Source of the DNA: Spirochaetia bacterium
Lineage (GTDB): Bacteria > Spirochaetota > Spirochaetia > DAHUYW01
Assembly: GCA_030041455.1 (NCBI GenBank)
Contig: JASHNV010000146.1
Span: 74,174 to 130,497, forward strand
Direction of reading: 5' to 3'
Length of the DNA stretch: 56,324 nt
Under the pieces are notes generated by a model. The model was not told the origin of the DNA. It saw only the letters and a program-made list of their open reading frames with translations, and searched no databases. Numbering within the stretch: position 1 is the first letter of the stretch; each line of letters opens with the position of its first letter. The translations under genes were made by a program, and so were the position numbers. This document shows positions 1 through 56,324 of the stretch, piece by piece.

Positions 1-645
1 GGCGCCGAGGACGCCGTCGATCGAGAAGGTGGAGTCGATCACCTCGAGAAAGAGAATCTTGCTCACGTCCGACAGCCCCGAGCCGATGAGGCTCCGTTCC
101 CGGCGGTCGGCGTTCTGCTTGAAACCGAGGGTGATGAAGAACACCGTCGAGCCGACGACCGCGCCGAACGCGAGGAGGGGTCCGGCCTCGAGGGCGTACC
201 ACGCGAGAACGCAGAGGACAACCGACGCGGCGGCGTAGAACCACTCCCCGTGCCGGCTGAGGAAGCGCTCTCCCGCCATCCCGTAGTTTTTGGGCTCGAG
301 GAAGAGCCAATGCAGGAAGAGAAAGACGAGGAAGCACCCGCCGCCGACGAGCAGCACCGGCGACGAATGATCGATCGCGCTGCGGACGCTCGGGTCGCTC
401 GAGAACGTCGCCGTGAGCGCGTCGAGGGGGCCGACGCCCGGGAGGGTGACCCAGACGATGAAGAGCGGAAGGATGCCGCGGACGGCGAAGACCGCGAAGA
501 GAACGCCCCATCCGAGAAACCACCGGCGCGCCCGCGCGCTCATTCCCGAGAGGACTTCGGCGTTGACGATGGCGTTATCGACGCTCGAGATCATCTCGAA
601 GAGCGCCAGTCCGACCACCGTCAGGAGCCATAGGAGAATCTGCAT
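1..645 (-). CDS. DUF475/TerC-like integral membrane protein (3' end outside window)
   Basis: The reverse strand is open from an ATG at 645 to base 1, giving 215 codons with no stop, so the gene runs off the left edge. The product is strongly hydrophobic with about five or six membrane helices. It starts with MQILLWLLTVVGLALFEM, then has SSVDNAIVNAEVLSG near residue 20, and near the cut edge LFLEVIDSTFSIDGV. Paired acidic SxDNA and EVxDxxFSxDGV motifs are typical of the DUF475 branch of TerC-like proteins, which are linked to metal-ion homeostasis and tellurite resistance; the substrate is unknown. It is divergent from the HAD gene across 42 bp. No strong ribosome-binding site is visible and the predicted leader is only about six nt. 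Confidence 0.75.
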   Translation of the reverse strand, partial: MQILLWLLTVVGLALFEMISSVDNAIVNAEVLSGMSARARRWFLGWGVLFAVFAVRGILPLFIVWVTLPGVGPLDALTATFSSDPSVRSAIDHSSPVLLVGGGCFLVFLFLHWLFLEPKNYGMAGERFLSRHGEWFYAAASVVLCVLAWYALEAGPLLAFGAVVGSTVFFITLGFKQNADRRERSLIGSGLSDVSKILFLEVIDSTFSIDGVLGA

Positions 646-651
646 AGGCGG

Positions 652-681
652 CTGGCACAGTATAGCGAGACTCGCTACGAT
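652..681 (+). promoter_or_regulatory. Promoter of the HAD gene, predicted leaderless
   Basis: CTGGCA (652-657), an 18-bp spacer and TACGAT (676-681) precede the ATG at 688 by 6 nt, so transcription should begin at or next to the start codon. It overlaps the divergent DUF475 promoter almost completely. Confidence 0.45.
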
Positions 682-688
682 GTGTCCA
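659..688 (-). promoter_or_regulatory. Promoter of the DUF475 gene
   Basis: On the reverse strand a TGGACA -35 (688-683), an 18-bp spacer and a TATACT -10 (664-659) lie 13 nt before the ATG at 645. The -35 sits across the start codon of the divergent HAD gene. Confidence 0.5.
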
Positions 689-1380
689 TGAAGGAAAGAA
701 CGATCCGGGCGCTCCTCTTCGACTTCGACGGCACGCTCACGAAGGCCGGTCTCATAGACTTCGCGGGGATCAGGAGCGCGATCGGATGTCCGCCCGGCGC
801 CTCGATCCTCGCCCATCTCGAACGGATTGCCGACCCGAAGGAGCGCGAGCGCGCGGAACGCCGCCTCGGCGACTTCGAGCTCGCCGCGGCCGAGCGCGCC
901 GAGGAGCAGCCGGGCGCCGCCGAGCTCGTCCGCTTCGCCCGCTCCCGGGCGCTGAAGCTCGGCGTCATAACGCGGAACAGCCGCGAGAGCGTCGATCGAT
1001 CGTTCTCGCGCCTGAAGGGGCTCGCCGCCTCCGACTTCGACGTGATCGTGACCCGCGACGACGCTCCCGCGCCGAAGCCGAGCCCGGAAGGTGTCCTTCA
1101 CGCCTGCGCGGTCCTCGGCGTCCCTCCCGCCGAGGTCATGGTGGTCGGCGACTACCGCTACGATATCGAGGCGGGAAGGAGCGCGGGGGCGGTCACGGTC
1201 CTCCTCGGCGGGGCGCAGGAGCCCGGGCGTTCGCCCGTCGAGGTCGAGGCCGACCATCGGATCGGGGCGCTCTCCGAGCTCATCGGGATCATCGAGGGCA
1301 TCCCGCCTCCGGGGGCCTCGACGCGCCCGAGTCCGGCGCGCCGAAGCCCGTCGCGGAGGGACGCGCGGCGTTCGTATTGA
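688..1380 (+). CDS. HAD-superfamily hydrolase (phosphoglycolate-phosphatase-like)
   Basis: Cytoplasmic phosphatase-type HAD protein of 230 aa. Motif I is LLFDFDGTL, with the nucleophile at D12 and the acid/base at D14. Next come a helical cap of about 90 residues, motif II VITRNSR, the lysine motif APKPSPEG and motif IV VVGDYRYDIEAG. This order matches the Gph/PGP branch of HAD enzymes, which dephosphorylate small phospho-metabolites; the substrate cannot be read from sequence. ATG 688 is preferred over the in-frame GTG at 682, because no Shine-Dalgarno exists and a -10 box ends 6 nt before 688. The last 25 residues are Arg/Ser/Pro-rich and look unstructured. Confidence 0.85.
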   Translation: MKERTIRALLFDFDGTLTKAGLIDFAGIRSAIGCPPGASILAHLERIADPKERERAERRLGDFELAAAERAEEQPGAAELVRFARSRALKLGVITRNSRESVDRSFSRLKGLAASDFDVIVTRDDAPAPKPSPEGVLHACAVLGVPPAEVMVVGDYRYDIEAGRSAGAVTVLLGGAQEPGRSPVEVEADHRIGALSELIGIIEGIPPPGASTRPSPARRSPSRRDARRSY

Positions 1381-1423
1381 CAGAGACGTGAGCCGTCCGT
1401 ATTGTCATGGAGGAGATGAAGCC

Positions 1424-2092
1424 ATGGCCGAAGCAGGACGTCGAAACCAACTCGAGCCGATACGGCTTTTCAAGTCGGATTTTCTCGAGTTTTTCTCCCA
1501 TATAAGCCCGGTGACCGTCCTCGTCATCTGGGTGCCGGTGATCCTCGCCTTCCTCACGTTGACGGTCTTGGAGATCCCCCGCGGAGCGATCCCCCTCTAC
1601 GCGCTGTGCGGCCTCGCGGGCGGATGGTTCATCTGGTCCCTCACCGAGTATTTCATGCATCGCTTCATTTTTCACTACCACCCGAGGACCGAAAAGCTCA
1701 AGAAGCTCTTTTTCACGGTCCACGGGGTGCATCACGCGCAACCGATGTGCCGGACGCGGCTCGTCATGCCGCCCGCCCTCAGCGTTCCCCTCGCGCTCGT
1801 CTTTTACGGAGTGTTCACGCTCGTCATTTCGGTCATTATCCGCGAGCCGCTCTGGCTCTACCCGACCTTCGCGGGCCTTCTCATCGGCTACGTCATCTAC
1901 GATCTGACCCACTACGCGCTCCACCATGCGAAGCTCACGAAGGGCTACCTCGCAATGTGCCGGTATCAGCACATGCAGCATCACGGAACCTGCCCGAACA
2001 TGCGCTTCGGCGTCTCGGTGCCGTGGTGGGACTACGTGTTCGGCACGATGCCGCTTGAGACCGCGAAAAAGAAGGCCGGCCCGACGCCGTAA
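1424..2092 (+). CDS. Fatty acid hydroxylase superfamily (sterol desaturase-like) membrane protein
   Basis: A 222-aa integral membrane di-iron enzyme candidate. Helices occur around residues 27-47, 52-70 and 115-160. Four histidine clusters are visible: HRFIFHYH, HGVHHAQ, HYALHHAK and QHMQHHG. This is the His-rich pattern that binds two irons in the fatty acid hydroxylase/desaturase superfamily (Scs7-like 2-hydroxylases are the closest in size and order). The expected reaction is O2-dependent hydroxylation of a lipid acyl chain. A GGAGGA ribosome-binding site nine nt before ATG 1424 fixes the start; the open frame extending further upstream is antisense-like noise over the HAD gene. Confidence 0.85.
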   Translation: MAEAGRRNQLEPIRLFKSDFLEFFSHISPVTVLVIWVPVILAFLTLTVLEIPRGAIPLYALCGLAGGWFIWSLTEYFMHRFIFHYHPRTEKLKKLFFTVHGVHHAQPMCRTRLVMPPALSVPLALVFYGVFTLVISVIIREPLWLYPTFAGLLIGYVIYDLTHYALHHAKLTKGYLAMCRYQHMQHHGTCPNMRFGVSVPWWDYVFGTMPLETAKKKAGPTP

Positions 2093-2125
2093 GACCTCGG
2101 TCCGGCCGATTCGGAACGGATCCCT

Positions 2126-2764
2126 CTACGCGTGCGCGGGGCCGAGCTTCTCGCGGTTCGAGGCGAGGACTTCGGCGAAGCGGGCTAGGCGCGCGCCTTG
2201 GTAGCGCGCGGCGGCAGCCACCTCCTCGGAGACCTTCGTGCTTCCGTAGGGAGCCGAGTAGCACACGCCGTACGGGCTTCCGCCCGCCGCGTAGATCGAT
2301 TGATCCGTGTAGCCCGGCGCGACGATGAGCGCGCCCCAGTGCTGCATCACGGCATAAATCGAATTGATCGTGTTCACCTGTCCGCCGTGGGGGTTCATCG
2401 CGCCCGCGAACGCGGTTGCCGCCTTATTGGCGAGCTTGCCCTGCGCCCAGAGCGGACCGGACGAATCGAGAAACTGCTTGAGCTGGGCGGCCATGCACCC
2501 GTAGCGGGTCGGGCTTCCGAAGACGAAGCCGTTCGCCCAGTCGAGGTCGTCGAGCGCGGCGATCGGCACCCCGGCGCTTGCCTCCGCGTGCGCCTTCCAC
2601 GCGGGGTTGGAGGCGACGACCTCCGCGGGGGCGAGCTCGGGCACCCTCCGAACCCTGACCTCGGCGCCGGCCGACTTGGCCCCCTCCTCGAAGGCGCGCG
2701 CTACCTGGTAGCTGTGGCCCGTCGAGCTGTAGTAAACGACTGCAATTCGTGCTTTCTCCGACAT
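2126..2764 (-). CDS. WrbA-like NAD(P)H:quinone oxidoreductase (flavodoxin fold)
   Basis: A 212-aa flavodoxin-like protein. The FMN phosphate loop is visible as VVYYSSTGHSYQVA near the N-terminus, then GFVFGSPTRYGCMAAQLKQF, and a late HGGQ with the Tyr-rich TINSIYAVMQHWG loop. WrbA family members reduce quinones by two electrons and protect against quinone stress. The start at 2764 follows a good AGGAGG-type ribosome-binding site. It lies 59 bp downstream of a MarR regulator on the same strand, the usual arrangement for a redox- or quinone-responsive operon. A longer frame upstream is the shadow of marR. Confidence 0.85.
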   Translation of the reverse strand: MSEKARIAVVYYSSTGHSYQVARAFEEGAKSAGAEVRVRRVPELAPAEVVASNPAWKAHAEASAGVPIAALDDLDWANGFVFGSPTRYGCMAAQLKQFLDSSGPLWAQGKLANKAATAFAGAMNPHGGQVNTINSIYAVMQHWGALIVAPGYTDQSIYAAGGSPYGVCYSAPYGSTKVSEEVAAAARYQGARLARFAEVLASNREKLGPAHA

Positions 2765-2823
2765 GAGCTTCCTTCCTCCTATCTTTTCAAAGCCTTGATT
2801 TCTAAAGCTTTTCCTTAAAAAAA

Positions 2824-3288
2824 TTAGCCGCTTCGGCGCTGCAGCTTGCGAAGCATGCGCGAGAGCTCCCCTTGCTCGTCCTCCGTCAGGACCGACATGA
2901 GGCCGGCAACGTGCTCGTTCTGCGTCGGCACGGCCTCCGCGTACAGCCTGCGGCCGGCCTTCGTGAGCCAAAGCCGGTTGCAGCGCCCTTCCGCGTCGCG
3001 GGAGACGAGCCCGCGCTCCTCCATCTTGTCGAGCAGTTGGGTAATGTTGCCCTCCGTGACCACGAGCTTGCCGGCGAGGTCGCGCTGGGTCAGCCCCTCG
3101 GCGGAGCCCACCTGCGCGATCACGTCGAACTGCGCGAGGCTGAGCCCGTGCGTTCGGAGCTGCTCGCTCATCGCGGGGTGCTGGGAGTTGACGAAGCGCG
3201 CGAGGCGGAGCCACAGCGCGACCGCCCGCCGAGTCCGCCGCGAAGCCTCCCCGGATTCCTGACACGCTGCGGGTTTCGTTTTCCTCAC
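2824..3288 (-). CDS. MarR family transcriptional regulator
   Basis: A 154-aa winged-helix regulator. The helix-turn-helix is in LTQRDLAGKLVVTEGNITQLL (about residues 88-108), followed by the wing RDAEGRCNRLWLTKAGRRLY, flanked by dimerising helices. It begins with GTG at 3288 and is the first gene of a two-gene operon with the WrbA-like reductase, so it probably represses itself and the reductase in response to a quinone or phenolic ligand. The predicted promoter places the transcript start only 2-3 nt before the GTG. Confidence 0.85.
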   Translation of the reverse strand: MRKTKPAACQESGEASRRTRRAVALWLRLARFVNSQHPAMSEQLRTHGLSLAQFDVIAQVGSAEGLTQRDLAGKLVVTEGNITQLLDKMEERGLVSRDAEGRCNRLWLTKAGRRLYAEAVPTQNEHVAGLMSVLTEDEQGELSRMLRKLQRRSG

Positions 3289-3297
3289 CTTCGAGAT

Positions 3298-3326
3298 ACT
3301 TTAGTAATAAACTTTTTCCTCGTCAA
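3298..3326 (-). promoter_or_regulatory. marR-wrbA promoter with candidate MarR operator
   Basis: TTGACG (3326-3321), a 17-bp spacer and TAAAGT (3303-3298). An imperfect dyad TTTAGTAATAAA (3301-3312, 10 of 12 symmetric) lies in the spacer and -10, a typical place for an autoregulatory MarR site. Confidence 0.5.
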
Positions 3327-3486
3327 GCGAAATCGCCGGGGTGCGCGAAAGCGGCGACGCGGGACAGGCCCATGAGGCGGAAGCGATAGGAGCGGGCTCC
3401 GGCCGCTCTCCGCTCGACAGGCTCGAGCCGGACCGGAGGATGGTGCCGACCGGGACCCGGGGTCGCGCGCCGTGATGCGCGCTCCA

Positions 3487-5880
3487 TCATCCCTTCCGTG
3501 CCGCCGACGGGGGCTTGCGGGCTATGCGTCTCCGAAAGACCCTGCGGTAATAGGCGACGAGAAAGGCTATGTCTCGCGCGGCGAGCTCCCGACCGCTGAA
3601 GCTCAGGCGCAGAATGAGCTCGGCTGCCCGCCGAGTCAGGCTGGGCCGCTCGGGATCGCGCCCGGCCGCCTCCTCCGCCCACGCCTTCCAGCCGCGGCTA
3701 CGGGGATCGGGAAGACGGTTTCGACCCGCACGGCGCGCCATCGCGCGGGCGATCCGGCGCGCGCGCGCCTCAGGCGGCGCGAGCCTCCGCGAGACGAGCA
3801 CGGCCGCGGACGCCGCGATGGCGAGGAGGACGAGCGCGGCGGCGGCGATCGGAGCGTCAGGGATGAGCCGGGAGGCGCGCGAGGGCGCCTTCGCGGAGGC
3901 GTCGCTCTTCGATTGGCCTTCAAGCGGCACGCGGTTCCCCATGATCGCCCGCAGCTCGCGAAGCGTCTCGGGGCTGTCGGTGGGGTTGAAGTCCTGGTAG
4001 TAGCTGGGATCGGAGAGCGCGGACTGCTCCATCGGCGGAGTAGCCTCCTGGGTGACCCATCCGAGGCTGTCGTCCCAGGTCTCGGCCCAGGCGTGGGCCT
4101 GCAAGCCCGTGACCACCACGCTGTCGGAATCCGGCGGGAAGTAGGCGAGGAAGCCGGTCACGTACCGCGCGGGGATGTAGTTCAAGCGCGCGAGGATGAC
4201 GAACGCGGTCGCGAAATGGACGCAGTATCCCTTCTTGGTATGGAAGAGAAAGTCGTCCACGAGGTCCTTTTTCGGGCCCGGCGCCCGCGTATTCAAGGAA
4301 TACGTATAGTTCTCCGTCAGGAAGGCGCGGATCGCGGCCAGGGTCTCCTGCTCGGTCGGTCGGGCGAGCGTCGCGGCAAGGCGCCTCACCTCCTCGGGAA
4401 CCTTGCCGACCTGGAGATCGAACAGCCGCTCGAAGGGGTTGATGCGCGAGCTCGCGTCGACGGTCAGGTCGCCGTTTCGGTCGACGTCGTAGGACGGCGT
4501 CTTCCGCTCGAGCGTCACGACGTAGCCTCGCGTCACGGGTACCGAGAGGAGGAAGCCGGTCTCGAGGCTTCCGTAGCTGATGCGGGGCCGCCGCTCGCTC
4601 GGGAATTGAAAGCCCGAGGTGTCCACGGTGTGGGGAATGGCGCTGAAGAAATCGACGACGAGGCGCACCGTAATGGAAGGCTCGGTCCGGGACGGGATGA
4701 CCCTCACCGGCTGTTCCGACGGGTAGCCGAAGCCGTAGGGCGCGCCGAGGCCGAAGCGGCCGTACCGGCCGAACGAGCGGAAGAACGGGGAGGTCGAGGC
4801 CGACGTGCTCGTCGCCCGGACGGTCGCGGCTCGCTTCGCGGCGGCCGGGATCGCCGCGTGCGGATAGGACTCGCCGGAGACGCGCCTGCTCGGAAAGGAG
4901 CTGCGGAGCTGAACGGGAATGGAGACCGGCAGGATCCCGGCGGTCGTGGCGGTGATCTTCGAAGCGTTCCACTCCCCCATTCGCTCGAGCGCGCCGCTCA
5001 GTTGCCACGCCGTTCCGGTGTAGTCGTCGTACGACGCGGTCCTCAGGTAGACGGTCTCGCCCGCGCGCGCCTCAAGCTCGAAGACCGGCGCCGGGGTCAG
5101 GGACGCAGGACCCCCGAGCTCGGTGTTGCCGAACGAATAGCCGTATCCGGGGACGTTGTAGAGGAACGGGAAGTTGGGAACGACGCTCTCGACCAGGCCG
5201 TTCAGCGGATGCGCGAAGAAGGCGTCGACGGCGGGATTCCGAGCGGTGTATCGCGTGAGCGGGATCGCGAAGAGAACCGCGAGCCCGATCACGGCGAGCC
5301 CCGGCGCCAGGGAGCCGCGGACCGGCGAGCGCCGGCCGGAGAGCGACCGGTACAGGAGCGCGCCGAAGAGGACGGCGATCGCGAGCGCCGCGAGGGGGGC
5401 GCTTGCGAGGATGACCGCCAAGACGACGGCGTTGATGAAGACGTAGCAGAGGAGAGCGAAGACGGGATCCCCGACGAGGAAGAGTCCCGCGAAGGCCGAC
5501 GAAAAGAAGGCGAACTTGATGGTGAACATATAGGCGAGGGTGCCGGTGCTCTGTCCCTGCCTGACGAGCGCGAACCACGCGAGGTAGGCCGATACCGGAG
5601 TGATGTTCAGTCCCACGAGGATCAGCGCCGCCCCGAGCGCGACGATGCCCGCGAGCACGGCGCCGGCGGCGCGGTCGAACGGTCTAAGGCCCTCGGGGCG
5701 GAAGCGCGCGGCGAGGTAGCGATAGACGAAAAGCCCCTCGACGATCGCGCAATAGCCGAGCGGGAAGAAGAGGTCGCCGTCGGCGTTGAACGCGAAATAA
5801 GCGACGACCGGAGGAGCGAAGCAGAGCAGGCTCGCCGAGACGAGGCGGGCCCACGCGCCCGCTCCGAGCGACCGCCTCAT
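3487..5880 (-). CDS. TgpA-like membrane transglutaminase
   Basis: A 797-aa membrane protein. About six helices lie within residues 10-210, then a large extracytoplasmic part holds a transglutaminase core, then a helix near residue 690 and a basic cytoplasmic tail with a DUF4129-like end. The core shows the nucleophile in KKGYCVHFATA (C553) and the histidine in LQAHAWAETWDD (H597). The third position, normally Asp in W-V-x-x-D-x-T, reads Glu (E612 in GWVTQEATPP). The start ATG overlaps the DUF58 stop by four bases (ATGA), so translation is coupled. TgpA-type proteins act in the periplasm or cell envelope; their substrate is not known. The longer open frame upstream is the shadow of DUF58. Confidence 0.85.
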   Translation of the reverse strand: MRRSLGAGAWARLVSASLLCFAPPVVAYFAFNADGDLFFPLGYCAIVEGLFVYRYLAARFRPEGLRPFDRAAGAVLAGIVALGAALILVGLNITPVSAYLAWFALVRQGQSTGTLAYMFTIKFAFFSSAFAGLFLVGDPVFALLCYVFINAVVLAVILASAPLAALAIAVLFGALLYRSLSGRRSPVRGSLAPGLAVIGLAVLFAIPLTRYTARNPAVDAFFAHPLNGLVESVVPNFPFLYNVPGYGYSFGNTELGGPASLTPAPVFELEARAGETVYLRTASYDDYTGTAWQLSGALERMGEWNASKITATTAGILPVSIPVQLRSSFPSRRVSGESYPHAAIPAAAKRAATVRATSTSASTSPFFRSFGRYGRFGLGAPYGFGYPSEQPVRVIPSRTEPSITVRLVVDFFSAIPHTVDTSGFQFPSERRPRISYGSLETGFLLSVPVTRGYVVTLERKTPSYDVDRNGDLTVDASSRINPFERLFDLQVGKVPEEVRRLAATLARPTEQETLAAIRAFLTENYTYSLNTRAPGPKKDLVDDFLFHTKKGYCVHFATAFVILARLNYIPARYVTGFLAYFPPDSDSVVVTGLQAHAWAETWDDSLGWVTQEATPPMEQSALSDPSYYQDFNPTDSPETLRELRAIMGNRVPLEGQSKSDASAKAPSRASRLIPDAPIAAAALVLLAIAASAAVLVSRRLAPPEARARRIARAMARRAGRNRLPDPRSRGWKAWAEEAAGRDPERPSLTRRAAELILRLSFSGRELAARDIAFLVAYYRRVFRRRIARKPPSAARKG

Positions 5881-7070
5881 CGTCCGACGGGCTCCCGAGC
5901 GGCCTCGAGGCTGTCCACGAAGAAGACCGACGCCTGGGCGCCGCGGATGCCGGCTGCGAGCTCTTCCGCCCGCGAAGATTCCCCCGCCGCCATGCCGACT
6001 CGGTTGACGACGACCGCAAGCGTCTGCGAGGGGCTTGCCGGCGCGAGATCGAGGAGCCGGCCGTCGGCGAAGTGCGTAACGACGACCACCGTCGCGGTCG
6101 AAAGGCCGGCGGCTCGGTCGGCGGCGAGCGCGAGAGCCGGCGACGTCTCGGCGTCGAACTCGAGGCGGGCGAGCGACCGCCTGATCTCGTCGAAGGTGCC
6201 GGCGCGCTCGGAGCCGCTCGTCCGGCCGGTCGAGCGGAGCTTGGTCGGCACGCGGCTTGCGATGAACAGCCGCGCGAGCGACGCCGCGACGTCCGCCGAC
6301 GCGTCCTCGGTCTCGGCGGCCTCGTCGCGCGCGCCCGGCTTTCTCCGCGAGTCGAGGTAGATCGTGGCGCCGGGGAGAAGTCCCGCGCCCCATTCCTGGA
6401 GGTAGGGGATACCGGTCGCGAGAAACTTTCTCCAGGCGATGTGCCGCGCCGAGAACCCGTCGCGGTACCCGGTGAGGCCGTCGAGCTGGGAGAAATCTCC
6501 GTCCTTCGCCGAGCCGCCTCCGCTTCCCCCTCCGAGCCCATCCCTTGCCGAAGGGGCGAGGCGCAAATCGACCGCTCGAGGGTAGACGACGATCTCGCGC
6601 GGCGCAAGCGGCTTACGCACCGTGAGCCAGCCGAAGAGGTCCGCCACCTCGACGGACTGCAGGCCGAGGGAATGGACGCCCCGGCGTCGCGCCACGAACG
6701 GGATCACGTGCTCGATCTCGCCGAAGCCGGGAAGTGTCATCGCGATCTCGGGCGGTCCCTCCCCGGGATCGGCCGGCCAGCGCGAGAAGCGCACGCGAAG
6801 CAGGCTCGTGGGCGTCACGAACCGGTTCGTGATCACGAGGCGGTAGCGGACCGTTTGGCCGCGCTCAGGCTCGAGGGCGTCGCACTCGTCGGCGACTGTC
6901 ACCCCGGCGAGGGTGAGCGCGACGTGGACGATCGAGAGGATCGGGAGGAGCAGCATCACCGCGTAGATGAAGTAGTAGACGGGACCGACGTACATGCCGG
7001 CCAGGTAGAGGAGCACGAGCACGAAGGCGTAGAGCAGGACACCCGTGACCCGAACCGTAACGGCGCGCAT
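5877..7070 (-). CDS. DUF58 domain protein
   Basis: A 397-aa protein with two membrane helices at the N-terminus (about residues 5-50), a beta-rich section, the conserved DUF58 core (GDFSQLDGLTGYRDGFSARH, then WRKFLATG) and a von Willebrand-like C-terminal half. DUF58 proteins normally form an operon with a MoxR AAA+ ATPase and a TgpA-like transglutaminase. Here only the transglutaminase follows, and no MoxR gene is in the window. ATG 7070 is chosen over the in-frame TTG at 7106, because that TTG is part of a TTGACT -35 box. Confidence 0.85.
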   Translation of the reverse strand: MRAVTVRVTGVLLYAFVLVLLYLAGMYVGPVYYFIYAVMLLLPILSIVHVALTLAGVTVADECDALEPERGQTVRYRLVITNRFVTPTSLLRVRFSRWPADPGEGPPEIAMTLPGFGEIEHVIPFVARRRGVHSLGLQSVEVADLFGWLTVRKPLAPREIVVYPRAVDLRLAPSARDGLGGGSGGGSAKDGDFSQLDGLTGYRDGFSARHIAWRKFLATGIPYLQEWGAGLLPGATIYLDSRRKPGARDEAAETEDASADVAASLARLFIASRVPTKLRSTGRTSGSERAGTFDEIRRSLARLEFDAETSPALALAADRAAGLSTATVVVVTHFADGRLLDLAPASPSQTLAVVVNRVGMAAGESSRAEELAAGIRGAQASVFFVDSLEAAREPVGR

Positions 7071-7077
7071 CCCGATA

Positions 7078-7106
7078 AACGTACGAAAGGCCGTCGGACG
7101 AGTCAA
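7078..7106 (-). promoter_or_regulatory. Promoter of DUF58-transglutaminase operon, predicted leaderless
   Basis: TTGACT (7106-7101), a 17-bp spacer and TACGTT (7083-7078), with the ATG at 7070 only 7 nt beyond the -10. No Shine-Dalgarno sequence is present. Confidence 0.55.
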
Positions 7107-7189
7107 GAATTGCTGAGAAAATACTGCTGGACAGCGCGTCGACGGATCACTTAGACTACCTGCAGCCTGAAGCGCAAGGGAGGGTTGTA

Positions 7190-7888
7190 ATGGAAAGACC
7201 GATTCTTTTGCCGACGAGCGCGCGCGAGGAGACCTTCGCGGGGGTGAAATATTTCCTCGACGGCGAGCTCGTGCCGGTCCTCACGGTCGAGCTCGACGGC
7301 TCGACGAGCGTCTATTTCGAGCATCATATCCTGCTCTGGAAGAACACCGACGTCGCGATCGGCATCAAGGCGATGAAGGGCGCCGCCAAGCGGATGTTGG
7401 CCGGCATCCAGATTTTCATCACCGAGGCGAGCGGGCGCGGCCAAATCGCCTTCAGTCGGGACGGGGCGGGCCATATCGCGGCCGTCCACCTCAAGCAGGG
7501 CGAGGAGCTCCACGTGCGGGAGCACCAGTTCCTCGCGGCGACCGGCTCGGTCGGCTACAGCTTCGAGCGGGTGAAGGGCTTCGCCAACATGCTGATCGGA
7601 GGGACGGGCTTCTTCGTCGATAAGTTCAAGGGCGAGAGCGGAGACGGAATCCTCTGGCTGCACGGCTACGGGAACGTGTTCGAGCGGAAGCTCGCCGCGG
7701 GCGAGCAGATCGACGTCGAGCCGGGCGCGTGGCTCTACAAGGATCCCGGCGTGAAGATGGAGACGAACATCGCGCGCCTGTCCGCGGGTCTCCTCGCCGG
7801 CATGAACCTCGTCATGAACCGCTTCACCGGGCCGGGCCGCGTGGGCATCCAGTCCATGTACGTCGGCGTCGCGACCGAGGGCGATTGA
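7190..7888 (+). CDS. AIM24 / TIGR00266 family protein
   Basis: A 232-aa all-beta protein related to AIM24 (mitochondrial biogenesis family; TIGR00266 in bacteria). Typical segments are the early GSTSVYFEHHILLWKN, the repeated beta units with GRGQIAFSRDGAGHI, and HGYGNVFERKLAAGEQIDVE. No signal peptide or membrane helix is seen. The fold is tryptophan-attenuation-like; the biochemical role is unknown. An AGGGAGGG ribosome-binding site precedes ATG 7190. It is divergent from the DUF58 gene and followed 24 bp later by the SDR gene on the same strand. Confidence 0.85.
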   Translation: MERPILLPTSAREETFAGVKYFLDGELVPVLTVELDGSTSVYFEHHILLWKNTDVAIGIKAMKGAAKRMLAGIQIFITEASGRGQIAFSRDGAGHIAAVHLKQGEELHVREHQFLAATGSVGYSFERVKGFANMLIGGTGFFVDKFKGESGDGILWLHGYGNVFERKLAAGEQIDVEPGAWLYKDPGVKMETNIARLSAGLLAGMNLVMNRFTGPGRVGIQSMYVGVATEGD

Positions 7889-7912
7889 GGCGGGAGGGGA
7901 GCGGAATCGGAA

Positions 7913-8719
7913 ATGGAGTCGGGCGATAGGCCTCCGTTCGACCTCTCGGGACGGGTGGCGATGGTCACCGGCGCGAGCAGGGGCCTCGGCCAGTACCTCG
8001 GTCGAGCGCTCGCCCGCGCCGGCGCGGACCTCGTCATCACGAGCAGGAGTAAGGAGTCGCTCCGCCCCTTCGCGGCGGAGATCGAGGCGCTCGGGAGCAG
8101 GGCGCTGCCGCTCGCGCTCGACGTGCGGGACCACGCGAGCATCCGGGAAGGGGTCAAAGCGGCGTTCGGTCACTTCGGGCGGCTCGACATTCTCGTCAAC
8201 AACGCCGGATGCAACGTGAGGAAGCGGGCGGTCGACGTCACCTGGGACGACTGGAATCTCGTCCTTGACACGAACTTGAGGGGCGCCTTCTTCGTCGCCC
8301 AGGAGGTCGCCCGCGGCGGGATGATCGAGTCCCGCCGCGGGCGCATCATCAACGTCGGCTCGGAGACCTGCGTCGCGGGCTACGCCGGCCTCGGACCCTA
8401 CGGGGCGAGCCGCGGCGGCATCAAGCAGCTTACGATGAGCCTCGCCCACGATTGGGGGGAGTACGGGATCACGGTGAACTGCCTCGCGCCGGGCTGGTTC
8501 AAAACCGCCCAGAACGCCGTGCTCTATGAGGACTCAGGCTGGGTCGAGTACCTGAACGAGCGGATTCCGCTCGGCCGTCCCGGCGCGCCCGGCGATCTCG
8601 GCGGCGCGCTGCTCTTCCTCGCCTCCGAGGAGAGCGCCTACGTCACGGGGCAGACGCTCCTCGTCGACGGCGGGCTCTCGGTCGGCGCGCTCAGGGCGCT
8701 CCCGCGCGCGAGGGCCTAA
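7913..8719 (+). CDS. Short-chain dehydrogenase/reductase (gluconate 5-dehydrogenase-like)
   Basis: A 268-aa Rossmann enzyme. The cofactor loop is TGASRGLG (residues 19-26), followed by NNAG (97-100), the catalytic serine at S150 (NVGSE) and tyrosine at Y163. The residue four after the tyrosine, normally lysine in YxxxK, is arginine (R167, in PYGASRGG). The overall pattern, including VTGQTLLVDGG near the end, resembles the sugar-acid 5-keto reductase group, which interconverts gluconate-type sugar acids with NAD(P)H. Its stop overlaps the stop of the convergent gene by three bases. Confidence 0.85.
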   Translation: MESGDRPPFDLSGRVAMVTGASRGLGQYLGRALARAGADLVITSRSKESLRPFAAEIEALGSRALPLALDVRDHASIREGVKAAFGHFGRLDILVNNAGCNVRKRAVDVTWDDWNLVLDTNLRGAFFVAQEVARGGMIESRRGRIINVGSETCVAGYAGLGPYGASRGGIKQLTMSLAHDWGEYGITVNCLAPGWFKTAQNAVLYEDSGWVEYLNERIPLGRPGAPGDLGGALLFLASEESAYVTGQTLLVDGGLSVGALRALPRARA

Positions 8720-9744
8720 GGGGAGGCCGTGTACACGGAGACCTCGCCGGAGGCTTGGTTGGTCGCGAAGATGTGGTCCGCGCTGTTGTGCTCGACGACG
8801 ATCATGTTCGCCGCGGCGTTCCCTGAGTCGACGCAGACCCGAAGCGGATCGCCCTCGAGACCGGAGGCGAAGCGAAAGAGGAGGAGCTCGCGGCCGCCCG
8901 AGCGGTTGCTCACGAGCACCGTCGGCTTCCCGTCGAGGAGACCGACCCACAGGCAGTGGCCGAAGGAGAGCTCGGTGCTCCACGCCTTCCGCCACTCGCC
9001 CGAAGCGAGCTTATAGAGATTGAGGCTGTCGCCGTGAAAGGGCTCGATCGTGAGGAGCTCCTCCGCGCCGTCGCCGTCGACGTCGCCGAGCGCGGTCTCG
9101 CTGATCTCGCGGCGAAGGAGCTGCGACCAGTCCCAGCCTTCGCCGGGCTCCTCCAGGTCGAGCGCGAAGAGCCCCTCGGCGCCGGAGACGAAGACCGTCC
9201 GGCGGCCGCGCAGGGGCGCGACGACGAGCCCATGGTTGCGGTGGATCCCGCTCAGGACCGGCGAGAGCTCGAAGGCGCCGTCGCGCTCGGCGGGCAGTCG
9301 GCCCGCGTAGACGGCGCCCGGCCGAGTCCAGTCCTCGGGGCTCTCCTTGTCGGAGGCGAGCGCCGCGGCGATGAGGTAGCGGCCCGAAGGCCGCTCGACG
9401 ACCTCGATGCGATGGCCGAAGGGGAGCGCCGCGACGCGCGTCGCCTCCCATGCGTCCGGGAGCCGGGGCCGGATACGATAGACGCCGCCGTCGCGAAACT
9501 TGTAGCCGAGGAAGCATCCCATGACCGCGAGAACCTCGCCGGGTCTCCCGGGCTCCGGGATGAGCGCCATGCAGCCGCCGGGCCCGGGAACCATCGTCGT
9601 CGCCTCCCGGTAGGGCGGGCGGGAGATGAGCACCGGTCCGTGGTCTTCCGTCGCCGCGATCACGCACCTCTCGCCCCGGACTTGGACGGCGCCGAGCGCG
9701 TAGGGCATCGTCAGGGCGCACAGCGCGCGCTTGGTGAATTGCAT
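8716..9744 (-). CDS. Unrecognised beta-propeller-like protein with one FG-GAP-like loop
   Basis: A 342-aa protein of no family I can name. It is rich in short beta strands and contains an Asp-rich loop ALGDVDGDGAEELLTIE (about residues 212-228), the calcium-binding pattern of FG-GAP/VCBS repeats. No signal peptide, so it is probably cytoplasmic. A GGGAGG ribosome-binding site six nt before ATG 9744 fixes the start. It is convergent with the SDR gene and divergent, across 63 bp, from a hydroxyacid reductase. The neighbours suggest a link to sugar-acid metabolism, but this is only context. Confidence 0.6.
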   Translation of the reverse strand: MQFTKRALCALTMPYALGAVQVRGERCVIAATEDHGPVLISRPPYREATTMVPGPGGCMALIPEPGRPGEVLAVMGCFLGYKFRDGGVYRIRPRLPDAWEATRVAALPFGHRIEVVERPSGRYLIAAALASDKESPEDWTRPGAVYAGRLPAERDGAFELSPVLSGIHRNHGLVVAPLRGRRTVFVSGAEGLFALDLEEPGEGWDWSQLLRREISETALGDVDGDGAEELLTIEPFHGDSLNLYKLASGEWRKAWSTELSFGHCLWVGLLDGKPTVLVSNRSGGRELLLFRFASGLEGDPLRVCVDSGNAAANMIVVEHNSADHIFATNQASGEVSVYTASP

Positions 9745-9807
9745 GGTCTGCCTCCCGTCCGGAGAGATTGCACCGGGAGGTCCCGATTGGGCAAGAGGAG
9801 CCCGGTC

Positions 9808-10710
9808 ATGGAGGAAGCGATGGAAGAGAGCGTCGGATTCGTAGGGCTCGGGGTCATGGGACGGCCGATGGCGGAGAATCTCTCGAAGAGCCTGTCGGTG
9901 GTCGGCTTCGACATCGAGGCGTCGCGATTCGAGGGACTCCCGCGGCTGAAGCGCGCGGAGAGCGTCGGGGCGGTCGGCTCGCAGTGCGGCGTCGTGTGCC
10001 TTTCGCTCCCGAACGCGGCCGTCGTCGAGAGCGTGGTTCTCGCTCCCGACGGGCTCGCCGCGAGCTTGAAGCGAGGCTCGGTCCTCGTCGACCTCAGCAC
10101 GAACCTGCCGTCGGTCTCCCGGCGCATCGCGGCGCGCCTCGCGGAGCGCGGAATCGAGTTCGCCGACGCGCCGGTGAGCGGCGGGGAGGCCGGAGCTCGC
10201 TCGGCGAGCCTCGCGGTCATGGTGGGCTCCTCGAAGGAGACCTTCAAGCGCGTCGCTCCGATCCTCTCGCTCGTCGGGAAGTCGGTGATCAGGGTAGGGG
10301 AGGTCGGAGCCGGCGGTACCGCGAAGCTCGTCAACAACATGATCGTCGCCGCCGCCTTCGCCGTCATCGCGGAGGGCTTTGCGCTCGCGGAGAAGAACGG
10401 CCTCGCGTTGGGCGAGCTCTACGAGGCGATCAAGAGCGGCTGGGCCGGATCGAAGGTCCTCGACGTGAGCGCCGCCGCGATCGGAGCGGGCGACTACACG
10501 CCCGGAGGGACGATCGACATGATGGAGAAGGATCTCTCCTACGCGAGGCTCCTTGCCGCCGAGGGGAGCGTTCCGATCCCGATCTCCGCCCTCGCCCACG
10601 AGGTGTTCGTCGCCGGCAAGGCCGCGGGCCGCGGCGCTTTCTCCCAACCCGCCATCATCGAGCTCTGGCGGAGGCTGGGCGGAGAGCGGCCGACGGAGGC
10701 GGCGCATTAG
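9808..10710 (+). CDS. 3-hydroxyisobutyrate dehydrogenase family reductase (tartronate-semialdehyde reductase-like)
   Basis: A 300-aa beta-hydroxyacid dehydrogenase. It shows the N-terminal NAD(P) loop GFVGLGVMGRPMAENL, the substrate motif DAPVSGGEAGA (about 121-131) and the catalytic lysine K173 in GGTAKLVNNMI. Family members reduce 2- or 3-carbon semialdehydes (tartronate semialdehyde, succinic semialdehyde) or oxidise 3-hydroxyisobutyrate; the exact substrate is unclear. ATG 9808 has a GAGGAG site at good spacing. A second in-frame ATG at 9820 with its own GGAGGA is also possible. Together with the SDR upstream it could form a sugar-acid salvage set. Confidence 0.85.
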   Translation: MEEAMEESVGFVGLGVMGRPMAENLSKSLSVVGFDIEASRFEGLPRLKRAESVGAVGSQCGVVCLSLPNAAVVESVVLAPDGLAASLKRGSVLVDLSTNLPSVSRRIAARLAERGIEFADAPVSGGEAGARSASLAVMVGSSKETFKRVAPILSLVGKSVIRVGEVGAGGTAKLVNNMIVAAAFAVIAEGFALAEKNGLALGELYEAIKSGWAGSKVLDVSAAAIGAGDYTPGGTIDMMEKDLSYARLLAAEGSVPIPISALAHEVFVAGKAAGRGAFSQPAIIELWRRLGGERPTEAAH

Positions 10711-10782
10711 CTCCTCGCCGGGGCCCAGGCGCGAGCGCCCTCGCGCGCGGGAAGCGGGCCCGGGCGCCTCGGGAGCGCGAGC

Positions 10783-11358
10783 TTAAGGCCCCTTCGGACC
10801 CTCGGACGAATCGGCCAGAAGCTGCGCCGACACGACGTAGTCGAGCTCGGGAAACTCGGCTCGGAGGTAGGCGTTGCCCTCGCGCTGCAGCCGCCCCTGA
10901 TCGGGGCCGGCTCCGCGCGGCGCTCCCTCGCCGTAGGAGCTGTACAGGCTGTCGATGTGCTCGATCCCGGCGATCACCTCGGCAAACGGAGAGAAGCCCA
11001 TCGCGTCGAGCCTGCCGTTGTCCGCGAAATTGATGAACAGCTGGGTCGTCCTCGTGTTCGGGCCGGCCATGGCGAAGCTGATTGTGCCGCGTCGGTTCGA
11101 CGCCCGGACGGGATCGTCCTGGATCGCGCTCGCTCGCCATTTCGCGGCGACTTCGGGGACTCCGGAGATCCCGAACTGCGCGACGAAGCCGTCGAGAACC
11201 CGAAAGAAGGCGACCTCGGAGAAGAAGCCGCCTGCAACGAGCTCGCGGAAGCGCTCGGCGCCGAGCGGCGCCCAATCGGGGTGAACGAGAACATCCACCG
11301 GGCCCTTCGTCGTCTCTAGGCGCGCCCGGAATTGCTCCTGGGGTAGTTGATCTGGCAT
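10783..11358 (-). CDS. Cyclophilin-type peptidyl-prolyl cis-trans isomerase
   Basis: A 191-aa cyclophilin without a signal peptide. The active-site segments are FFRVLDGFVAQFGISG (Phe, Arg and Gln of the catalytic groove), FAMAGPNTRTTQLFINF and FSPFAEVIAG. It catalyses proline isomerisation in folding proteins. ATG 11358 follows a strong AAGGAGG; the longer frame from 11403 lacks such a site. It lies 103 bp downstream of the MgtE-N/CBS gene on the same strand and is convergent with the reductase, separated by a GC-rich, hairpin-prone 70 bp. Confidence 0.85.
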   Translation of the reverse strand: MPDQLPQEQFRARLETTKGPVDVLVHPDWAPLGAERFRELVAGGFFSEVAFFRVLDGFVAQFGISGVPEVAAKWRASAIQDDPVRASNRRGTISFAMAGPNTRTTQLFINFADNGRLDAMGFSPFAEVIAGIEHIDSLYSSYGEGAPRGAGPDQGRLQREGNAYLRAEFPELDYVVSAQLLADSSEGPKGP

Positions 11359-11461
11359 CGTTCCTCCTTGTGCCATGCTTTCCTTCGGGGAGGCGAGACG
11401 CAACCTTGCCGGCCTCCCCGGACCTCGAGTCCCGGGCGTCGCGCGGCGCGACGGCCCGTCC

Positions 11462-12727
11462 TCAATCCACGACGCGGTGGCGCAGCTGCATGATATCGCG
11501 AAAGAGCACGACCCCCTTTAAGAGCTTGGCCGTGTCGAGGATGGGCAGCGCCCGGTAGCCGTAGCGCTGGAAGGCGTCCTGCGCGTCGCGCAGCGTGTCG
11601 TCCGGCGACAGGCTCACGACCGAGCTGTTCATCACGTCCTTGAGCGCCCGTGAAGGCTCCCGGAGGAGGAGATCCCTGAGATCCACGATCCCGCAAATCC
11701 GGCGCTCCGGGGTGTGCACGAAGATATAGTGGATGAAGTCCATGCCCGCCGCAAGGGCCGGGAAGCCGTCGCGGACCGCGCCGATCCGCTCGTGCTCCGA
11801 GACCGAGATGACGCGGCCCGTCGCGTAGGAGAGGATCGCACTTTTCTCCTCGTGCAGGATCGCCTCGACCTTCGCTCGGAGATCCGCTTGAATGAGATCG
11901 AGTATCGCCTGCGCGTCCACGCGCGAAAGGGCCGACAATACGTCGGCGGCCTGCGGAGGGGTCATCTGGTCGACGAGCTCGGCGACCTCGCGCGGAGCGT
12001 GAAGGGAAATAATCCGACGCTGAAAGCTCGGTTCGATCTCCTCGAGAGTGTCCGAAGCGGTCTCCACGTCAAGCTGCTTGAGGAGCGTGGAGCGCTGGTC
12101 GTCGGACAGCTGCTCGATGATGTCGGCAAGATCCACCGGAGGCATGTCGGCGACGCTCTTCCTCAGCGCGTTGAGCTTGACGTCTCCTCGGAAGCTCCCG
12201 ATCGTCTCGGGCAGGGGCATGATGTAGACCCAGGAGACAAGGTCCTCTTCGACGTGAAGCAGGTCCGCCATCCAACCGAGGCGCAGACGTCGAAAGAAAA
12301 CGCGGCGTCCGAGATCGACCCCGCTCACGTAGAACTTGCGTCCCACCTGGAGAATCGTCACATCGAATACGACCGAGACTTCGCGGTCTTCCATGTCGAT
12401 CACTTTCTTATTCAAGATGAAATCCCGCGCAAGCAGATTCCCCTCCGCCAGGTTCGGCATGGCGAACTGCGCGAGCGACTCGATGGCGACATCGATGGCG
12501 CGTTCGCCGATGCCTATGACGTTTCCAATGGGAACCGACAGTTGGGGGTCGCCAAAGGAACGATGAACGAGGAAGTGCGTGACGTGCGGAATAGGAGCCC
12601 CCTCTTCAAAGATCAAGTCGGCGAGCTTTCCGATCCGTCTCCCGTTCCACATGACCTTTCTCCCGACGATGTCGCGCAGCCGGAATGTCCGGTTTGCGAC
12701 CGTGTTCGTTTCACTTGAGTTGCTCAT
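11462..12727 (-). CDS. PRC-barrel / MgtE-N / CBS domain protein, soluble partner of the Nramp-like transporter
   Basis: A 421-aa soluble protein. Two PRC-barrel-like beta segments (about residues 14-85 and 98-150, e.g. LRDIVGRKVMWNGRRIGKL) precede an MgtE N-terminal helical superhelix (about 188-290: PPVDLADIIEQLSDDQR and following repeats). A CBS pair follows (about 300-420, including LKDVMNSSVVSLSPDDTL). In MgtE channels the N and CBS domains sense cytosolic Mg2+ and gate the pore; here the MgtE membrane part is absent. It starts 13 bp after the transporter stop with a GAGGAG site, so the two are co-expressed. The likely role is a separate Mg2+-sensing regulator of that transporter; this is inference. 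Confidence 0.85.
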   Translation of the reverse strand: MSNSSETNTVANRTFRLRDIVGRKVMWNGRRIGKLADLIFEEGAPIPHVTHFLVHRSFGDPQLSVPIGNVIGIGERAIDVAIESLAQFAMPNLAEGNLLARDFILNKKVIDMEDREVSVVFDVTILQVGRKFYVSGVDLGRRVFFRRLRLGWMADLLHVEEDLVSWVYIMPLPETIGSFRGDVKLNALRKSVADMPPVDLADIIEQLSDDQRSTLLKQLDVETASDTLEEIEPSFQRRIISLHAPREVAELVDQMTPPQAADVLSALSRVDAQAILDLIQADLRAKVEAILHEEKSAILSYATGRVISVSEHERIGAVRDGFPALAAGMDFIHYIFVHTPERRICGIVDLRDLLLREPSRALKDVMNSSVVSLSPDDTLRDAQDAFQRYGYRALPILDTAKLLKGVVLFRDIMQLRHRVVD

Positions 12728-12740
12728 GTCTTTCTCCTCC

Positions 12741-14420
12741 TCAGTGTCCCGAAACGACGAGAACGAACTTAAAGACCAAAAGACCGACGAGAACCAGCAA
12801 ATAAAGACGAAGCATGAACAGCGCGAACTTCACGGCTCCCGTCATCTTGATGGTCGGAACGGCATAACGGCTTCTTACCTCCCGCAGACGAACGCTCAAC
12901 CCGGATATTTTCGAGAGCCAGCGTATCGGCAGGAACACGACGGAAAGCGCCCGGCCCACGGGTTTCAGCAGAACGAAGAGCGCCTTGCCGCCGGCGGCGG
13001 ACGCCTTCCCGATCCCCGACGCGAGCGGCTTGAGCCCGGCTCGAACCGGCCTAAACAGCAGCGATAGAATTGCGACGGCGGCAAGCGCCGCGACGACGAG
13101 GAAAGCCACGTTGCTTCCGAGGTCGGCAAGGAACGGGAGGGTCGGTCCGTTGCCGGAAAACCAGTCCGGAAAGATGGCGCTCAGCGCGTAGAGAGTCGAC
13201 ATGACGATGATCGCCGCGACGATAAAGGTCACGATGACGTTCTGGCCGACGGTGTTCCGCAGCCTGTCGCCCATGAGTTTCCTGTCGTTGAGGAGAAGAA
13301 GCAGGAACACGAGCGCCGAGGGAAGGAGCGTGACGGCGACCACCTGGACGAAGAGCGTGATAAGCACGAGAGGAGCCTTCGGGATCAACACGATCGAACC
13401 GGCAAGAGCGAGCAGCATGATGTAGACGACATAGAACCAAGGCGACTCTCGGATCTTGCGGTTCAGGGAATGCGCCCAACCGAAGACCTCGCCCCACGCC
13501 CACGAGGATGCGAGCGATATGCACACCGCTCCGAGGAGCCCGGCGTCGAACAGACCGATCGCCATGAAGGTTCCCACCCATTGGCTGGTTTTCATCATCT
13601 CTCGGGAGGCCTGCGCCGCGTCGTCGATGTTCTGGCCGTAGAGAAGCGTTCCCGTGGAGACAACGATAAAAATCGCGGTCAAGACGGTGAAGATCGATCC
13701 GATCAACGTGTCGATCTTGCTCCACCGGACGTCCTTTTCCTGCAGGCCCTTGTCGACGACGGCGCTTTGCTGGAAGAAGATCATCCATGGAGCGATGGTC
13801 GTGCCGATGTTGGCCATGATGAAAAAGAAGAACTGGTTGTTGAAGCCGCCGGGGATATTGGGCACCATGCCGCCGAATACCGCCCTTGGATCGGGATGGA
13901 CCATGAAGGCCATCGGGATGTAGATCAGGTTAAGAACGCAAAAGCCGATCGTGATTTTCTCCCACGTCCAGTACTTTCCGCTCAGGATGATCACGCTCAT
14001 CAGCACAAGGACCCCTAGCACGGTGAGCCACCGCGGTACGCCGAAGATTCCCATGGCCGAGGTCATGCCGCTAAACTCCGTGACCTGCGTAAGCCAGTCG
14101 GTCAGCACAAGATCTAGGAGCGAAAACCAGCCCCAAAACAGACCGAACGCTCCGAAAATGGCCTCCGCGTGGCCGTGCTTGGTGACCACGCCAAGCCGAA
14201 CGGTCATCTCCTGGACGAAGTAGGCCACCGGCAGAAGCAAGATGAGGAACCAATTGAGCTTGGAGCCGTATGAGGCGCCGGTAGCCGCGTACGTGGTGAT
14301 GCCGCCAGCGTCGTTGTCCGCGATCATGACGATGAATCCCGGACCTGCGACGATAAAGAAGAGAACGAGCGCTTTGCGAGAGCGCTGTACCCAATAGTAA
14401 ACTCTGGTGAAAAAGCTCAT
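12741..14420 (-). CDS. Nramp-fold divalent metal transporter of Mg-type (NRMT-like)
   Basis: A 559-aa membrane protein with about 11-12 helices and an extra hydrophobic C-terminal helix. The Nramp core is clear (AGPGFIVMIADNDAGG at the first helix). The metal-site signatures differ from Mn/Fe Nramps. The helix-1 DPGN motif reads DAGG (D37-G40, Asn replaced by Gly), and the helix-6 A-x-x-M-P-H motif reads TTIAPWM (A210, W212: Met to Ala, His to Trp). These are the replacements described for the Mg2+-transporting NRMT group, in which the soft methionine ligand is lost. The neighbouring MgtE-N/CBS gene supports magnesium. ATG 14420 has a GGAGG site. Confidence 0.85.
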   Translation of the reverse strand: MSFFTRVYYWVQRSRKALVLFFIVAGPGFIVMIADNDAGGITTYAATGASYGSKLNWFLILLLPVAYFVQEMTVRLGVVTKHGHAEAIFGAFGLFWGWFSLLDLVLTDWLTQVTEFSGMTSAMGIFGVPRWLTVLGVLVLMSVIILSGKYWTWEKITIGFCVLNLIYIPMAFMVHPDPRAVFGGMVPNIPGGFNNQFFFFIMANIGTTIAPWMIFFQQSAVVDKGLQEKDVRWSKIDTLIGSIFTVLTAIFIVVSTGTLLYGQNIDDAAQASREMMKTSQWVGTFMAIGLFDAGLLGAVCISLASSWAWGEVFGWAHSLNRKIRESPWFYVVYIMLLALAGSIVLIPKAPLVLITLFVQVVAVTLLPSALVFLLLLLNDRKLMGDRLRNTVGQNVIVTFIVAAIIVMSTLYALSAIFPDWFSGNGPTLPFLADLGSNVAFLVVAALAAVAILSLLFRPVRAGLKPLASGIGKASAAGGKALFVLLKPVGRALSVVFLPIRWLSKISGLSVRLREVRSRYAVPTIKMTGAVKFALFMLRLYLLVLVGLLVFKFVLVVSGH

Positions 14421-14662
14421 GACGCGCCTCCGAAGAGAACTGAATGGTGCTCAGACCCGGAGGACGCTTGTGCGGGCGGGACGTCGACTATCGCGGGGAA
14501 TGTATGCTCGTGGAGACACTCCCGGGGACCGACGCCTCTTCCCCTCGACCGTCGGCCGGGTCGGCAAGAGAAATGGCCGTAGCACTACCGCTGGGATCCA
14601 CTGGGAACCTCCGCGAAACGAAGAATACGAGACTTATAACTCGATATCGCTCGAGCCGTCAA
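14421..14662 (-). promoter_or_regulatory. Promoter and long 5' leader of the Nramp-like operon
   Basis: On the reverse strand TTGACG (14662-14657), an 18-bp spacer and TATAAG (14638-14633) form a good sigma-70-type promoter. Transcription from about 14626 gives a leader of roughly 205 nt before the ATG at 14420. The leader is rich in short complementary segments. I compared it by eye with M-box and yybP-ykoY consensus motifs and found no convincing match, so it is listed as an unassigned leader. Confidence 0.45.
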
Positions 14663-14680
14663 GTTAAATCTTTTGGCGTG

Positions 14681-15349
14681 TCAGGAGCTCGGCGCGGCCA
14701 ACCGTCGCTCGACCGCCGTGCCGGCAAGCTTCGGATTCAGACCCGCGTAATCGTAGGCGGTCATCCCGTCGTCGCTTTTCAGCCGCGTTTTGGCGCCGGC
14801 GTCGAGCAGCGCCGCGACGACCTCGGGATTCTCGTTCGATTGAGCGGCAAGCATGAGGGCCGTCATGCCCTTCGCGTCGCGCGCGTCGATCGGAGCCCCG
14901 GAGGCGAGCAGCAGCTTGAGAATCTCGGGATTCGGATTGCCTCCGAGCGCGCCCGCCGCCCAGGCGAGCGGCGCGTCTCCGTCGACGTTCCGATCGGTCA
15001 CCCGGGCTCCGGCAGCGAGCAGCAGCGTAAGAACCTCGGGGTTCGAGTTGCCGCCCGCAGCCCACATGAGCGGCGTATCCCCGATGTCGTCTCGATCTTC
15101 CGCCCGCGCGCCGGCCCTGAGCAGCGCTCTCACCGCGTCTGTATTCGGGTTGGACGAGACCGCGTACATCAAAACCGTAAGCCCGTTGGAATCTCTTTCC
15201 CTGACGTTCGCCCCGCGCGCAATCGCATTCTGGATCTCCGATGCCGACGCGGTTCGTACGAGATTGATGAAGTCCAAGCCGTCGGACTGCTGAGCGAAAA
15301 GCAACGAACTACCGAAGAATACGATGCACGCCGAGAACAACCTCGCCAT
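14681..15349 (-). CDS. Exported ankyrin-repeat protein
   Basis: A 222-aa protein with a signal peptide (MARLFSACIVFFGSSLLFAQ) followed by five to six ankyrin repeats of about 33 residues. Each carries the GxTxLMxAA core, e.g. DIGDTPLMWAAGGN, KGMTALMLAAQSN and DDGMTAYDYAG. Ankyrin repeats mediate protein binding; no catalytic motif is present. The likely location is periplasmic. An AGGGAG site precedes ATG 15349. It is separated from the upstream LytR-family gene by 375 bp, and its own promoter is not obvious. Confidence 0.8.
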   Translation of the reverse strand: MARLFSACIVFFGSSLLFAQQSDGLDFINLVRTASASEIQNAIARGANVRERDSNGLTVLMYAVSSNPNTDAVRALLRAGARAEDRDDIGDTPLMWAAGGNSNPEVLTLLLAAGARVTDRNVDGDAPLAWAAGALGGNPNPEILKLLLASGAPIDARDAKGMTALMLAAQSNENPEVVAALLDAGAKTRLKSDDGMTAYDYAGLNPKLAGTAVERRLAAPSS

Positions 15350-15724
15350 TGTGCTCTCCCTCCGCTTTCGTCATTCAAGACGAACCTCAAGCGAGTTTAC
15401 CTCGCGGGTGACGCTGCGCCGGACACGCTCCCCGGCACGAGGCCAGGGCAACGATTCCGGTCGTGAGGACCAGCCGAGAAGACCGTTCAGATCGTTCTGT
15501 TCCTCTCGCGACCGATCGTGGTCGTTCCTTTTTTCCCCTCGCGCGCTTCTCCGGCACCTGCCCTTGATGCCTCTTTCCCGGCGATGTTGCTCGCCGCGGC
15601 TTGGACGGTTTCCCGGCCGCTTCCCCCCGTCCATTGTTGCCCATGGGGAGCGTCCTCGCCGACGCCTATCGGCCATCGATCGGTTTCCGCGCTGTCTCGC
15701 CTTCCGTCTCCCCGCCGAGCTGGT
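15350..15724. other. Gene-free stretch between the LCP and ankyrin genes
   Basis: All six frames give only arginine- or serine-rich shadow frames. A short hairpin (CGACC 15509-15513 with GGTCG 15520-15524) followed by a T-rich run to 15534 points along the + strand, where no gene precedes it. Nothing else recognised. Confidence 0.4.
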
Positions 15725-17779
15725 TCATGAGGTCGCCCCGTCTATGAGTCGCCGGACATACCACTTGATGAGATTCCAATTGTCGTTCTTCGGGAGCAGA
15801 ATCCACGCTCCAAGGTCGGAATCGCCTTCCGGTAGGATCGTCGTTTCGCCGCCATAACGATAAAGATTGGAATACGTGTGGTACAGAACATTTTGCATAT
15901 CAAGAATGTGTTGACCTGAGATTTGACTGTCTTTGTACCGATTATAGAACTGCAGCATTTCAAACGGCGTGAAGTTCGTGTCGACGTAGCGGTGCAGTAT
16001 CTGGATGAATGCGTACATCGAGCCGATGTTGGCAAGTCCCCCTTGCTCTATTTTCTCGCGAATCGCTCCTAAGATGACTTGTTGTCTGAGAGCGCGCACG
16101 AAATCCGAAGTGCTGTGGCGGGACCGGGCGATCCGCAGAACTTCGATGCCGCTCAAGTGGTGCATCCCTTTCGCGTAATTCAACGTCGACCAAACGCCGT
16201 TGTCGCGAACCCGGTAGGTCGGATCGGTGAGATCACTGGAGAGATAGACGTCGATTCCGCCCAGGAGATTCACGACGTCGACGAACGCATACTGGTCTAT
16301 GACGACATACTTGCGGATCTCAAGACCGGTAATGTCGGAAATTTCGCGCATCAACTCCTCGGGTCCGAACTTCTCATAGATCGAATTAATCTTTTCTCCT
16401 CTGTAATACAAATCGCGCGGCAGGCTGATCAGCACAATTCGACCGTCGCGCGGCTCCGCGTGAACCAGCATCATCGAGTCCGTATCGCCTTGATGTTCGC
16501 CGCAGATAACGAAATCAAGGCCAGACTGGCTCTCGACTAGCGGCCCGACACTCGGAATCGATTGGGGGATCGTCATTTCGCCGGACTCGATCTCGCTTTC
16601 GATGAAGGGGGTCTGAAGAGCCGCGATCGAAACATCGTCCGGATCGAGGATGAAGATGGTTCCATTTCCTTTCGCGACCGAGAAGGAGCCGATCCGCTTT
16701 CCGCCGGCGTCGGTGAAATCGTAGTGGGAGAAAAAATCGTCTTCCCGCGGGTGCGTATCAAATTTTATTCTTCGAGCGGCGAGTGTCGACATGAAGGTCT
16801 TGTCTTTGGTGAGTGCCTGGAGCTCGGCATTCGATCGAGCGACCAGCTTCTCTTGCGGTGTTCGAAAGTCGAAGGACCCGATCTCCGATACAAACTTGTC
16901 TTCGAATTCCGAAATGCGAGCATACTTCTTTGTTCCTGCCATGACCGCGAGAGAGCGCTCGTCAAGCTTGACCGATAACAGCGGCGTTCCGCCTCTCGTG
17001 AGGTACGCAACGTAGCTGTCCGCTTCTTCGACCGGCGGTTCCACCACAACATGCCGTATGCCGAGGTACCGACGGAGTCGAGGGTCGCGCAAGACGGACG
17101 TGAAACGCAATTCGGCGATTGCAAGATCGCGAAAGTGAGCATCGAGCGCGGGAGTCCGATTTCGAACGAAGTCCACGAAACGAGCACCGAGCGCCAAGTC
17201 CTGATATTGCTTGCCAAGAAAATCGGTGACTTTCACCGTTTGCGAAATTGGATCGATCGTGATCGTGAAATAGGTGGACCCGTCCCGGGTGAACTGGAGT
17301 GTTCGCGGCCCGGTTTCCGTTCGACGAAATCCTCCGACCCCGGTCGCTTCGCCGAGAAATGGGGATTTCAGCACGTCCTGGTACTTGGATTCGGAGATCT
17401 TCGTGTCGCGATCGCCAAGCAGAGCGTCAAGTCCGCTCAGAAAAAGGTTATCGTCCGGATCGTTCTCTTTCGCTTCGCTCGGGTACGGCTGAAATACAGG
17501 AAACGACTCTTGAGGGAGCTTCAGAACGCTTCGTGTCGAGTTTTCGTCTCGCGCCACGAGAAGGAGATTTTGCTTCAGAAAATCAATTTCACTTCCGTTG
17601 CTACGAAGCTCGGAAGTAATCATGTCATTTCGCTTTTCAAGTCTAACGGTAAGATTCAGGATCTCGAACGCCAATATGCCAAGAATGACCACGAGCGCGA
17701 GGAGGAGGGCTCCCGCGCCGACTCCCATGCCAATCGCGGCATTCCGTCGGGAAGCGAACCTCGCAACTTGATTCTTCAT
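15725..17779 (-). CDS. LytR-CpsA-Psr (LCP) family protein with a large N-terminal extension
   Basis: A 684-aa membrane-anchored protein. One N-terminal helix (about residues 17-42) is followed by a short coiled segment, about 330 residues of unrecognised beta-rich extracytoplasmic sequence, then an LCP domain from about residue 430. The LCP motifs are visible: DSMMLVHAEPRDGRIVLISL then PRDLYY, the loop KINSIYEKFGPE, the Tyr/Val core KYVVIDQYAFVDVVNLLGGI, and RIARSRHSTSDFVRALRQQ with conserved arginines. LCP enzymes transfer lipid-linked glycopolymers to the cell wall. The N-terminal region is much longer than usual. GC content is visibly lower than in flanking genes. Start 17779 has a weak AGGGAAC site. 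Confidence 0.8.
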   Translation of the reverse strand: MKNQVARFASRRNAAIGMGVGAGALLLALVVILGILAFEILNLTVRLEKRNDMITSELRSNGSEIDFLKQNLLLVARDENSTRSVLKLPQESFPVFQPYPSEAKENDPDDNLFLSGLDALLGDRDTKISESKYQDVLKSPFLGEATGVGGFRRTETGPRTLQFTRDGSTYFTITIDPISQTVKVTDFLGKQYQDLALGARFVDFVRNRTPALDAHFRDLAIAELRFTSVLRDPRLRRYLGIRHVVVEPPVEEADSYVAYLTRGGTPLLSVKLDERSLAVMAGTKKYARISEFEDKFVSEIGSFDFRTPQEKLVARSNAELQALTKDKTFMSTLAARRIKFDTHPREDDFFSHYDFTDAGGKRIGSFSVAKGNGTIFILDPDDVSIAALQTPFIESEIESGEMTIPQSIPSVGPLVESQSGLDFVICGEHQGDTDSMMLVHAEPRDGRIVLISLPRDLYYRGEKINSIYEKFGPEELMREISDITGLEIRKYVVIDQYAFVDVVNLLGGIDVYLSSDLTDPTYRVRDNGVWSTLNYAKGMHHLSGIEVLRIARSRHSTSDFVRALRQQVILGAIREKIEQGGLANIGSMYAFIQILHRYVDTNFTPFEMLQFYNRYKDSQISGQHILDMQNVLYHTYSNLYRYGGETTILPEGDSDLGAWILLPKNDNWNLIKWYVRRLIDGATS

Positions 17780-18557
17780 TTCACGTTCCCTGTCTTCCCT
17801 GTGCCGCTCGCTTCTTTCACTTTATCGTACGTGAGCCTTCTTCGACACAAGTTTATCGTGTCATGTTTCGATTGTCGCCTCGAACTATCCCATCTTTCTT
17901 CCCATATATAGCAAAGCTTCAGCTCCTCTTCGGAGCATCCAGCCGACGGCCCTTCGTTCTTGGTCGAGTTCCGGAATGGGTCGTGTTCAGTCCGCACCTG
18001 TCATGACGTTAGCTTTGCGTACTCCTCCGCGTTCACCTCCAGAGCACCGGCTCGGCTCCCGGGAGTCCCGCGTGCCTTCCGTTGCTACCCGGGTACGGTC
18101 TGCGTCGCGTGCGCCTCCGGCGCACCGCACCGAACGCGACGACCGGCCCGATGTTTCGGGAAAAGGAGCCGCCGCGACGATGAACAGGGTCCCAGGCGCG
18201 GCCTTCCACGGTTCGAGGTTGGCTTACCGCCGCCTGCCGAGCGCGGCGGCTCCTTTGGAGGGGTAGAACGACGCCCGACCGTCGAAAGCGGCGGGACCCG
18301 GGGTGGAGAGGATCTCTGATCGATCGGTACTGACCGCGGCACTGGTTTACCCGCTCTCGCCGCCTCGGATTCGAATCGCTGAGCTCATTTTTCGACGCCG
18401 TGCCTCCGCAACGGGCTGCGTGAAGCGGTCGAGACCCGCCGGCGGGCTTTCCGCCCGTGCTTCTGCGACGAACCCGCCGAAGGGAGCGCCACCCGGCCTT
18501 CCGTCAGCACAGGGAAGCGGCGTACCTCCCGTCCGGTCTCGAGAGGAGCCCTGCCTC
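17780..18557. other. Gene-free divergent region with a long inverted repeat
   Basis: Nearly 800 bp upstream of two divergent genes. Open frames here are low-complexity Arg/Pro/Ser shadows on both strands with no ribosome-binding sites. The one clear structure is the 15-bp inverted repeat listed separately, plus a palindrome CCCGCCGGCGGG followed by CTTT at about 18438-18454 that resembles a terminator. Confidence 0.4.
18162..18256. repeat. Perfect 15-bp inverted repeat, 65-nt loop
   Basis: AAAGGAGCCGCCGCG at 18162-18176 is exactly complementary to CGCGGCGGCTCCTTT at 18242-18256. The loop holds a second, imperfect stem (AGGCGCGG against CCGCCGCCT). A transcript in either direction would fold into a long hairpin. 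No coding role is apparent. Confidence 0.7.
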
Positions 18558-18586
18558 TTGCTTGACCCTACCCCTTTCTCTATGAT
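18558..18586 (+). promoter_or_regulatory. Candidate promoter for the outer-membrane/lipoprotein pair
   Basis: TTGCTT (18558-18563), a 17-bp spacer and TATGAT (18581-18586), about 80 nt before ATG 18668. Confidence 0.3.
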
Positions 18587-18667
18587 GATGACCCGTCGCG
18601 CTTGAAGGCCGCGACGAAGTATGAGGAACTGAAGGGGCGTGCCGTTCGTCGCATCTCACGGGAGAAA

Positions 18668-19264
18668 ATGACAGGGGGCGCTGTGAAAAGGAAGAGCATT
18701 GTTGTGGGGGCGGTCCTATTTCTTTCGCTCGTTCCGCCGGCGTTCGCGGAGCTCGAGCTGGGGATGTCCCTCTTTCCGACAAGCGAGGGATCCGTCGCCG
18801 CGACGCCGGTGAACGACCTCGACTGGATGGTCGGCTTTCATGTGGGGTACAACTTCTTGAGCGTCGGCTACGTTTCGTGGGACGCCATTTCGCTTCCGAA
18901 CTACATGACGCAGAACCTTACCGGCTCCTACGACCTACCGAGCTTCCTCAATCTCTTCGACGCCGGATTGCGGCTGAGCGTGGGTCCGCTGCTCGCCTAT
19001 GGCGAGGTCGGGCTGAGCAGTCTCTGGATCTACGACGTGGGGCTCGCGCCAGTGGGCGAGACCGGGGTGAACGTTCGAGCCGGCCTCGGGATGAGGTTCG
19101 ATTGGTGGGGCGTTGTGGTCAGCGCGACCGACGTCTATCCGACATTTGCGAACCTCTCGTCGGCCGGGAGCGGGCTCCTCGGGGAGTCGAGCGGCGCCCA
19201 GGCTCTGAGCGCCTTGGAGAGCGGCCTTATCTGGTCGGCCGGCCTCGATTTCTACCTGAGGTGA
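18668..19264 (+). CDS. Exported beta-barrel-like outer membrane protein, family not recognised
   Basis: A 198-aa protein with a signal peptide (KRKSIVVGAVLFLSLVPPAFA, cleavage after AFA). The mature part has alternating hydrophobic strands rich in Tyr, Trp and Gly, such as WMVGFHVGYNFLSVGYVSWD, VRAGLGMRFDWWGVVVSATD and WSAGLDFYLR. The terminal aromatic-rich strand suits an outer-membrane beta-barrel of about eight strands. ATG 18668 has a GGAG close by. GTG 18683, preceded by AGGGGG, is an equally likely start. It is followed 11 bp later by a lipoprotein gene on the same strand. Confidence 0.65.
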   Translation: MTGGAVKRKSIVVGAVLFLSLVPPAFAELELGMSLFPTSEGSVAATPVNDLDWMVGFHVGYNFLSVGYVSWDAISLPNYMTQNLTGSYDLPSFLNLFDAGLRLSVGPLLAYGEVGLSSLWIYDVGLAPVGETGVNVRAGLGMRFDWWGVVVSATDVYPTFANLSSAGSGLLGESSGAQALSALESGLIWSAGLDFYLR

Positions 19265-19275
19265 GGGGAAGAGGT

Positions 19276-19692
19276 ATGAGGAAATTAGCGACGTTCGCAC
19301 TCCTTGGTTCCCTAGGTATGCTCGTAGGTTGCAGCAACCTGTTGCAGGCGATCTACCCGAGCGAGACGAAGAACGCCGTCGTCTTTAATATCACCACGAG
19401 CGACTCCAGCATAACGTCGTCCAACGCCTCGACCATGAAGGTCTACGTCACCTTGTACGCGGTCGGCACCCACCCCTTGAATCAGGGCTCGGGCCTCACC
19501 TACCAGGCGGCGAGCAGCTCGTATACCGGGTCCGTCACGTTCGGGGGGCTTCCGGATGGAACCTACTCCGCACAGGCATGGCTCGATCTGCAAGGCAGCG
19601 GCAATTTCGTTTACAGCGACCCCGAGTTTCAGGTGCAGCCCTTCAATCTGTACGGTGTGCAGACCCTCACCCTCCCGGTGACGGTGCCCTAA
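19276..19692 (+). CDS. Small lipoprotein
   Basis: A 138-aa predicted lipoprotein. The signal is MRKLATFALLGSLGMLVGC with lipobox LVGC, so Cys19 would be lipidated. The mature part is Ser/Thr-rich and beta-prone (YTGSVTFGGLPDGTYSAQAW), resembling a single immunoglobulin-like or carboxypeptidase-regulatory-like fold. The function is unknown. A GAGG site lies just before ATG 19276, 11 bp after the beta-barrel candidate, so they are probably co-transcribed. Confidence 0.75.
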   Translation: MRKLATFALLGSLGMLVGCSNLLQAIYPSETKNAVVFNITTSDSSITSSNASTMKVYVTLYAVGTHPLNQGSGLTYQAASSSYTGSVTFGGLPDGTYSAQAWLDLQGSGNFVYSDPEFQVQPFNLYGVQTLTLPVTVP

Positions 19693-19798
19693 TTCGCGGC
19701 GCCGAGGGCGGGCGCACGGAGACGGCGCGCGCCCGAGAGTAGGAGGCGCGCTCGGCTTCCGTCCGTTCTCAGGCGTACACGCGCTGATTCCGCTTCGC

Positions 19799-19828
19799 TT
19801 TCCAAGCCGATCGCTGCGGTAGTATACT
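19799..19828 (+). promoter_or_regulatory. Candidate promoter of the CC0125-like lipoprotein gene
   Basis: TTTCCA (19799-19804), an 18-bp spacer and TATACT (19823-19828), giving a leader of about 66 nt before ATG 19901. Confidence 0.35.
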
Positions 19829-19900
19829 GGTCGTACGGGCCGGCGCGGAACTAACGGTTCCACCGTACGTCGAATCTCTCGACCACAGGAGTTTGTTAGC

Positions 19901-20599
19901 ATGAAAGCGACCTTTTCCCTTGCAACCGCCGTTCGTTCCCGTGCCGCCGCGCGCTCCCGCTCTCTCGTGCGGGCGGCCGTCCTGGTCACGGCCCTGGTCT
20001 CCGTCGGCCTTCTGTCCTCCTGCGCGACGACCTACCAGCCGAGGTCGGAGGGCAGCGGATACGGCTACGGCGACTTCCAGTTGAGCGCCACGTCGTTCCA
20101 GGTGGAGTTCGTCGGGAACGGGAACACGAGCATCGACAACGCGTACAAATTCTTCCTCACGCGAGCCGCGGATCTCGCTCTCGCGCACAACTACAAGGGT
20201 TTCTATATCACCAAAATCCAGAAGGCGACGCCCGACGTGCTCTTCGCTCCGGGTTACGCCGCGGTTGTCGGGGTCTACCCGAGGCGCCATTGGGGCTATT
20301 ACCATTCCGGCGTCGCGATAACCACCTATTCGCCCGCCACCGTCTATAGCGTGCGGGTTCCCGGCTATTTTGGGCAGATCCTGCTCGTCAACGAACAAAT
20401 CAAGGGCGAGCCCGTGCCCTTCGACGCGCGGCTGATCTACAACCAAGGCATGGCGCTCAAGCGTCAGGTCGACCGGAGAAACACGACGATCAAGGCAGTG
20501 GTGTGGATCGGGACCCTCGCGGCGCTCGGGCTCATCGTCGCTAGCGCGATCGAGACGTCGGAGAACGCGCCCTACTCGTTCGCCGGCTCCGGTCACTGA
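19901..20599 (+). CDS. CC0125/CC1285-like lipoprotein
   Basis: A 232-aa predicted lipoprotein. An Arg-rich start precedes a hydrophobic stretch and lipobox LLSSC (Cys41). The sequence then follows the CC0125/CC1285 family pattern: YGYGDFQLSATSFQVEFVGN, then NTSIDNAYKFFLTRAADLAL and a NYKGFYI strand. A second hydrophobic helix occurs near residue 200 (AVVWIGTLAALGLIVASA). The function of the family is unknown. The start is supported by AGGAG about 11 nt before ATG 19901. A downstream convergent gene begins its 3' end 16 bp away. Confidence 0.7.
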   Translation: MKATFSLATAVRSRAAARSRSLVRAAVLVTALVSVGLLSSCATTYQPRSEGSGYGYGDFQLSATSFQVEFVGNGNTSIDNAYKFFLTRAADLALAHNYKGFYITKIQKATPDVLFAPGYAAVVGVYPRRHWGYYHSGVAITTYSPATVYSVRVPGYFGQILLVNEQIKGEPVPFDARLIYNQGMALKRQVDRRNTTIKAVVWIGTLAALGLIVASAIETSENAPYSFAGSGH

Positions 20600-20615
20600 A
20601 ATCTCGCGGGAAAGC

Positions 20616-21329
20616 CTACTCGATCTGGTTCAGACCGCCGAGGCGGGCCCGACGCTCCGCCGAGGCGACGGCCCGCTTCTCGACCGAGGCGAACCACGCC
20701 GCGTCGAGGTAGGTGACCTGCTGGAGGCCGCTGCCGGGGTTGTCCCAGACGATGATCCGGTCGCCGCTCCGCCAGCACGCGATGCGAAGGGAGTCGCCCG
20801 AGAAGCGCCAGTGCACGTAGGGCGCCCGCCTGAGGCGCGGCTGATCGTAGCGAGGGACGAGCTCGTAGGGCGCCAGGGCGACAAAGACGAGCGAGCGGAG
20901 CGCCGCCGCGCCGTACTCGGAGACGAGCGTCGGAAGGGCGTTCGCGTTCTCGAAGGTGACGGTCACCGCGGCGAGGCCGCCTGAGGCGAACCAGAAGACC
21001 GGCGAGCCCGGGCGGGAAAGGTCCGTATAGGCCCTGGGATGCTCGTCGGTCGCGAGATTGTTGTCGAGGAGCGCCTCCGGAAAGGCGTTGTAGTCGTAGA
21101 GCGTGTCGTACGTGGAGGCGTCGAAGTAGAGGAGCGCCTCTCCGAGGGGGTGGAAGGGAGGCACGGGCGTGACCTCGGCGATCGCGCCCCCGCGGAGCGC
21201 GAGCTCGGGAAGGGCGTTGCTCACGGCTTCGACCTTCGCGCCCCAGGAGAGCCCCTTGTAACCCGCATCGGAGAACGCCGGCGCGGCCGCGAACGCGAGA
21301 ATCCCAGCCGCGAGCGCCCATCCTTTCAT
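20616..21329 (-). CDS. Exported protein of unknown function
   Basis: A 237-aa protein with a signal peptide MKGWALAAGILAFAAAPAFS (cleavage near AFS-DA). The mature start GYKGLSWGAKVEAVSNALP resembles the short G-x-x-W-G-x-x-x-x-x-V repeat unit often found at the start of bacterial periplasmic proteins of unknown role. The rest is mixed alpha/beta without known motifs. An AGGGGG site lies seven nt before ATG 21329; the longer frame upstream lacks one. It is convergent with the CC0125-like lipoprotein gene. Confidence 0.65.
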   Translation of the reverse strand: MKGWALAAGILAFAAAPAFSDAGYKGLSWGAKVEAVSNALPELALRGGAIAEVTPVPPFHPLGEALLYFDASTYDTLYDYNAFPEALLDNNLATDEHPRAYTDLSRPGSPVFWFASGGLAAVTVTFENANALPTLVSEYGAAALRSLVFVALAPYELVPRYDQPRLRRAPYVHWRFSGDSLRIACWRSGDRIIVWDNPGSGLQQVTYLDAAWFASVEKRAVASAERRARLGGLNQIE

Positions 21330-21375
21330 CGCATGCCCCCTGTCGTTGGACGCGCGCGAAAGGGAACGAGTTCCT

Positions 21376-21723
21376 TCAGGCCGGAGGCAGCTCGTCGATT
21401 CCGACGGTCTGGAGCCGCACCCAGAAGCAACACGTGTGCGCCTTGTCGACCATGGCAAGCGCCTGCACCGTGAGATCCGGGCTCTTCTTGAGCGACTCGG
21501 TCAGATGGCGGAGGCTCGGAAGGCCGTGCCGCTCCTGAAAGGCGTCGGAGACGAAGTTTTCCTTGACGAGCTGATCGAGTTGAGCGCCGTTGATCGCCCG
21601 CGAATAGCAGTCCGCGTTCCGCTCGTGCGCCGAATAGTCCTCATACCGAGGGGAGGCCCCCTCCCAAACGACAGCGTTCAATCGACTGAGATCGCGGTTC
21701 AGACCGAAGGAGTTGAGTTCCAT
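21376..21723 (-). CDS. Hypothetical protein
   Basis: A 115-aa soluble protein (MELNSFGLNRDLSRLNAV...) with no signal peptide or recognised domain. It has a mixed charge pattern and a CC pair near residue 100 (AHTCCFWVRLQTVG). A GGGGAAG site lies close before ATG 21723. It sits 46 bp upstream of the exported-protein gene on the same strand, so the two may be co-transcribed. Codon use matches neighbouring genes, supporting a real gene. Confidence 0.5.
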   Translation of the reverse strand: MELNSFGLNRDLSRLNAVVWEGASPRYEDYSAHERNADCYSRAINGAQLDQLVKENFVSDAFQERHGLPSLRHLTESLKKSPDLTVQALAMVDKAHTCCFWVRLQTVGIDELPPA

Positions 21724-21947
21724 CGCTTCCCCACTCCCATGCTCCGCCGCGCGGCTCGCCGTCCCGGGCGGCTCCGCTGGTTCCCGATTGCGGCTTGGTT
21801 CCCGGCCGTCCGATCCCGCCAAGGCACGGCGAACGTCCGCAGCAGCGCGGCTGAATCAAGTGTAGTGGAGCGACGCGGCGCCGTCAAATCGCACGGCTGC
21901 CTGGTCGGGCGAGCTCGCGGGGCCGGCTCCGCGAGCTTCGAACGGCG

Positions 21948-22595
21948 CTACGCGATCTTTTTCCCGCATTCTCCGCAGAACTTGGCGTTTGCGGAGAGCT
22001 TCGCGCCGCAGCTCGGACAGGCGGCGGGAGCGTCGAGCTTCGCGCCGCAGGAGGGGCAGAACTTCGCGCCGCGGGTCTCCGCGCCGCAGCTCGGGCACAC
22101 GAGCTGGCGCTGAGTCTCGACCTCGACCTGGTCGCCGCCCTGCGCTCCGGCGGTGCGCGCCCGCTCCGTCGCGCGCTCGATCTCCCCGGCGGTTCGCGCG
22201 GCTTCGACCTCGGTCTGCACGTTGGGCGCGCAGTTCAAGCACAGCCCTCGATCGGCGTTCCAGCAGGCCTCGCAGACGTACTGGTGGCACCGCCCGCAGC
22301 GGTGGAAGTGCTGCTTTGCCTGCTCGAAGGCCTTTTGGAAAGCTTCGTCGTGCGCCTTGCCCCATCCCGCCTGGGCGAGCCCGGCCGCTCCGCTTGCCGC
22401 CTCCCCGACGATGCCTCCGAACACTCCCGACGCCCGGCTCAGCCATCCGGAAGCCTGGCCGCTCCGGTACGCGGCGAAGGACGACCGCCACGTTTCCTTG
22501 CAGCGCTCGCAATAGAACTCGAATTGGAACCCGGCGTTCATGCCCGACTGCTGGGACAGGTCGTTGAAGTTCCGGCTGAACTCCATCTCGGCCAT
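21948..22595 (-). CDS. Zinc-ribbon protein
   Basis: A 215-aa soluble protein with several predicted zinc sites. An N-terminal CERCKETW half-site is followed by a Gly/Ala-rich helical stretch, then HRCGRCHQYVCEACW with CLNC around residues 105-130. A linker leads to three consecutive C-terminal zinc ribbons: CPSCGAETRGAKFCPSCG, CPSCGAKLSANAKFCGECG and their shared pairs. Such ribbon arrays usually bind protein or nucleic acid; no enzymatic domain is present. The GGGGGAAG site precedes ATG 22595. Confidence 0.75.
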   Translation of the reverse strand: MAEMEFSRNFNDLSQQSGMNAGFQFEFYCERCKETWRSSFAAYRSGQASGWLSRASGVFGGIVGEAASGAAGLAQAGWGKAHDEAFQKAFEQAKQHFHRCGRCHQYVCEACWNADRGLCLNCAPNVQTEVEAARTAGEIERATERARTAGAQGGDQVEVETQRQLVCPSCGAETRGAKFCPSCGAKLDAPAACPSCGAKLSANAKFCGECGKKIA

Positions 22596-22780
22596 ATGTT
22601 CTTCCCCCTTCGCCTCGGTCTGCTCTCCACGCCGAGGCGTCTCACCCATCGCCTTGAGGATGGGCGCGCGCCGGTCACCTGTCAAGACGACGCGGAGGAG
22701 AGTCGAGGAAGGCGGATCGCGCGCTCGCGCGTGCTTCGCCGCGCGGCGAGCCGGGATCGCGCTCGGGCTTTTCCCGGCGG

Positions 22781-24754
22781 CTAAATCACCCGCTCGTTGC
22801 CGCCGTCGATCGGCACCTGCGCGCCTGTGACCTTGCGGAAGGCCTCCCCGCAGAGGTCCAAGATCACGGCGGCGACGTCGCCGCTCGTAATCTCGGTCTT
22901 CAGGACATTGCTTCGCTTGTACTGGTCGGGGGTCATGCCGTAGCTCTTCGCCCGTTCCTCGACGATCCCGGCCGTCCAAATACCGGTGTCGAAGACCGCG
23001 TTCGGATGGACGACGTTGACGCGAACGCCGTCCGCGCCCCATTCGAGCGCCGCGACCCGGGCGAGCTGGGTCAACGCGGCCTTCGAGACGGAGTACGCCG
23101 CCGCTCCCGGCCCCGGAGCCCTGACGTTCTTCGAGCCGACGACGATCGCCCGCCCGCCGTTCGGCGCGAGCCTCAGATAGCGATGAACTTGGCGCATGAG
23201 CGAGAAGTTGGCGTCGAGGTTGACCCGCATCGCCGCCTCCCACGTCTCCTCCGAAAGGCTCTCGATGGGGCGGCTCTCCGGGAAGATTCCGGCGTTCAGC
23301 ACGGCGATGTCCAGGCCCCCGAAGGCCTCGATACCCTGGTCGAGCGCCGAAGCGACCTCGTCCCGGTGCGTCACGTCGCATCGGATCCCGAGGAATTCGG
23401 GCGAGGCGATCAGCTCGGTGACCGCCTGCGAGCGGTCGAGCGCGACGACGCAGGCGCCGCACGCGAGGAGCTTCTCCGCGCAGGCGCGTCCGATTCCCGA
23501 GGCGGCGCCGGTGACGAGGGCGATTTCTCCTTGAAAGGGCTTTCCGGCTTTCTTGCCGCCGAGCTTGGCCTGCTCGAGGACCCAGTACTCCACGTCGAAC
23601 AGGTCGCCCGCCTGAAGCGCCCGGTAGGCCTCGAGCGAAGTCGCCCTGACGATGAGATCCATGGTATGGCGGTAGAGGTGCTCGACGATCCGCGCCTCGC
23701 GGGCCGTGGTTCCGCAGGTGCGCATCCCGACACCGGCATCGAGTATCACCCGCGGCGCCGGATCGAGCATGGTCAGCTTCCGCGCGATCCTCGCCGCGTT
23801 CTCCCGAAAATAGGCCTCGTAGCGCGCCGCGTACGCTCGGAGATCGCCGCCGACGAGCGGCACTCGTTTGGTCCGAAGCACGTGGTCGGGCGTCGCGGGG
23901 CCCTGCTGGCTGATCGTTTCGAGGTCCGGACGGGAGGCGAATCCTCGCGCCTGGGGGTCCGTATGGGTCGCGACGATCATCGGGGCCCCGGCCATCCGCG
24001 AGAGCTCACGGCGAAATGCGCACGTTTCGAGGCTCGAAGCGCCCGGCGAAGGCTTTCCCGCCTCCCATGCGACCGTCCACGCGGCCCGCGATCTCAGGTA
24101 GCTCTCCGCCGCGTCGACGAGGTCGATCATGCGCTCGTAGGACTCTTTGGCGGAGTCCGCGAAGGAGAAGACCCCGTGGCTCATCAGGATCATGCCGCGC
24201 TTTCCCGCAAGCTCCCCCTCGTCCAGGCGGGCCTTGCACTCCCGCGCGAGCTTGAAGCCGGGCATCACGTACGGAACGACGAGGACCGTGTCCCCGTAGA
24301 TCTCCCGGATCCGCGCGCCGCCGCTCGGCGTGTTCATGACGGTGAGAACCGCGTCGGCGTGGGTATGATCGACGAACCGGTGGGGAATGAGCGCGTGGAG
24401 AATGGCCTCGACCGAGGGATCGGGAGCGGAGGGAGTCGTGAGCGCCTTGCGCAGCTCGAGGGCCATCCGATCGTCGGGGAGCTCCCGGAGCGTCGAGAGC
24501 CGGAGGAGCGCTTGAAGCCGCACGGGCGCGAAGCCTGCCCGCTCGATCGTCTCGAGATCCCACCCGCTTCCCTTGACGTAGAGGATCTCCTCCTCGTCGC
24601 CGAAGATGTTCCTCTCGCGAACCTTCACCGACGTGTTTCCGCCTCCGTGGAGCACGAGCATCGAATCGGCGCCGAGGAGGCGGGAGCTATACACGCGCTC
24701 GTCGACGGCGTCGCGAAGCGTCGCGGCCGTCCGATCGTCCCACTGACTTTTCAC
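22781..24754 (-). CDS. Bifunctional aldolase / short-chain dehydrogenase (rhamnulose-1-phosphate aldolase type)
   Basis: A 657-aa fusion. Residues 1-400 are a class II aldolase with GGGNTSVK (phosphate loop) and zinc ligands in FVDHTHADAV plus a later SHGVFSF. Residues 410-657 are an SDR with VTGAASGIGRACAE, NAGIF, a YSVSKAAL catalytic Tyr-Lys pair and QVPIDGGNERVI at the end. In known fusions the aldolase splits a ketose 1-phosphate (e.g. L-rhamnulose 1-P) into dihydroxyacetone phosphate and L-lactaldehyde, and the SDR oxidises the lactaldehyde to lactate. The start is GTG 24754 with a GAGGG site. It is the last gene of the sugar operon, 31 bp after the regulator. Confidence 0.9.
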   Translation of the reverse strand: MKSQWDDRTAATLRDAVDERVYSSRLLGADSMLVLHGGGNTSVKVRERNIFGDEEEILYVKGSGWDLETIERAGFAPVRLQALLRLSTLRELPDDRMALELRKALTTPSAPDPSVEAILHALIPHRFVDHTHADAVLTVMNTPSGGARIREIYGDTVLVVPYVMPGFKLARECKARLDEGELAGKRGMILMSHGVFSFADSAKESYERMIDLVDAAESYLRSRAAWTVAWEAGKPSPGASSLETCAFRRELSRMAGAPMIVATHTDPQARGFASRPDLETISQQGPATPDHVLRTKRVPLVGGDLRAYAARYEAYFRENAARIARKLTMLDPAPRVILDAGVGMRTCGTTAREARIVEHLYRHTMDLIVRATSLEAYRALQAGDLFDVEYWVLEQAKLGGKKAGKPFQGEIALVTGAASGIGRACAEKLLACGACVVALDRSQAVTELIASPEFLGIRCDVTHRDEVASALDQGIEAFGGLDIAVLNAGIFPESRPIESLSEETWEAAMRVNLDANFSLMRQVHRYLRLAPNGGRAIVVGSKNVRAPGPGAAAYSVSKAALTQLARVAALEWGADGVRVNVVHPNAVFDTGIWTAGIVEERAKSYGMTPDQYKRSNVLKTEITSGDVAAVILDLCGEAFRKVTGAQVPIDGGNERVI

Positions 24755-24785
24755 GATTCCCTCGCTTGGTTCCGGCGGTCGCCGC

Positions 24786-25553
24786 TCAGAACTCGATGAC
24801 GAACTTCACGCGGTCGCCGCGGTAATGGCAGACGACGATATAGGCGACCTTGGAGTCGTCGGCGTAGATTTTGTGCTTGATCACGAGAATGGGCGTCGCT
24901 TTCCCGGACTTCAGGAGTCTCGCGCCCTCCGCGCCGTAGGCGCCCGCCTCGATCGAGACGGCGGTCTTTTTCAGCGCGATCCCGTAGTCGCTCGCGAGGA
25001 TCTCGTTGAACCGCCGGTTCGCGACGTCCTTCAGGTGGATGTCGGGCGAGAGCGAGGAGGCGATGTAGATCTGCTCGAAGCAGAGCGGTTCGTCGTCGGC
25101 GAGGCGCAGCCGGTCGATCCGCACGAAGGGCTTTCGCGGGGAGATGCCGAGCTCCGCGGCGACGAGGTCGTTCCTGACCTCCGTGTCGATTCTCACGACG
25201 CGGGTGGAGGGCTTGAATCCGTTCTCGCTCGCCCACTTCGTAAAGCTGAAGAGCCGGCCCAAGTGGGGCTCGTACTTGAGTCTCCGCACGAAGGTGCCCT
25301 TTCCCCGAGTCCGCTCGAGGATTCCCTCCCGCACGAGCACCCGAAGGGCTTCCCGGACGGTGATTTTGCTCACTCGATACATCCGGCACAGCTCATCCTC
25401 CGTCGGGACGAGAGCTCCCTCCGGGAGCTTGCTGTTCTGGATCTCGGCGAGGAGCTGGTTCTTGATTTGGACGTAGAGCGGCGTTCCGCTGTTTCGCTGA
25501 AGCTGAAATCGAGCGGCGTCGGAGGCGACTGGTTTCGTGCGGGTATCGGCCAT
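24786..25553 (-). CDS. GntR family regulator with UTRA ligand domain
   Basis: A 255-aa regulator. An N-terminal winged helix (about residues 24-92) has the GntR signature LPSE-like LVPTEDELCRMYRVSKITVR then GKGTFV. A UTRA (HutC-type) effector domain occupies the rest (FTKWASENGFKPST, RIDRLRLADDEPLCFEQIYI, IKHKIYADDSKVAYIV). It lies inside the sugar operon between kinase and aldolase genes, so it probably senses a sugar or sugar phosphate and controls this operon. A GGAG site precedes ATG 25553. A candidate operator is the dyad at 30945-30963. Confidence 0.88.
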   Translation of the reverse strand: MADTRTKPVASDAARFQLQRNSGTPLYVQIKNQLLAEIQNSKLPEGALVPTEDELCRMYRVSKITVREALRVLVREGILERTRGKGTFVRRLKYEPHLGRLFSFTKWASENGFKPSTRVVRIDTEVRNDLVAAELGISPRKPFVRIDRLRLADDEPLCFEQIYIASSLSPDIHLKDVANRRFNEILASDYGIALKKTAVSIEAGAYGAEGARLLKSGKATPILVIKHKIYADDSKVAYIVVCHYRGDRVKFVIEF

Positions 25554-25628
25554 CGGTATTCTCCGTCTAGCGCGCCTCGATATCTCGTCCCGGCAAAGGC
25601 GGCGCGCCGTGAGGGCCCGGACGGGCGC

Positions 25629-27143
25629 TCACGGGCGCATGAGCGGGGGAGCGGAGGCAATGCCGCAATAGTACGCGTTCTTGAAGCACGCGAGTCTCTT
25701 TCGGTAGAGCTCGTGCGCCTCGCCGTCGAAGTGGACGACCTCCTGGACCCGGCTCATCGCGCGGGCGGCCGCCTCGATCGTCCCGTACCGTCCGATCGAG
25801 ACCGCGGCGAGCATCGCGCACCCCAACGTTCCAAGCTCGACCGCCTCCGGGACCACGAGGTCCCTCCCGAGAATGTCCGCGAGCATCCGAAGCCAGAAGC
25901 GACTCTTCACGATGCCCCCGGAGATGCTCGCCGCCGCCTGCGGCCTCCCGTGATCGCCTACAATCTCCGCCTGAACGTTCACGAGGTCGGCGACTTCAAG
26001 CAGGATTCCCTCGAGGACCGCTCTCGTCACATGCCCCCGCGAGTGCGTTTTCCGCAGGCCGATGAACGCTCCGCAGGCCTCCGGATTTCCGTGCGGATTG
26101 CGCGACCCGAGGATGTACGGCAGGAAGAGCACGTCCGAGAGGTCGGGCGTTATCCCGCTCGCCTCCTCCTCGAGCGCCGCGTAGTCGCCGCCTGAAAACC
26201 GGAGAAACTCGTCCTTGTACCACCGAAGGACGTCGCCCGAGGCGGCCGTCGCCATGACGGAATACCACTTCCCGCGGACCGGATGGCAGAAGAGGTAATT
26301 GCGCCTGCGCTCGTCGATCGGCGGGCTGCCCGCCACCGTTCCCACCACGCCCGCCGTTCCGATCGTGATCCCGAGCGCGCCGTCTTCGACGACCCCGAGG
26401 CCAAGTATAGTGCATATTCCGTCGCCCGTTCCGACGGCGACGGGCGTGCCTTCCGGGAGCCCGGTGAGCCGCGCCGCCTCCCGGGACACGGAGCCGGCGA
26501 CGATTTCGGGTCGCGAGAGGGCGGGGAGGCGGAGCCCGCCGAATCCCAAGCCGCGGAGCGCCGACTCGTTCCACGCGAGCGTCCTCGCGTCGAGCAGCAT
26601 GGTTCCGGACGCGTCCCCGTAGTCGGTGCCGAGGGCGCCCGTGAGCCGGTAGCGCACGAAGTCCTTGATCATCGCGAACGAGGAGACCCTCCGGAAGCGC
26701 TCGGGCTCGTGCTCCCGCACCCAGGAGAGCGCGTTGATGGTGGCCTCCCCGGTCAGCATGCTTCCGGAGGAGGCGACGACGCTCTTCGCGGCGGCGCTCT
26801 CCTTCAGCGCCGCGAACTGGGCGTACAGGCGCTGATCCTGCCAGTGAATCACCGGACGCACCGGCTTCCCGCTCTCGTCGAGGAGCACCGGCATGATCAT
26901 CATGCCGCACACCGAGATCGCCTCGACGCGTCCGACGTCTCCGATCGAGCCGGCGAGGCGCCTGAGCTCCGCGGCGATCGACTGCCAGAGCGCCTCAGGG
27001 TCGATCTCGTACTCGCCGGGCGCTCCTGCCATGAGCGCGTAGTCGCGGGTGACGATCTTCAGACAGCGCCCTCGATCGTCGTGGAGGCCGATCTTGGCGC
27101 ACGACGTCCCGACGTCGATGCCGAGCAGCAGACCGGGCTCCAT
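25629..27143 (-). CDS. FGGY-family carbohydrate kinase
   Basis: A 504-aa sugar kinase. It has the N-terminal phosphate loop LLLGIDVGTSCAKIGLHD, the substrate segment HWQDQR (about residue 90), VAVGTGDGICTILGLG with the catalytic-base aspartate, and the C-terminal ATP segment ASISGGIVKSRFW. FGGY kinases phosphorylate pentoses, ketohexoses or their 6-deoxy forms; the downstream aldolase suggests a ketose such as rhamnulose, fuculose or xylulose. ATG 27143 is three bases after the permease stop, so the genes are coupled. No sugar isomerase is in the window. Confidence 0.9.
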   Translation of the reverse strand: MEPGLLLGIDVGTSCAKIGLHDDRGRCLKIVTRDYALMAGAPGEYEIDPEALWQSIAAELRRLAGSIGDVGRVEAISVCGMMIMPVLLDESGKPVRPVIHWQDQRLYAQFAALKESAAAKSVVASSGSMLTGEATINALSWVREHEPERFRRVSSFAMIKDFVRYRLTGALGTDYGDASGTMLLDARTLAWNESALRGLGFGGLRLPALSRPEIVAGSVSREAARLTGLPEGTPVAVGTGDGICTILGLGVVEDGALGITIGTAGVVGTVAGSPPIDERRRNYLFCHPVRGKWYSVMATAASGDVLRWYKDEFLRFSGGDYAALEEEASGITPDLSDVLFLPYILGSRNPHGNPEACGAFIGLRKTHSRGHVTRAVLEGILLEVADLVNVQAEIVGDHGRPQAAASISGGIVKSRFWLRMLADILGRDLVVPEAVELGTLGCAMLAAVSIGRYGTIEAAARAMSRVQEVVHFDGEAHELYRKRLACFKNAYYCGIASAPPLMRP

Positions 27144-27145
27144 GC

Positions 27146-28156
27146 TCAGGCGGCCTTTCTCTGGCGGATCGCGTCGAGGCCGACCGCCACGAGAAGAATC
27201 AGGCCCGAGAAGAACTGGTTGAAATAGACCGACACGTTGAGCAGCTGCAGGCCGTTCAGGATCAAGCCGACGATGATCGCGCCGATGATCGTCTTGCCGA
27301 TCGACCCGCGCCCGCCGAAGATGCTCGTTCCTCCGATGACCACGGCGGTGATCACCTGGAACTCGAGGCCGTTCGCGAGAATCGGCGCGGCGGAATCGAG
27401 CTGGGATATGGTCGTGAGGCCCGCGATGGCGCAGAGCACCCCGGTGATCGAGTAGATGCTCACGATGGTCGACTTTACTCGGATCCCGACGATCTTCGCC
27501 GCCGTGACGTTGTTCCCGATCGCGTAGATCCGCCGGCCGAATACGGTCATGCTGAGGGTGAACACCCCGGCGGCGAGGAGCACGACGGTGAGGATCACGA
27601 TGATGGGTATGCCGAGGAGCGCCCCCTGGCCGAGCACGAGAAAGGACTTTGGAAAACCGTACGTCGCCTGGCCCTTCGTATAGATGAGCACGAGCCCGCG
27701 GGTCATGCTCATGGTGGCGAGCGTGACGATCAAGGCCGGGATCCTGAGCACCGCGGTGAAGAAGCCGTTGAACGCTCCCGCGGCGAGCCCCACGAGGAGG
27801 GAGACGAGAATGGGGACGACGATCGGCACGTCGTGGTCCTGCAGGATCGAGCCGGCGAAGGCGGCCGAAAGCGCCACGATTCCTCCAACCGATACGTCGA
27901 TGCCGCCCGTGAGGATCGCCATGGTCATCCCGATGCCGACGATGGCGATCACCGAGATGCTGATAATGATGTTCACGATGTTGGAGAAGGTAAAGAAGAC
28001 CGGCTCGGCGATTCCGAGCGCCGCGCACATCACGACGATGACGAGAATGAGGATCCACGAGTCGGGAAGCGCGAGCCTCCGCCTCCTTTCGCCCGCCGCG
28101 CGGCCCTGGCTCTCCTCCATGCGGGAATCCGGCCCCGCCGCGAAGCGCGCTCTCAC
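27146..28156 (-). CDS. Sugar ABC transporter permease (RbsC-type)
   Basis: A 336-aa permease with eight to ten helices. It contains the RbsC/BPD_transp_2 signatures GGIDVSVGGIVAL, the cytoplasmic coupling segment VFGRRIYAIGNNVTAAKIVGI and a late IGGTSIFGGRGSIGKTIIG. One permease gene presumably forms a homodimer in the inner membrane. The start is taken as GTG 28156, overlapping the ATPase stop (GTGA). ATG 28121 is an alternative that shortens the N-terminus by 12 residues; neither has a strong ribosome-binding site. It is part of the six-gene sugar operon. Confidence 0.88.
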   Translation of the reverse strand: MRARFAAGPDSRMEESQGRAAGERRRRLALPDSWILILVIVVMCAALGIAEPVFFTFSNIVNIIISISVIAIVGIGMTMAILTGGIDVSVGGIVALSAAFAGSILQDHDVPIVVPILVSLLVGLAAGAFNGFFTAVLRIPALIVTLATMSMTRGLVLIYTKGQATYGFPKSFLVLGQGALLGIPIIVILTVVLLAAGVFTLSMTVFGRRIYAIGNNVTAAKIVGIRVKSTIVSIYSITGVLCAIAGLTTISQLDSAAPILANGLEFQVITAVVIGGTSIFGGRGSIGKTIIGAIIVGLILNGLQLLNVSVYFNQFFSGLILLVAVGLDAIRQRKAA

Positions 28157-29670
28157 GGCGGGCCGCCCAGGCTGAGAGCGGCCAAGACGTCCTTCGACGT
28201 CGCGGTCCGACCGAGGTCGAACTCCGAGAGAACCCCCGCGGAAAGGAGAAACAGCCGGTCGGAGATCTCGACGGCTTCCCGGTGATCGGAGGTGAGAACG
28301 AGGATCGCTTTCCCCGCGTCCCGCAAGCCGCGAAGCTGCCGATAAAACTCCGATCGAGCGCCGACGTCGACGCCCTTCGTGGGCTCGTCGAAAAGGAGGA
28401 TGCGCTGGTCCGCGGCGAGCCACCTCGCGAGCAGCACCTTCTGCTGGTTTCCGCCGCTCAGCCTGCTCACCGCTTCGCGGACGGAAGGCGCGCGAACGCT
28501 CAGGCTCTCGATCGTCCGCGCGACGATCGCGCGCTCCCGCTTTCTCCTCACGACCGCGAGGAAGCCCTTCAGGCGGTCGAGTATCGAGATCGAGCAGTTG
28601 TCGCGGATCGAGAGAAACGGGAACAGGCCGCTGCGGTGTCGATCCTCGGTCAGGTACCCGATGCCGGACCGGATCGCCGAGCGCGGGTCGAGGCGCCTCG
28701 GCGTCCGGCCGTCGACGAGGATCCGTCCGGAGGCGGGAAGGAGGAGCCCGAAACACGCGTCGGCGAGCTCGCTCTTGCCCGAGCCGAGGAGGCCGAGGAT
28801 CCCGACGATCTCGCCGTAGCGGAGGTCGAACGAAACGCGGCGCAGGATCCCGCCGACGCGCAGGTCCCGAACGCTGAGCGCGACGGGGCGGCCGGAGGCC
28901 TGAGCGCGCCCCCGCGGAGGCGGCTCGCCTGAGCGCCTCGACCCGACGATGTTCTCGATGAGAAACTCCTTCGTGAGATCGACGTTCGCGAACGTTCCGA
29001 TTTTTCTCCCGTCGCGAAGGATCGTTATCCGATCGCAGAGCGCGAGGACCTCCTCGAGGATGTGGCTGATGAAAATGATGGACACTCCGCGCTCTCGGAG
29101 AGCCCGCATGACGGCGTACAGCTTCGCCTTCTCGGCGTCTCCGAGCGAGGCGGTCGGCTCGTCCAAGACGACGAGGCGAGCGTTCTTCGAGACGTTCGAG
29201 ATGATCTCCACGAGCTGCATCTGCCCGACGCTGAGATCCGACACGCGATCCGCGGGATCCAGGCCGAGGTCGTACTCGGCGAGCAATCGAGCCGCCTCCG
29301 CGCGGGCCCGCCGCCAGTCGATGATGCCGAGCCGCCGCTTCGGGAAGGAGTTCATGCAGATGTTCTCGGCGACGGTCAGATGGGGAAAGAGGGTCGGCTC
29401 CTGGTGGACGAACCTGAGCCCGCGCGCTCGCGCGAGAATCGGATCGATACGATCCGTTACGAGGTCGCCGAGGACGAATCGGCCCCTGTCGGGGGAGTAG
29501 AGTCCGTTCAGCAGCTTGATGAAGGTCGATTTTCCCGCGCCGTTCTCGCCGAGCAGGCCGTGGATCTCGCCGCGCGCCACGTCGATGTCGAAGTCGATCA
29601 AGGCGTCGACGCCCGGGAACGACTTGAAGATCCCGCGTGCCTCGAGAATCGGCCGCGATGCGTCGGTCAT
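28153..29670 (-). CDS. Sugar ABC transporter ATP-binding protein (two fused ATPase domains)
   Basis: A 505-aa RbsA/AraG-type protein with two tandem nucleotide-binding domains. Domain 1 has Walker A GENGAGKST, signature DLSVGQMQ and Walker B LVVLDEPTA. Domain 2 has GLLGSGKSE, signature RLSGGNQQK and LLFDEPTKGVD. As usual for this family the first signature and second Walker A are degenerate, consistent with one main hydrolysis site. It energises uptake through the neighbouring permease. It lies between the binding-protein gene (129 bp upstream) and the permease, which it overlaps by four bases. Confidence 0.9.
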   Translation of the reverse strand: MTDASRPILEARGIFKSFPGVDALIDFDIDVARGEIHGLLGENGAGKSTFIKLLNGLYSPDRGRFVLGDLVTDRIDPILARARGLRFVHQEPTLFPHLTVAENICMNSFPKRRLGIIDWRRARAEAARLLAEYDLGLDPADRVSDLSVGQMQLVEIISNVSKNARLVVLDEPTASLGDAEKAKLYAVMRALRERGVSIIFISHILEEVLALCDRITILRDGRKIGTFANVDLTKEFLIENIVGSRRSGEPPPRGRAQASGRPVALSVRDLRVGGILRRVSFDLRYGEIVGILGLLGSGKSELADACFGLLLPASGRILVDGRTPRRLDPRSAIRSGIGYLTEDRHRSGLFPFLSIRDNCSISILDRLKGFLAVVRRKRERAIVARTIESLSVRAPSVREAVSRLSGGNQQKVLLARWLAADQRILLFDEPTKGVDVGARSEFYRQLRGLRDAGKAILVLTSDHREAVEISDRLFLLSAGVLSEFDLGRTATSKDVLAALSLGGPP

Positions 29671-29799
29671 CCCATCGGCCCCGGAAAAGCTCGAACGACG
29701 TCCGAGACCGTAACGGCGCGCAGGGGGCCTCGAGTCGACCCCCCGCGCGCGCTTCCTTTTCTCTTCACTCTCGCCTCGCTCCCGGCGCCGCCCGACGCC

Positions 29800-30858
29800 T
29801 CAGAGCTGTTTCCACTTGATATCGCCCCACAGGCTCTTGAAGCCGTTGATGTTGTCGTAGGTGACCAGATCGCCGCCGAAGTAGAGGGTGCTCGGGATAA
29901 GATTCGAGAGGCCCTGAATCCACTTGTCGAGCATCACGCCCGCCCACACCCCTTCGAGGTAGGGATATTGCGAGAAGCACGCCGTTACCTCTCCCTTCCG
30001 GATGAGATCGAGGGTCCCGGGATTGCCGTCCACTCCGACGATGATCGGCGCGCCCGGCTGGCCCGCGGCCTTGTAGAGCCCGGTTTGCTGCAGCGCGCTC
30101 ACGGCCGCCGGAGCGAGCAGGTCGGTTCCGAGGATGAAGACGTTCGCGTCCTTGTGTTTGAGGAGGATGTCCTTGTAGAGGGGAATGCTCGCCTCCACCG
30201 ATCCGCCGCCGCCGCCCGCGCCTCCGACCTCCCCGACAACCTCGTACTTGCCGCTGTAGTTTTTCGCCATCTCGTCCATGAACCCGTTCACGCGATCCTC
30301 AAGCGGCACCACGTTGATCGCGAAGTAATCCTTGATGATATACGCCTTCGCGCCACCGAGCTGCTTGATCACGTAGTCCGCAAGGGCCTGACCCGCCTTC
30401 CGATTGTCGGTTATCAGAAAGCTGTCGACCGGCACGCTCACGTCGCGATCGATCGCAAAGACCGGAATTCCGTCCGCGCGCAGCTTCGAAAGCGCCGGCG
30501 ACACCGAGGAGTAATCGTACGCGATGACCACCACCCCCTGCACCTTCTCGGTGTCGAAGGTCATGAGCTGCTGGTATTGCGTGCTCGGGTCGTTCCCCGC
30601 GTTCGTGACGGTGACAGTATATCCCATGCTCTGCATTTGATCTTTCAACCCGTTTGCCGCCGCCCAGTAGAACGGCGCCGTGGCGAACGGGAGGCTGAAG
30701 CCGATCGTCCCCGGCTTGATCTTTTGGGTCGTCGTCACCATCGAGCTCGCGGAACCGCCCGCTGTCGCGCCCGCGCCGGTGCTCTTGGCGCAGGCGGCGA
30801 GAGCAAGGCAGGCGATCGCGGCAATCGACAGTGCTTGAACGACGCGCGATTTGCTCAT
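29800..30858 (-). CDS. Sugar ABC transporter substrate-binding lipoprotein (RbsB-type)
   Basis: A 352-aa lipoprotein. The signal ends in the lipobox LAAC (Cys23), followed by a Gly/Ser/Thr linker and a periplasmic-binding-protein type 1 fold: GTIGFSLPFATAPFYWAAAN, VQGVVVIAYDYSSVSPAL, IPVFAIDRDV, a Gly-rich loop EVGGAGGGGGSVEAS and VFILGTDLLAPAAVSAL. The fold binds sugars or autoinducer-2-like ligands. It is the first gene of the sugar operon and has a strong AAGGAGGGGG site before ATG 30858. Confidence 0.88.
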   Translation of the reverse strand: MSKSRVVQALSIAAIACLALAACAKSTGAGATAGGSASSMVTTTQKIKPGTIGFSLPFATAPFYWAAANGLKDQMQSMGYTVTVTNAGNDPSTQYQQLMTFDTEKVQGVVVIAYDYSSVSPALSKLRADGIPVFAIDRDVSVPVDSFLITDNRKAGQALADYVIKQLGGAKAYIIKDYFAINVVPLEDRVNGFMDEMAKNYSGKYEVVGEVGGAGGGGGSVEASIPLYKDILLKHKDANVFILGTDLLAPAAVSALQQTGLYKAAGQPGAPIIVGVDGNPGTLDLIRKGEVTACFSQYPYLEGVWAGVMLDKWIQGLSNLIPSTLYFGGDLVTYDNINGFKSLWGDIKWKQL

Positions 30859-30900
30859 CTTTCCCCCTCCTTATTTCGGGACGGTCCGCCCCGCGATCCA

Positions 30901-30929
30901 ATTCTGTGACGAGAGGTGAGAATTGTCAA
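30901..30929 (-). promoter_or_regulatory. Promoter of the sugar operon
   Basis: Consensus TTGACA (30929-30924), a 17-bp spacer and CAGAAT (30906-30901), giving a leader of about 35 nt to the ATG at 30858. Confidence 0.55.
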
Positions 30930-30944
30930 GGAAAAGTTATGATG

Positions 30945-30963
30945 TATAATTTAATAAATTATA
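30945..30963. promoter_or_regulatory. Perfect AT-rich dyad, candidate shared operator
   Basis: TATAATTT (30945-30952) and AAATTATA (30956-30963) are exactly complementary around a 3-bp centre. It lies between two divergent promoters in a very AT-rich 60 bp, contrasting with the GC-rich surroundings. The GntR/UTRA regulator of the sugar operon is the obvious candidate binder; an UP-element role is an alternative. Confidence 0.5.
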
Positions 30964-30971
30964 ACTTATGA

Positions 30972-31001
30972 TTGACCAAACTCGAGTCGCCGCGTTAGAA
31001 T
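30972..31001 (+). promoter_or_regulatory. Promoter of the E2-E1 operon, predicted leaderless
   Basis: TTGACC (30972-30977), an 18-bp spacer and TAGAAT (30996-31001), with ATG 31008 six nt beyond. No Shine-Dalgarno sequence. Confidence 0.6.
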
Positions 31002-31007
31002 CGACGC

Positions 31008-32156
31008 ATGGCAATCGAGATCAAGATGCCGAAGCTCGGGCAGACAACCGACGACGTGCGTATTGTCAGGTGGCTAATCGGTCCCGGGGACGCAGTCAAG
31101 AAGGGCGATCCGATCTGCGAAGTCGAGACGGACAAGACCACGATGGAGCTCGAGAGCTTCGCCTCCGGCACGGTCGTGTCCCTGATCGCAGGAGCGGGGG
31201 ACACCGTCCTCGCCGGAGAGGTCATCGCAACCCTCGGCGGCCGGGATGAGAAGGCGGGCGATCCTCCGGCGCGCGCGGCGGAAACGCTCAGGCGCGAAGA
31301 GCCGGAGCGGGCCGCCGGGCGGTCGAGTCCGCGCGCGAGCCCCATGGTGCAGCGGCTTGCGGAGAAGAGAGGGATCGACATCGCCCGAGTGAGAGGCACC
31401 GGGCCCGGCGGAATCGTCACGCTGAAGGACTTGGACGCTCCGGGCGGACCCGCGGGGGACGGTTCGTACGAAGACGCCGCCTCGGAGGAAGGCTTGCTGA
31501 GCGAGCAGCAGCGGCGCGTCGCCCAGATCGTGACCTTGAGCAAGAGCCGCGTGCCTCACTACTACCTCCACGCAACGGTCTACTGCGAGGGGCTCCTGCG
31601 TGCGCGCGGCGAGGTCGAGAAGCGCGTCCCGCGAGCCGTCTCGATCGACGCCTTCTTCGTCCGCGCGCTCGGCGTGGCGCTCACGCGCCATCCTCGGCTG
31701 AACGCCTCCTTCTCCGAGTCGAAGCTCGCGATTCGGAGGACCGTCGGGATATCGGTCGCCGTGGCGGTGGGCGAGGATCTCTTTACTCCGGTCATCCAGC
31801 GGCCGGACGTCAAGAGCATCGTCGAGATCGACGGCGAGCTCCGAGCGCTCGTCGACCGCGCGAAAGCCCACGGACTTCGGGGGGAGGATCTTGCCGACGG
31901 TTCGTTCACCCTCTCGAATCTCGGCATGTTTCCTATCGACTCGTTCGAGGCGATCATCAATCCGCCGCAGATCGGCACGCTCGCGGTCGGAACCGTCAAG
32001 AATATCGTCGCCGTCGAGGACGGCGCCGCCATCCGAGTCCGGCCGGCGTGCGTCGTCACGGCAAGCTACGACCACCGGGCGGTGAACGGCGCGCAGGGCG
32101 CGGCCTTTCTCGCAGAGATCAAGTCCATAATCGAGACCGAGTTGGGAGGTCTATGA
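31008..32156 (+). CDS. Dihydrolipoamide acyltransferase (E2) of a 2-oxoacid or acetoin dehydrogenase complex
   Basis: A 382-aa E2 component. The lipoyl domain (residues 3-78) carries the lipoylated lysine in EVETDKTTMELES (K43). An E3/E1-binding domain follows (SPMVQRLAEKRGIDIARVRG, about 108-140), then the trimer-forming catalytic domain ending in SYDHRAVNGAQGAAF. The catalytic DHRxxDG motif has Asn in place of Asp, a variant seen in acetoin-type enzymes. It transfers the acyl group from lipoamide to CoA. It is the first gene of a three-gene operon; its TGA overlaps the next ATG. Confidence 0.9.
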   Translation: MAIEIKMPKLGQTTDDVRIVRWLIGPGDAVKKGDPICEVETDKTTMELESFASGTVVSLIAGAGDTVLAGEVIATLGGRDEKAGDPPARAAETLRREEPERAAGRSSPRASPMVQRLAEKRGIDIARVRGTGPGGIVTLKDLDAPGGPAGDGSYEDAASEEGLLSEQQRRVAQIVTLSKSRVPHYYLHATVYCEGLLRARGEVEKRVPRAVSIDAFFVRALGVALTRHPRLNASFSESKLAIRRTVGISVAVAVGEDLFTPVIQRPDVKSIVEIDGELRALVDRAKAHGLRGEDLADGSFTLSNLGMFPIDSFEAIINPPQIGTLAVGTVKNIVAVEDGAAIRVRPACVVTASYDHRAVNGAQGAAFLAEIKSIIETELGGL

Positions 32157-33166
32157 TGTCGAACGGGTCGGAGGCCGCCGAGGTCCTTGAGCGAATCGGC
32201 GCCGAGCGGGCGCTCGGCATGTATACGAAGCTCGTCGAGATCCGCCGTTTCGAGGAGCGCATTCATTTCCTCTTCCTCGAGGGAAACGTACCGGGAACCG
32301 TGCACCAGTACATCGGTCAGGAAGCGTGCGCGGTGGGCGTCTGCTCCGCCTTGAGCGAGGGAGACGTGATCGCTTCCACCCATCGGCCGCACGGCCACGC
32401 CATCGCGAGAGGGCTGCCGATGCGCTCCATCGCGGCCGAGCTGTACGGGAGGGCCACCGGCACCGCGAGAGGCAAGGGCGGCTCGATGCACCTCGGCGAC
32501 CTGTCGAAGGGGATGCTCCCGGCGATCGCGACGGTCGGCGACAACATACCGATCGTCGCGGGAGTGGCGCTCGCGTTTCGCCTGCGCCACGAGCCGCGGG
32601 TTGCGGTGAGCTTCTTCGGAGACGGCGCCGCAAACGAGGGAGCCTTCCATGAGGGCCTCAATTGCGCCGCCGTTTACAACCTTCCGGCCGTTTTTGTTTG
32701 CGAAAACAATCTCTATGGAGCCTCGACCTCCATCCAGAAGGTCGTCAAGGTCGAGAACATTGCCGATCGTGCCGCCTCGTACGGAATGCGCTCCGACATC
32801 GGCGACGGCATGGATGTCTTCGACGTCTACGAGCGCGCGAGCAACGCGATCGGCGCCGCGCGCGGCAACGGCGGTCCCACGCTCCTCGAGCTCAAGACCT
32901 TCCGCTATTCCGGCCACTCGAGACGGGATCCGAACAACTATATGGCGAAAGAGGAAAAGAGCTACTGGAAGGCGCGGGACCCGATCGCCTTGTGCGAAGC
33001 GGCGCTGTCGAAATGCGGGTTTTTGAAGCCGAAACTCGCCGCCGAGATTCAAGCGTCGGTGGCCAAGGAGGTCGACGAGGCGATCGAGTTCGCGCTTCAA
33101 TCCCCGTTCCCCGAGGAGCAGGAGCTCTACGACGGCCTGTATACCTCCATCGAGGTGCCGCGATGA
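32153..33166 (+). CDS. Dehydrogenase E1 component, alpha subunit (thiamine diphosphate)
   Basis: A 337-aa alpha subunit. The TPP/Mg motif starts FFGDGAANEGAFHEG, with the YNLPAVFVCENN segment after it. Upstream is the substrate and regulatory part with HQYIGQEACAVG and the STHRPHGHAIARG loop, and downstream the conserved FRYSGHSRRDP. The length and motif order resemble acetoin dehydrogenase AcoA as much as pyruvate dehydrogenase PdhA, so the substrate is open. Tandem ATGs at 32153 and 32156 follow GGGAGG; the second has better spacing. It overlaps E2 and E1-beta by four bases each. Confidence 0.9.
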   Translation: MMSNGSEAAEVLERIGAERALGMYTKLVEIRRFEERIHFLFLEGNVPGTVHQYIGQEACAVGVCSALSEGDVIASTHRPHGHAIARGLPMRSIAAELYGRATGTARGKGGSMHLGDLSKGMLPAIATVGDNIPIVAGVALAFRLRHEPRVAVSFFGDGAANEGAFHEGLNCAAVYNLPAVFVCENNLYGASTSIQKVVKVENIADRAASYGMRSDIGDGMDVFDVYERASNAIGAARGNGGPTLLELKTFRYSGHSRRDPNNYMAKEEKSYWKARDPIALCEAALSKCGFLKPKLAAEIQASVAKEVDEAIEFALQSPFPEEQELYDGLYTSIEVPR

Positions 33167-34179
33167 GGATGAGCATCGCCGAGGGCCTAAGGTTCGCGAT
33201 CGACGGATGCATGGCCGAGGATCAGAGCGTCTTTTGCCTCGGCGAGGACATCGGAGTTCCGGGCGGTTTCGGAGGCGCCTTCACGGTCACCTTGGGGCTC
33301 GAGAGCAAGTATCGCGATCGAATCATCGACACGCCGATCTCGGAGGCGGCCATTTTCGGCATGGCGTGCGGCGCCGCGGCGATGGGCATGAGGCCGATCG
33401 CCGACGTTCAGTACGGCGACTTCCTCCTGTGCGCCGCGAGCCAAATCGTGAACCAAATCGCGAAGCTGCGCTACATGTCGGGAGGCGCGATCGGCCTGCC
33501 GCTGGTCATGAGGGCCCCGGTCGGGGTGACCGGGCGCGGCGCGCAGCATTCCCAAAATCTCGAGAGCTTCTTTCTCAGCTGCCCCGGGATCAAGATCGTC
33601 GCGCCCTCGACCGCCTACGACGCGGTCGGGCTCATGCGCGCGGCGATACGCGACCCCGACCCCGTGCTCGTCTTCGAGCACAAGCTCCTCTACGGGTCGA
33701 AGGGAGCTCGAACGGAGAAGGGGACCTTCGACGCGTCGTCGGAGATACCCGACGAGTATTTTGAGGTTCCGATCGGCAGGGCCCAGCTGCTCAGGCGCGG
33801 CGACCACGTCACCCTCGTCGGGAGCCTGCTCATGAGCCACTTCAACATGCTCGCCGCCGAGGAGCTCGCGGGCGAGGGGATTCAGTGCGACGTCGTCGAT
33901 CTCAGGTCCATATGGCCTCTCGACATCGAGCTTCTCCACGAGTCGGTCAAGAAAACCGGAAGGATCGTCATTGTCGAGGAGGGTCCGAAGCAAGGCGGCG
34001 TCGGGGCGGAGATCGCGAGCGGGATCGCGGAGCTCATTCCCGACTACCTGCTCGCGCCCATCGTGCGCGTCGCGGCGCCGAATACCCCGGCCCCCTTTTC
34101 TCCTCCGCTTGAGCGCGCCTATGTTCCGCGGCCGTCGGCGATCGCGCGGCGCGTTCGGGATCTCATGAGCGCTTCGTAG
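33163..34179 (+). CDS. Dehydrogenase E1 component, beta subunit
   Basis: A 338-aa beta subunit of the alpha2beta2 E1. It shows CLGEDIGVPGGFGG, the conserved DTPISEAAIFGMACGAAAMG region that contacts TPP, DFLLCAASQIVNQIAKLRYM and the C-terminal transketolase-type segment VVDLRSIWPLDIELLHESVK then VEEGPKQGGVGAEIA. ATG 33163 overlaps the alpha stop (ATGA), with GAGGTG upstream. With E2 it forms E2-alpha-beta; no E3 (lipoamide dehydrogenase) gene is in the window, so E3 must come from elsewhere. Confidence 0.9.
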   Translation: MRMSIAEGLRFAIDGCMAEDQSVFCLGEDIGVPGGFGGAFTVTLGLESKYRDRIIDTPISEAAIFGMACGAAAMGMRPIADVQYGDFLLCAASQIVNQIAKLRYMSGGAIGLPLVMRAPVGVTGRGAQHSQNLESFFLSCPGIKIVAPSTAYDAVGLMRAAIRDPDPVLVFEHKLLYGSKGARTEKGTFDASSEIPDEYFEVPIGRAQLLRRGDHVTLVGSLLMSHFNMLAAEELAGEGIQCDVVDLRSIWPLDIELLHESVKKTGRIVIVEEGPKQGGVGAEIASGIAELIPDYLLAPIVRVAAPNTPAPFSPPLERAYVPRPSAIARRVRDLMSAS

Positions 34180-34256
34180 CCTGGGGTTTCCTTCTTCCGA
34201 GCGCTAGGGAAATGTGCGATAACCGTCAATCTTTGGTCCGGCAAGGAATTATCAGC

Positions 34257-34330
<74 letters not shown>

Positions 34331-34342
34331 GGGCGGCGCGGT

Positions 34343-34372
34343 ATGATAGTCGCACGCCGCGGGAAGTGTCAA
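34343..34372 (-). promoter_or_regulatory. Promoter of the CAU tRNA gene
   Basis: Consensus TTGACA (34372-34367), an 18-bp spacer and TATCAT (34348-34343), about 12 nt before the tRNA 5' end. It is one of the best promoter matches in the window. Confidence 0.6.
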
Positions 34373-34971
34373 TGTTGCTGAACCACCGGAGGCGCGGCCG
34401 GTGCCCGAGGTCGGAGCGTCTCCGCTCGCATGAAGGCAAGTGAAAACCTCGCATTGCGCCAACCTTGAGCGCGATGAATCCTTGCGGCATGCTCGCGCTT
34501 TTCCATCGCCGCCATAGCCTGGACCCCGTGAGTTCGCCTATTGCGGTCGAGTGCCGCGGCAGGTGCGCGCAGCTCTTGGTCCGCTCGTTGCCGTACGCTC
34601 GATCGCGACGTCCGCAAGCGCGAGATCGCCGGCGAGGCACTCGGTGCCAACGTCGAAAGCGCGGAGCTCTCGAAGATAAACCTGTTTGAAGAGGTCACCG
34701 CGCGCAGCGCGACCCCATTGCCGGGCGAGCGCGGGCGCGGCACGTCCGGCGCGTGTCGCGGCCGGACACATCGCCAAGCCACGGCTAATTATCTGAGAAA
34801 TATCGACAACAGCTCGCGCTCGCCGCATGATTTCTCGGTAGTTCAGGCCTGTGGCTTCCGCCCATCTGCATGACATTTTCGTCGCGGCCTACATTTCGGT
34901 CGCGGTCCATGTTTCCTTTGACGACTTCGGGCGAGGACGATTATCATTGTACGTGACTGGAGGTGGCAGTC
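34373..34971. other. Gene-free stretch, probably decayed
   Basis: No open frame has a ribosome-binding site or recognisable motif. Frames on both strands overlap completely and are Arg/Ala-rich shadows. Nothing identified. Confidence 0.4.
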
Positions 34972-35220
34972 ATGACAAAACGCTTTGTGGTCCAAAACCA
35001 AGAGTCGCTTTGGACCTTGGGGACCTACTCCGCGGAGACTTCCCTGAAGGCTCGCGAGATGGCGCTCGTGGACGATGACGACGAAAACGTCGCCATCGAC
35101 GATCTGGTCGCGCACGAGCTCGGCGCGGCGACCAAGGACATTCTTCCAGGACAAGACGACTGGAAGGTGGATGACCGAGGTTTCGCCGTTCCGCTTCATG
35201 AGACCGTCGGGCAACGCTGA
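34972..35220 (+). CDS. Small acidic hypothetical protein
   Basis: An 82-aa soluble, acidic protein (MTKRFVVQNQESLWTLGTYS..., with VDDDDENVAIDDLV in the middle). GGAGG eight nt before ATG 34972 is a strong ribosome-binding site, which favours a real gene over the antisense frame covering it. No domain is recognised. It stands alone between two gene-free stretches in the lower-GC region. Confidence 0.55.
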   Translation: MTKRFVVQNQESLWTLGTYSAETSLKAREMALVDDDDENVAIDDLVAHELGAATKDILPGQDDWKVDDRGFAVPLHETVGQR

Positions 35221-35883
35221 CGCGACGGTTTGGTCCAGGATCGAATGGCGCGGATTTTCCCGAGCACGCGGTCGGCGCACGCGTGAGCGAGCAACCGGCG
35301 ACCAATCGAGTCGCAGAACGTGCGAGGGAAGGCGGATGGTCGGCTGACCGACGAAGTTGCAGTCGGTCGTCGTCCTCTTGCGCCTGACGATCAAAACACG
35401 CGGCGCGGTCCGAAAGCGGCAAAGCTCCCGCGCCGCGTTCCATTTCGATTACCTTGACGGATTCCCGCGCGATCGAACGAGATCGCGGCGGGAATCCTTT
35501 CGATATCAGTGACGCATTGCTCCGCTTTGACGTAGCGAGCGCAATCGAGGAGAGTTCCGGGAGCTTCGGACCGTCGCGGTCTTTCGGGCTCGCAGAGTGC
35601 AAAGTGGGGAAGTCCTTTTTGAGGCCAGAACCTCTGAAGACCGCGATTGCCGTCGAACGGGTTTCCCTGAATCGAGTCGATTTGTTATTTAGCGTCTCCT
35701 TCCTTGTGTCAACCTGACCGATGGGTCATCACTAAGGTAGAGTTCATTTCGGCTCCTCTCCCCTACTTCCCGTCGGTTTCTGGGTCCAGCGGAGGCGGTA
35801 CGAGCTTCAGCACTTTGAAGTATGGTATCCCACCGGGTAGTGACTCGGTTTGAAATTGACCCTCTCGGCGGACCATGCGGTTT
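35221..35883. other. Gene-free stretch
   Basis: About 660 bp with only shadow frames; GC content falls toward the right end. No repeat, tRNA or conserved motif noticed. Confidence 0.4.
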
Positions 35884-36696
35884 CTAAGATTGCCGCATTC
35901 GCGGCGACTCGGAGTCCTTGAGCACCCGGATATGCAGAAAGAGCGGCGCGACCAAGGTGTCTTCCAACACCGGCTCCACTTCAGCGACTTCCATACTCAC
36001 ACGCGGTTCGCCGAACCGTTCGATAATCAGCCCGGCGGCGACGATGAGATCGACCCATCCACTCAGCGTCCGGTGAAATCGAGGAACACGGAACGGCTCG
36101 GTCCTTTGGCGTTCCTCTTCCGGTACATTCTCGAAGCGGAACGTGTCGATCCTGCCATCGGTTGCGTCGAAATAGCCACCGATCTCGATAGCCCGCGTCG
36201 TCCCGTTAGGCTCACGTAGGACCTTTCGGTGTGGTGGGACGAAGCAGGGATGCAGGATGGAGAACTGGAGGAAACCGCCCGGTCGCAAGACACGTGCGGT
36301 CTCACACAGAGCCGCGCCGGAATCGGCCATGTCCATCATCGACATGAACGCGGTCGTAAAATCGAACGAGCACGAGGCGAAAGGCATGTCGGTCGCGTCG
36401 GCGACGGAGTACTCGATGCCGAGCGACTCAGTTTGCTCGGTCTCCTGCGCGTGTCGGATAAAGGTCGGCGCAATGTCAATGGCCTTCATCCTCGCGCCGC
36501 GCCGCGCAAGCTGGCGCGTGTTAAAGCCCTCGCCGCAGCCAATATCGAGCCCGGAGAGACCCTGTATCGGCGGTAGCATATCGAGAAATGCGGGCGTGTT
36601 CAGCCCATCTCGATAAATGTCGTATCCGGCACGAGCGTGCCGTGTCCAGGTTTCAGCATTCGCCTCCCAGTATTGCGCGACTTCGCTTCGCTGCAT
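35884..36696 (-). CDS. SAM-dependent class I methyltransferase
   Basis: A 270-aa methyltransferase of the UbiE/type-11 group. Motif I is GLDIGCGEGFNTRQLARRG (acidic residue D51), followed by AIDIAPTFIRHA (motif II), VADATDMPFASCSFDF (motif post-II) and VLRPGGFLQFSILHP. The C-terminal third (FRVPRFHRTLSGWVDLIVAA) resembles small-molecule methyltransferases. The substrate is unknown. ATG 36696 is preceded by a G-rich GGGGGGG stretch that can pair with the anti-SD only loosely. Base composition is lower in GC than core genes, fitting an acquired region. Confidence 0.85.
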   Translation of the reverse strand: MQRSEVAQYWEANAETWTRHARAGYDIYRDGLNTPAFLDMLPPIQGLSGLDIGCGEGFNTRQLARRGARMKAIDIAPTFIRHAQETEQTESLGIEYSVADATDMPFASCSFDFTTAFMSMMDMADSGAALCETARVLRPGGFLQFSILHPCFVPPHRKVLREPNGTTRAIEIGGYFDATDGRIDTFRFENVPEEERQRTEPFRVPRFHRTLSGWVDLIVAAGLIIERFGEPRVSMEVAEVEPVLEDTLVAPLFLHIRVLKDSESPRMRQS

Positions 36697-36926
36697 GATG
36701 CCCCCCCGCAATTTTCGCCTACGTGAGGCGCAAGACAACTTAAAGTATTCTATCTTCCTTCGCGCCGCTCGAACATCTATCATGGGTAGTCTCGATAACT
36801 AACGGGCCGATTACCAGACAATGAACCTGCCGCAATGAGGATACTTCGCCGTAAGTCATCCATTTGCAGGCTGTGGTCTATTACGAAAACAGGGAGGGGC
36901 CAGGGTTCTCCTGTCGGCCAATGGGC

Positions 36927-37199
36927 CTATCGCCGCTCCACCGTTCCTATCTTCGTCGTCTCCGGCCGCCGTGTCCGCCCGGCATAGGGAACTTGATAGA
37001 CATTGGCCGGTCTTGCGCCCTCAGTCGATTTCATTTGCCATTTCCCGATGGATCTCAGGTTCAAACGCGAGATAATTAACGGGGAAATGCAGGTTATCGA
37101 TGCCCCGGTGTCGACGAGTGCTCCCTGGAGTTCTGATTGTGAGAGCTGAAGTGGTAGAGTAGGCGGTCGAGGACCGGGGAGTACCGCGACTGGCATCAT
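36927..37199 (-). CDS. Retropepsin-like aspartic protease fragment
   Basis: A 90-aa frame with a single retroviral-type aspartic protease core: LQGALVDTGASITCISPLII (DTGAS active-site motif, Asp30). The second half that normally follows is not recognisable. After NVYQV the sequence (PYAGRTRRPETTKIGTVERR) looks out of frame. Bacterial retropepsins are about 100-130 aa, so this is probably truncated by a frameshift. It follows a DUF5678-like gene by 27 bp on the same strand, with an AGGA before ATG 37199. Confidence 0.5.
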   Translation of the reverse strand: MMPVAVLPGPRPPTLPLQLSQSELQGALVDTGASITCISPLIISRLNLRSIGKWQMKSTEGARPANVYQVPYAGRTRRPETTKIGTVERR

Positions 37200-37226
37200 G
37201 ATTCCTAAGACCGGATCTACTGGCCA

Positions 37227-37475
37227 CTAAGACAAGGCATGAGAGAAGAATCCTAAGTCGACGGCCGCGCTAGTGATTTGTTGGACGGAGAATAGTGCAT
37301 CCTTGCCATAAAGCTTCTCGCCGGCGACAAGCGCATCGCGTGCGGTGTCGAAAAGCTCAACGATCTCCTCGTCTTTCATGAGCGCAAATTTCCCGGGGTG
37401 CTCGGCTACCAGTTCCGGCAGTCTTTTCGTAAAGGCTGCGTAGTTTCGGTCCACCTGTTCCTGAATTTTATCCAT
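37227..37475 (-). CDS. DUF5678-like small protein
   Basis: An 82-aa soluble protein. The pattern NYAAFTKRLPELVAEHPGKFALMKDEEIVELFDTARDAL...LFSVQQI matches the small DUF5678-type fold, in which a strand-turn (HPGKFALMKD) precedes a helix. Function unknown. It is paired with the retropepsin-like gene, an association also known elsewhere to my recollection. ATG 37475 has GGGAG eight nt upstream; the in-frame TTG at 37490 is not needed. Confidence 0.65.
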   Translation of the reverse strand: MDKIQEQVDRNYAAFTKRLPELVAEHPGKFALMKDEEIVELFDTARDALVAGEKLYGKDALFSVQQITSAAVDLGFFSHALS

Positions 37476-37690
37476 ACATCTATCTCCCAAACTCCAAGAT
37501 TCACCCGTGATCTTTCCCTCTCACCGACACAGCTTTCGGCTCCTTCGTCGATCCCCGCCCAGCGACGAGGCCCCGAATGAAGGAAGCGACTTATCGGAGC
37601 GTGGTTCCGTCCAGAAATTTGATCTTCTGCACGAGAACACGAAGTGGCTGATTGGGTGACGCCCGGTGTGCCGCCGGTTCGCGCTCGTCG

Positions 37691-37981
37691 GCCGGCCCTC
37701 ACGCGTTGACCTATCTCGCGCATGGGCTGGAGGATGTTCTCCGCGGTCGGAGCATCGCTGCGGCCGCCCGCTATCGCGTCCTCTACTCGTTCCGTCTGCC
37801 CGAAAAGGTATTGGGCATCGACGCGTATCTCTCTAACAAGGACCTCCAAGTGCTCGACTCGTATGCCGTGCGTGCCGGTCTCGACCGAGAAAATGTGTGA
37901 CTTTTTGAGCCCGATTCGGACTCCGAATTGCTCCTGGGTCAAACCCAAGGCCTCTCGGAGCGCGCGTGCCCTCTCCCAACC
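37691..37981 (-). pseudogene. Broken XRE-type helix-turn-helix regulator
   Basis: The reverse frame encodes ERARALREALGLTQEQFGVR then IGLKKSHIFSVETGTHGIR and a tail ending near QRVRAG: a complete XRE helix-turn-helix. A TAG (37984-37982) stands directly before helix 1. No ATG or GTG exists in frame, only TTGs after helix 1, so the DNA-binding domain cannot be translated whole. Downstream the frame stays open to 37406 but loses character and overlaps the DUF5678-like start. The likely explanation is a decayed regulator of the DUF5678/retropepsin pair. A -1 or +1 frameshift from the ATGs near 38070 is a less likely alternative. Confidence 0.55.
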
Positions 37982-37984
37982 CTA

Positions 37985-38174
37985 CCGACTCCTCCAGTTC
38001 TCCCACTTCAAGGTAGTACGCTATCAACAATCTTGCGAGAAAAAAATGCCCGACATAAGTTTGATATAACATTTCGCATGTCGATAAAAGCTGATTAAAA
38101 TTGTCGTAATTTATGAGCGACGAAACCGACTCCGTTGCCTTTCGTCGTCCGTTCCGACTACACTCGTCTCCATC
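37985..38174. other. AT-rich region upstream of cydD
   Basis: Short AT-rich tract with promoter-like hexamers toward cydD (TTGATA then TAAAAG, 18-bp spacer) and a 6-bp inverted repeat CGACAT (38051-38056) / ATGTCG (38078-38083). Roles uncertain. Confidence 0.3.
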
Positions 38175-39836
38175 ATGAGCACCTCCGCGTGGCTCCGGAC
38201 CCGCGGGCGCCCGTTCCGACGGGAGCTCGCGCTCACCATCGCGCTCGGCGAGGCGTCCGGAATCCTCCTCATTCTTCAGACTGCGCTCCTCGTGCGCATC
38301 GGAAACGGCGTCATCTTCCAGCGGGCCGCCTCGGAGCCCTTCGTCGGACTGCTTGCGCTCCTCCTCCTCGTCATTGCCGGCCGCGTCGGGGTCAGCTGGG
38401 GATCGAGGAGGGCCGCCTTCGCCTGCGCGTCGGGCGTCAAGCAAACGCTGCGATCGGAGCTCGTCGACCATCTTCGCGACATCGGACCGATCGCGCTCTC
38501 GTCGATGCGCGCGGGGGAGATCGCCAACACGGCCGTGGACGGCGTCGAGGCGCTCGACGCCTACTACTCGAAGTACCTGCCGCAGCGGGCCGTCGCGACG
38601 CTCTTGCCGTTCACGATTCTCGCGGTGGTGTTCCCGCTCGATTGGATCTCGGGCCTCCTCCTCGTCCTCACGGCGGTCTTCCTTCCCCTCAACATGATGG
38701 TGATCGGGGAGGAGGCGCACGCGCGCAACCAGCGCCTATGGGCGAGGCTCGCCTCGCTCAGCGGTCGCTTCCTCGACGTACTCCAGGGGCTCTCGACGGT
38801 GAGGATGTTCGGCGCGGCGGCGCGAGAGGCCGCCGCGATCGAGCGGGCCTCGGAGGACTACCGCGCGACGACGCTCTCGGTTCTGCGCGTCGCCTTCCTC
38901 TCCTCCCTCGTGCTCGAGCTCATCTCGGCGGTGAGCATCGCGCTCGTCGCGATTCTCTCGGGCTTGAGGCTCCTCGCGGGGACGATGCAGTTTGCCCCCG
39001 CGTACTTCATCCTGCTTGTCGCCCCGGAGTACTTCTTCACGTTGCGCCAGCTCGGAACCTTCTATCACGCGCGGATGGAGGCGGTGAGCGCCGCCGAGCA
39101 CGTGACCGGGCTCCTCGCGGCGGCGACGATCAAGACGGCCCATCGTCCGGTCGAGGCGCCGGGCGTAGCCAAAAGGCCGCCCTCGATCGTCTTCGACGGG
39201 GTCTCCTTCTCCTACTCCTCGCGCGCCGTCTTGCATCGCGCGTCCTTCTCGATTCGCGCGGGGGAGCGGGTGGCGGTCGTCGGCCTAAGCGGCGCGGGGA
39301 AGACGACCATTCTCAAGCTGCTTCTTCGCTTTATCCTCCCGTCGGAAGGCTCCGTCACGGTCGACGGCCGAGATCTCCTCGGTCTCGAAACGCGGGAGTG
39401 GCTTCGCGAGATCGCGTGGCTCCCGCAGCTTCCGACGCTTTTCCACGGTACGCTCCTCGAGAACATCAGGCTCGGCCGCCTCGAGGCGACCGACCGGGAA
39501 GCGATGGAGGCGGGCCGGCTCGCCTTCGTCGACGAGTTCGCGGAGCGGCTGCCCTTAGGCTACGGGACGTTGGTCGGCGAGCGGGGCCAAGGGATCTCCG
39601 GAGGCCAGCTCCAGCGCGTCGCCCTCGCGAGGCTCTTCCTCCGGAATCCCGGTCTCGTTCTTCTCGACGAGCCCACTGCCCACCTCGACCGCGCGAGCGA
39701 GCGCCTCGTCGAGGCGGGCATCGAGACGCTCGCGAAAGGCCGCACGGTCATCCTCGTCACGCACCGCCGGAGCGCGGCCGGGACGCTCGACCGGGTTCTC
39801 GCCGTCGAGGACGGCGGGGTGAGGAGCCTGTCGTGA
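38175..39836 (+). CDS. cydD: CydD-type ABC exporter subunit (thiol/cytochrome bd assembly)
   Basis: A 553-aa half-transporter. Six membrane helices lie in residues 1-310, and an ATPase domain follows. Walker A is GLSGAGKTTILKLLLRF, the signature ISGGQLQRVALA and Walker B LVLLDEPTAHLD, with a switch histidine in ILVTHRRSA. With CydC it forms the heterodimeric exporter of cysteine/glutathione or haem-related cargo needed for cytochrome bd. No cydA or cydB gene is in the window. The start has no strong ribosome-binding site. It overlaps cydC by four bases. Confidence 0.85.
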   Translation: MSTSAWLRTRGRPFRRELALTIALGEASGILLILQTALLVRIGNGVIFQRAASEPFVGLLALLLLVIAGRVGVSWGSRRAAFACASGVKQTLRSELVDHLRDIGPIALSSMRAGEIANTAVDGVEALDAYYSKYLPQRAVATLLPFTILAVVFPLDWISGLLLVLTAVFLPLNMMVIGEEAHARNQRLWARLASLSGRFLDVLQGLSTVRMFGAAAREAAAIERASEDYRATTLSVLRVAFLSSLVLELISAVSIALVAILSGLRLLAGTMQFAPAYFILLVAPEYFFTLRQLGTFYHARMEAVSAAEHVTGLLAAATIKTAHRPVEAPGVAKRPPSIVFDGVSFSYSSRAVLHRASFSIRAGERVAVVGLSGAGKTTILKLLLRFILPSEGSVTVDGRDLLGLETREWLREIAWLPQLPTLFHGTLLENIRLGRLEATDREAMEAGRLAFVDEFAERLPLGYGTLVGERGQGISGGQLQRVALARLFLRNPGLVLLDEPTAHLDRASERLVEAGIETLAKGRTVILVTHRRSAAGTLDRVLAVEDGGVRSLS

Positions 39837-41530
39837 GGGAGCTTCTTCGCGTCGCCGCGCTCGCGCGGCGCGAATGGCCGCGGGTCCTGCTCGGCGTTCT
39901 CCTCTCGCTCGGGACGCTCCTCGCGAATCTCGCGCTCCTCGCCCTCTCAAGTTGGTTCATCGCCTCTATGGCGATCGCGGGATCGTTGCGCGTCGCCCTG
40001 GATTACACCCTTCCGAGCGCGGGCGTACGCGCTCTCGCGCTCGGAAGGGCCGCCGGACGCTACGCCGAGCGGCTCGTCAACCACAGCACGACCTTCCGAA
40101 TTCTCGCGGATCTCAGGGTCTGGTTCTTTCGGAGAATCGAGCCGCTCGCCCCCGCCCGCCTCGTCGGGTTTCGCGGCGGCGATCTCCTCAGCCGCATTCG
40201 CGCGGACATCGACACGCTCGACGACTTCTACGTCCGGGGCGTCGTGCCGTTCGTCGTCGCGCTTTTTGCGCTCGCGTGCATCGTAGCGTTCCTCGCGCAT
40301 TTCGACGTCCGGCTTGCCGGGATCGACGCGGCGCTCCTCGCTTTCTCCGGGCTGCTTCTTCCGCTCGTTCTCAAAAAGCTCGCCGAGGCTCCGGGCCGCG
40401 AACGCGTCGCCCGCGCGGCGGACCTTCGCGCTTCGATCGTCGAGGAGACCCAAGGGATGGCCGAGCTCGTCGCCCTCGGCGCGCTCGACTGGCACGCCGA
40501 GAGGATCCGGGCGTCCAGCCGCGCAATGGACCGGGCTCAGCGCTCCCTCGCGTCGCTGCAGGGAATCGGCGACGCGGGGCTCGTCGCGGCCGGCGCGCTC
40601 TCAGTCTGGCTATCCGCCCTGGTCCTCATCCCGGTCGTCACGGAAGGGCGGCTTCCGCGCGCCGACATGGCCATGCTCACGGTCTTCATGCTCGCGACCT
40701 TCGAGACGATCGCGCCGCTTCCGGCGGTGATCCAGCGGGTGGGCGAGATGGCCGCCGCGGCGAGGCGGCTTTTCGAGATCATCGACGCCGCTCCGGCGAT
40801 CCGGGAGCCGCCGCCGGGGACGAAGACGTCCCTCGATGCGCCGCCGCGCGCCGTCGACCTCTCGATCCGCGGCCTCGGCTTCCGGTACGGCCCGGGCGAG
40901 CCGTGGGTGTTCGAGTCCCTGTCGCTCGAAGCGCCGGCGGGCAGCCGCATCGGCATCGTCGCTCCGACCGGGGCGGGAAAGAGCTCGCTTTTCAACGTGC
41001 TGCTTCGATTTTGGGAGTACGAGAGGGGGGAAATCCTCGTCGGAGGAGGCGCCGAGGGGGCGACGACGGAGCTTCGCGACGTTCCCTCCGACGAGGCGCG
41101 CAGGCTCTTCTCGATCGCGCCCCAGACGCCCTACCTCTTCCACACGACCGTGCGGGAGAATCTCGAGCTCGCCCGCGAGGGCGCTTCCGACGACGAGCTC
41201 TGGGAGGCTCTCGAATGCGCGAGGCTCGCCGACTACGTCGCGAAGCTTCCCGAGCGCCTCGACGCCGCGGTGGGCGAAGGCGGCGTCGCGTTCTCGGCCG
41301 GCCAAGCGCAGCGGATCGCCGTGGCGCGCGCGCTCTTGAAGGACGCCCGGATCTACCTGTTCGACGAGCCGACCGAGGGACTCGACGACGCGACGGCGGA
41401 TGCGCTGCTCGAGGGCGTCGCGCGGTTCCTGAAGGGGCGGTCGCTCCTCCTCGCGAGCCACCGAAGCCGCGATCTCGCCGTCGTCGATCGGGTCGTCGAG
41501 CTCGGGCCCCGGCCTCGATCGGGCTCCTGA
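39833..41530 (+). CDS. cydC: CydC-type ABC exporter subunit
   Basis: A 565-aa half-transporter, six helices in residues 1-310. The N-terminal LSSWFIASMAIAGS is typical of CydC. The ATPase domain has Walker A APTGAGKSSLFNVL and Walker B IYLFDEPTEGLDD; the signature reads FSAGQAQR rather than LSGGQ. The heterodimer with CydD would have one degenerate site. Start GTG 39833 overlaps the cydD stop (GTGA) and follows a GAGGAG site. It is convergent with the GT-B-like gene 14 bp away. Confidence 0.85.
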   Translation: MRELLRVAALARREWPRVLLGVLLSLGTLLANLALLALSSWFIASMAIAGSLRVALDYTLPSAGVRALALGRAAGRYAERLVNHSTTFRILADLRVWFFRRIEPLAPARLVGFRGGDLLSRIRADIDTLDDFYVRGVVPFVVALFALACIVAFLAHFDVRLAGIDAALLAFSGLLLPLVLKKLAEAPGRERVARAADLRASIVEETQGMAELVALGALDWHAERIRASSRAMDRAQRSLASLQGIGDAGLVAAGALSVWLSALVLIPVVTEGRLPRADMAMLTVFMLATFETIAPLPAVIQRVGEMAAAARRLFEIIDAAPAIREPPPGTKTSLDAPPRAVDLSIRGLGFRYGPGEPWVFESLSLEAPAGSRIGIVAPTGAGKSSLFNVLLRFWEYERGEILVGGGAEGATTELRDVPSDEARRLFSIAPQTPYLFHTTVRENLELAREGASDDELWEALECARLADYVAKLPERLDAAVGEGGVAFSAGQAQRIAVARALLKDARIYLFDEPTEGLDDATADALLEGVARFLKGRSLLLASHRSRDLAVVDRVVELGPRPRSGS

Positions 41531-41544
41531 GGCGGGCCTTTCGG

Positions 41545-43038
41545 CTACCGCGCCGCGGCGAGCGCCCGCTCTTTCGCGAGCTTCACGACGTTGTACGCGC
41601 CGTCGTAGATCCCGATCGACTTGTTCTTGACGATTGAGCGGCTGTACAGCGTGAGGAGATCGTCGTCGCTCAGGAAGAGGCGCAGGCTCTGAAGCGCGCC
41701 GCCCGAGGAGCGGCGCTCGAGCGTGCCGTCCCCGATCTCGGCGCCGCGGATCGCCCCCCACATCTCGTGCCGGCCGACGCGCTGGATAAAGAGCTTCGGC
41801 ACGGGGTAGAAGGAGAGCTCGCTCGGCTTGGTGACCATGATGTCGGCGCAGCGCAGGAGCACGTTGGTCGTATAGACCGCCGGAAAGACCGAATCGTGGA
41901 GAAAGACGTGGATTCCGACCGCGTCGCCGTCGAGCGTCTCGCGCGCGAAGGCGGACGTGTCCTTCCACTCGGAATGGAGATGGTATCGGAAGTTCTCGGC
42001 TTGGAGGAGCGCCTGGAGCTCCTTCCACCGCTCGCGGAGGTCCCCCATGTTCACGAGGACGGAAAGCTCGCCCGCTTCCACCGAGGGCCGCGAGGCGCGG
42101 ATGATCGCGATGAAGCGCGCGACCTGCGCTCCCGATCCGCCGATCGTGAGGAGGAGGCGCCTTGGGCGGCGGTCGCGCAGCCTGCGGAGCCTGCGCTCGC
42201 AGTCGGCGTCGACGTTCTCGACGATCTCGTGGTCGACGAAATGGCCGGTGAAGCTGATCGCATCGTCGGGCATCGGGATGGGCTCCTCGTGGTAGGGTCC
42301 CATGTCCTTGAGGGCTCGGTAGCCGAAATACGCCGAGGGGGTTTGGATCGCGTGCAGCGCCCCCTCGACGACGTGGAAGGCCATCGGATAGTTGTCGGGC
42401 ACGACGTTGACCACGGCGTTCGCTCCCGCCTCGATCGCCGCGCGCGCGGTCCAGGGATGGGTGGCCGCGAAGGCGGCGCCCCCGGGCAGCGCGCTTGGCA
42501 AGGGGACGAACAGCCGGCAGATGGCGTCGTCGCGCGGAACGTAGGAGAGGCGGTGCGGCACGTCGGAGGTGATCCGCTCCCAGGCGTAGCGGTTGAAGAG
42601 CTTCGATCGCTGCGACATGCGCGATCCGAGGGCGTAGAGATGCTCGAGGTGCGAGATCGTGCTGCTTGCGGCGCTACCCGGAAAGGCGAGGAAGTCGAGC
42701 CACCACGGGCGCATGCCCGCGTGGTGCGCCGCCGACGCGATCGCGATCGCCATCCGGTAATGGCCGAAGCCCATGCGGATCGTACCGATCACGAGGTCGC
42801 GCGAAGGCTCAAGCGTCGTGGGCACGGGCTCCCGTCCCGTGCCGCTCTCGACCGCTTGCTCGATCATGCGGATGCCGAAAAGCTCGGCCGGACCTGAAGG
42901 GGTCTCCCAGGCGAGCCTCGGTCGCCAGGAGGGGTCGAAATGGAAGCGTTTCGCATAGCGGCGGAAGAGCCGCTCGGCGGACCGGAGGCTTGAGGGGGGG
43001 AGGGGGTTGCCGTAAATCGACCGTCCCGATTCTTTCAT
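41545..43038 (-). CDS. Putative glycosyltransferase-like protein (GT-B/MGDG-synthase-like)
   Basis: A 497-aa protein without signal peptide. Near residue 85 it has VIGTIRMGFGHYRMAIAIAS, which matches the GxGH loop at the start of GT28/MGDG-synthase-type GT-B enzymes. Mid-sequence RLLLTIGGSGAQVARFIAII and the later CADIMVTKPSELSFYPVPKL correspond to the nucleotide-sugar domain (GGSG and E/P-x-x-S-E segments). It probably transfers sugar to a lipid or other acceptor, but the family name is not known to me. ATG 43038 has no Shine-Dalgarno and lies 6 nt after a -10 box. It is downstream of rlpA on the same strand. Confidence 0.6.
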   Translation of the reverse strand: MKESGRSIYGNPLPPSSLRSAERLFRRYAKRFHFDPSWRPRLAWETPSGPAELFGIRMIEQAVESGTGREPVPTTLEPSRDLVIGTIRMGFGHYRMAIAIASAAHHAGMRPWWLDFLAFPGSAASSTISHLEHLYALGSRMSQRSKLFNRYAWERITSDVPHRLSYVPRDDAICRLFVPLPSALPGGAAFAATHPWTARAAIEAGANAVVNVVPDNYPMAFHVVEGALHAIQTPSAYFGYRALKDMGPYHEEPIPMPDDAISFTGHFVDHEIVENVDADCERRLRRLRDRRPRRLLLTIGGSGAQVARFIAIIRASRPSVEAGELSVLVNMGDLRERWKELQALLQAENFRYHLHSEWKDTSAFARETLDGDAVGIHVFLHDSVFPAVYTTNVLLRCADIMVTKPSELSFYPVPKLFIQRVGRHEMWGAIRGAEIGDGTLERRSSGGALQSLRLFLSDDDLLTLYSRSIVKNKSIGIYDGAYNVVKLAKERALAAAR

Positions 43039-43044
43039 GCTTCG

Positions 43045-43073
43045 GTTATCGGCACGGGACGGTCGAGCTTCAA
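43045..43073 (-). promoter_or_regulatory. Promoter of the GT-like gene, predicted leaderless
   Basis: TTGAAG (43073-43068), a 17-bp spacer and GATAAC (43050-43045), ATG 43038 six nt further. The -10 match is weak (4 of 6). Confidence 0.4.
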
Positions 43074-43102
43074 GGGCAACCTGCCAAGCGCGTCCGTTGA
43101 AG

Positions 43103-44131
43103 TTATTCTTCGCGGACGATGATTCCCGTGATTCCGAGCGAGCGCAGCCGTAGGCGCACCGACGGGAGCTCCGTCGCCGTCACCCCGACGAGAGCGACCC
43201 GCGTGAAGCCGCCCGAGGTCTGAAGGCGGGGGCTCAAGCCCGAGGAGGCGAGCCGCTCGGCGAGCCTGCTCGCGTTCCCGGCCGCGCGGAAGGCGCCGAG
43301 CTGGAGGCGAAGGGTTCCGCCCCGGCCCGAGGGCGCCGCGGCCGGAGTCTCCCGGGAGGGCACAGGGGCGACAACGATCCTGGCCGAGGAGGTCGATTCC
43401 GCCGGGAGGCGCGCCGCGCCTCCTGCCGGAGCGCTTCCGTGCGGCATCGCCGTGGCGGCGAGGACGCCGGTCGCCGGCTTCGGCGCGGGCGCTGCCGGCG
43501 GCGTTTCCCGCGAAACGAGCGTCGCGAATTGCTCGGGCGTGGCGGTTCCCTTGAGGTCGAGACGAACCGGCGCCACGCCGTTCATGTCGATGGCCTCCGC
43601 CGCCGCTCTCGAAAGATCGATGATCCGCCCCTCGACGTAGGGGCCCCGGTCGTTGACGCGGACGAGCACCGACTTTCCGTTCAGGAGGTTGGTCACCTTG
43701 ACGAGCGTGTCGAAGGGGAGCGTCTTGTGCGCGGCGGTGAGCTTGCTCATGTCGTAGACCTCGCCGTCGGCGGTGAGGCGGCCGTTGAAGGCGCCGCCGT
43801 ACCAGGAGGCCACGCCCGCCTGGAAGGCGCCCTGGATCGGAGACGGACCCGCGGGAGGCGCGACGAGCGAGGCCGGGAGCGGCGGGGTTGGAAGCGAGAG
43901 CACGGCTTCCTCGGACGGGACGGCTTCCGAGGCTTCCCGGGGCGGCGACGAATCCGCTCCGCTTTGGACCGTGGGGGAGCCTTCGAGCCCGGCCGGCGTC
44001 GCGGGGGCGGCCTGTGCCCCGGCGACCGGAAGCGCGCCGCCTGCCGACGGGCCGGCATCGGACCACCCCGGAGCGGCCAGGGCGAAAGCGACGAGCGGAG
44101 CCAAAACGAGCGTTCGCGGGAAATACCACAT
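43103..44131 (-). CDS. rlpA: RlpA-like septal/peptidoglycan-binding protein
   Basis: A 342-aa exported protein. A signal peptide (residues 1-25) precedes a Pro/Ala-rich linker and a double-psi beta-barrel (about 105-190: [20 protein letters not shown], then [34 protein letters not shown]). A second linker leads to a C-terminal SPOR domain ([20 protein letters not shown]). RlpA proteins act on denuded peptidoglycan at the septum; some are lytic transglycosylases. There is no lipobox cysteine. A TATACT -10-like box ends only 3 nt before ATG 44131, so the true transcript start is uncertain. Confidence 0.85.
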
Positions 44132-44211
44132 GATAGTATACAGTCTCGGCGGGGCGGCGCTTAAAATGAAACCGCTTTCCGACGCGAAGGAAAGCTCGCT
44201 CCTTCGCGTCG

Positions 44212-44240
44212 TTGTGCAGGAAACCGGCTCCCGTTATAAT
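44212..44240 (+). promoter_or_regulatory. lysS promoter, predicted leaderless
   Basis: TTGTGC (44212-44217), a 17-bp spacer and consensus TATAAT (44235-44240), with ATG 44248 seven nt beyond. No Shine-Dalgarno. Confidence 0.55.
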
Positions 44241-44247
44241 GTTGCCT

Positions 44248-45846
44248 ATGGCCGACACCTCAGCGTCCCACTGGGCCGACCTTGCCGCGGAGAAGATCAT
44301 TCGCGAGAAGGGCGACAAGCCGCGCTACGTCTGCGCCTCCGGCATCACGCCGTCGGGCACCGTCCACATCGGAAATTTCCGCGAGATCATCTCGGTCGAT
44401 CTCGTGGCGCGCGCGCTTCGCGACCGCGGCCGCGCCGTGCGCTTCATCTACTCGTGGGACGACTACGACGTCTTCCGGAAAGTCCCCGAGAACATGCCCA
44501 ACCGCGAAGCGCTCGCGAAATATCTCAGGCAGCCGATCACGACGGTGCCCGATCCGCGGACGATCGAGGCGCCGGTCACCGCGGACTCCAACTACGCGCG
44601 CGCGAACGAGAAGGAGCTCGAGGCGCTCCTCCCCGCGGTGGGGATCGAGCCCGAGTACCTCTATCAGGCCGCGCGCTACTGCGCGTCGGCCTACGCCGAG
44701 GGGATCCGCCGGGCGCTCGAGAAGAAGGAGCCCATTCGCGAGATCCTGAACGACCACCGCACCGAGCCGCTCCCGGCGCAATGGCTGCCGGTGAGCGTCT
44801 TCTGCACGCGCTGCAACCACGACGAGACGACCGTCACCCATTGGGACGGGGAGTGGACCCTGTCGTACCGCTGCGGAAACTGCGAAAATAGCGAGAGTCT
44901 CGACCTCCGCTCGACCGGCGCCGCGAAGCTTCCCTGGAGGGTCGATTGGCCGATGCGCTGGAGCTTCGAGGGCGTCGATTTCGAGCCCGCGGGAAAGGAC
45001 CACCACTCGGAGGGCGGATCGTTCGACACCGCGAAGCGGATCGTCTCCGCCGTCTACGGCGGGGAGCCTCCGGTGACCTTCCAGTACGATTTCATCGGGG
45101 TGAAAGGACTCGGGGGGAAGATCTCTTCGTCGCACGGCGAGGTCATCTCGCTCCGCGACGTCCTTGAGATCTACCAGCCGGAGGTGACCCGCTACCTCTT
45201 CGCCGGAACGCGTCCGAACGCCGAGTTTGCGATCTCGTTCGACCTCGACGTGATCAAGAACTACGAGGACTACGACCGCACCGAGCGGGTCTATTTCGGG
45301 CTTGAAGAGGTCGACGAAAAGCGCCGCGAGAAGGAGCGGCGGATTTACGAGCTTTCGCAGGTCCGGGCCGTTCCCGAGAAGCCGCCCAAGCAGGTGCCGT
45401 TTCGCCACCTCTCGATGCTGCTCCAGATCCAGCTCGGCGACGTCGACGGCGTCGTAGCGCAGCTTTCAGGCGAAGACGCATCGAGTCTCGATCGCCTGCG
45501 GACGCGGGCGGCATGCGCCTGGAGCTGGATCACGAAGCACGCGCCGGCGGACTTCCGCTTCTCGCTCCGAGACCCAGGCGCCCCCGCCGAGCCGTTTGAG
45601 GACGGCCAGAAGGTCGCGATGAGGCTTCTGCGCGCGCGGGTCGAGCGCCTTGAGACCTTCGACGAGAAGGCGCTTGCGAACGAGCTCTACGCGATCGCCT
45701 CCGAGGCGGGAATCGACTCCAAGGAGCTCTTCAAGGCCGCCTATCGGGTCCTGATCGGCGCCGAGCGGGGTCCGCGGCTCGCGACGTTCCTCCTTACGGT
45801 CGGCAAGGAGCGGCTCCTCGCTCTCCTAGCCCCCTACCTGGCGTAG
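44248..45846 (+). CDS. lysS: Class I lysyl-tRNA synthetase
   Basis: A 532-aa class I LysRS, unrelated to the usual class II bacterial enzyme. The HIGH-type motif is SGTVHIGNF (about residues 36-44) and the KMSKS-type motif KGLGGKISSSHGEV (KISSS 291-295). Two CxxC pairs (CTRC about 186, CGNC about 209) form a zinc knuckle, and GKDHHSEGGSF lies before the KMSKS loop. It charges tRNA-Lys with lysine. Class I LysRS is typical of archaea and a few bacterial groups including spirochaetes. ATG 44239 is an alternative in-frame start but overlaps the -10. Confidence 0.92.
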   Translation: MADTSASHWADLAAEKIIREKGDKPRYVCASGITPSGTVHIGNFREIISVDLVARALRDRGRAVRFIYSWDDYDVFRKVPENMPNREALAKYLRQPITTVPDPRTIEAPVTADSNYARANEKELEALLPAVGIEPEYLYQAARYCASAYAEGIRRALEKKEPIREILNDHRTEPLPAQWLPVSVFCTRCNHDETTVTHWDGEWTLSYRCGNCENSESLDLRSTGAAKLPWRVDWPMRWSFEGVDFEPAGKDHHSEGGSFDTAKRIVSAVYGGEPPVTFQYDFIGVKGLGGKISSSHGEVISLRDVLEIYQPEVTRYLFAGTRPNAEFAISFDLDVIKNYEDYDRTERVYFGLEEVDEKRREKERRIYELSQVRAVPEKPPKQVPFRHLSMLLQIQLGDVDGVVAQLSGEDASSLDRLRTRAACAWSWITKHAPADFRFSLRDPGAPAEPFEDGQKVAMRLLRARVERLETFDEKALANELYAIASEAGIDSKELFKAAYRVLIGAERGPRLATFLLTVGKERLLALLAPYLA

Positions 45847-45873
45847 CGCAGGGGCGCGCGGCTTCGCGCGCCG

Positions 45874-46749
45874 TCAATAGATGAGCCTCTTCAGGATCCG
45901 ATCGTCGTGCCGCCATTTCGCCTGCACCTTCACGCGAAGATCGAGCGATACCGCGTAGGGGAAGACCCGCACGAGCTCCCGCTCGGCGGCGATCCGGATC
46001 TCGCGGATCTGCGCGCCGCCTTTCCCGATGAGAATCCCTTTCTGGGATTCCCGCTCGACGGCGATCACGGCCCGAATCCACAAGCGCTTGCCTTCGTCCT
46101 TTCGCTCCATGTCCTCGATCTCGACGTACAGAGCGTGGGGGAGCTCCTCTCGGACCCGCTCGATCGCCTTTTCCCGGATGATCTCGGCGGCGCGAAACTC
46201 AGGCGGCTGATCGGTGTAGAACTCCGAGCCGTACATCGGCTCGCCGTCGGGGGCGAGCTTGAAGAGCTCGTCGCGAAGGAGCTCCATGCCCTCGGCGGTT
46301 TGCGCGGAAATCGGGCACACGGCGACCGGTTTCAGGCTCTTGTTCAGGAAATCCAAGACCTCCGGCGCGCTGGGAGCTCTCAGGTCGGTCTTCGTGACGG
46401 CGACGACGAGCCGCTCCTGCCACTCCCGGACGAGCCCGACGATGCGTTCCTCCTCCGGCCCCGGAAGGCGGCTTGAATCGATCGCATAGAGCACCGCGTC
46501 GACGTCGGGCAGGGCTCCGGTCACCACCGACGTGAGATAGTGGTTGAGCTTCCTGTCGGATTCGTGGAGCCCCGGCGTGTCGAGGAGGACGAGCTGGCCG
46601 CGCCGCTCCGTGACGATGCCGCGGATCACGTTGCGGGTCGTTTGCGGATAGGGCGCGACGATCGCCACCTTCTGGCCGCAGAGCGCGTTCACGAGCGTCG
46701 ACTTTCCGGCCGATGGGCGCCCGACGAGAACCACGACCCCGGATTTCAT
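45874..46749 (-). CDS. era: GTPase Era
   Basis: A 291-aa Era protein. GTPase motifs: G1 GRPSAGKST (residues 10-18), G2 TTRNVIRGI, G3 DTPGLHE, G4 TKTD (usual NKxD varied at the first position) and G5 SAQ. A C-terminal KH domain (about 205-291) has the RNA-binding loop GILIGKGGAQIREI. Era binds the 3' end of 16S rRNA in 30S assembly. ATG 46749 lacks a Shine-Dalgarno and follows a -10 by 6 nt. It is convergent with lysS. Confidence 0.93.
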   Translation of the reverse strand: MKSGVVVLVGRPSAGKSTLVNALCGQKVAIVAPYPQTTRNVIRGIVTERRGQLVLLDTPGLHESDRKLNHYLTSVVTGALPDVDAVLYAIDSSRLPGPEEERIVGLVREWQERLVVAVTKTDLRAPSAPEVLDFLNKSLKPVAVCPISAQTAEGMELLRDELFKLAPDGEPMYGSEFYTDQPPEFRAAEIIREKAIERVREELPHALYVEIEDMERKDEGKRLWIRAVIAVERESQKGILIGKGGAQIREIRIAAERELVRVFPYAVSLDLRVKVQAKWRHDDRILKRLIY

Positions 46750-46755
46750 TGCTGG

Positions 46756-46784
46756 AGTATAGGGGATAGCGGCCCGCGCGATAA
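46756..46784 (-). promoter_or_regulatory. era promoter, predicted leaderless
   Basis: TTATCG (46784-46779), a 17-bp spacer and TATACT (46761-46756); the ATG at 46749 starts 6 nt after the -10. Confidence 0.45.
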
Positions 46785-46816
46785 GCCTCCGCGCAGGCGA
46801 TCGACCGTCGATCCGC

Positions 46817-47839
46817 TCAGAGCCGACGCACGAGGTCGAAGAGGACGCCGAGGAGAAGGCCGAGGATGAAGGTCCAGCCGAACCGCTTGTTGTGAACGAG
46901 GTTGTGGCGGTGAAACCAGAGCGGCCACCCGACGAACCCCTCGGGAGCGGACGCGGGGCGCGGCGCCGCAAGCACCTTGAAGTCCCTCGCCGCCGCGGGA
47001 AGGCTCAAGAAGACCGCGAGAGCGAACGGCGTCACGAGTCCCGCCACGACGAGCGCGACCACGCAGAGGTACATCGCGACGAGCTCGCCCTGGAGGAGCA
47101 TGCGGCCCGCCCGGTCGCCGATGACCACCGGCAGCGTGCGCTGGTTTCGCGACCGGTCGAAATCGATCTGGTCGAGGTGCTTCGCCACGAGCACCGTGCT
47201 CACGCCCAATCCGTAGGGGATCGACACGAGAAAGGCGGCCGCGGAGAGCTCTCCGGTCAGGCAGAAATAGCCTCCCCCGACGAAGAGCGGTCCCCACACG
47301 AGGAACGACGCGAGCTCGCCGAGGCCGAGCTCCTTCAGGTTCCGGGGAGCGGCGTCGTAGAGGTAGAGGCAGAGGATCCCGGCGAGGGCGAACGCGGCCG
47401 CGACGACGCCTCGTTCCACGACGAAGAACGCGGCGATCGCGACGCCGGCGAGCGAGAGCGCAAGGATCCCGCCGCGAAGCGCCTCCTTGGAAAGCACTCC
47501 GTGGGCGAGCGGATGGATAGTATACCGGACCCGGGGGGAATCCGGGGTGTCGAGCCCGCGCGTGTACCCGACGTAGTCGTTCAGGAGGTTGCTGATCGCG
47601 TGCGCGACGACATAGCCGACCAAGAGCGGGAGGAGGTAGCGGAGGTCCGCCCGTCCGGACGGGATGGCAATCAAGGCCGCGATCACTCCCGCCTGGAAGG
47701 AGATCACGACGATCAAGAGGCGTCCCGCGAACAGCCACCTCGACACCGGATCGAGCTCCGCCATGGGAAGCTCGCGTCGATAGAACCCGCGAAACGCCTC
47801 GTGCCACAGCTTCAGGCGCGCTCGTGTTTGACCGGCCAT
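46817..47839 (-). CDS. UbiA-family prenyltransferase (MenA-like)
   Basis: A 340-aa membrane prenyltransferase with eight to nine helices. The first Asp-rich motif is NLLNDYVGYTRGLDT and the second DQIDFDRSRNQRTLPVVIG, both needed for Mg2+-diphosphate binding. The closest pattern is MenA (1,4-dihydroxy-2-naphthoate prenyltransferase, menaquinone synthesis), but no other menaquinone gene is nearby, so the acceptor is open. A GGGGGA site precedes ATG 47839. It is downstream of the DUF981 gene. Confidence 0.8.
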   Translation of the reverse strand: MAGQTRARLKLWHEAFRGFYRRELPMAELDPVSRWLFAGRLLIVVISFQAGVIAALIAIPSGRADLRYLLPLLVGYVVAHAISNLLNDYVGYTRGLDTPDSPRVRYTIHPLAHGVLSKEALRGGILALSLAGVAIAAFFVVERGVVAAAFALAGILCLYLYDAAPRNLKELGLGELASFLVWGPLFVGGGYFCLTGELSAAAFLVSIPYGLGVSTVLVAKHLDQIDFDRSRNQRTLPVVIGDRAGRMLLQGELVAMYLCVVALVVAGLVTPFALAVFLSLPAAARDFKVLAAPRPASAPEGFVGWPLWFHRHNLVHNKRFGWTFILGLLLGVLFDLVRRL

Positions 47840-47958
47840 GGCGGCACGTCCCCCTTGCTCAAGCCCGGCACCTCCCCGGAGGCGCCGGCCCGACGAGTCG
47901 AAGCGCCCGGGTCTCCAGAATCCCGCCCCGGGGCGCGCGGGGCGGGACTCCTTTCCCG

Positions 47959-48549
47959 TCAGGAGCCCGCGGGCGGGGCGGCGTGCATCGTGGCGGGAAG
48001 CCACTTGCCGAACTCGTCGAGATGCGCCCAGTACGATGCGTAGCCCGTGATGGCCCAGAGGACCGCGGCGACCAGGATGACCACCGTCGTGATGATCCGC
48101 AGGAGCATGCTCTTCTTCCAGAAGTACACCGGGAGGACCAGGATGCCGGCGACGCCGGTGAACAGGTATCCGAGACCCGCGATGCCGGGGGCCTGGGTCA
48201 GCTTGAGATCCAAGATCCTGATTCCGACGATGATCGCGGCGACCCCCGCGAGCACCGAGACGATTGCGATCGAAAGGAGGTCCCAGTCGCGCTGGAGCGC
48301 GAGGCCGGCGAAGAAGAAGATCGACCCGAACAGCACGATGAGCTCGCCGAACGCGATGTTGAAGCTTCCGGGCAGGGGCCACGTGAAAATCATGTACAGA
48401 CCGGTCACCGTTGCGATGAAGCCGGAGAGCAGGAATCCCGGGGCGATGCGCCGCGAGTCGTGCTCGACGAAGAACAGCACGTACACGGCGAGCAGCACGA
48501 GGGCGGCGACGAGATCTACGAGCTGAAGCGCCACGAAATCTATAAACAT
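47959..48549 (-). CDS. DUF981-like membrane protein
   Basis: A 196-aa protein with six to seven membrane helices (MFIDFVALQLVDLVAALVLL at the start, then GFIATVTGLYMIFTWPLPG, and others), ending with a short hydrophilic tail. It resembles the DUF981 family of predicted membrane proteins; the function is unknown. An AGGAGG site five nt before ATG 48549 is strong. It is divergent from clpP and upstream of the prenyltransferase, 119 bp away. Confidence 0.6.
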   Translation of the reverse strand: MFIDFVALQLVDLVAALVLLAVYVLFFVEHDSRRIAPGFLLSGFIATVTGLYMIFTWPLPGSFNIAFGELIVLFGSIFFFAGLALQRDWDLLSIAIVSVLAGVAAIIVGIRILDLKLTQAPGIAGLGYLFTGVAGILVLPVYFWKKSMLLRIITTVVILVAAVLWAITGYASYWAHLDEFGKWLPATMHAAPPAGS

Positions 48550-48699
48550 AGCAGCCTCCTCTGTCGTGTCGAGAGATTGAGATCATGGGCACACTTTGTT
48601 TTATATGCTTAAGATCATACCACAACGCCCCCGGGTCGGCAAGCGTTATCGGAAAGCCGGGAAGGCCCTCGGGATGGAGACATCCCGAGAAAGTTGAGA

Positions 48700-48728
48700 T
48701 CGACGCGTGACGCCAATCTTGGTATATT
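48700..48728 (+). promoter_or_regulatory. Candidate clpP promoter
   Basis: TCGACG (48700-48705), a 17-bp spacer and TATATT (48723-48728), leader about 31 nt. Confidence 0.4.
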
Positions 48729-48765
48729 ACAGGGACGGCGAGCCAGTCCGCAATGGGAGAAAAAC

Positions 48766-49389
48766 ATGAGTTCGAAGAGTCTTCCTCCGGAAACGAGACT
48801 TGACGGAGGCGAGGAAGAGGAAAAGGAGCCCCAGGCAGAGCAGGGCCAGATGTTCCTGATGGAGCGCTTCCTCAAGACCCGTACCATCCTCCTCTCGGGG
48901 GAGATCAACAAGATGCTTGCCGAGCGGGTGATTCGCCAGCTGCTCCTGCTCGAGGCCAACGGCGACGATCCGATCAAGGTCTTCATCGATTCCCCCGGCG
49001 GGGACGCGGACGCGGGCTATGCGATCTTCGACATGATGCGCTTCGTGAAGCCGCCTATCTTCGCGATCGGCATGGGGCTCGTGGCGAGCGCCGCGGCGAT
49101 TATCATTCTCGGCGCGCCGAAGGAGCGCCGCATCGGCCTTCCCAACTCTCACTACCTCATCCACCAGCCGCTGAGCGGCATGCGCGGCGTCGCCACCGAG
49201 ATCGAGATCCACGCGCGCGAGCTCGACAAGCTGCGAAAGAAGATCAACATCCTGATCGCCGCGGAGACCGGCACCGCCCTCGCGCAGGTCGAGAAGGACA
49301 CGGACCGCGACTTCTGGATGAACGCCGAGGAGGCGACGAAGTACGGGCTGATCTCGCGGATCGTCACCAATCGAAGCGAGTTCAAATAG
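48766..49389 (+). CDS. clpP: ATP-dependent Clp protease proteolytic subunit
   Basis: A 207-aa ClpP with an acidic N-terminal extension of about 30 residues (DGGEEEEKEPQAEQG). Catalytic residues are present: Ser108 in GMGLVASAAAII, His133 in HYLIHQPLSG and Asp182 in DTDRDFWMNAEEA. FIDSPGGDADAGYAI is the oxyanion region. It is the barrel-shaped protease core for Clp ATPases; no clpX or clpA gene is in the window. GGGAG precedes ATG 48766. The acidic extension is unusual and suggests a paralogous ClpP. purC follows 38 bp later. Confidence 0.9.
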   Translation: MSSKSLPPETRLDGGEEEEKEPQAEQGQMFLMERFLKTRTILLSGEINKMLAERVIRQLLLLEANGDDPIKVFIDSPGGDADAGYAIFDMMRFVKPPIFAIGMGLVASAAAIIILGAPKERRIGLPNSHYLIHQPLSGMRGVATEIEIHARELDKLRKKINILIAAETGTALAQVEKDTDRDFWMNAEEATKYGLISRIVTNRSEFK

Positions 49390-49427
49390 CGGATGGCGAA
49401 CGGCCGTCCGACCACGCGGAGTGTGCG

Positions 49428-50381
49428 ATGAAACGATCCGAGATTGAGCGCCATGTGGCGAGCACCTTCCCCGGCTTCGCCGACAAGGATCTCCCCGCCG
49501 GAACGCGCCTCGCGCGGGGCAAGGTCCGCGATATCGTGGATCTCGGCGACCGGCTCCTCATCGTTACGACGGACCGAATCTCGGCCTTCGACCGCGTGCT
49601 TGCCGAGATCCCGTTCAAAGGCGAGGTCCTGAACCGGCTGTCGGCCTACTGGTTCGAGGAGACCGAGGATATCCTCGCGAACCACGTCATCGAGACGGTC
49701 GGCGCCCGCTCGATGATCGTGCGGAAAGGGCAGGTCATCCCCATCGAGGTGGTCGTTCGCGGCTACTTGACCGGCTCCGCGTGGCGGGACTACCAGTCCG
49801 GCAGGCCGATCTCCGGCGTGAAGCTGCCGCCGGGCATGAAGCTCAACCAGCGCTTCGCCGAGCCGCTCCTCACCCCCTCCACGAAGGAAGAGCAGGGAAA
49901 GCACGACGAGCCCATCTCGGTCGACGAGATCGTCGCGCGCGGCCGCGTGTCGGCCGATCTCTGGCGGAAGATCGACCGGGCGGCGAAGGCGCTGTTCCAG
50001 CGGGGAACCGAGCTCTCGGCTCGGCGAAACCTCATCCTCGTGGACACCAAGTACGAGTTCGCGCTCATCGAAGGCGAGCTCGTCGTCGTCGACGAGATGC
50101 ACACGCCGGACTCAAGCCGTTACTGGTACGCCGAGAGCTACGAGGAGCTCTTCGCCGCGGGCGAGGATCAGCGGAAGATCGACAAGGAGTACCTCCGCCA
50201 GTGGCTCATGGAGCGGGGCTTCAGCGGAAACGGCGAGCCGCCCGCCATACCCGACGACGTGCGGGCCGAGGTCGCGTGGCGCTACATCCAGGCCTTCGAG
50301 CTCATCACCGGCGCGCCCTTCGTCCCCTCGGGCGCGGACGTCGGGACGGAAAAGCGGCAGCTCCTCGCGCGCATGGTCTGA
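49428..50381 (+). CDS. purC: Phosphoribosylaminoimidazole-succinocarboxamide synthase (SAICAR synthase)
   Basis: A 317-aa PurC of the longer form. It shows RGKVRDIVDLGDRLLIVTTD (the R-G-K-V-R-D nucleotide motif) near residue 25, then ISAFDRVL, PIEVVVRGYLTGSAW, KLNQRFAEPLLTPSTKEEQG, ARRNLILVDTKYEF and VDEMHTPDSSRYW. It joins CAIR and aspartate using ATP in de novo purine synthesis. GGAG precedes ATG 49428. It is convergent with rex. Confidence 0.92.
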   Translation: MKRSEIERHVASTFPGFADKDLPAGTRLARGKVRDIVDLGDRLLIVTTDRISAFDRVLAEIPFKGEVLNRLSAYWFEETEDILANHVIETVGARSMIVRKGQVIPIEVVVRGYLTGSAWRDYQSGRPISGVKLPPGMKLNQRFAEPLLTPSTKEEQGKHDEPISVDEIVARGRVSADLWRKIDRAAKALFQRGTELSARRNLILVDTKYEFALIEGELVVVDEMHTPDSSRYWYAESYEELFAAGEDQRKIDKEYLRQWLMERGFSGNGEPPAIPDDVRAEVAWRYIQAFELITGAPFVPSGADVGTEKRQLLARMV

Positions 50382-50413
50382 CGGGCCCTGCGGGTCCCGA
50401 TCGCGAGGAGCGA

Positions 50414-51124
50414 TTACGGCGAACCCTTTCGGGAGCTCCGCGCCGGGCCGTTGAGAAACAGCTCTTCGGGCGCGGGCGCGTCCACCTCGGCGTGCAGGTT
50501 CTCGAGGAAGAACAGATTCTCGATCTCAAGGGCGATGTTCACGTTCTGTATCGTGCAGCGAACCGGCTGGCCGTTCTTGTCCGACCGTCTGATGTTCTTG
50601 AGCTCGACCGGAGCGAAATTGAGGATTCCCGTAATGCCCGCCTCGATCATCCGGTCGAGCACCTGCGACGCCGCCGTGTCGGGAACCGCGATGATGCCGA
50701 CCCCCACGGGGTGGCTCTTCGTGAACTCCGCGAGCTCCCGGACGTCGAGGATCGGGACGCTCGATGTCGTCTGCACCTTGGAGGGATCGGCGTCGAATCC
50801 GGCAATAATCCGAATCCCGTCTCGAGCGAACTCCTTGTATTGAAGCAGCGCGGTGCCGATCTTCCCGCAGCCGACGAGGATGACCTCTTTCGCCCTTTTC
50901 TGCCCGAGAAGCTCGTCGAGGAACGTGATGACGGTGTCGATGTTGTAGCCGCCGCGCTTGTTTCCCGACAGCTTGATGGTCGAAAAATCCTTCCTCACGA
51001 GGGCGGGGGTAACCCCGATGGCGTCGCCGAGGTTGTTCGAGAAGACCCGCTCGAGGCCAAGCGTCTTGAGCTTGTGGAGCAACCGGCGGTACTTCGCCAA
51101 TCGGAGGACTAGGTCCTTGTTCAT
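50414..51124 (-). CDS. rex: Redox-sensing transcriptional repressor Rex
   Basis: A 236-aa Rex. An N-terminal winged helix (LAKYRRLLHKLKTLG, VTPALVRKDFSTI) precedes a Rossmann domain with VILVGCGKIGTALLQY (NADH loop, residues 83-98), FDADPSKV and a domain-swapped C-terminal helix. Rex releases DNA when the NADH/NAD+ ratio rises and so controls fermentation and respiration genes. The upstream palindrome at 51183-51198 is near a TTGACG (51173-51168), but does not match the usual Rex operator TTGTGAA-N6-TTCACAA. Confidence 0.92.
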   Translation of the reverse strand: MNKDLVLRLAKYRRLLHKLKTLGLERVFSNNLGDAIGVTPALVRKDFSTIKLSGNKRGGYNIDTVITFLDELLGQKRAKEVILVGCGKIGTALLQYKEFARDGIRIIAGFDADPSKVQTTSSVPILDVRELAEFTKSHPVGVGIIAVPDTAASQVLDRMIEAGITGILNFAPVELKNIRRSDKNGQPVRCTIQNVNIALEIENLFFLENLHAEVDAPAPEELFLNGPARSSRKGSP

Positions 51125-51475
51125 CGGATGGTCTTCTTTCTTTTTCGAATGGGCATCACATAAACGACGTCAACTATAGGTTATAACGGCGCCGTTATCA
51201 ACTGTCGGTTTGGCGGTCACAATATCCGGATGGTACGCCGCTTGAGCGCTCCGGAGGAGCCTTTGCGGCCGGGCTCGTTCACGCGGGCGCGCCGGAGGGA
51301 GTCGGAAGTGCCCGGGGTCCTCGGAAAACGGCTCCCGCCCGCGATCAGCCGTGATGCCGATCGCGAGCGCGTGTGTGCGCCTCGACCGGCAGGACTTCAG
51401 GCGAGAACGGAAAGCTCGGCCTCTCGCGGACCCGCGGCGGCGATTTTTCCCGCCCCGGGGACGGAGCGGCGCCGG
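51125..51475. other. Gene-free stretch upstream of rex
   Basis: Apart from the palindrome and a -35-like TTGACG, about 350 bp contain only Arg/Pro-rich shadow frames. A GC-rich hairpin near 51455-51470 lies just downstream of the DUF4914 stop but has no T-run. Confidence 0.4.
51183..51198. promoter_or_regulatory. Perfect 16-bp palindrome upstream of rex
   Basis: ATAACGGCGCCGTTAT is exactly self-complementary. It lies about 10 bp upstream of a TTGACG -35-like box reading toward rex. The binder is unknown. Confidence 0.5.
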
Positions 51476-53377
51476 TCAGTCTCTCAGGGCGCCTGCCGTC
51501 ATCTCGCGGATGACGTCGTGGTACTCCTTGAGAGCCCCGTCGTGAAGGCAAATCTCGATAATCCTCCGCCCGTAGGGATTCAGCCCGGGAGTCAGGAACT
51601 TCCGAAGCTCGCTCTTGAAAAAGGCGGTGAGAATCGAGGCGCCCTTGTCATAGCCGTCGTCGCCCACCTCGTGCTGCTCGTTGACCCTGAGGAAGCCTCG
51701 AGGGATGTACTTGCCGTCCATCTTCACGTCCTTCGGGGTATAGCCTAAGAGGACGCAGCGCGCGGGGATCAGTTGGTCGGGCTTGAAGTGCGCGGTTCCC
51801 CGCCGGGAAAGGTATTCCCGCGCGATCCACTCCGGCATGAAGCCGACCTTGTAGGCCCCAATGTGCTGATTGGGGATGAGCTCGTAGCGAGTATCGGGAG
51901 TGCCGATGATCTGGTCCAAGAGGAGGTTTGCCTGCGTGACTTCCTTGCCGGTCGCGAACGGCCAGTAGGAGCCGACCCCTTCGCTCACGAGAGCGTCGGT
52001 GCCGATGATGCTCGGATTGGCGTGGCCTCTCGGCGCGACGAGCCGCCAGAGCCAGGCAAGCGCTCGCGGCAGGATGTGAAACATGCCGATGATTCCGTAG
52101 CTGGGATGCTCCCGGGTGCTCGGGGGGGTCCGCACGCCGAAGCTCCGAACGTCGACCTCGATCGGCTCGTTGATGGTGTCCGGCACGAAGTGGCGCGGCA
52201 TGATGACCCGCGGATTCGGGCAGGGTTTGCCCGGCGCGTCCATGATGTGCTCCCAAACGAGCGCGGTCGAGTCCTCGCGGGCGTCGAGGTTCAGGAATAT
52301 CAGCGGCTCGGGCGGGTGGATCGTGAGCTTCTCAAGGCTCGGCTCCATGCCGTAGTGCTTGAGGTGGTCGACGCGCAGGAACCATCCCTGCTCGGCGTCG
52401 GTGACGACGAGCTTGCGGCTGCCCCTCTGGAGGGAAGCCGGGCAGAGCGCCATGTCGTCGGTGACGGGGTACAAGCGCGAGGTATCCGAGAGCTCAAACT
52501 TGATCTCCTCCCCGGTGTTCAGGCTCTTTCCGAGCAGGATCCTTCCGTCGGCCTCGCGCTGCAGCGCCTGGGTCATCTCGGTCTTGCCGCCGCCGCTCGC
52601 TCCCTCGTGCATGATCACGAACTCGTTCTCGTAGGGGGTTACGACCTTCACCGTGGAGCTGTGGAGCGTGATCCAGCCTTCCGCCTCCCCGATGTTCAAG
52701 AGGACGCTGTACACCCCCTTCTTCGCGCTCGGGCCGGGGTAGAGGTTGTATGAATAGATCTCGTGGACTCCCGGGAGCCGATTGTGAACCACGATCTGCT
52801 TTCCCCCGAAATGCGTGTGCCGAAAGGGCGGCGCCACATAGATGATCGCCCTTGGGGTCAGCCCCTCGGGAATCTCGTCTTCCGGAATGAATCCCTGGAG
52901 GTCGGCGAGGCCGGTCACAAAAAAGCCGGCATTGGCCGGCGCTATCACGAGGGACGGATATCCCAGCTGTCCTCCGCCGCCGGCCATGAACGGAAGGACG
53001 ATGAGCTCCTTCTGCTCCCCGAGCCACGTGAGCGTGTCGGAGCGGAGCGGAGAGAAGTCCTTGCCGTAACGATCCCGATAGCGCTCCTTGTCGGTCTCGC
53101 CGTCGTCGGCGACAACCATACACTCCGGATCCCTTCGGCGCATGTAGACGTCAGGATAGTTGACGACGACGCCGTTCTTGCACTTCGTCAGGGTCGCCTC
53201 GACCACGCGGCCGTTTCCGGGAACGTCGTAGGCGACCTCCGCGCTGTGCTTGTCGGTATGATAGAAGGTCAACTCGAAGAGATGGGAGCGGCTCCTCGGC
53301 ACGACGATCTTCGTGCGGGAAAAAATAGCCTCGATCTCGTTGGGAACCTTGAGCCGCTGAATGGGGATGCTCGACAT
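51476..53377 (-). CDS. DUF4914 family protein with P-loop
   Basis: A 633-aa soluble protein matching DUF4914 in length and pattern. A nucleotide-binding loop EGASGGGKTEM lies at residues 258-268, reminiscent of the PEP carboxykinase kinase-type loop (G-x-S-G-x-G-K-T). An upstream HTHFGGKQIVVHNRLPGVHE and later LVVTDAEQGWFLRVDHLK and FLNLDAREDST follow. No reaction is established for the family; a kinase or carboxykinase-like role is only suggested by the loop. ATG 53377 has no close ribosome-binding site. Its neighbour is the redox regulator Rex. Confidence 0.75.
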   Translation of the reverse strand: MSSIPIQRLKVPNEIEAIFSRTKIVVPRSRSHLFELTFYHTDKHSAEVAYDVPGNGRVVEATLTKCKNGVVVNYPDVYMRRRDPECMVVADDGETDKERYRDRYGKDFSPLRSDTLTWLGEQKELIVLPFMAGGGGQLGYPSLVIAPANAGFFVTGLADLQGFIPEDEIPEGLTPRAIIYVAPPFRHTHFGGKQIVVHNRLPGVHEIYSYNLYPGPSAKKGVYSVLLNIGEAEGWITLHSSTVKVVTPYENEFVIMHEGASGGGKTEMTQALQREADGRILLGKSLNTGEEIKFELSDTSRLYPVTDDMALCPASLQRGSRKLVVTDAEQGWFLRVDHLKHYGMEPSLEKLTIHPPEPLIFLNLDAREDSTALVWEHIMDAPGKPCPNPRVIMPRHFVPDTINEPIEVDVRSFGVRTPPSTREHPSYGIIGMFHILPRALAWLWRLVAPRGHANPSIIGTDALVSEGVGSYWPFATGKEVTQANLLLDQIIGTPDTRYELIPNQHIGAYKVGFMPEWIAREYLSRRGTAHFKPDQLIPARCVLLGYTPKDVKMDGKYIPRGFLRVNEQHEVGDDGYDKGASILTAFFKSELRKFLTPGLNPYGRRIIEICLHDGALKEYHDVIREMTAGALRD

Positions 53378-53418
53378 GATTTCGAATCGACCGCCTCTTA
53401 CCGCTTTCCGGTGGCTTG

Positions 53419-53446
53419 ATTATAGTCTTCCTTCCATTAATCGCAA
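53419..53446 (-). promoter_or_regulatory. Promoter of the DUF4914 gene
   Basis: TTGCGA (53446-53441), a 16-bp spacer and consensus TATAAT (53424-53419), leader about 35 nt. Confidence 0.5.
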
Positions 53447-53491
53447 GTGGTACGAAGACCTCCATCGCCGACGGCCTCGACACGGCTCGCC

Positions 53492-53521
53492 TTGACAGCG
53501 CCTTTCCGAGCATGGTAAATT
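53492..53521 (+). promoter_or_regulatory. tRNA-Val promoter
   Basis: Consensus TTGACA (53492-53497), an 18-bp spacer and TAAATT (53516-53521), about 27 nt before the mature tRNA. Confidence 0.5.
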
Positions 53522-53554
53522 TTTTCTCGGTTCCATGCGTACGAACGTCTATGC

Positions 53555-53626
53555 GGGCGATTAACTCAGTGGAAGAGTGCTACCTTCACACGGTAGAAGT
53601 CACTGGTTCAAATCCAGTATCGCCCA
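53555..53626 (+). tRNA. tRNA-Val (CAC)
   Basis: A 72-nt cloverleaf. The acceptor GGGCGAT pairs with ATCGCCC, the anticodon arm is CTACC-TTCACAC-GGTAG (anticodon CAC), the T arm is ACTGG-TTCAAAT-CCAGT and the discriminator is A. The D loop is short. CCA is not encoded. Confidence 0.88.
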
Positions 53627-53928
53627 TCCTGAAAGTCCTTTCGTCGTAACAGCTTGCACGCGTGGCGGAATAGGCGGTTCCGCTGCACAAGGCCGCATCC
53701 GCATACGTGGCGGCGCGGGAGCATTACGACATGGCTCGACACGCCGAGGACTTTTGAATCCTCAAAAATCGCAGCATCGCCGTAGTGGTACGTTCATCTC
53801 AAGGGCTGGCCCAAAACCCGACGACGATCGACATACGCGAAGAGTCGGACGCAAGCGCGCAAAATTGCGGCCGCGGAATTCGGGAAGCAACACCGTGAGC
53901 ATCTGTCGCTGACTCTTCGAGAGCAGTC
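53627..53928. other. Gene-free stretch after tRNA-Val
   Basis: No intact gene. One 27-codon + strand segment between stops (about 53672-53758) has coding-like composition, suggesting a decayed gene. The stretch also has GTGGCGGAAT, a tRNA-Leu-like D-arm fragment without an acceptor stem. Confidence 0.35.
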
Positions 53929-54576
53929 CTATTTCGCGAGCTTCTCCCTCACGTGAAACCGCGCCATTTCCTTTTCGCTGAACGGATATGGCGAGTTCTT
54001 GTCGGACAACCTCATTACCGGAAGCCCGACGCCGCAAATCATTCCAAAAGCAAGCCACGCGACGGATATCGGCCAATTCCACCAAGCCACAAGATGATTC
54101 GCGATGACGTACCAAGCGTAGCAGGCGGCTATCGGGAGGTGGAGAACTACCACGGCAAAAAGGCCGGGGTTGTAGACCGAGCGAAGCTTCCTATTGATGA
54201 CAAACCCGTGAACAACGAGCTGACCGACGCCGAAGGCGACCTGTCCGATACCCATCCAGATCAGCTGGGGAAAAATGATCGGCAGGATGTAGTAGGGATA
54301 CGCGAAAAACACATTCACAAGAAGCGCATTGCTCCGGTTGAGGGGAAAGTGGTCGGCCGTTTCCTCTCCGGCAGGCATCCAAGCGATATTCATCACGGCC
54401 GGAAAGCCGCCTGGCCAGGCATATTCTTCAAACTGATGAACGAGCAGCGCCATGAAGCTAATCCCCAGGATCTTTCGCAGGGGATCGATGTCGCTCCAAA
54501 GGCATGCCAACGCAATCGCCAAAGCGACACATAGCCCGCCCCCGACGTAGTACCAGTTCTTGCGCAGGAAGCTCAT
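53929..54576 (-). CDS. HXXEE domain membrane protein
   Basis: A 215-aa membrane protein with five to six helices. The family motif is in MALLVHQFEEYAWPGGFP (HQFEE, about residues 47-51), followed later by VHGFVINRKLRS and YNPGLFAVVVLHLPIA. HXXEE proteins are predicted membrane enzymes with a possible metal site at His and Glu; no function is established. A GGGAGG site is present before ATG 54576. It lies on the tRNA-Val side of the lower-GC accessory stretch. Confidence 0.8.
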   Translation of the reverse strand: MSFLRKNWYYVGGGLCVALAIALACLWSDIDPLRKILGISFMALLVHQFEEYAWPGGFPAVMNIAWMPAGEETADHFPLNRSNALLVNVFFAYPYYILPIIFPQLIWMGIGQVAFGVGQLVVHGFVINRKLRSVYNPGLFAVVVLHLPIAACYAWYVIANHLVAWWNWPISVAWLAFGMICGVGLPVMRLSDKNSPYPFSEKEMARFHVREKLAK

Positions 54577-54655
54577 GGTGCTGTTCCTCCCGGTCGCTCT
54601 CTTGAGCGGCCCGTCACCTTCATTGCCAGGTCAAGAATGTGGGGAAGCAATCAAC

Positions 54656-54958
54656 TCAAAAAGGGGACTTCATGTGCCCTTTTCTCGAAACCTCCAAAGC
54701 GAAATCATTTTGTCGTCTCGACCTTTTCCTCTTTACAAAGAGGGCCTGCCGTTTCCGAGTTGCCTGACTCGGAAGGAGCTTCGCCCTATCATCCTTACGT
54801 CCGAAAAGAGCCTCACGCCGCTCGATTCCTTGCTCCATCAGCCACACGCACTCCTGAGCTACCGAACGATAGTCTGCCTTAGCCAACTCCTCGAGCCTTC
54901 GTTTGAACTCTTCGTCTATCTGAAGCTGCACGAGCTTTTTCTCCGTTGACCAAGGCAC
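54656..54958 (-). CDS. Ribbon-helix-helix-like small protein
   Basis: A 100-aa protein. The N-terminal KKLVQLQIDEEFKRRLEELA then KADYRSVAQECVWLMEQGIE reads as a beta strand followed by two helices, the ribbon-helix-helix pattern of Arc/CopG-type DNA-binding proteins. The C-terminal half is Lys/Arg-rich and probably disordered. The start is GTG 54958 after a GGAGGG site. No toxin partner is recognised beside it. A 10-bp palindrome lies 58 bp upstream. Confidence 0.55.
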   Translation of the reverse strand: MPWSTEKKLVQLQIDEEFKRRLEELAKADYRSVAQECVWLMEQGIERREALFGRKDDRAKLLPSQATRKRQALFVKRKRSRRQNDFALEVSRKGHMKSPF

Positions 54959-55382
54959 GCCTACCCTCCGGAGCCACACTACCCCTCCTTGTCCGCCTAG
55001 TAAACCTCTTGATGTACTATCGATAGCCAAGGGCTCGTAGCCGATTGGACGTGAACGATCCAGAACCTCCGAAGGGCTTCGTCCACCCTCCTCACGCCGA
55101 GCCAGAGAACCCGAGGGGGAGGTACTCTTCGGTAGGAATATTCGGGGGTCAACGCACCGAGCGGGCGACCGCTCCGCGAAGTCGCACGAGACTCCTCGGA
55201 AAGACGCCACGAAACCTCTCCGACCGGAATCGTGGAGCTAAGCCGGTGCCCTCGCGCTGCATCGAAGGGCTTCGAGAGCACGCGATTCCGCACGGAGAAC
55301 CGACTTCCCCGCCCTGTTCCGAGTCGGACAGCGATGTCTATTTAGCAGGAATGGCATACGCGACAGAGGTTGTCGCAGAAAC

Positions 55383-55432
55383 TAGCTACATCAGGGTGGA
55401 TAATAATACTTAGATCGACATTTATGTAGCTA
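55383..55432. repeat. 9-bp inverted repeat around an AT-rich core
   Basis: TAGCTACAT (55383-55391) and ATGTAGCTA (55424-55432) are perfectly complementary, 32 bp apart. Confidence 0.5.
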
Positions 55433-55799
55433 TACTCCCTCCACGTTGCGCCGAGCGAATCTGCGAATGGACCGCTAACCACATACCTTGTAAGGATATA
55501 CGTTGTCATTCAGTCCATTGGCACGCCGTATGCATATTCCCTCACCAAGAAACTCGGTGCCCCGCGAACCGGCCCGGGGGTGGAACTCCAATGCGGCAGG
55601 CGCGAGCGCCAAGGCGCGGGAGGTCGGCACGACGAGTTTTCAGGCGGCGCCCAGGGCCCGGAGACCCTGAACGAGAGGACTGACAGAGCAGGGCTCGGAA
55701 GCGTTGCCGCGACGGAAGGCGGCCGTTCAGGAGGGAGGCTCTGCGGGTCGGACTCGCTGATGCGTTGGCCGCCCGGCGGTTGCAGGTGCAGGTTGGTCC

Positions 55800-55871
55800 C
55801 GCCAGCGGGTCTCCGCCCGCAAGGGGCGCGATTACCTCTCCTTCTTGTGAGGTCGGAGTCGCCCGCTGGCG
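55800..55871. repeat. 10-bp inverted repeat able to form a nested hairpin
   Basis: CGCCAGCGGG (55800-55809) and CCCGCTGGCG (55862-55871) are complementary. Inside lies a smaller ACCTC/GAGGT stem, and CTTTT follows on the + strand. Confidence 0.5.
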
Positions 55872-56318
55872 CTTTTCCCGCCCCGAGCTCCGTTGCGAGT
55901 TCCTCGCATGAGGCGACGGAGCACGTTCCTGAAATGCCGCGGGAGGAGATCGGCACCGAGTCGTTGCGAACAGGAACGCGAGGATTCGCATTGAGACGCT
56001 CGCACGAGCGCAGTGCGGACGTCAGGCGAATCTTGAAGAACACGTATTCAGGAGGAGGCGGTACCGGAACTATACGATTCAAGGGTCGATGGAATTGCCG
56101 CCGCGGAGATGTCTTCCGATCTCGCTCAGTTTTGTCGACGGGTGCGAGCTTCTCACGGACAGGCTATCGAAGCGGCGGGAATGTAAGGAAGTACGGACGG
56201 TCGCGGTCTCCGGACCTCCCGTGAGGAGGGTCCGGGATCGCGGCGTACCGACGAGATCGGTCCACGGCTTGAGGAGTCTTTTCAATACCCATTCCAATCA
56301 CGTGAAGGAGGGCTTCAG

Positions 56319-56324
56319 ATGAAG
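56319..56324 (+). CDS. First codons of a gene cut by the right edge
   Basis: The window ends with ATG AAG. A strong AAGGAGG (56305-56311) stands seven nt before the ATG, the best ribosome-binding site of the region, so a + strand gene very likely begins here. The product cannot be told. Confidence 0.5.

Follow-up and report, generated by a model that had tools for sequence, protein, structure and literature searches.

Of the known classes of bacterial Mg2+ importers, NRMTs were recognised most recently. Shin et al. introduced the name NrmT in 2014 and demonstrated that members from Clostridium acetobutylicum transport Mg2+ and are under M-box control (PMC4072509). Most NrmT members adjoin a gene for a homologue of the MgtE N-terminal domain, and cytoplasmic feedback by this homologue was proposed in the same work (PMC4072509). 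The sensor gene has been tested directly only in the A. capsulatum pair: there, NrmT restored Mn uptake completely and Mg uptake in part, which makes it mainly a Mn transporter, and co-expression of the partner gave no added effect (PMC4072509). EleNRMT, from Eggerthella lenta, also carries Mn2+, and NRMTs share a published signature, DxxG in helix 1 and TxxA/T in helix 6 (PMC8806188).

Here, we analyse an NRMT locus in a stretch of 56,324 nucleotides from a Spirochaetia bacterium (the window). An earlier note on this DNA had read the locus as a two-component Mg2+ uptake system in which the MgtE gating module works in trans on a different transporter fold. The adjacency of the two genes is real, but the in-trans sensor is not a new idea, because Shin et al. 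published both the pairing and the regulation (PMC4072509); the lack of effect of the A. capsulatum partner weighs against it, and the reading overlooked a third component. This component is a small one-helix protein that forms part of the transporter chain in the window and is encoded separately in the closest homologues. The small protein, its clade-wide distribution and its fusion in the window are the new element of this system. With a probability of roughly 0.6, we take the window operon to be an NRMT-type magnesium-uptake operon that combines a carrier, a small transmembrane (TM) subunit and an MgtE-like sensor.

The carrier and its detached sensor

The ORF map confirmed two genes on the minus strand (Table 1). 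The partner ORF starts 13 bp downstream of the transporter ORF, and a GAGGAG motif lies a little 5′ of its ATG. We found no conserved neighbours beyond the operon and no match for phage carriage of the operon. The upstream gene (window positions 15725–17779, minus strand) looks by eye like a member of the LytR-CpsA-Psr family, with one N-terminal TM helix.

Table 1 Features of the NRMT operon in the window
Feature	Position	Strand	Evidence
NRMT ORF, 559 aa: NRMT core (aa 1–422), linker with extra TM helix, C-terminal small-protein domain	12741..14420	-	Pfam Nramp, PDB, model
Helix 1 metal site, D37-A-G-G40 (NRMT DxxG; canonical Nramp, DPGN)	14301..14312	-	Alignment
Helix 6 metal site, G206-TTIAPW212 (NRMT TxxA; canonical Nramp, AxxM-PH)	13785..13805	-	Alignment
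Extra TM helix in fusion linker, aa 438–456	13053..13109	-	Hydropathy; model helix 434–455, low confidence
Fused small-protein domain, aa 505–559 (contains REVRSRYAVPTIKMTGAVKFALFMLRLYLLVLVGLLVFKFVLV), one TM helix, LRxYL motif	12744..12908	-	HMM, model
Soluble MgtE-N/CBS protein without channel, 421 aa	11462..12727	-	ORF map, Pfam, alignment
PRC barrel 1, aa 13–80	12488..12691	-	Pfam PRC, 19.5 bits; beta pattern
PRC-like barrel 2 (likely), aa 95–166	12230..12445	-	Predicted structure; weak profile match to barrel 1
MgtE_N domain, aa 195–292	11852..12145	-	Pfam, 68 bits; aligns with Thermus MgtE 2yvy
CBS pair, aa 300–417, stops ahead of MgtE plug helix	11477..11830	-	Pfam, 54 bits; alignment; model

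The transporter has a Pfam Nramp match of 248 bits. In the alignment, helix 1 reads ADNDAGG and helix 6 reads GTTIAPWM, bearing out the substitutions that the earlier note had seen, DAGG for DPGN and Ala-Pro-Trp for Met-Pro-His. DAGG and TTIA satisfy the NRMT signature, and the canonical Nramp/MntH ligands DPGN and MPH are absent. The best sequence match in the PDB is EleNRMT (7qia), with 204 bits over the whole core as against 51 bits for the Deinococcus Nramp DraNramp, and EleNRMT is also the top fold match (TMt 0.88) of an AlphaFold2 model of the transporter (pLDDT 84.8, pTM 0.83). In a tree of 55 proteins, which included two canonical Nramps from the window genome itself, the NRMTs, with the window protein and EleNRMT among them, split from the canonical DPGN/MPH Nramps at 100/100. 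The window transporter is an NRMT and not a Mn/Fe Nramp; the alignment at helices 1 and 6 and the tree thus agree with the class proposed at first reading. The accompanying claim, that loss of these ligands is the mark of Mg2+ transport, fits the NRMT signature, but the ligand change alone is no proof of Mg2+ specificity, because the A. capsulatum pair showed mainly Mn transport.

Two further sets of Nramp-like genes were seen. A class represented by G000:C52:3055–4185 (L014), L015 and L120, in the window genome and its relatives, has helix 1 VDAAS and helix 6 GAVIMPF, with Ser for Asn, Met retained and Phe for His, and forms its own long branch beside the NRMTs. By eye, contig G000:C35 (L001, L002, L017, L019) holds two canonical, divergently oriented Nramps; the ORF that separates them resembles a metal-dependent regulator, and one of the two has a universal-stress-protein-like ORF as its neighbour.

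The partner carries an MgtE N domain and a CBS pair but no channel, and here ORF map and Pfam agree with the earlier reading. The MgtE channel domain (PF01769) is absent from the partner and from the whole window genome, the partner is without the plug helix, and its MgtE_N domain is the only one in that genome. In the predicted structure, two small beta-rich segments precede MgtE_N. The two had been called PRC barrels. The first scores 19.5 bits in the window, below the Pfam cut-off of 21.2 bits, and 50 of 55 homologues match Pfam PRC at E ≤ 0.01. A second PRC barrel is likely, judging from the predicted fold and a weak mutual profile match (E 0.0012, probability 19%). The suggested survey for conserved adjacency found transporter and partner genes together in 79 of the 80 closest homologues, the 80th being cut by a contig end, and in all nine same-phylum homologues. 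Open frames of 900–1200 aa around some NRMTs in Acidobacteriota, candidates for sensor–transporter fusions, were ruled out, as they hold two proteins in different frames.

To characterize the sensor, we mapped its residues onto Thermus MgtE, taking the Mg2+ sites from PMC5882242 and the ATP contacts from PMC5529423. D95 (Mg6) and D247 (half of Mg4) are kept and E59 (Mg7) appears as Asp; D91 (Mg4) is replaced by Pro, and both Mg5 ligands are lost. In the CBS pair, the ATP contacts Y170, R187, D188 and N203 are identical and F227 is replaced by Tyr. Because half of Mg4 and all of Mg5 are lost, the partner may read ATP as much as Mg2+, or may be chiefly an ATP sensor.

A small one-helix protein tied to the carrier

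Between transporter and sensor, all 80 of the closest homologues carry a third, small ORF of 55–74 aa with one TM helix and an LRxYL motif (the copy in L046 is truncated at a contig end). It typically starts 12–16 bp past the transporter stop and ends about 10 bp ahead of the partner start, at times with a 4-bp overlap, and a Shine–Dalgarno-like motif precedes 62 of the 80 starts. The consensus is KIREINxRYxxPxIxMSxxVKxSLLxLRxYLxxLVxLLxYKFxTL, with Y, P, L-R-x-Y, K and F near-invariant. Close pairs indicate purifying selection on the ORF (dN and dS, for example, 0 and 0.20, 0.03 and 0.27, 0.06 and 0.28, and 0.09 and 0.50; the comparison is saturated in more distant pairs). By the positive-inside rule, the protein is predicted to lie with its N terminus inside and its C terminus outside. 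It has no relative in Pfam, NCBIfam or the PDB, and we found no description of it, or of PRC barrels in the sensor, in the literature searched, outside which most subscription papers fall.

The operon is present across many bacterial and archaeal phyla and on conjugative plasmids. The three-gene form occurs on conjugative IncHI-type plasmids (L105 and L121), from Citrobacter freundii in activated sludge and from a Serratia marcescens isolated from blood, where its neighbours are a gene for a P-type ATPase and one for an ArsR/winged-helix regulator; neither plasmid record annotates the small ORF. The order of the genes varies. In clade A it is NRMT–small–sensor. Ten Acidobacteriota loci (L125–L130 and L133–L136) have NRMT–sensor–small, with the small protein shortened to about 36–46 aa, and six loci (L138–L141, L106 and L107) have NRMT–small without the sensor. 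Sensor–NRMT without the small ORF is found in same-phylum and Acidobacteriota loci and on one Alicyclobacillus plasmid.

This distribution follows the transporter tree. Among 54 proteins, a single change, supported at 97/89, separates 30 small-positive from 20 small-negative NRMTs, where small-negative denotes an HMM miss at E ≤ 0.05 within about 1.5 kb, which a diverged or distant copy could also produce, and some distant small-positives score low. The single-change split holds in 200 of 200 bootstrap trees, and none of 500 shuffles reached as low a count. EleNRMT falls on the small-negative side, its exact place being modestly supported. The small protein thus tracks the lineage of the transporter and not that of the sensor, as a transporter subunit would be expected to do, which suggests that it is one. 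More broadly, we see about even odds that one of the two major NRMT clades uses a previously unrecognised one-helix subunit with an LRxYL motif, encoded by a gene of 36–74 codons beside the carrier or fused to it, and that in its best known branch this subunit and the PRC/MgtE_N/CBS sensor make up a three-part Mg2+/ATP-gated carrier.

Short hydrophobic or one-helix proteins such as KdpF and MgtS are accessory subunits or regulators of ion transporters. The small protein might accordingly be a separate regulator or stability factor, as MgtS is for MgtA, co-transcribed with the transporter by chance and only incidentally fused to it in the window. One-helix regulators of Mg transporters are known from MgtS, and the small-protein-free NRMT clade, EleNRMT included, functions without the protein; however, it is co-inherited with the transporter clade through a single change, it is fused in the window, and plasmid NRMTs have a similar C-terminal extension (described below), all of which count against such independence, and we consider a separate regulator rather unlikely.

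Substrate and regulation

We scanned the full set of 80 close homologues in the genome collection, several of whose loci end early upstream, against Rfam. An M-box Mg2+ riboswitch lies 300–400 bp upstream of the transporter in four of them (L058, L076, L077 and L090; E 3e-29 to 5e-33); at the window locus the scan returned no M-box or other Rfam element. The window genome, which is 95% complete, has no CorA and one MgtA-type P-type ATPase above cut-off. Absence of CorA was rejected as a general trait of operon-bearing genomes, since 6 of 10 other genomes that carry the operon have CorA above cut-off. The four M-boxes, together with the lack of CorA and of an MgtE channel in the window genome, support Mg2+ as the substrate of this NRMT clade. 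By analogy, Mg2+ would be the substrate of the window protein as well.

One locus holds a second M-box. In L077, from a Geobacteraceae metagenome-assembled genome, it spans 6793–6960 (143 bits), directly upstream of a gene at 6974–8513 that by eye bears a signal peptide and resembles an outer-membrane porin, and that is followed by a cation-diffusion-facilitator-like gene. An Mg2+ riboswitch ahead of an outer-membrane protein would be unusual.

The carrier could instead be an importer of Mn2+, or of divalent ions broadly, with the partner answering to Mn2+ or ATP in place of Mg2+, a reading that Shin et al. put forward for A. capsulatum (PMC4072509). The full rescue of Mn uptake against the partial rescue of Mg uptake by the A. 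capsulatum NrmT, the carriage of Mn2+ by EleNRMT and the missing half of Mg4 and whole of Mg5 in the window partner are all compatible with this. Yet the M-boxes precede four operons of exactly this clade, the window genome already has two canonical DPGN Nramps while it is without CorA and MgtE, and the A. capsulatum sensor lies upstream of its transporter, which is the order of the small-protein-free clade. On balance, we judge a Mn2+ or broad-range carrier slightly less probable still than a separate role for the small protein.

We therefore favour magnesium uptake and propose the following scheme. The carrier, whose metal site has none of the Asn, Met and helix-6 His residues of canonical Nramps, would transport Mg2+ in hydrated form, and probably also Mn2+, with no coupling to protons, by analogy with EleNRMT. 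The small one-TM domain would most likely pack on the carrier as a subunit. The soluble sensor encoded downstream, with its N domain and CBS pair, probably dimeric and with the PRC-like barrels in front, would dock on the carrier from the cytoplasmic side and, when Mg2+ and ATP are high, slow uptake in the way that the same module does inside MgtE. We infer these physical contacts and the direction of regulation from the features described above.

The fused carrier and its relation to known systems

Fusion of the small gene to its C terminus makes the window transporter about 135 aa longer than its homologues; the small-protein HMM matches the fused domain at 72 bits (E 9e-22). In the same-genus genome the small ORF is a separate gene, and no other clade-A locus is fused. 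Hydropathy places a TM helix and a basic stretch in the linker, and this helix is absent where the small protein of homologues is separate. By returning the chain to the cytoplasm, the linker helix would let the small helix keep the N-in orientation that its basic N-terminal part predicts, a topology that fits a genuine fusion. NRMTs on Alicyclobacillus, Rhodococcus and Paraburkholderia plasmids have the same order of TM helix, linker and LRGYL helix; the HMM finds two of these three fused domains at low scores (15.3 and 9.3 bits), and that of Rhodococcus was recognised by eye.

The small domain is modelled by AlphaFold2 with pLDDT 91–93 over aa 511–540, and the pTM of the full chain, above what is expected from the core alone, hints that the predicted small helix is placed on the core. 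The alignment used for this prediction was without the plasmid rows; its rows with a separate small protein are two neighbouring ORFs joined through the stop, an alignment device that makes no claim of read-through. That the fusion is an assembly or sequencing artefact, the small gene being really separate as in the sister species, is improbable: the assembly is fragmented (199 contigs), in the only other genome of the genus the small ORF is separate, and no further clade-A fusion is seen, but the junction is no simple frameshift, with 80–90 extra codons that include a topology-restoring TM helix, and distant NRMTs share the TM12–linker–TM13 layout.

A missed, clade-tied subunit could explain the weak or Mn-biased heterologous transport of some members of that clade. 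It also makes the question of trans regulation testable with defined constructs, for which the natural fusion in the window provides carrier and subunit as a single chain.

Among described systems, the NrmT operons of C. acetobutylicum and A. capsulatum (Ca_c0685/Ca_c3329 and ACP2976-2977) are similar in that an NRMT stands beside an MgtE cytosolic-domain homologue, some are under M-box control, and regulation in trans has been proposed. The text of that paper mentions no PRC domains, no CBS domains and no third small membrane gene, and the A. capsulatum operon has its sensor upstream, whereas that of the window is downstream. The partner resembles the cytosolic domain of Thermus thermophilus MgtE (2yvy/5x9g) in its N domain and CBS pair, in D95 and E59 (as Asp) and in the ATP contacts; it differs in having no channel or plug helix, in the loss of half of Mg4 and of Mg5, and in the added N-terminal PRC-like barrels. 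EleNRMT (PDB 7qia and others) shares with the carrier its fold, 34% identity and identical NDAGG and IGTTIAPWM segments; in contrast to the window protein, it groups, with modest support for its exact place, with the small-negative NRMTs, and the solved structure is of EleNRMT alone. Like KdpF and MgtS, the LRxYL protein is short and hydrophobic and is encoded alongside an ion transporter or acts on one; unlike them, it has the LRxYL motif, gave no match in Pfam, NCBIfam or the PDB, and is tied to one NRMT clade.
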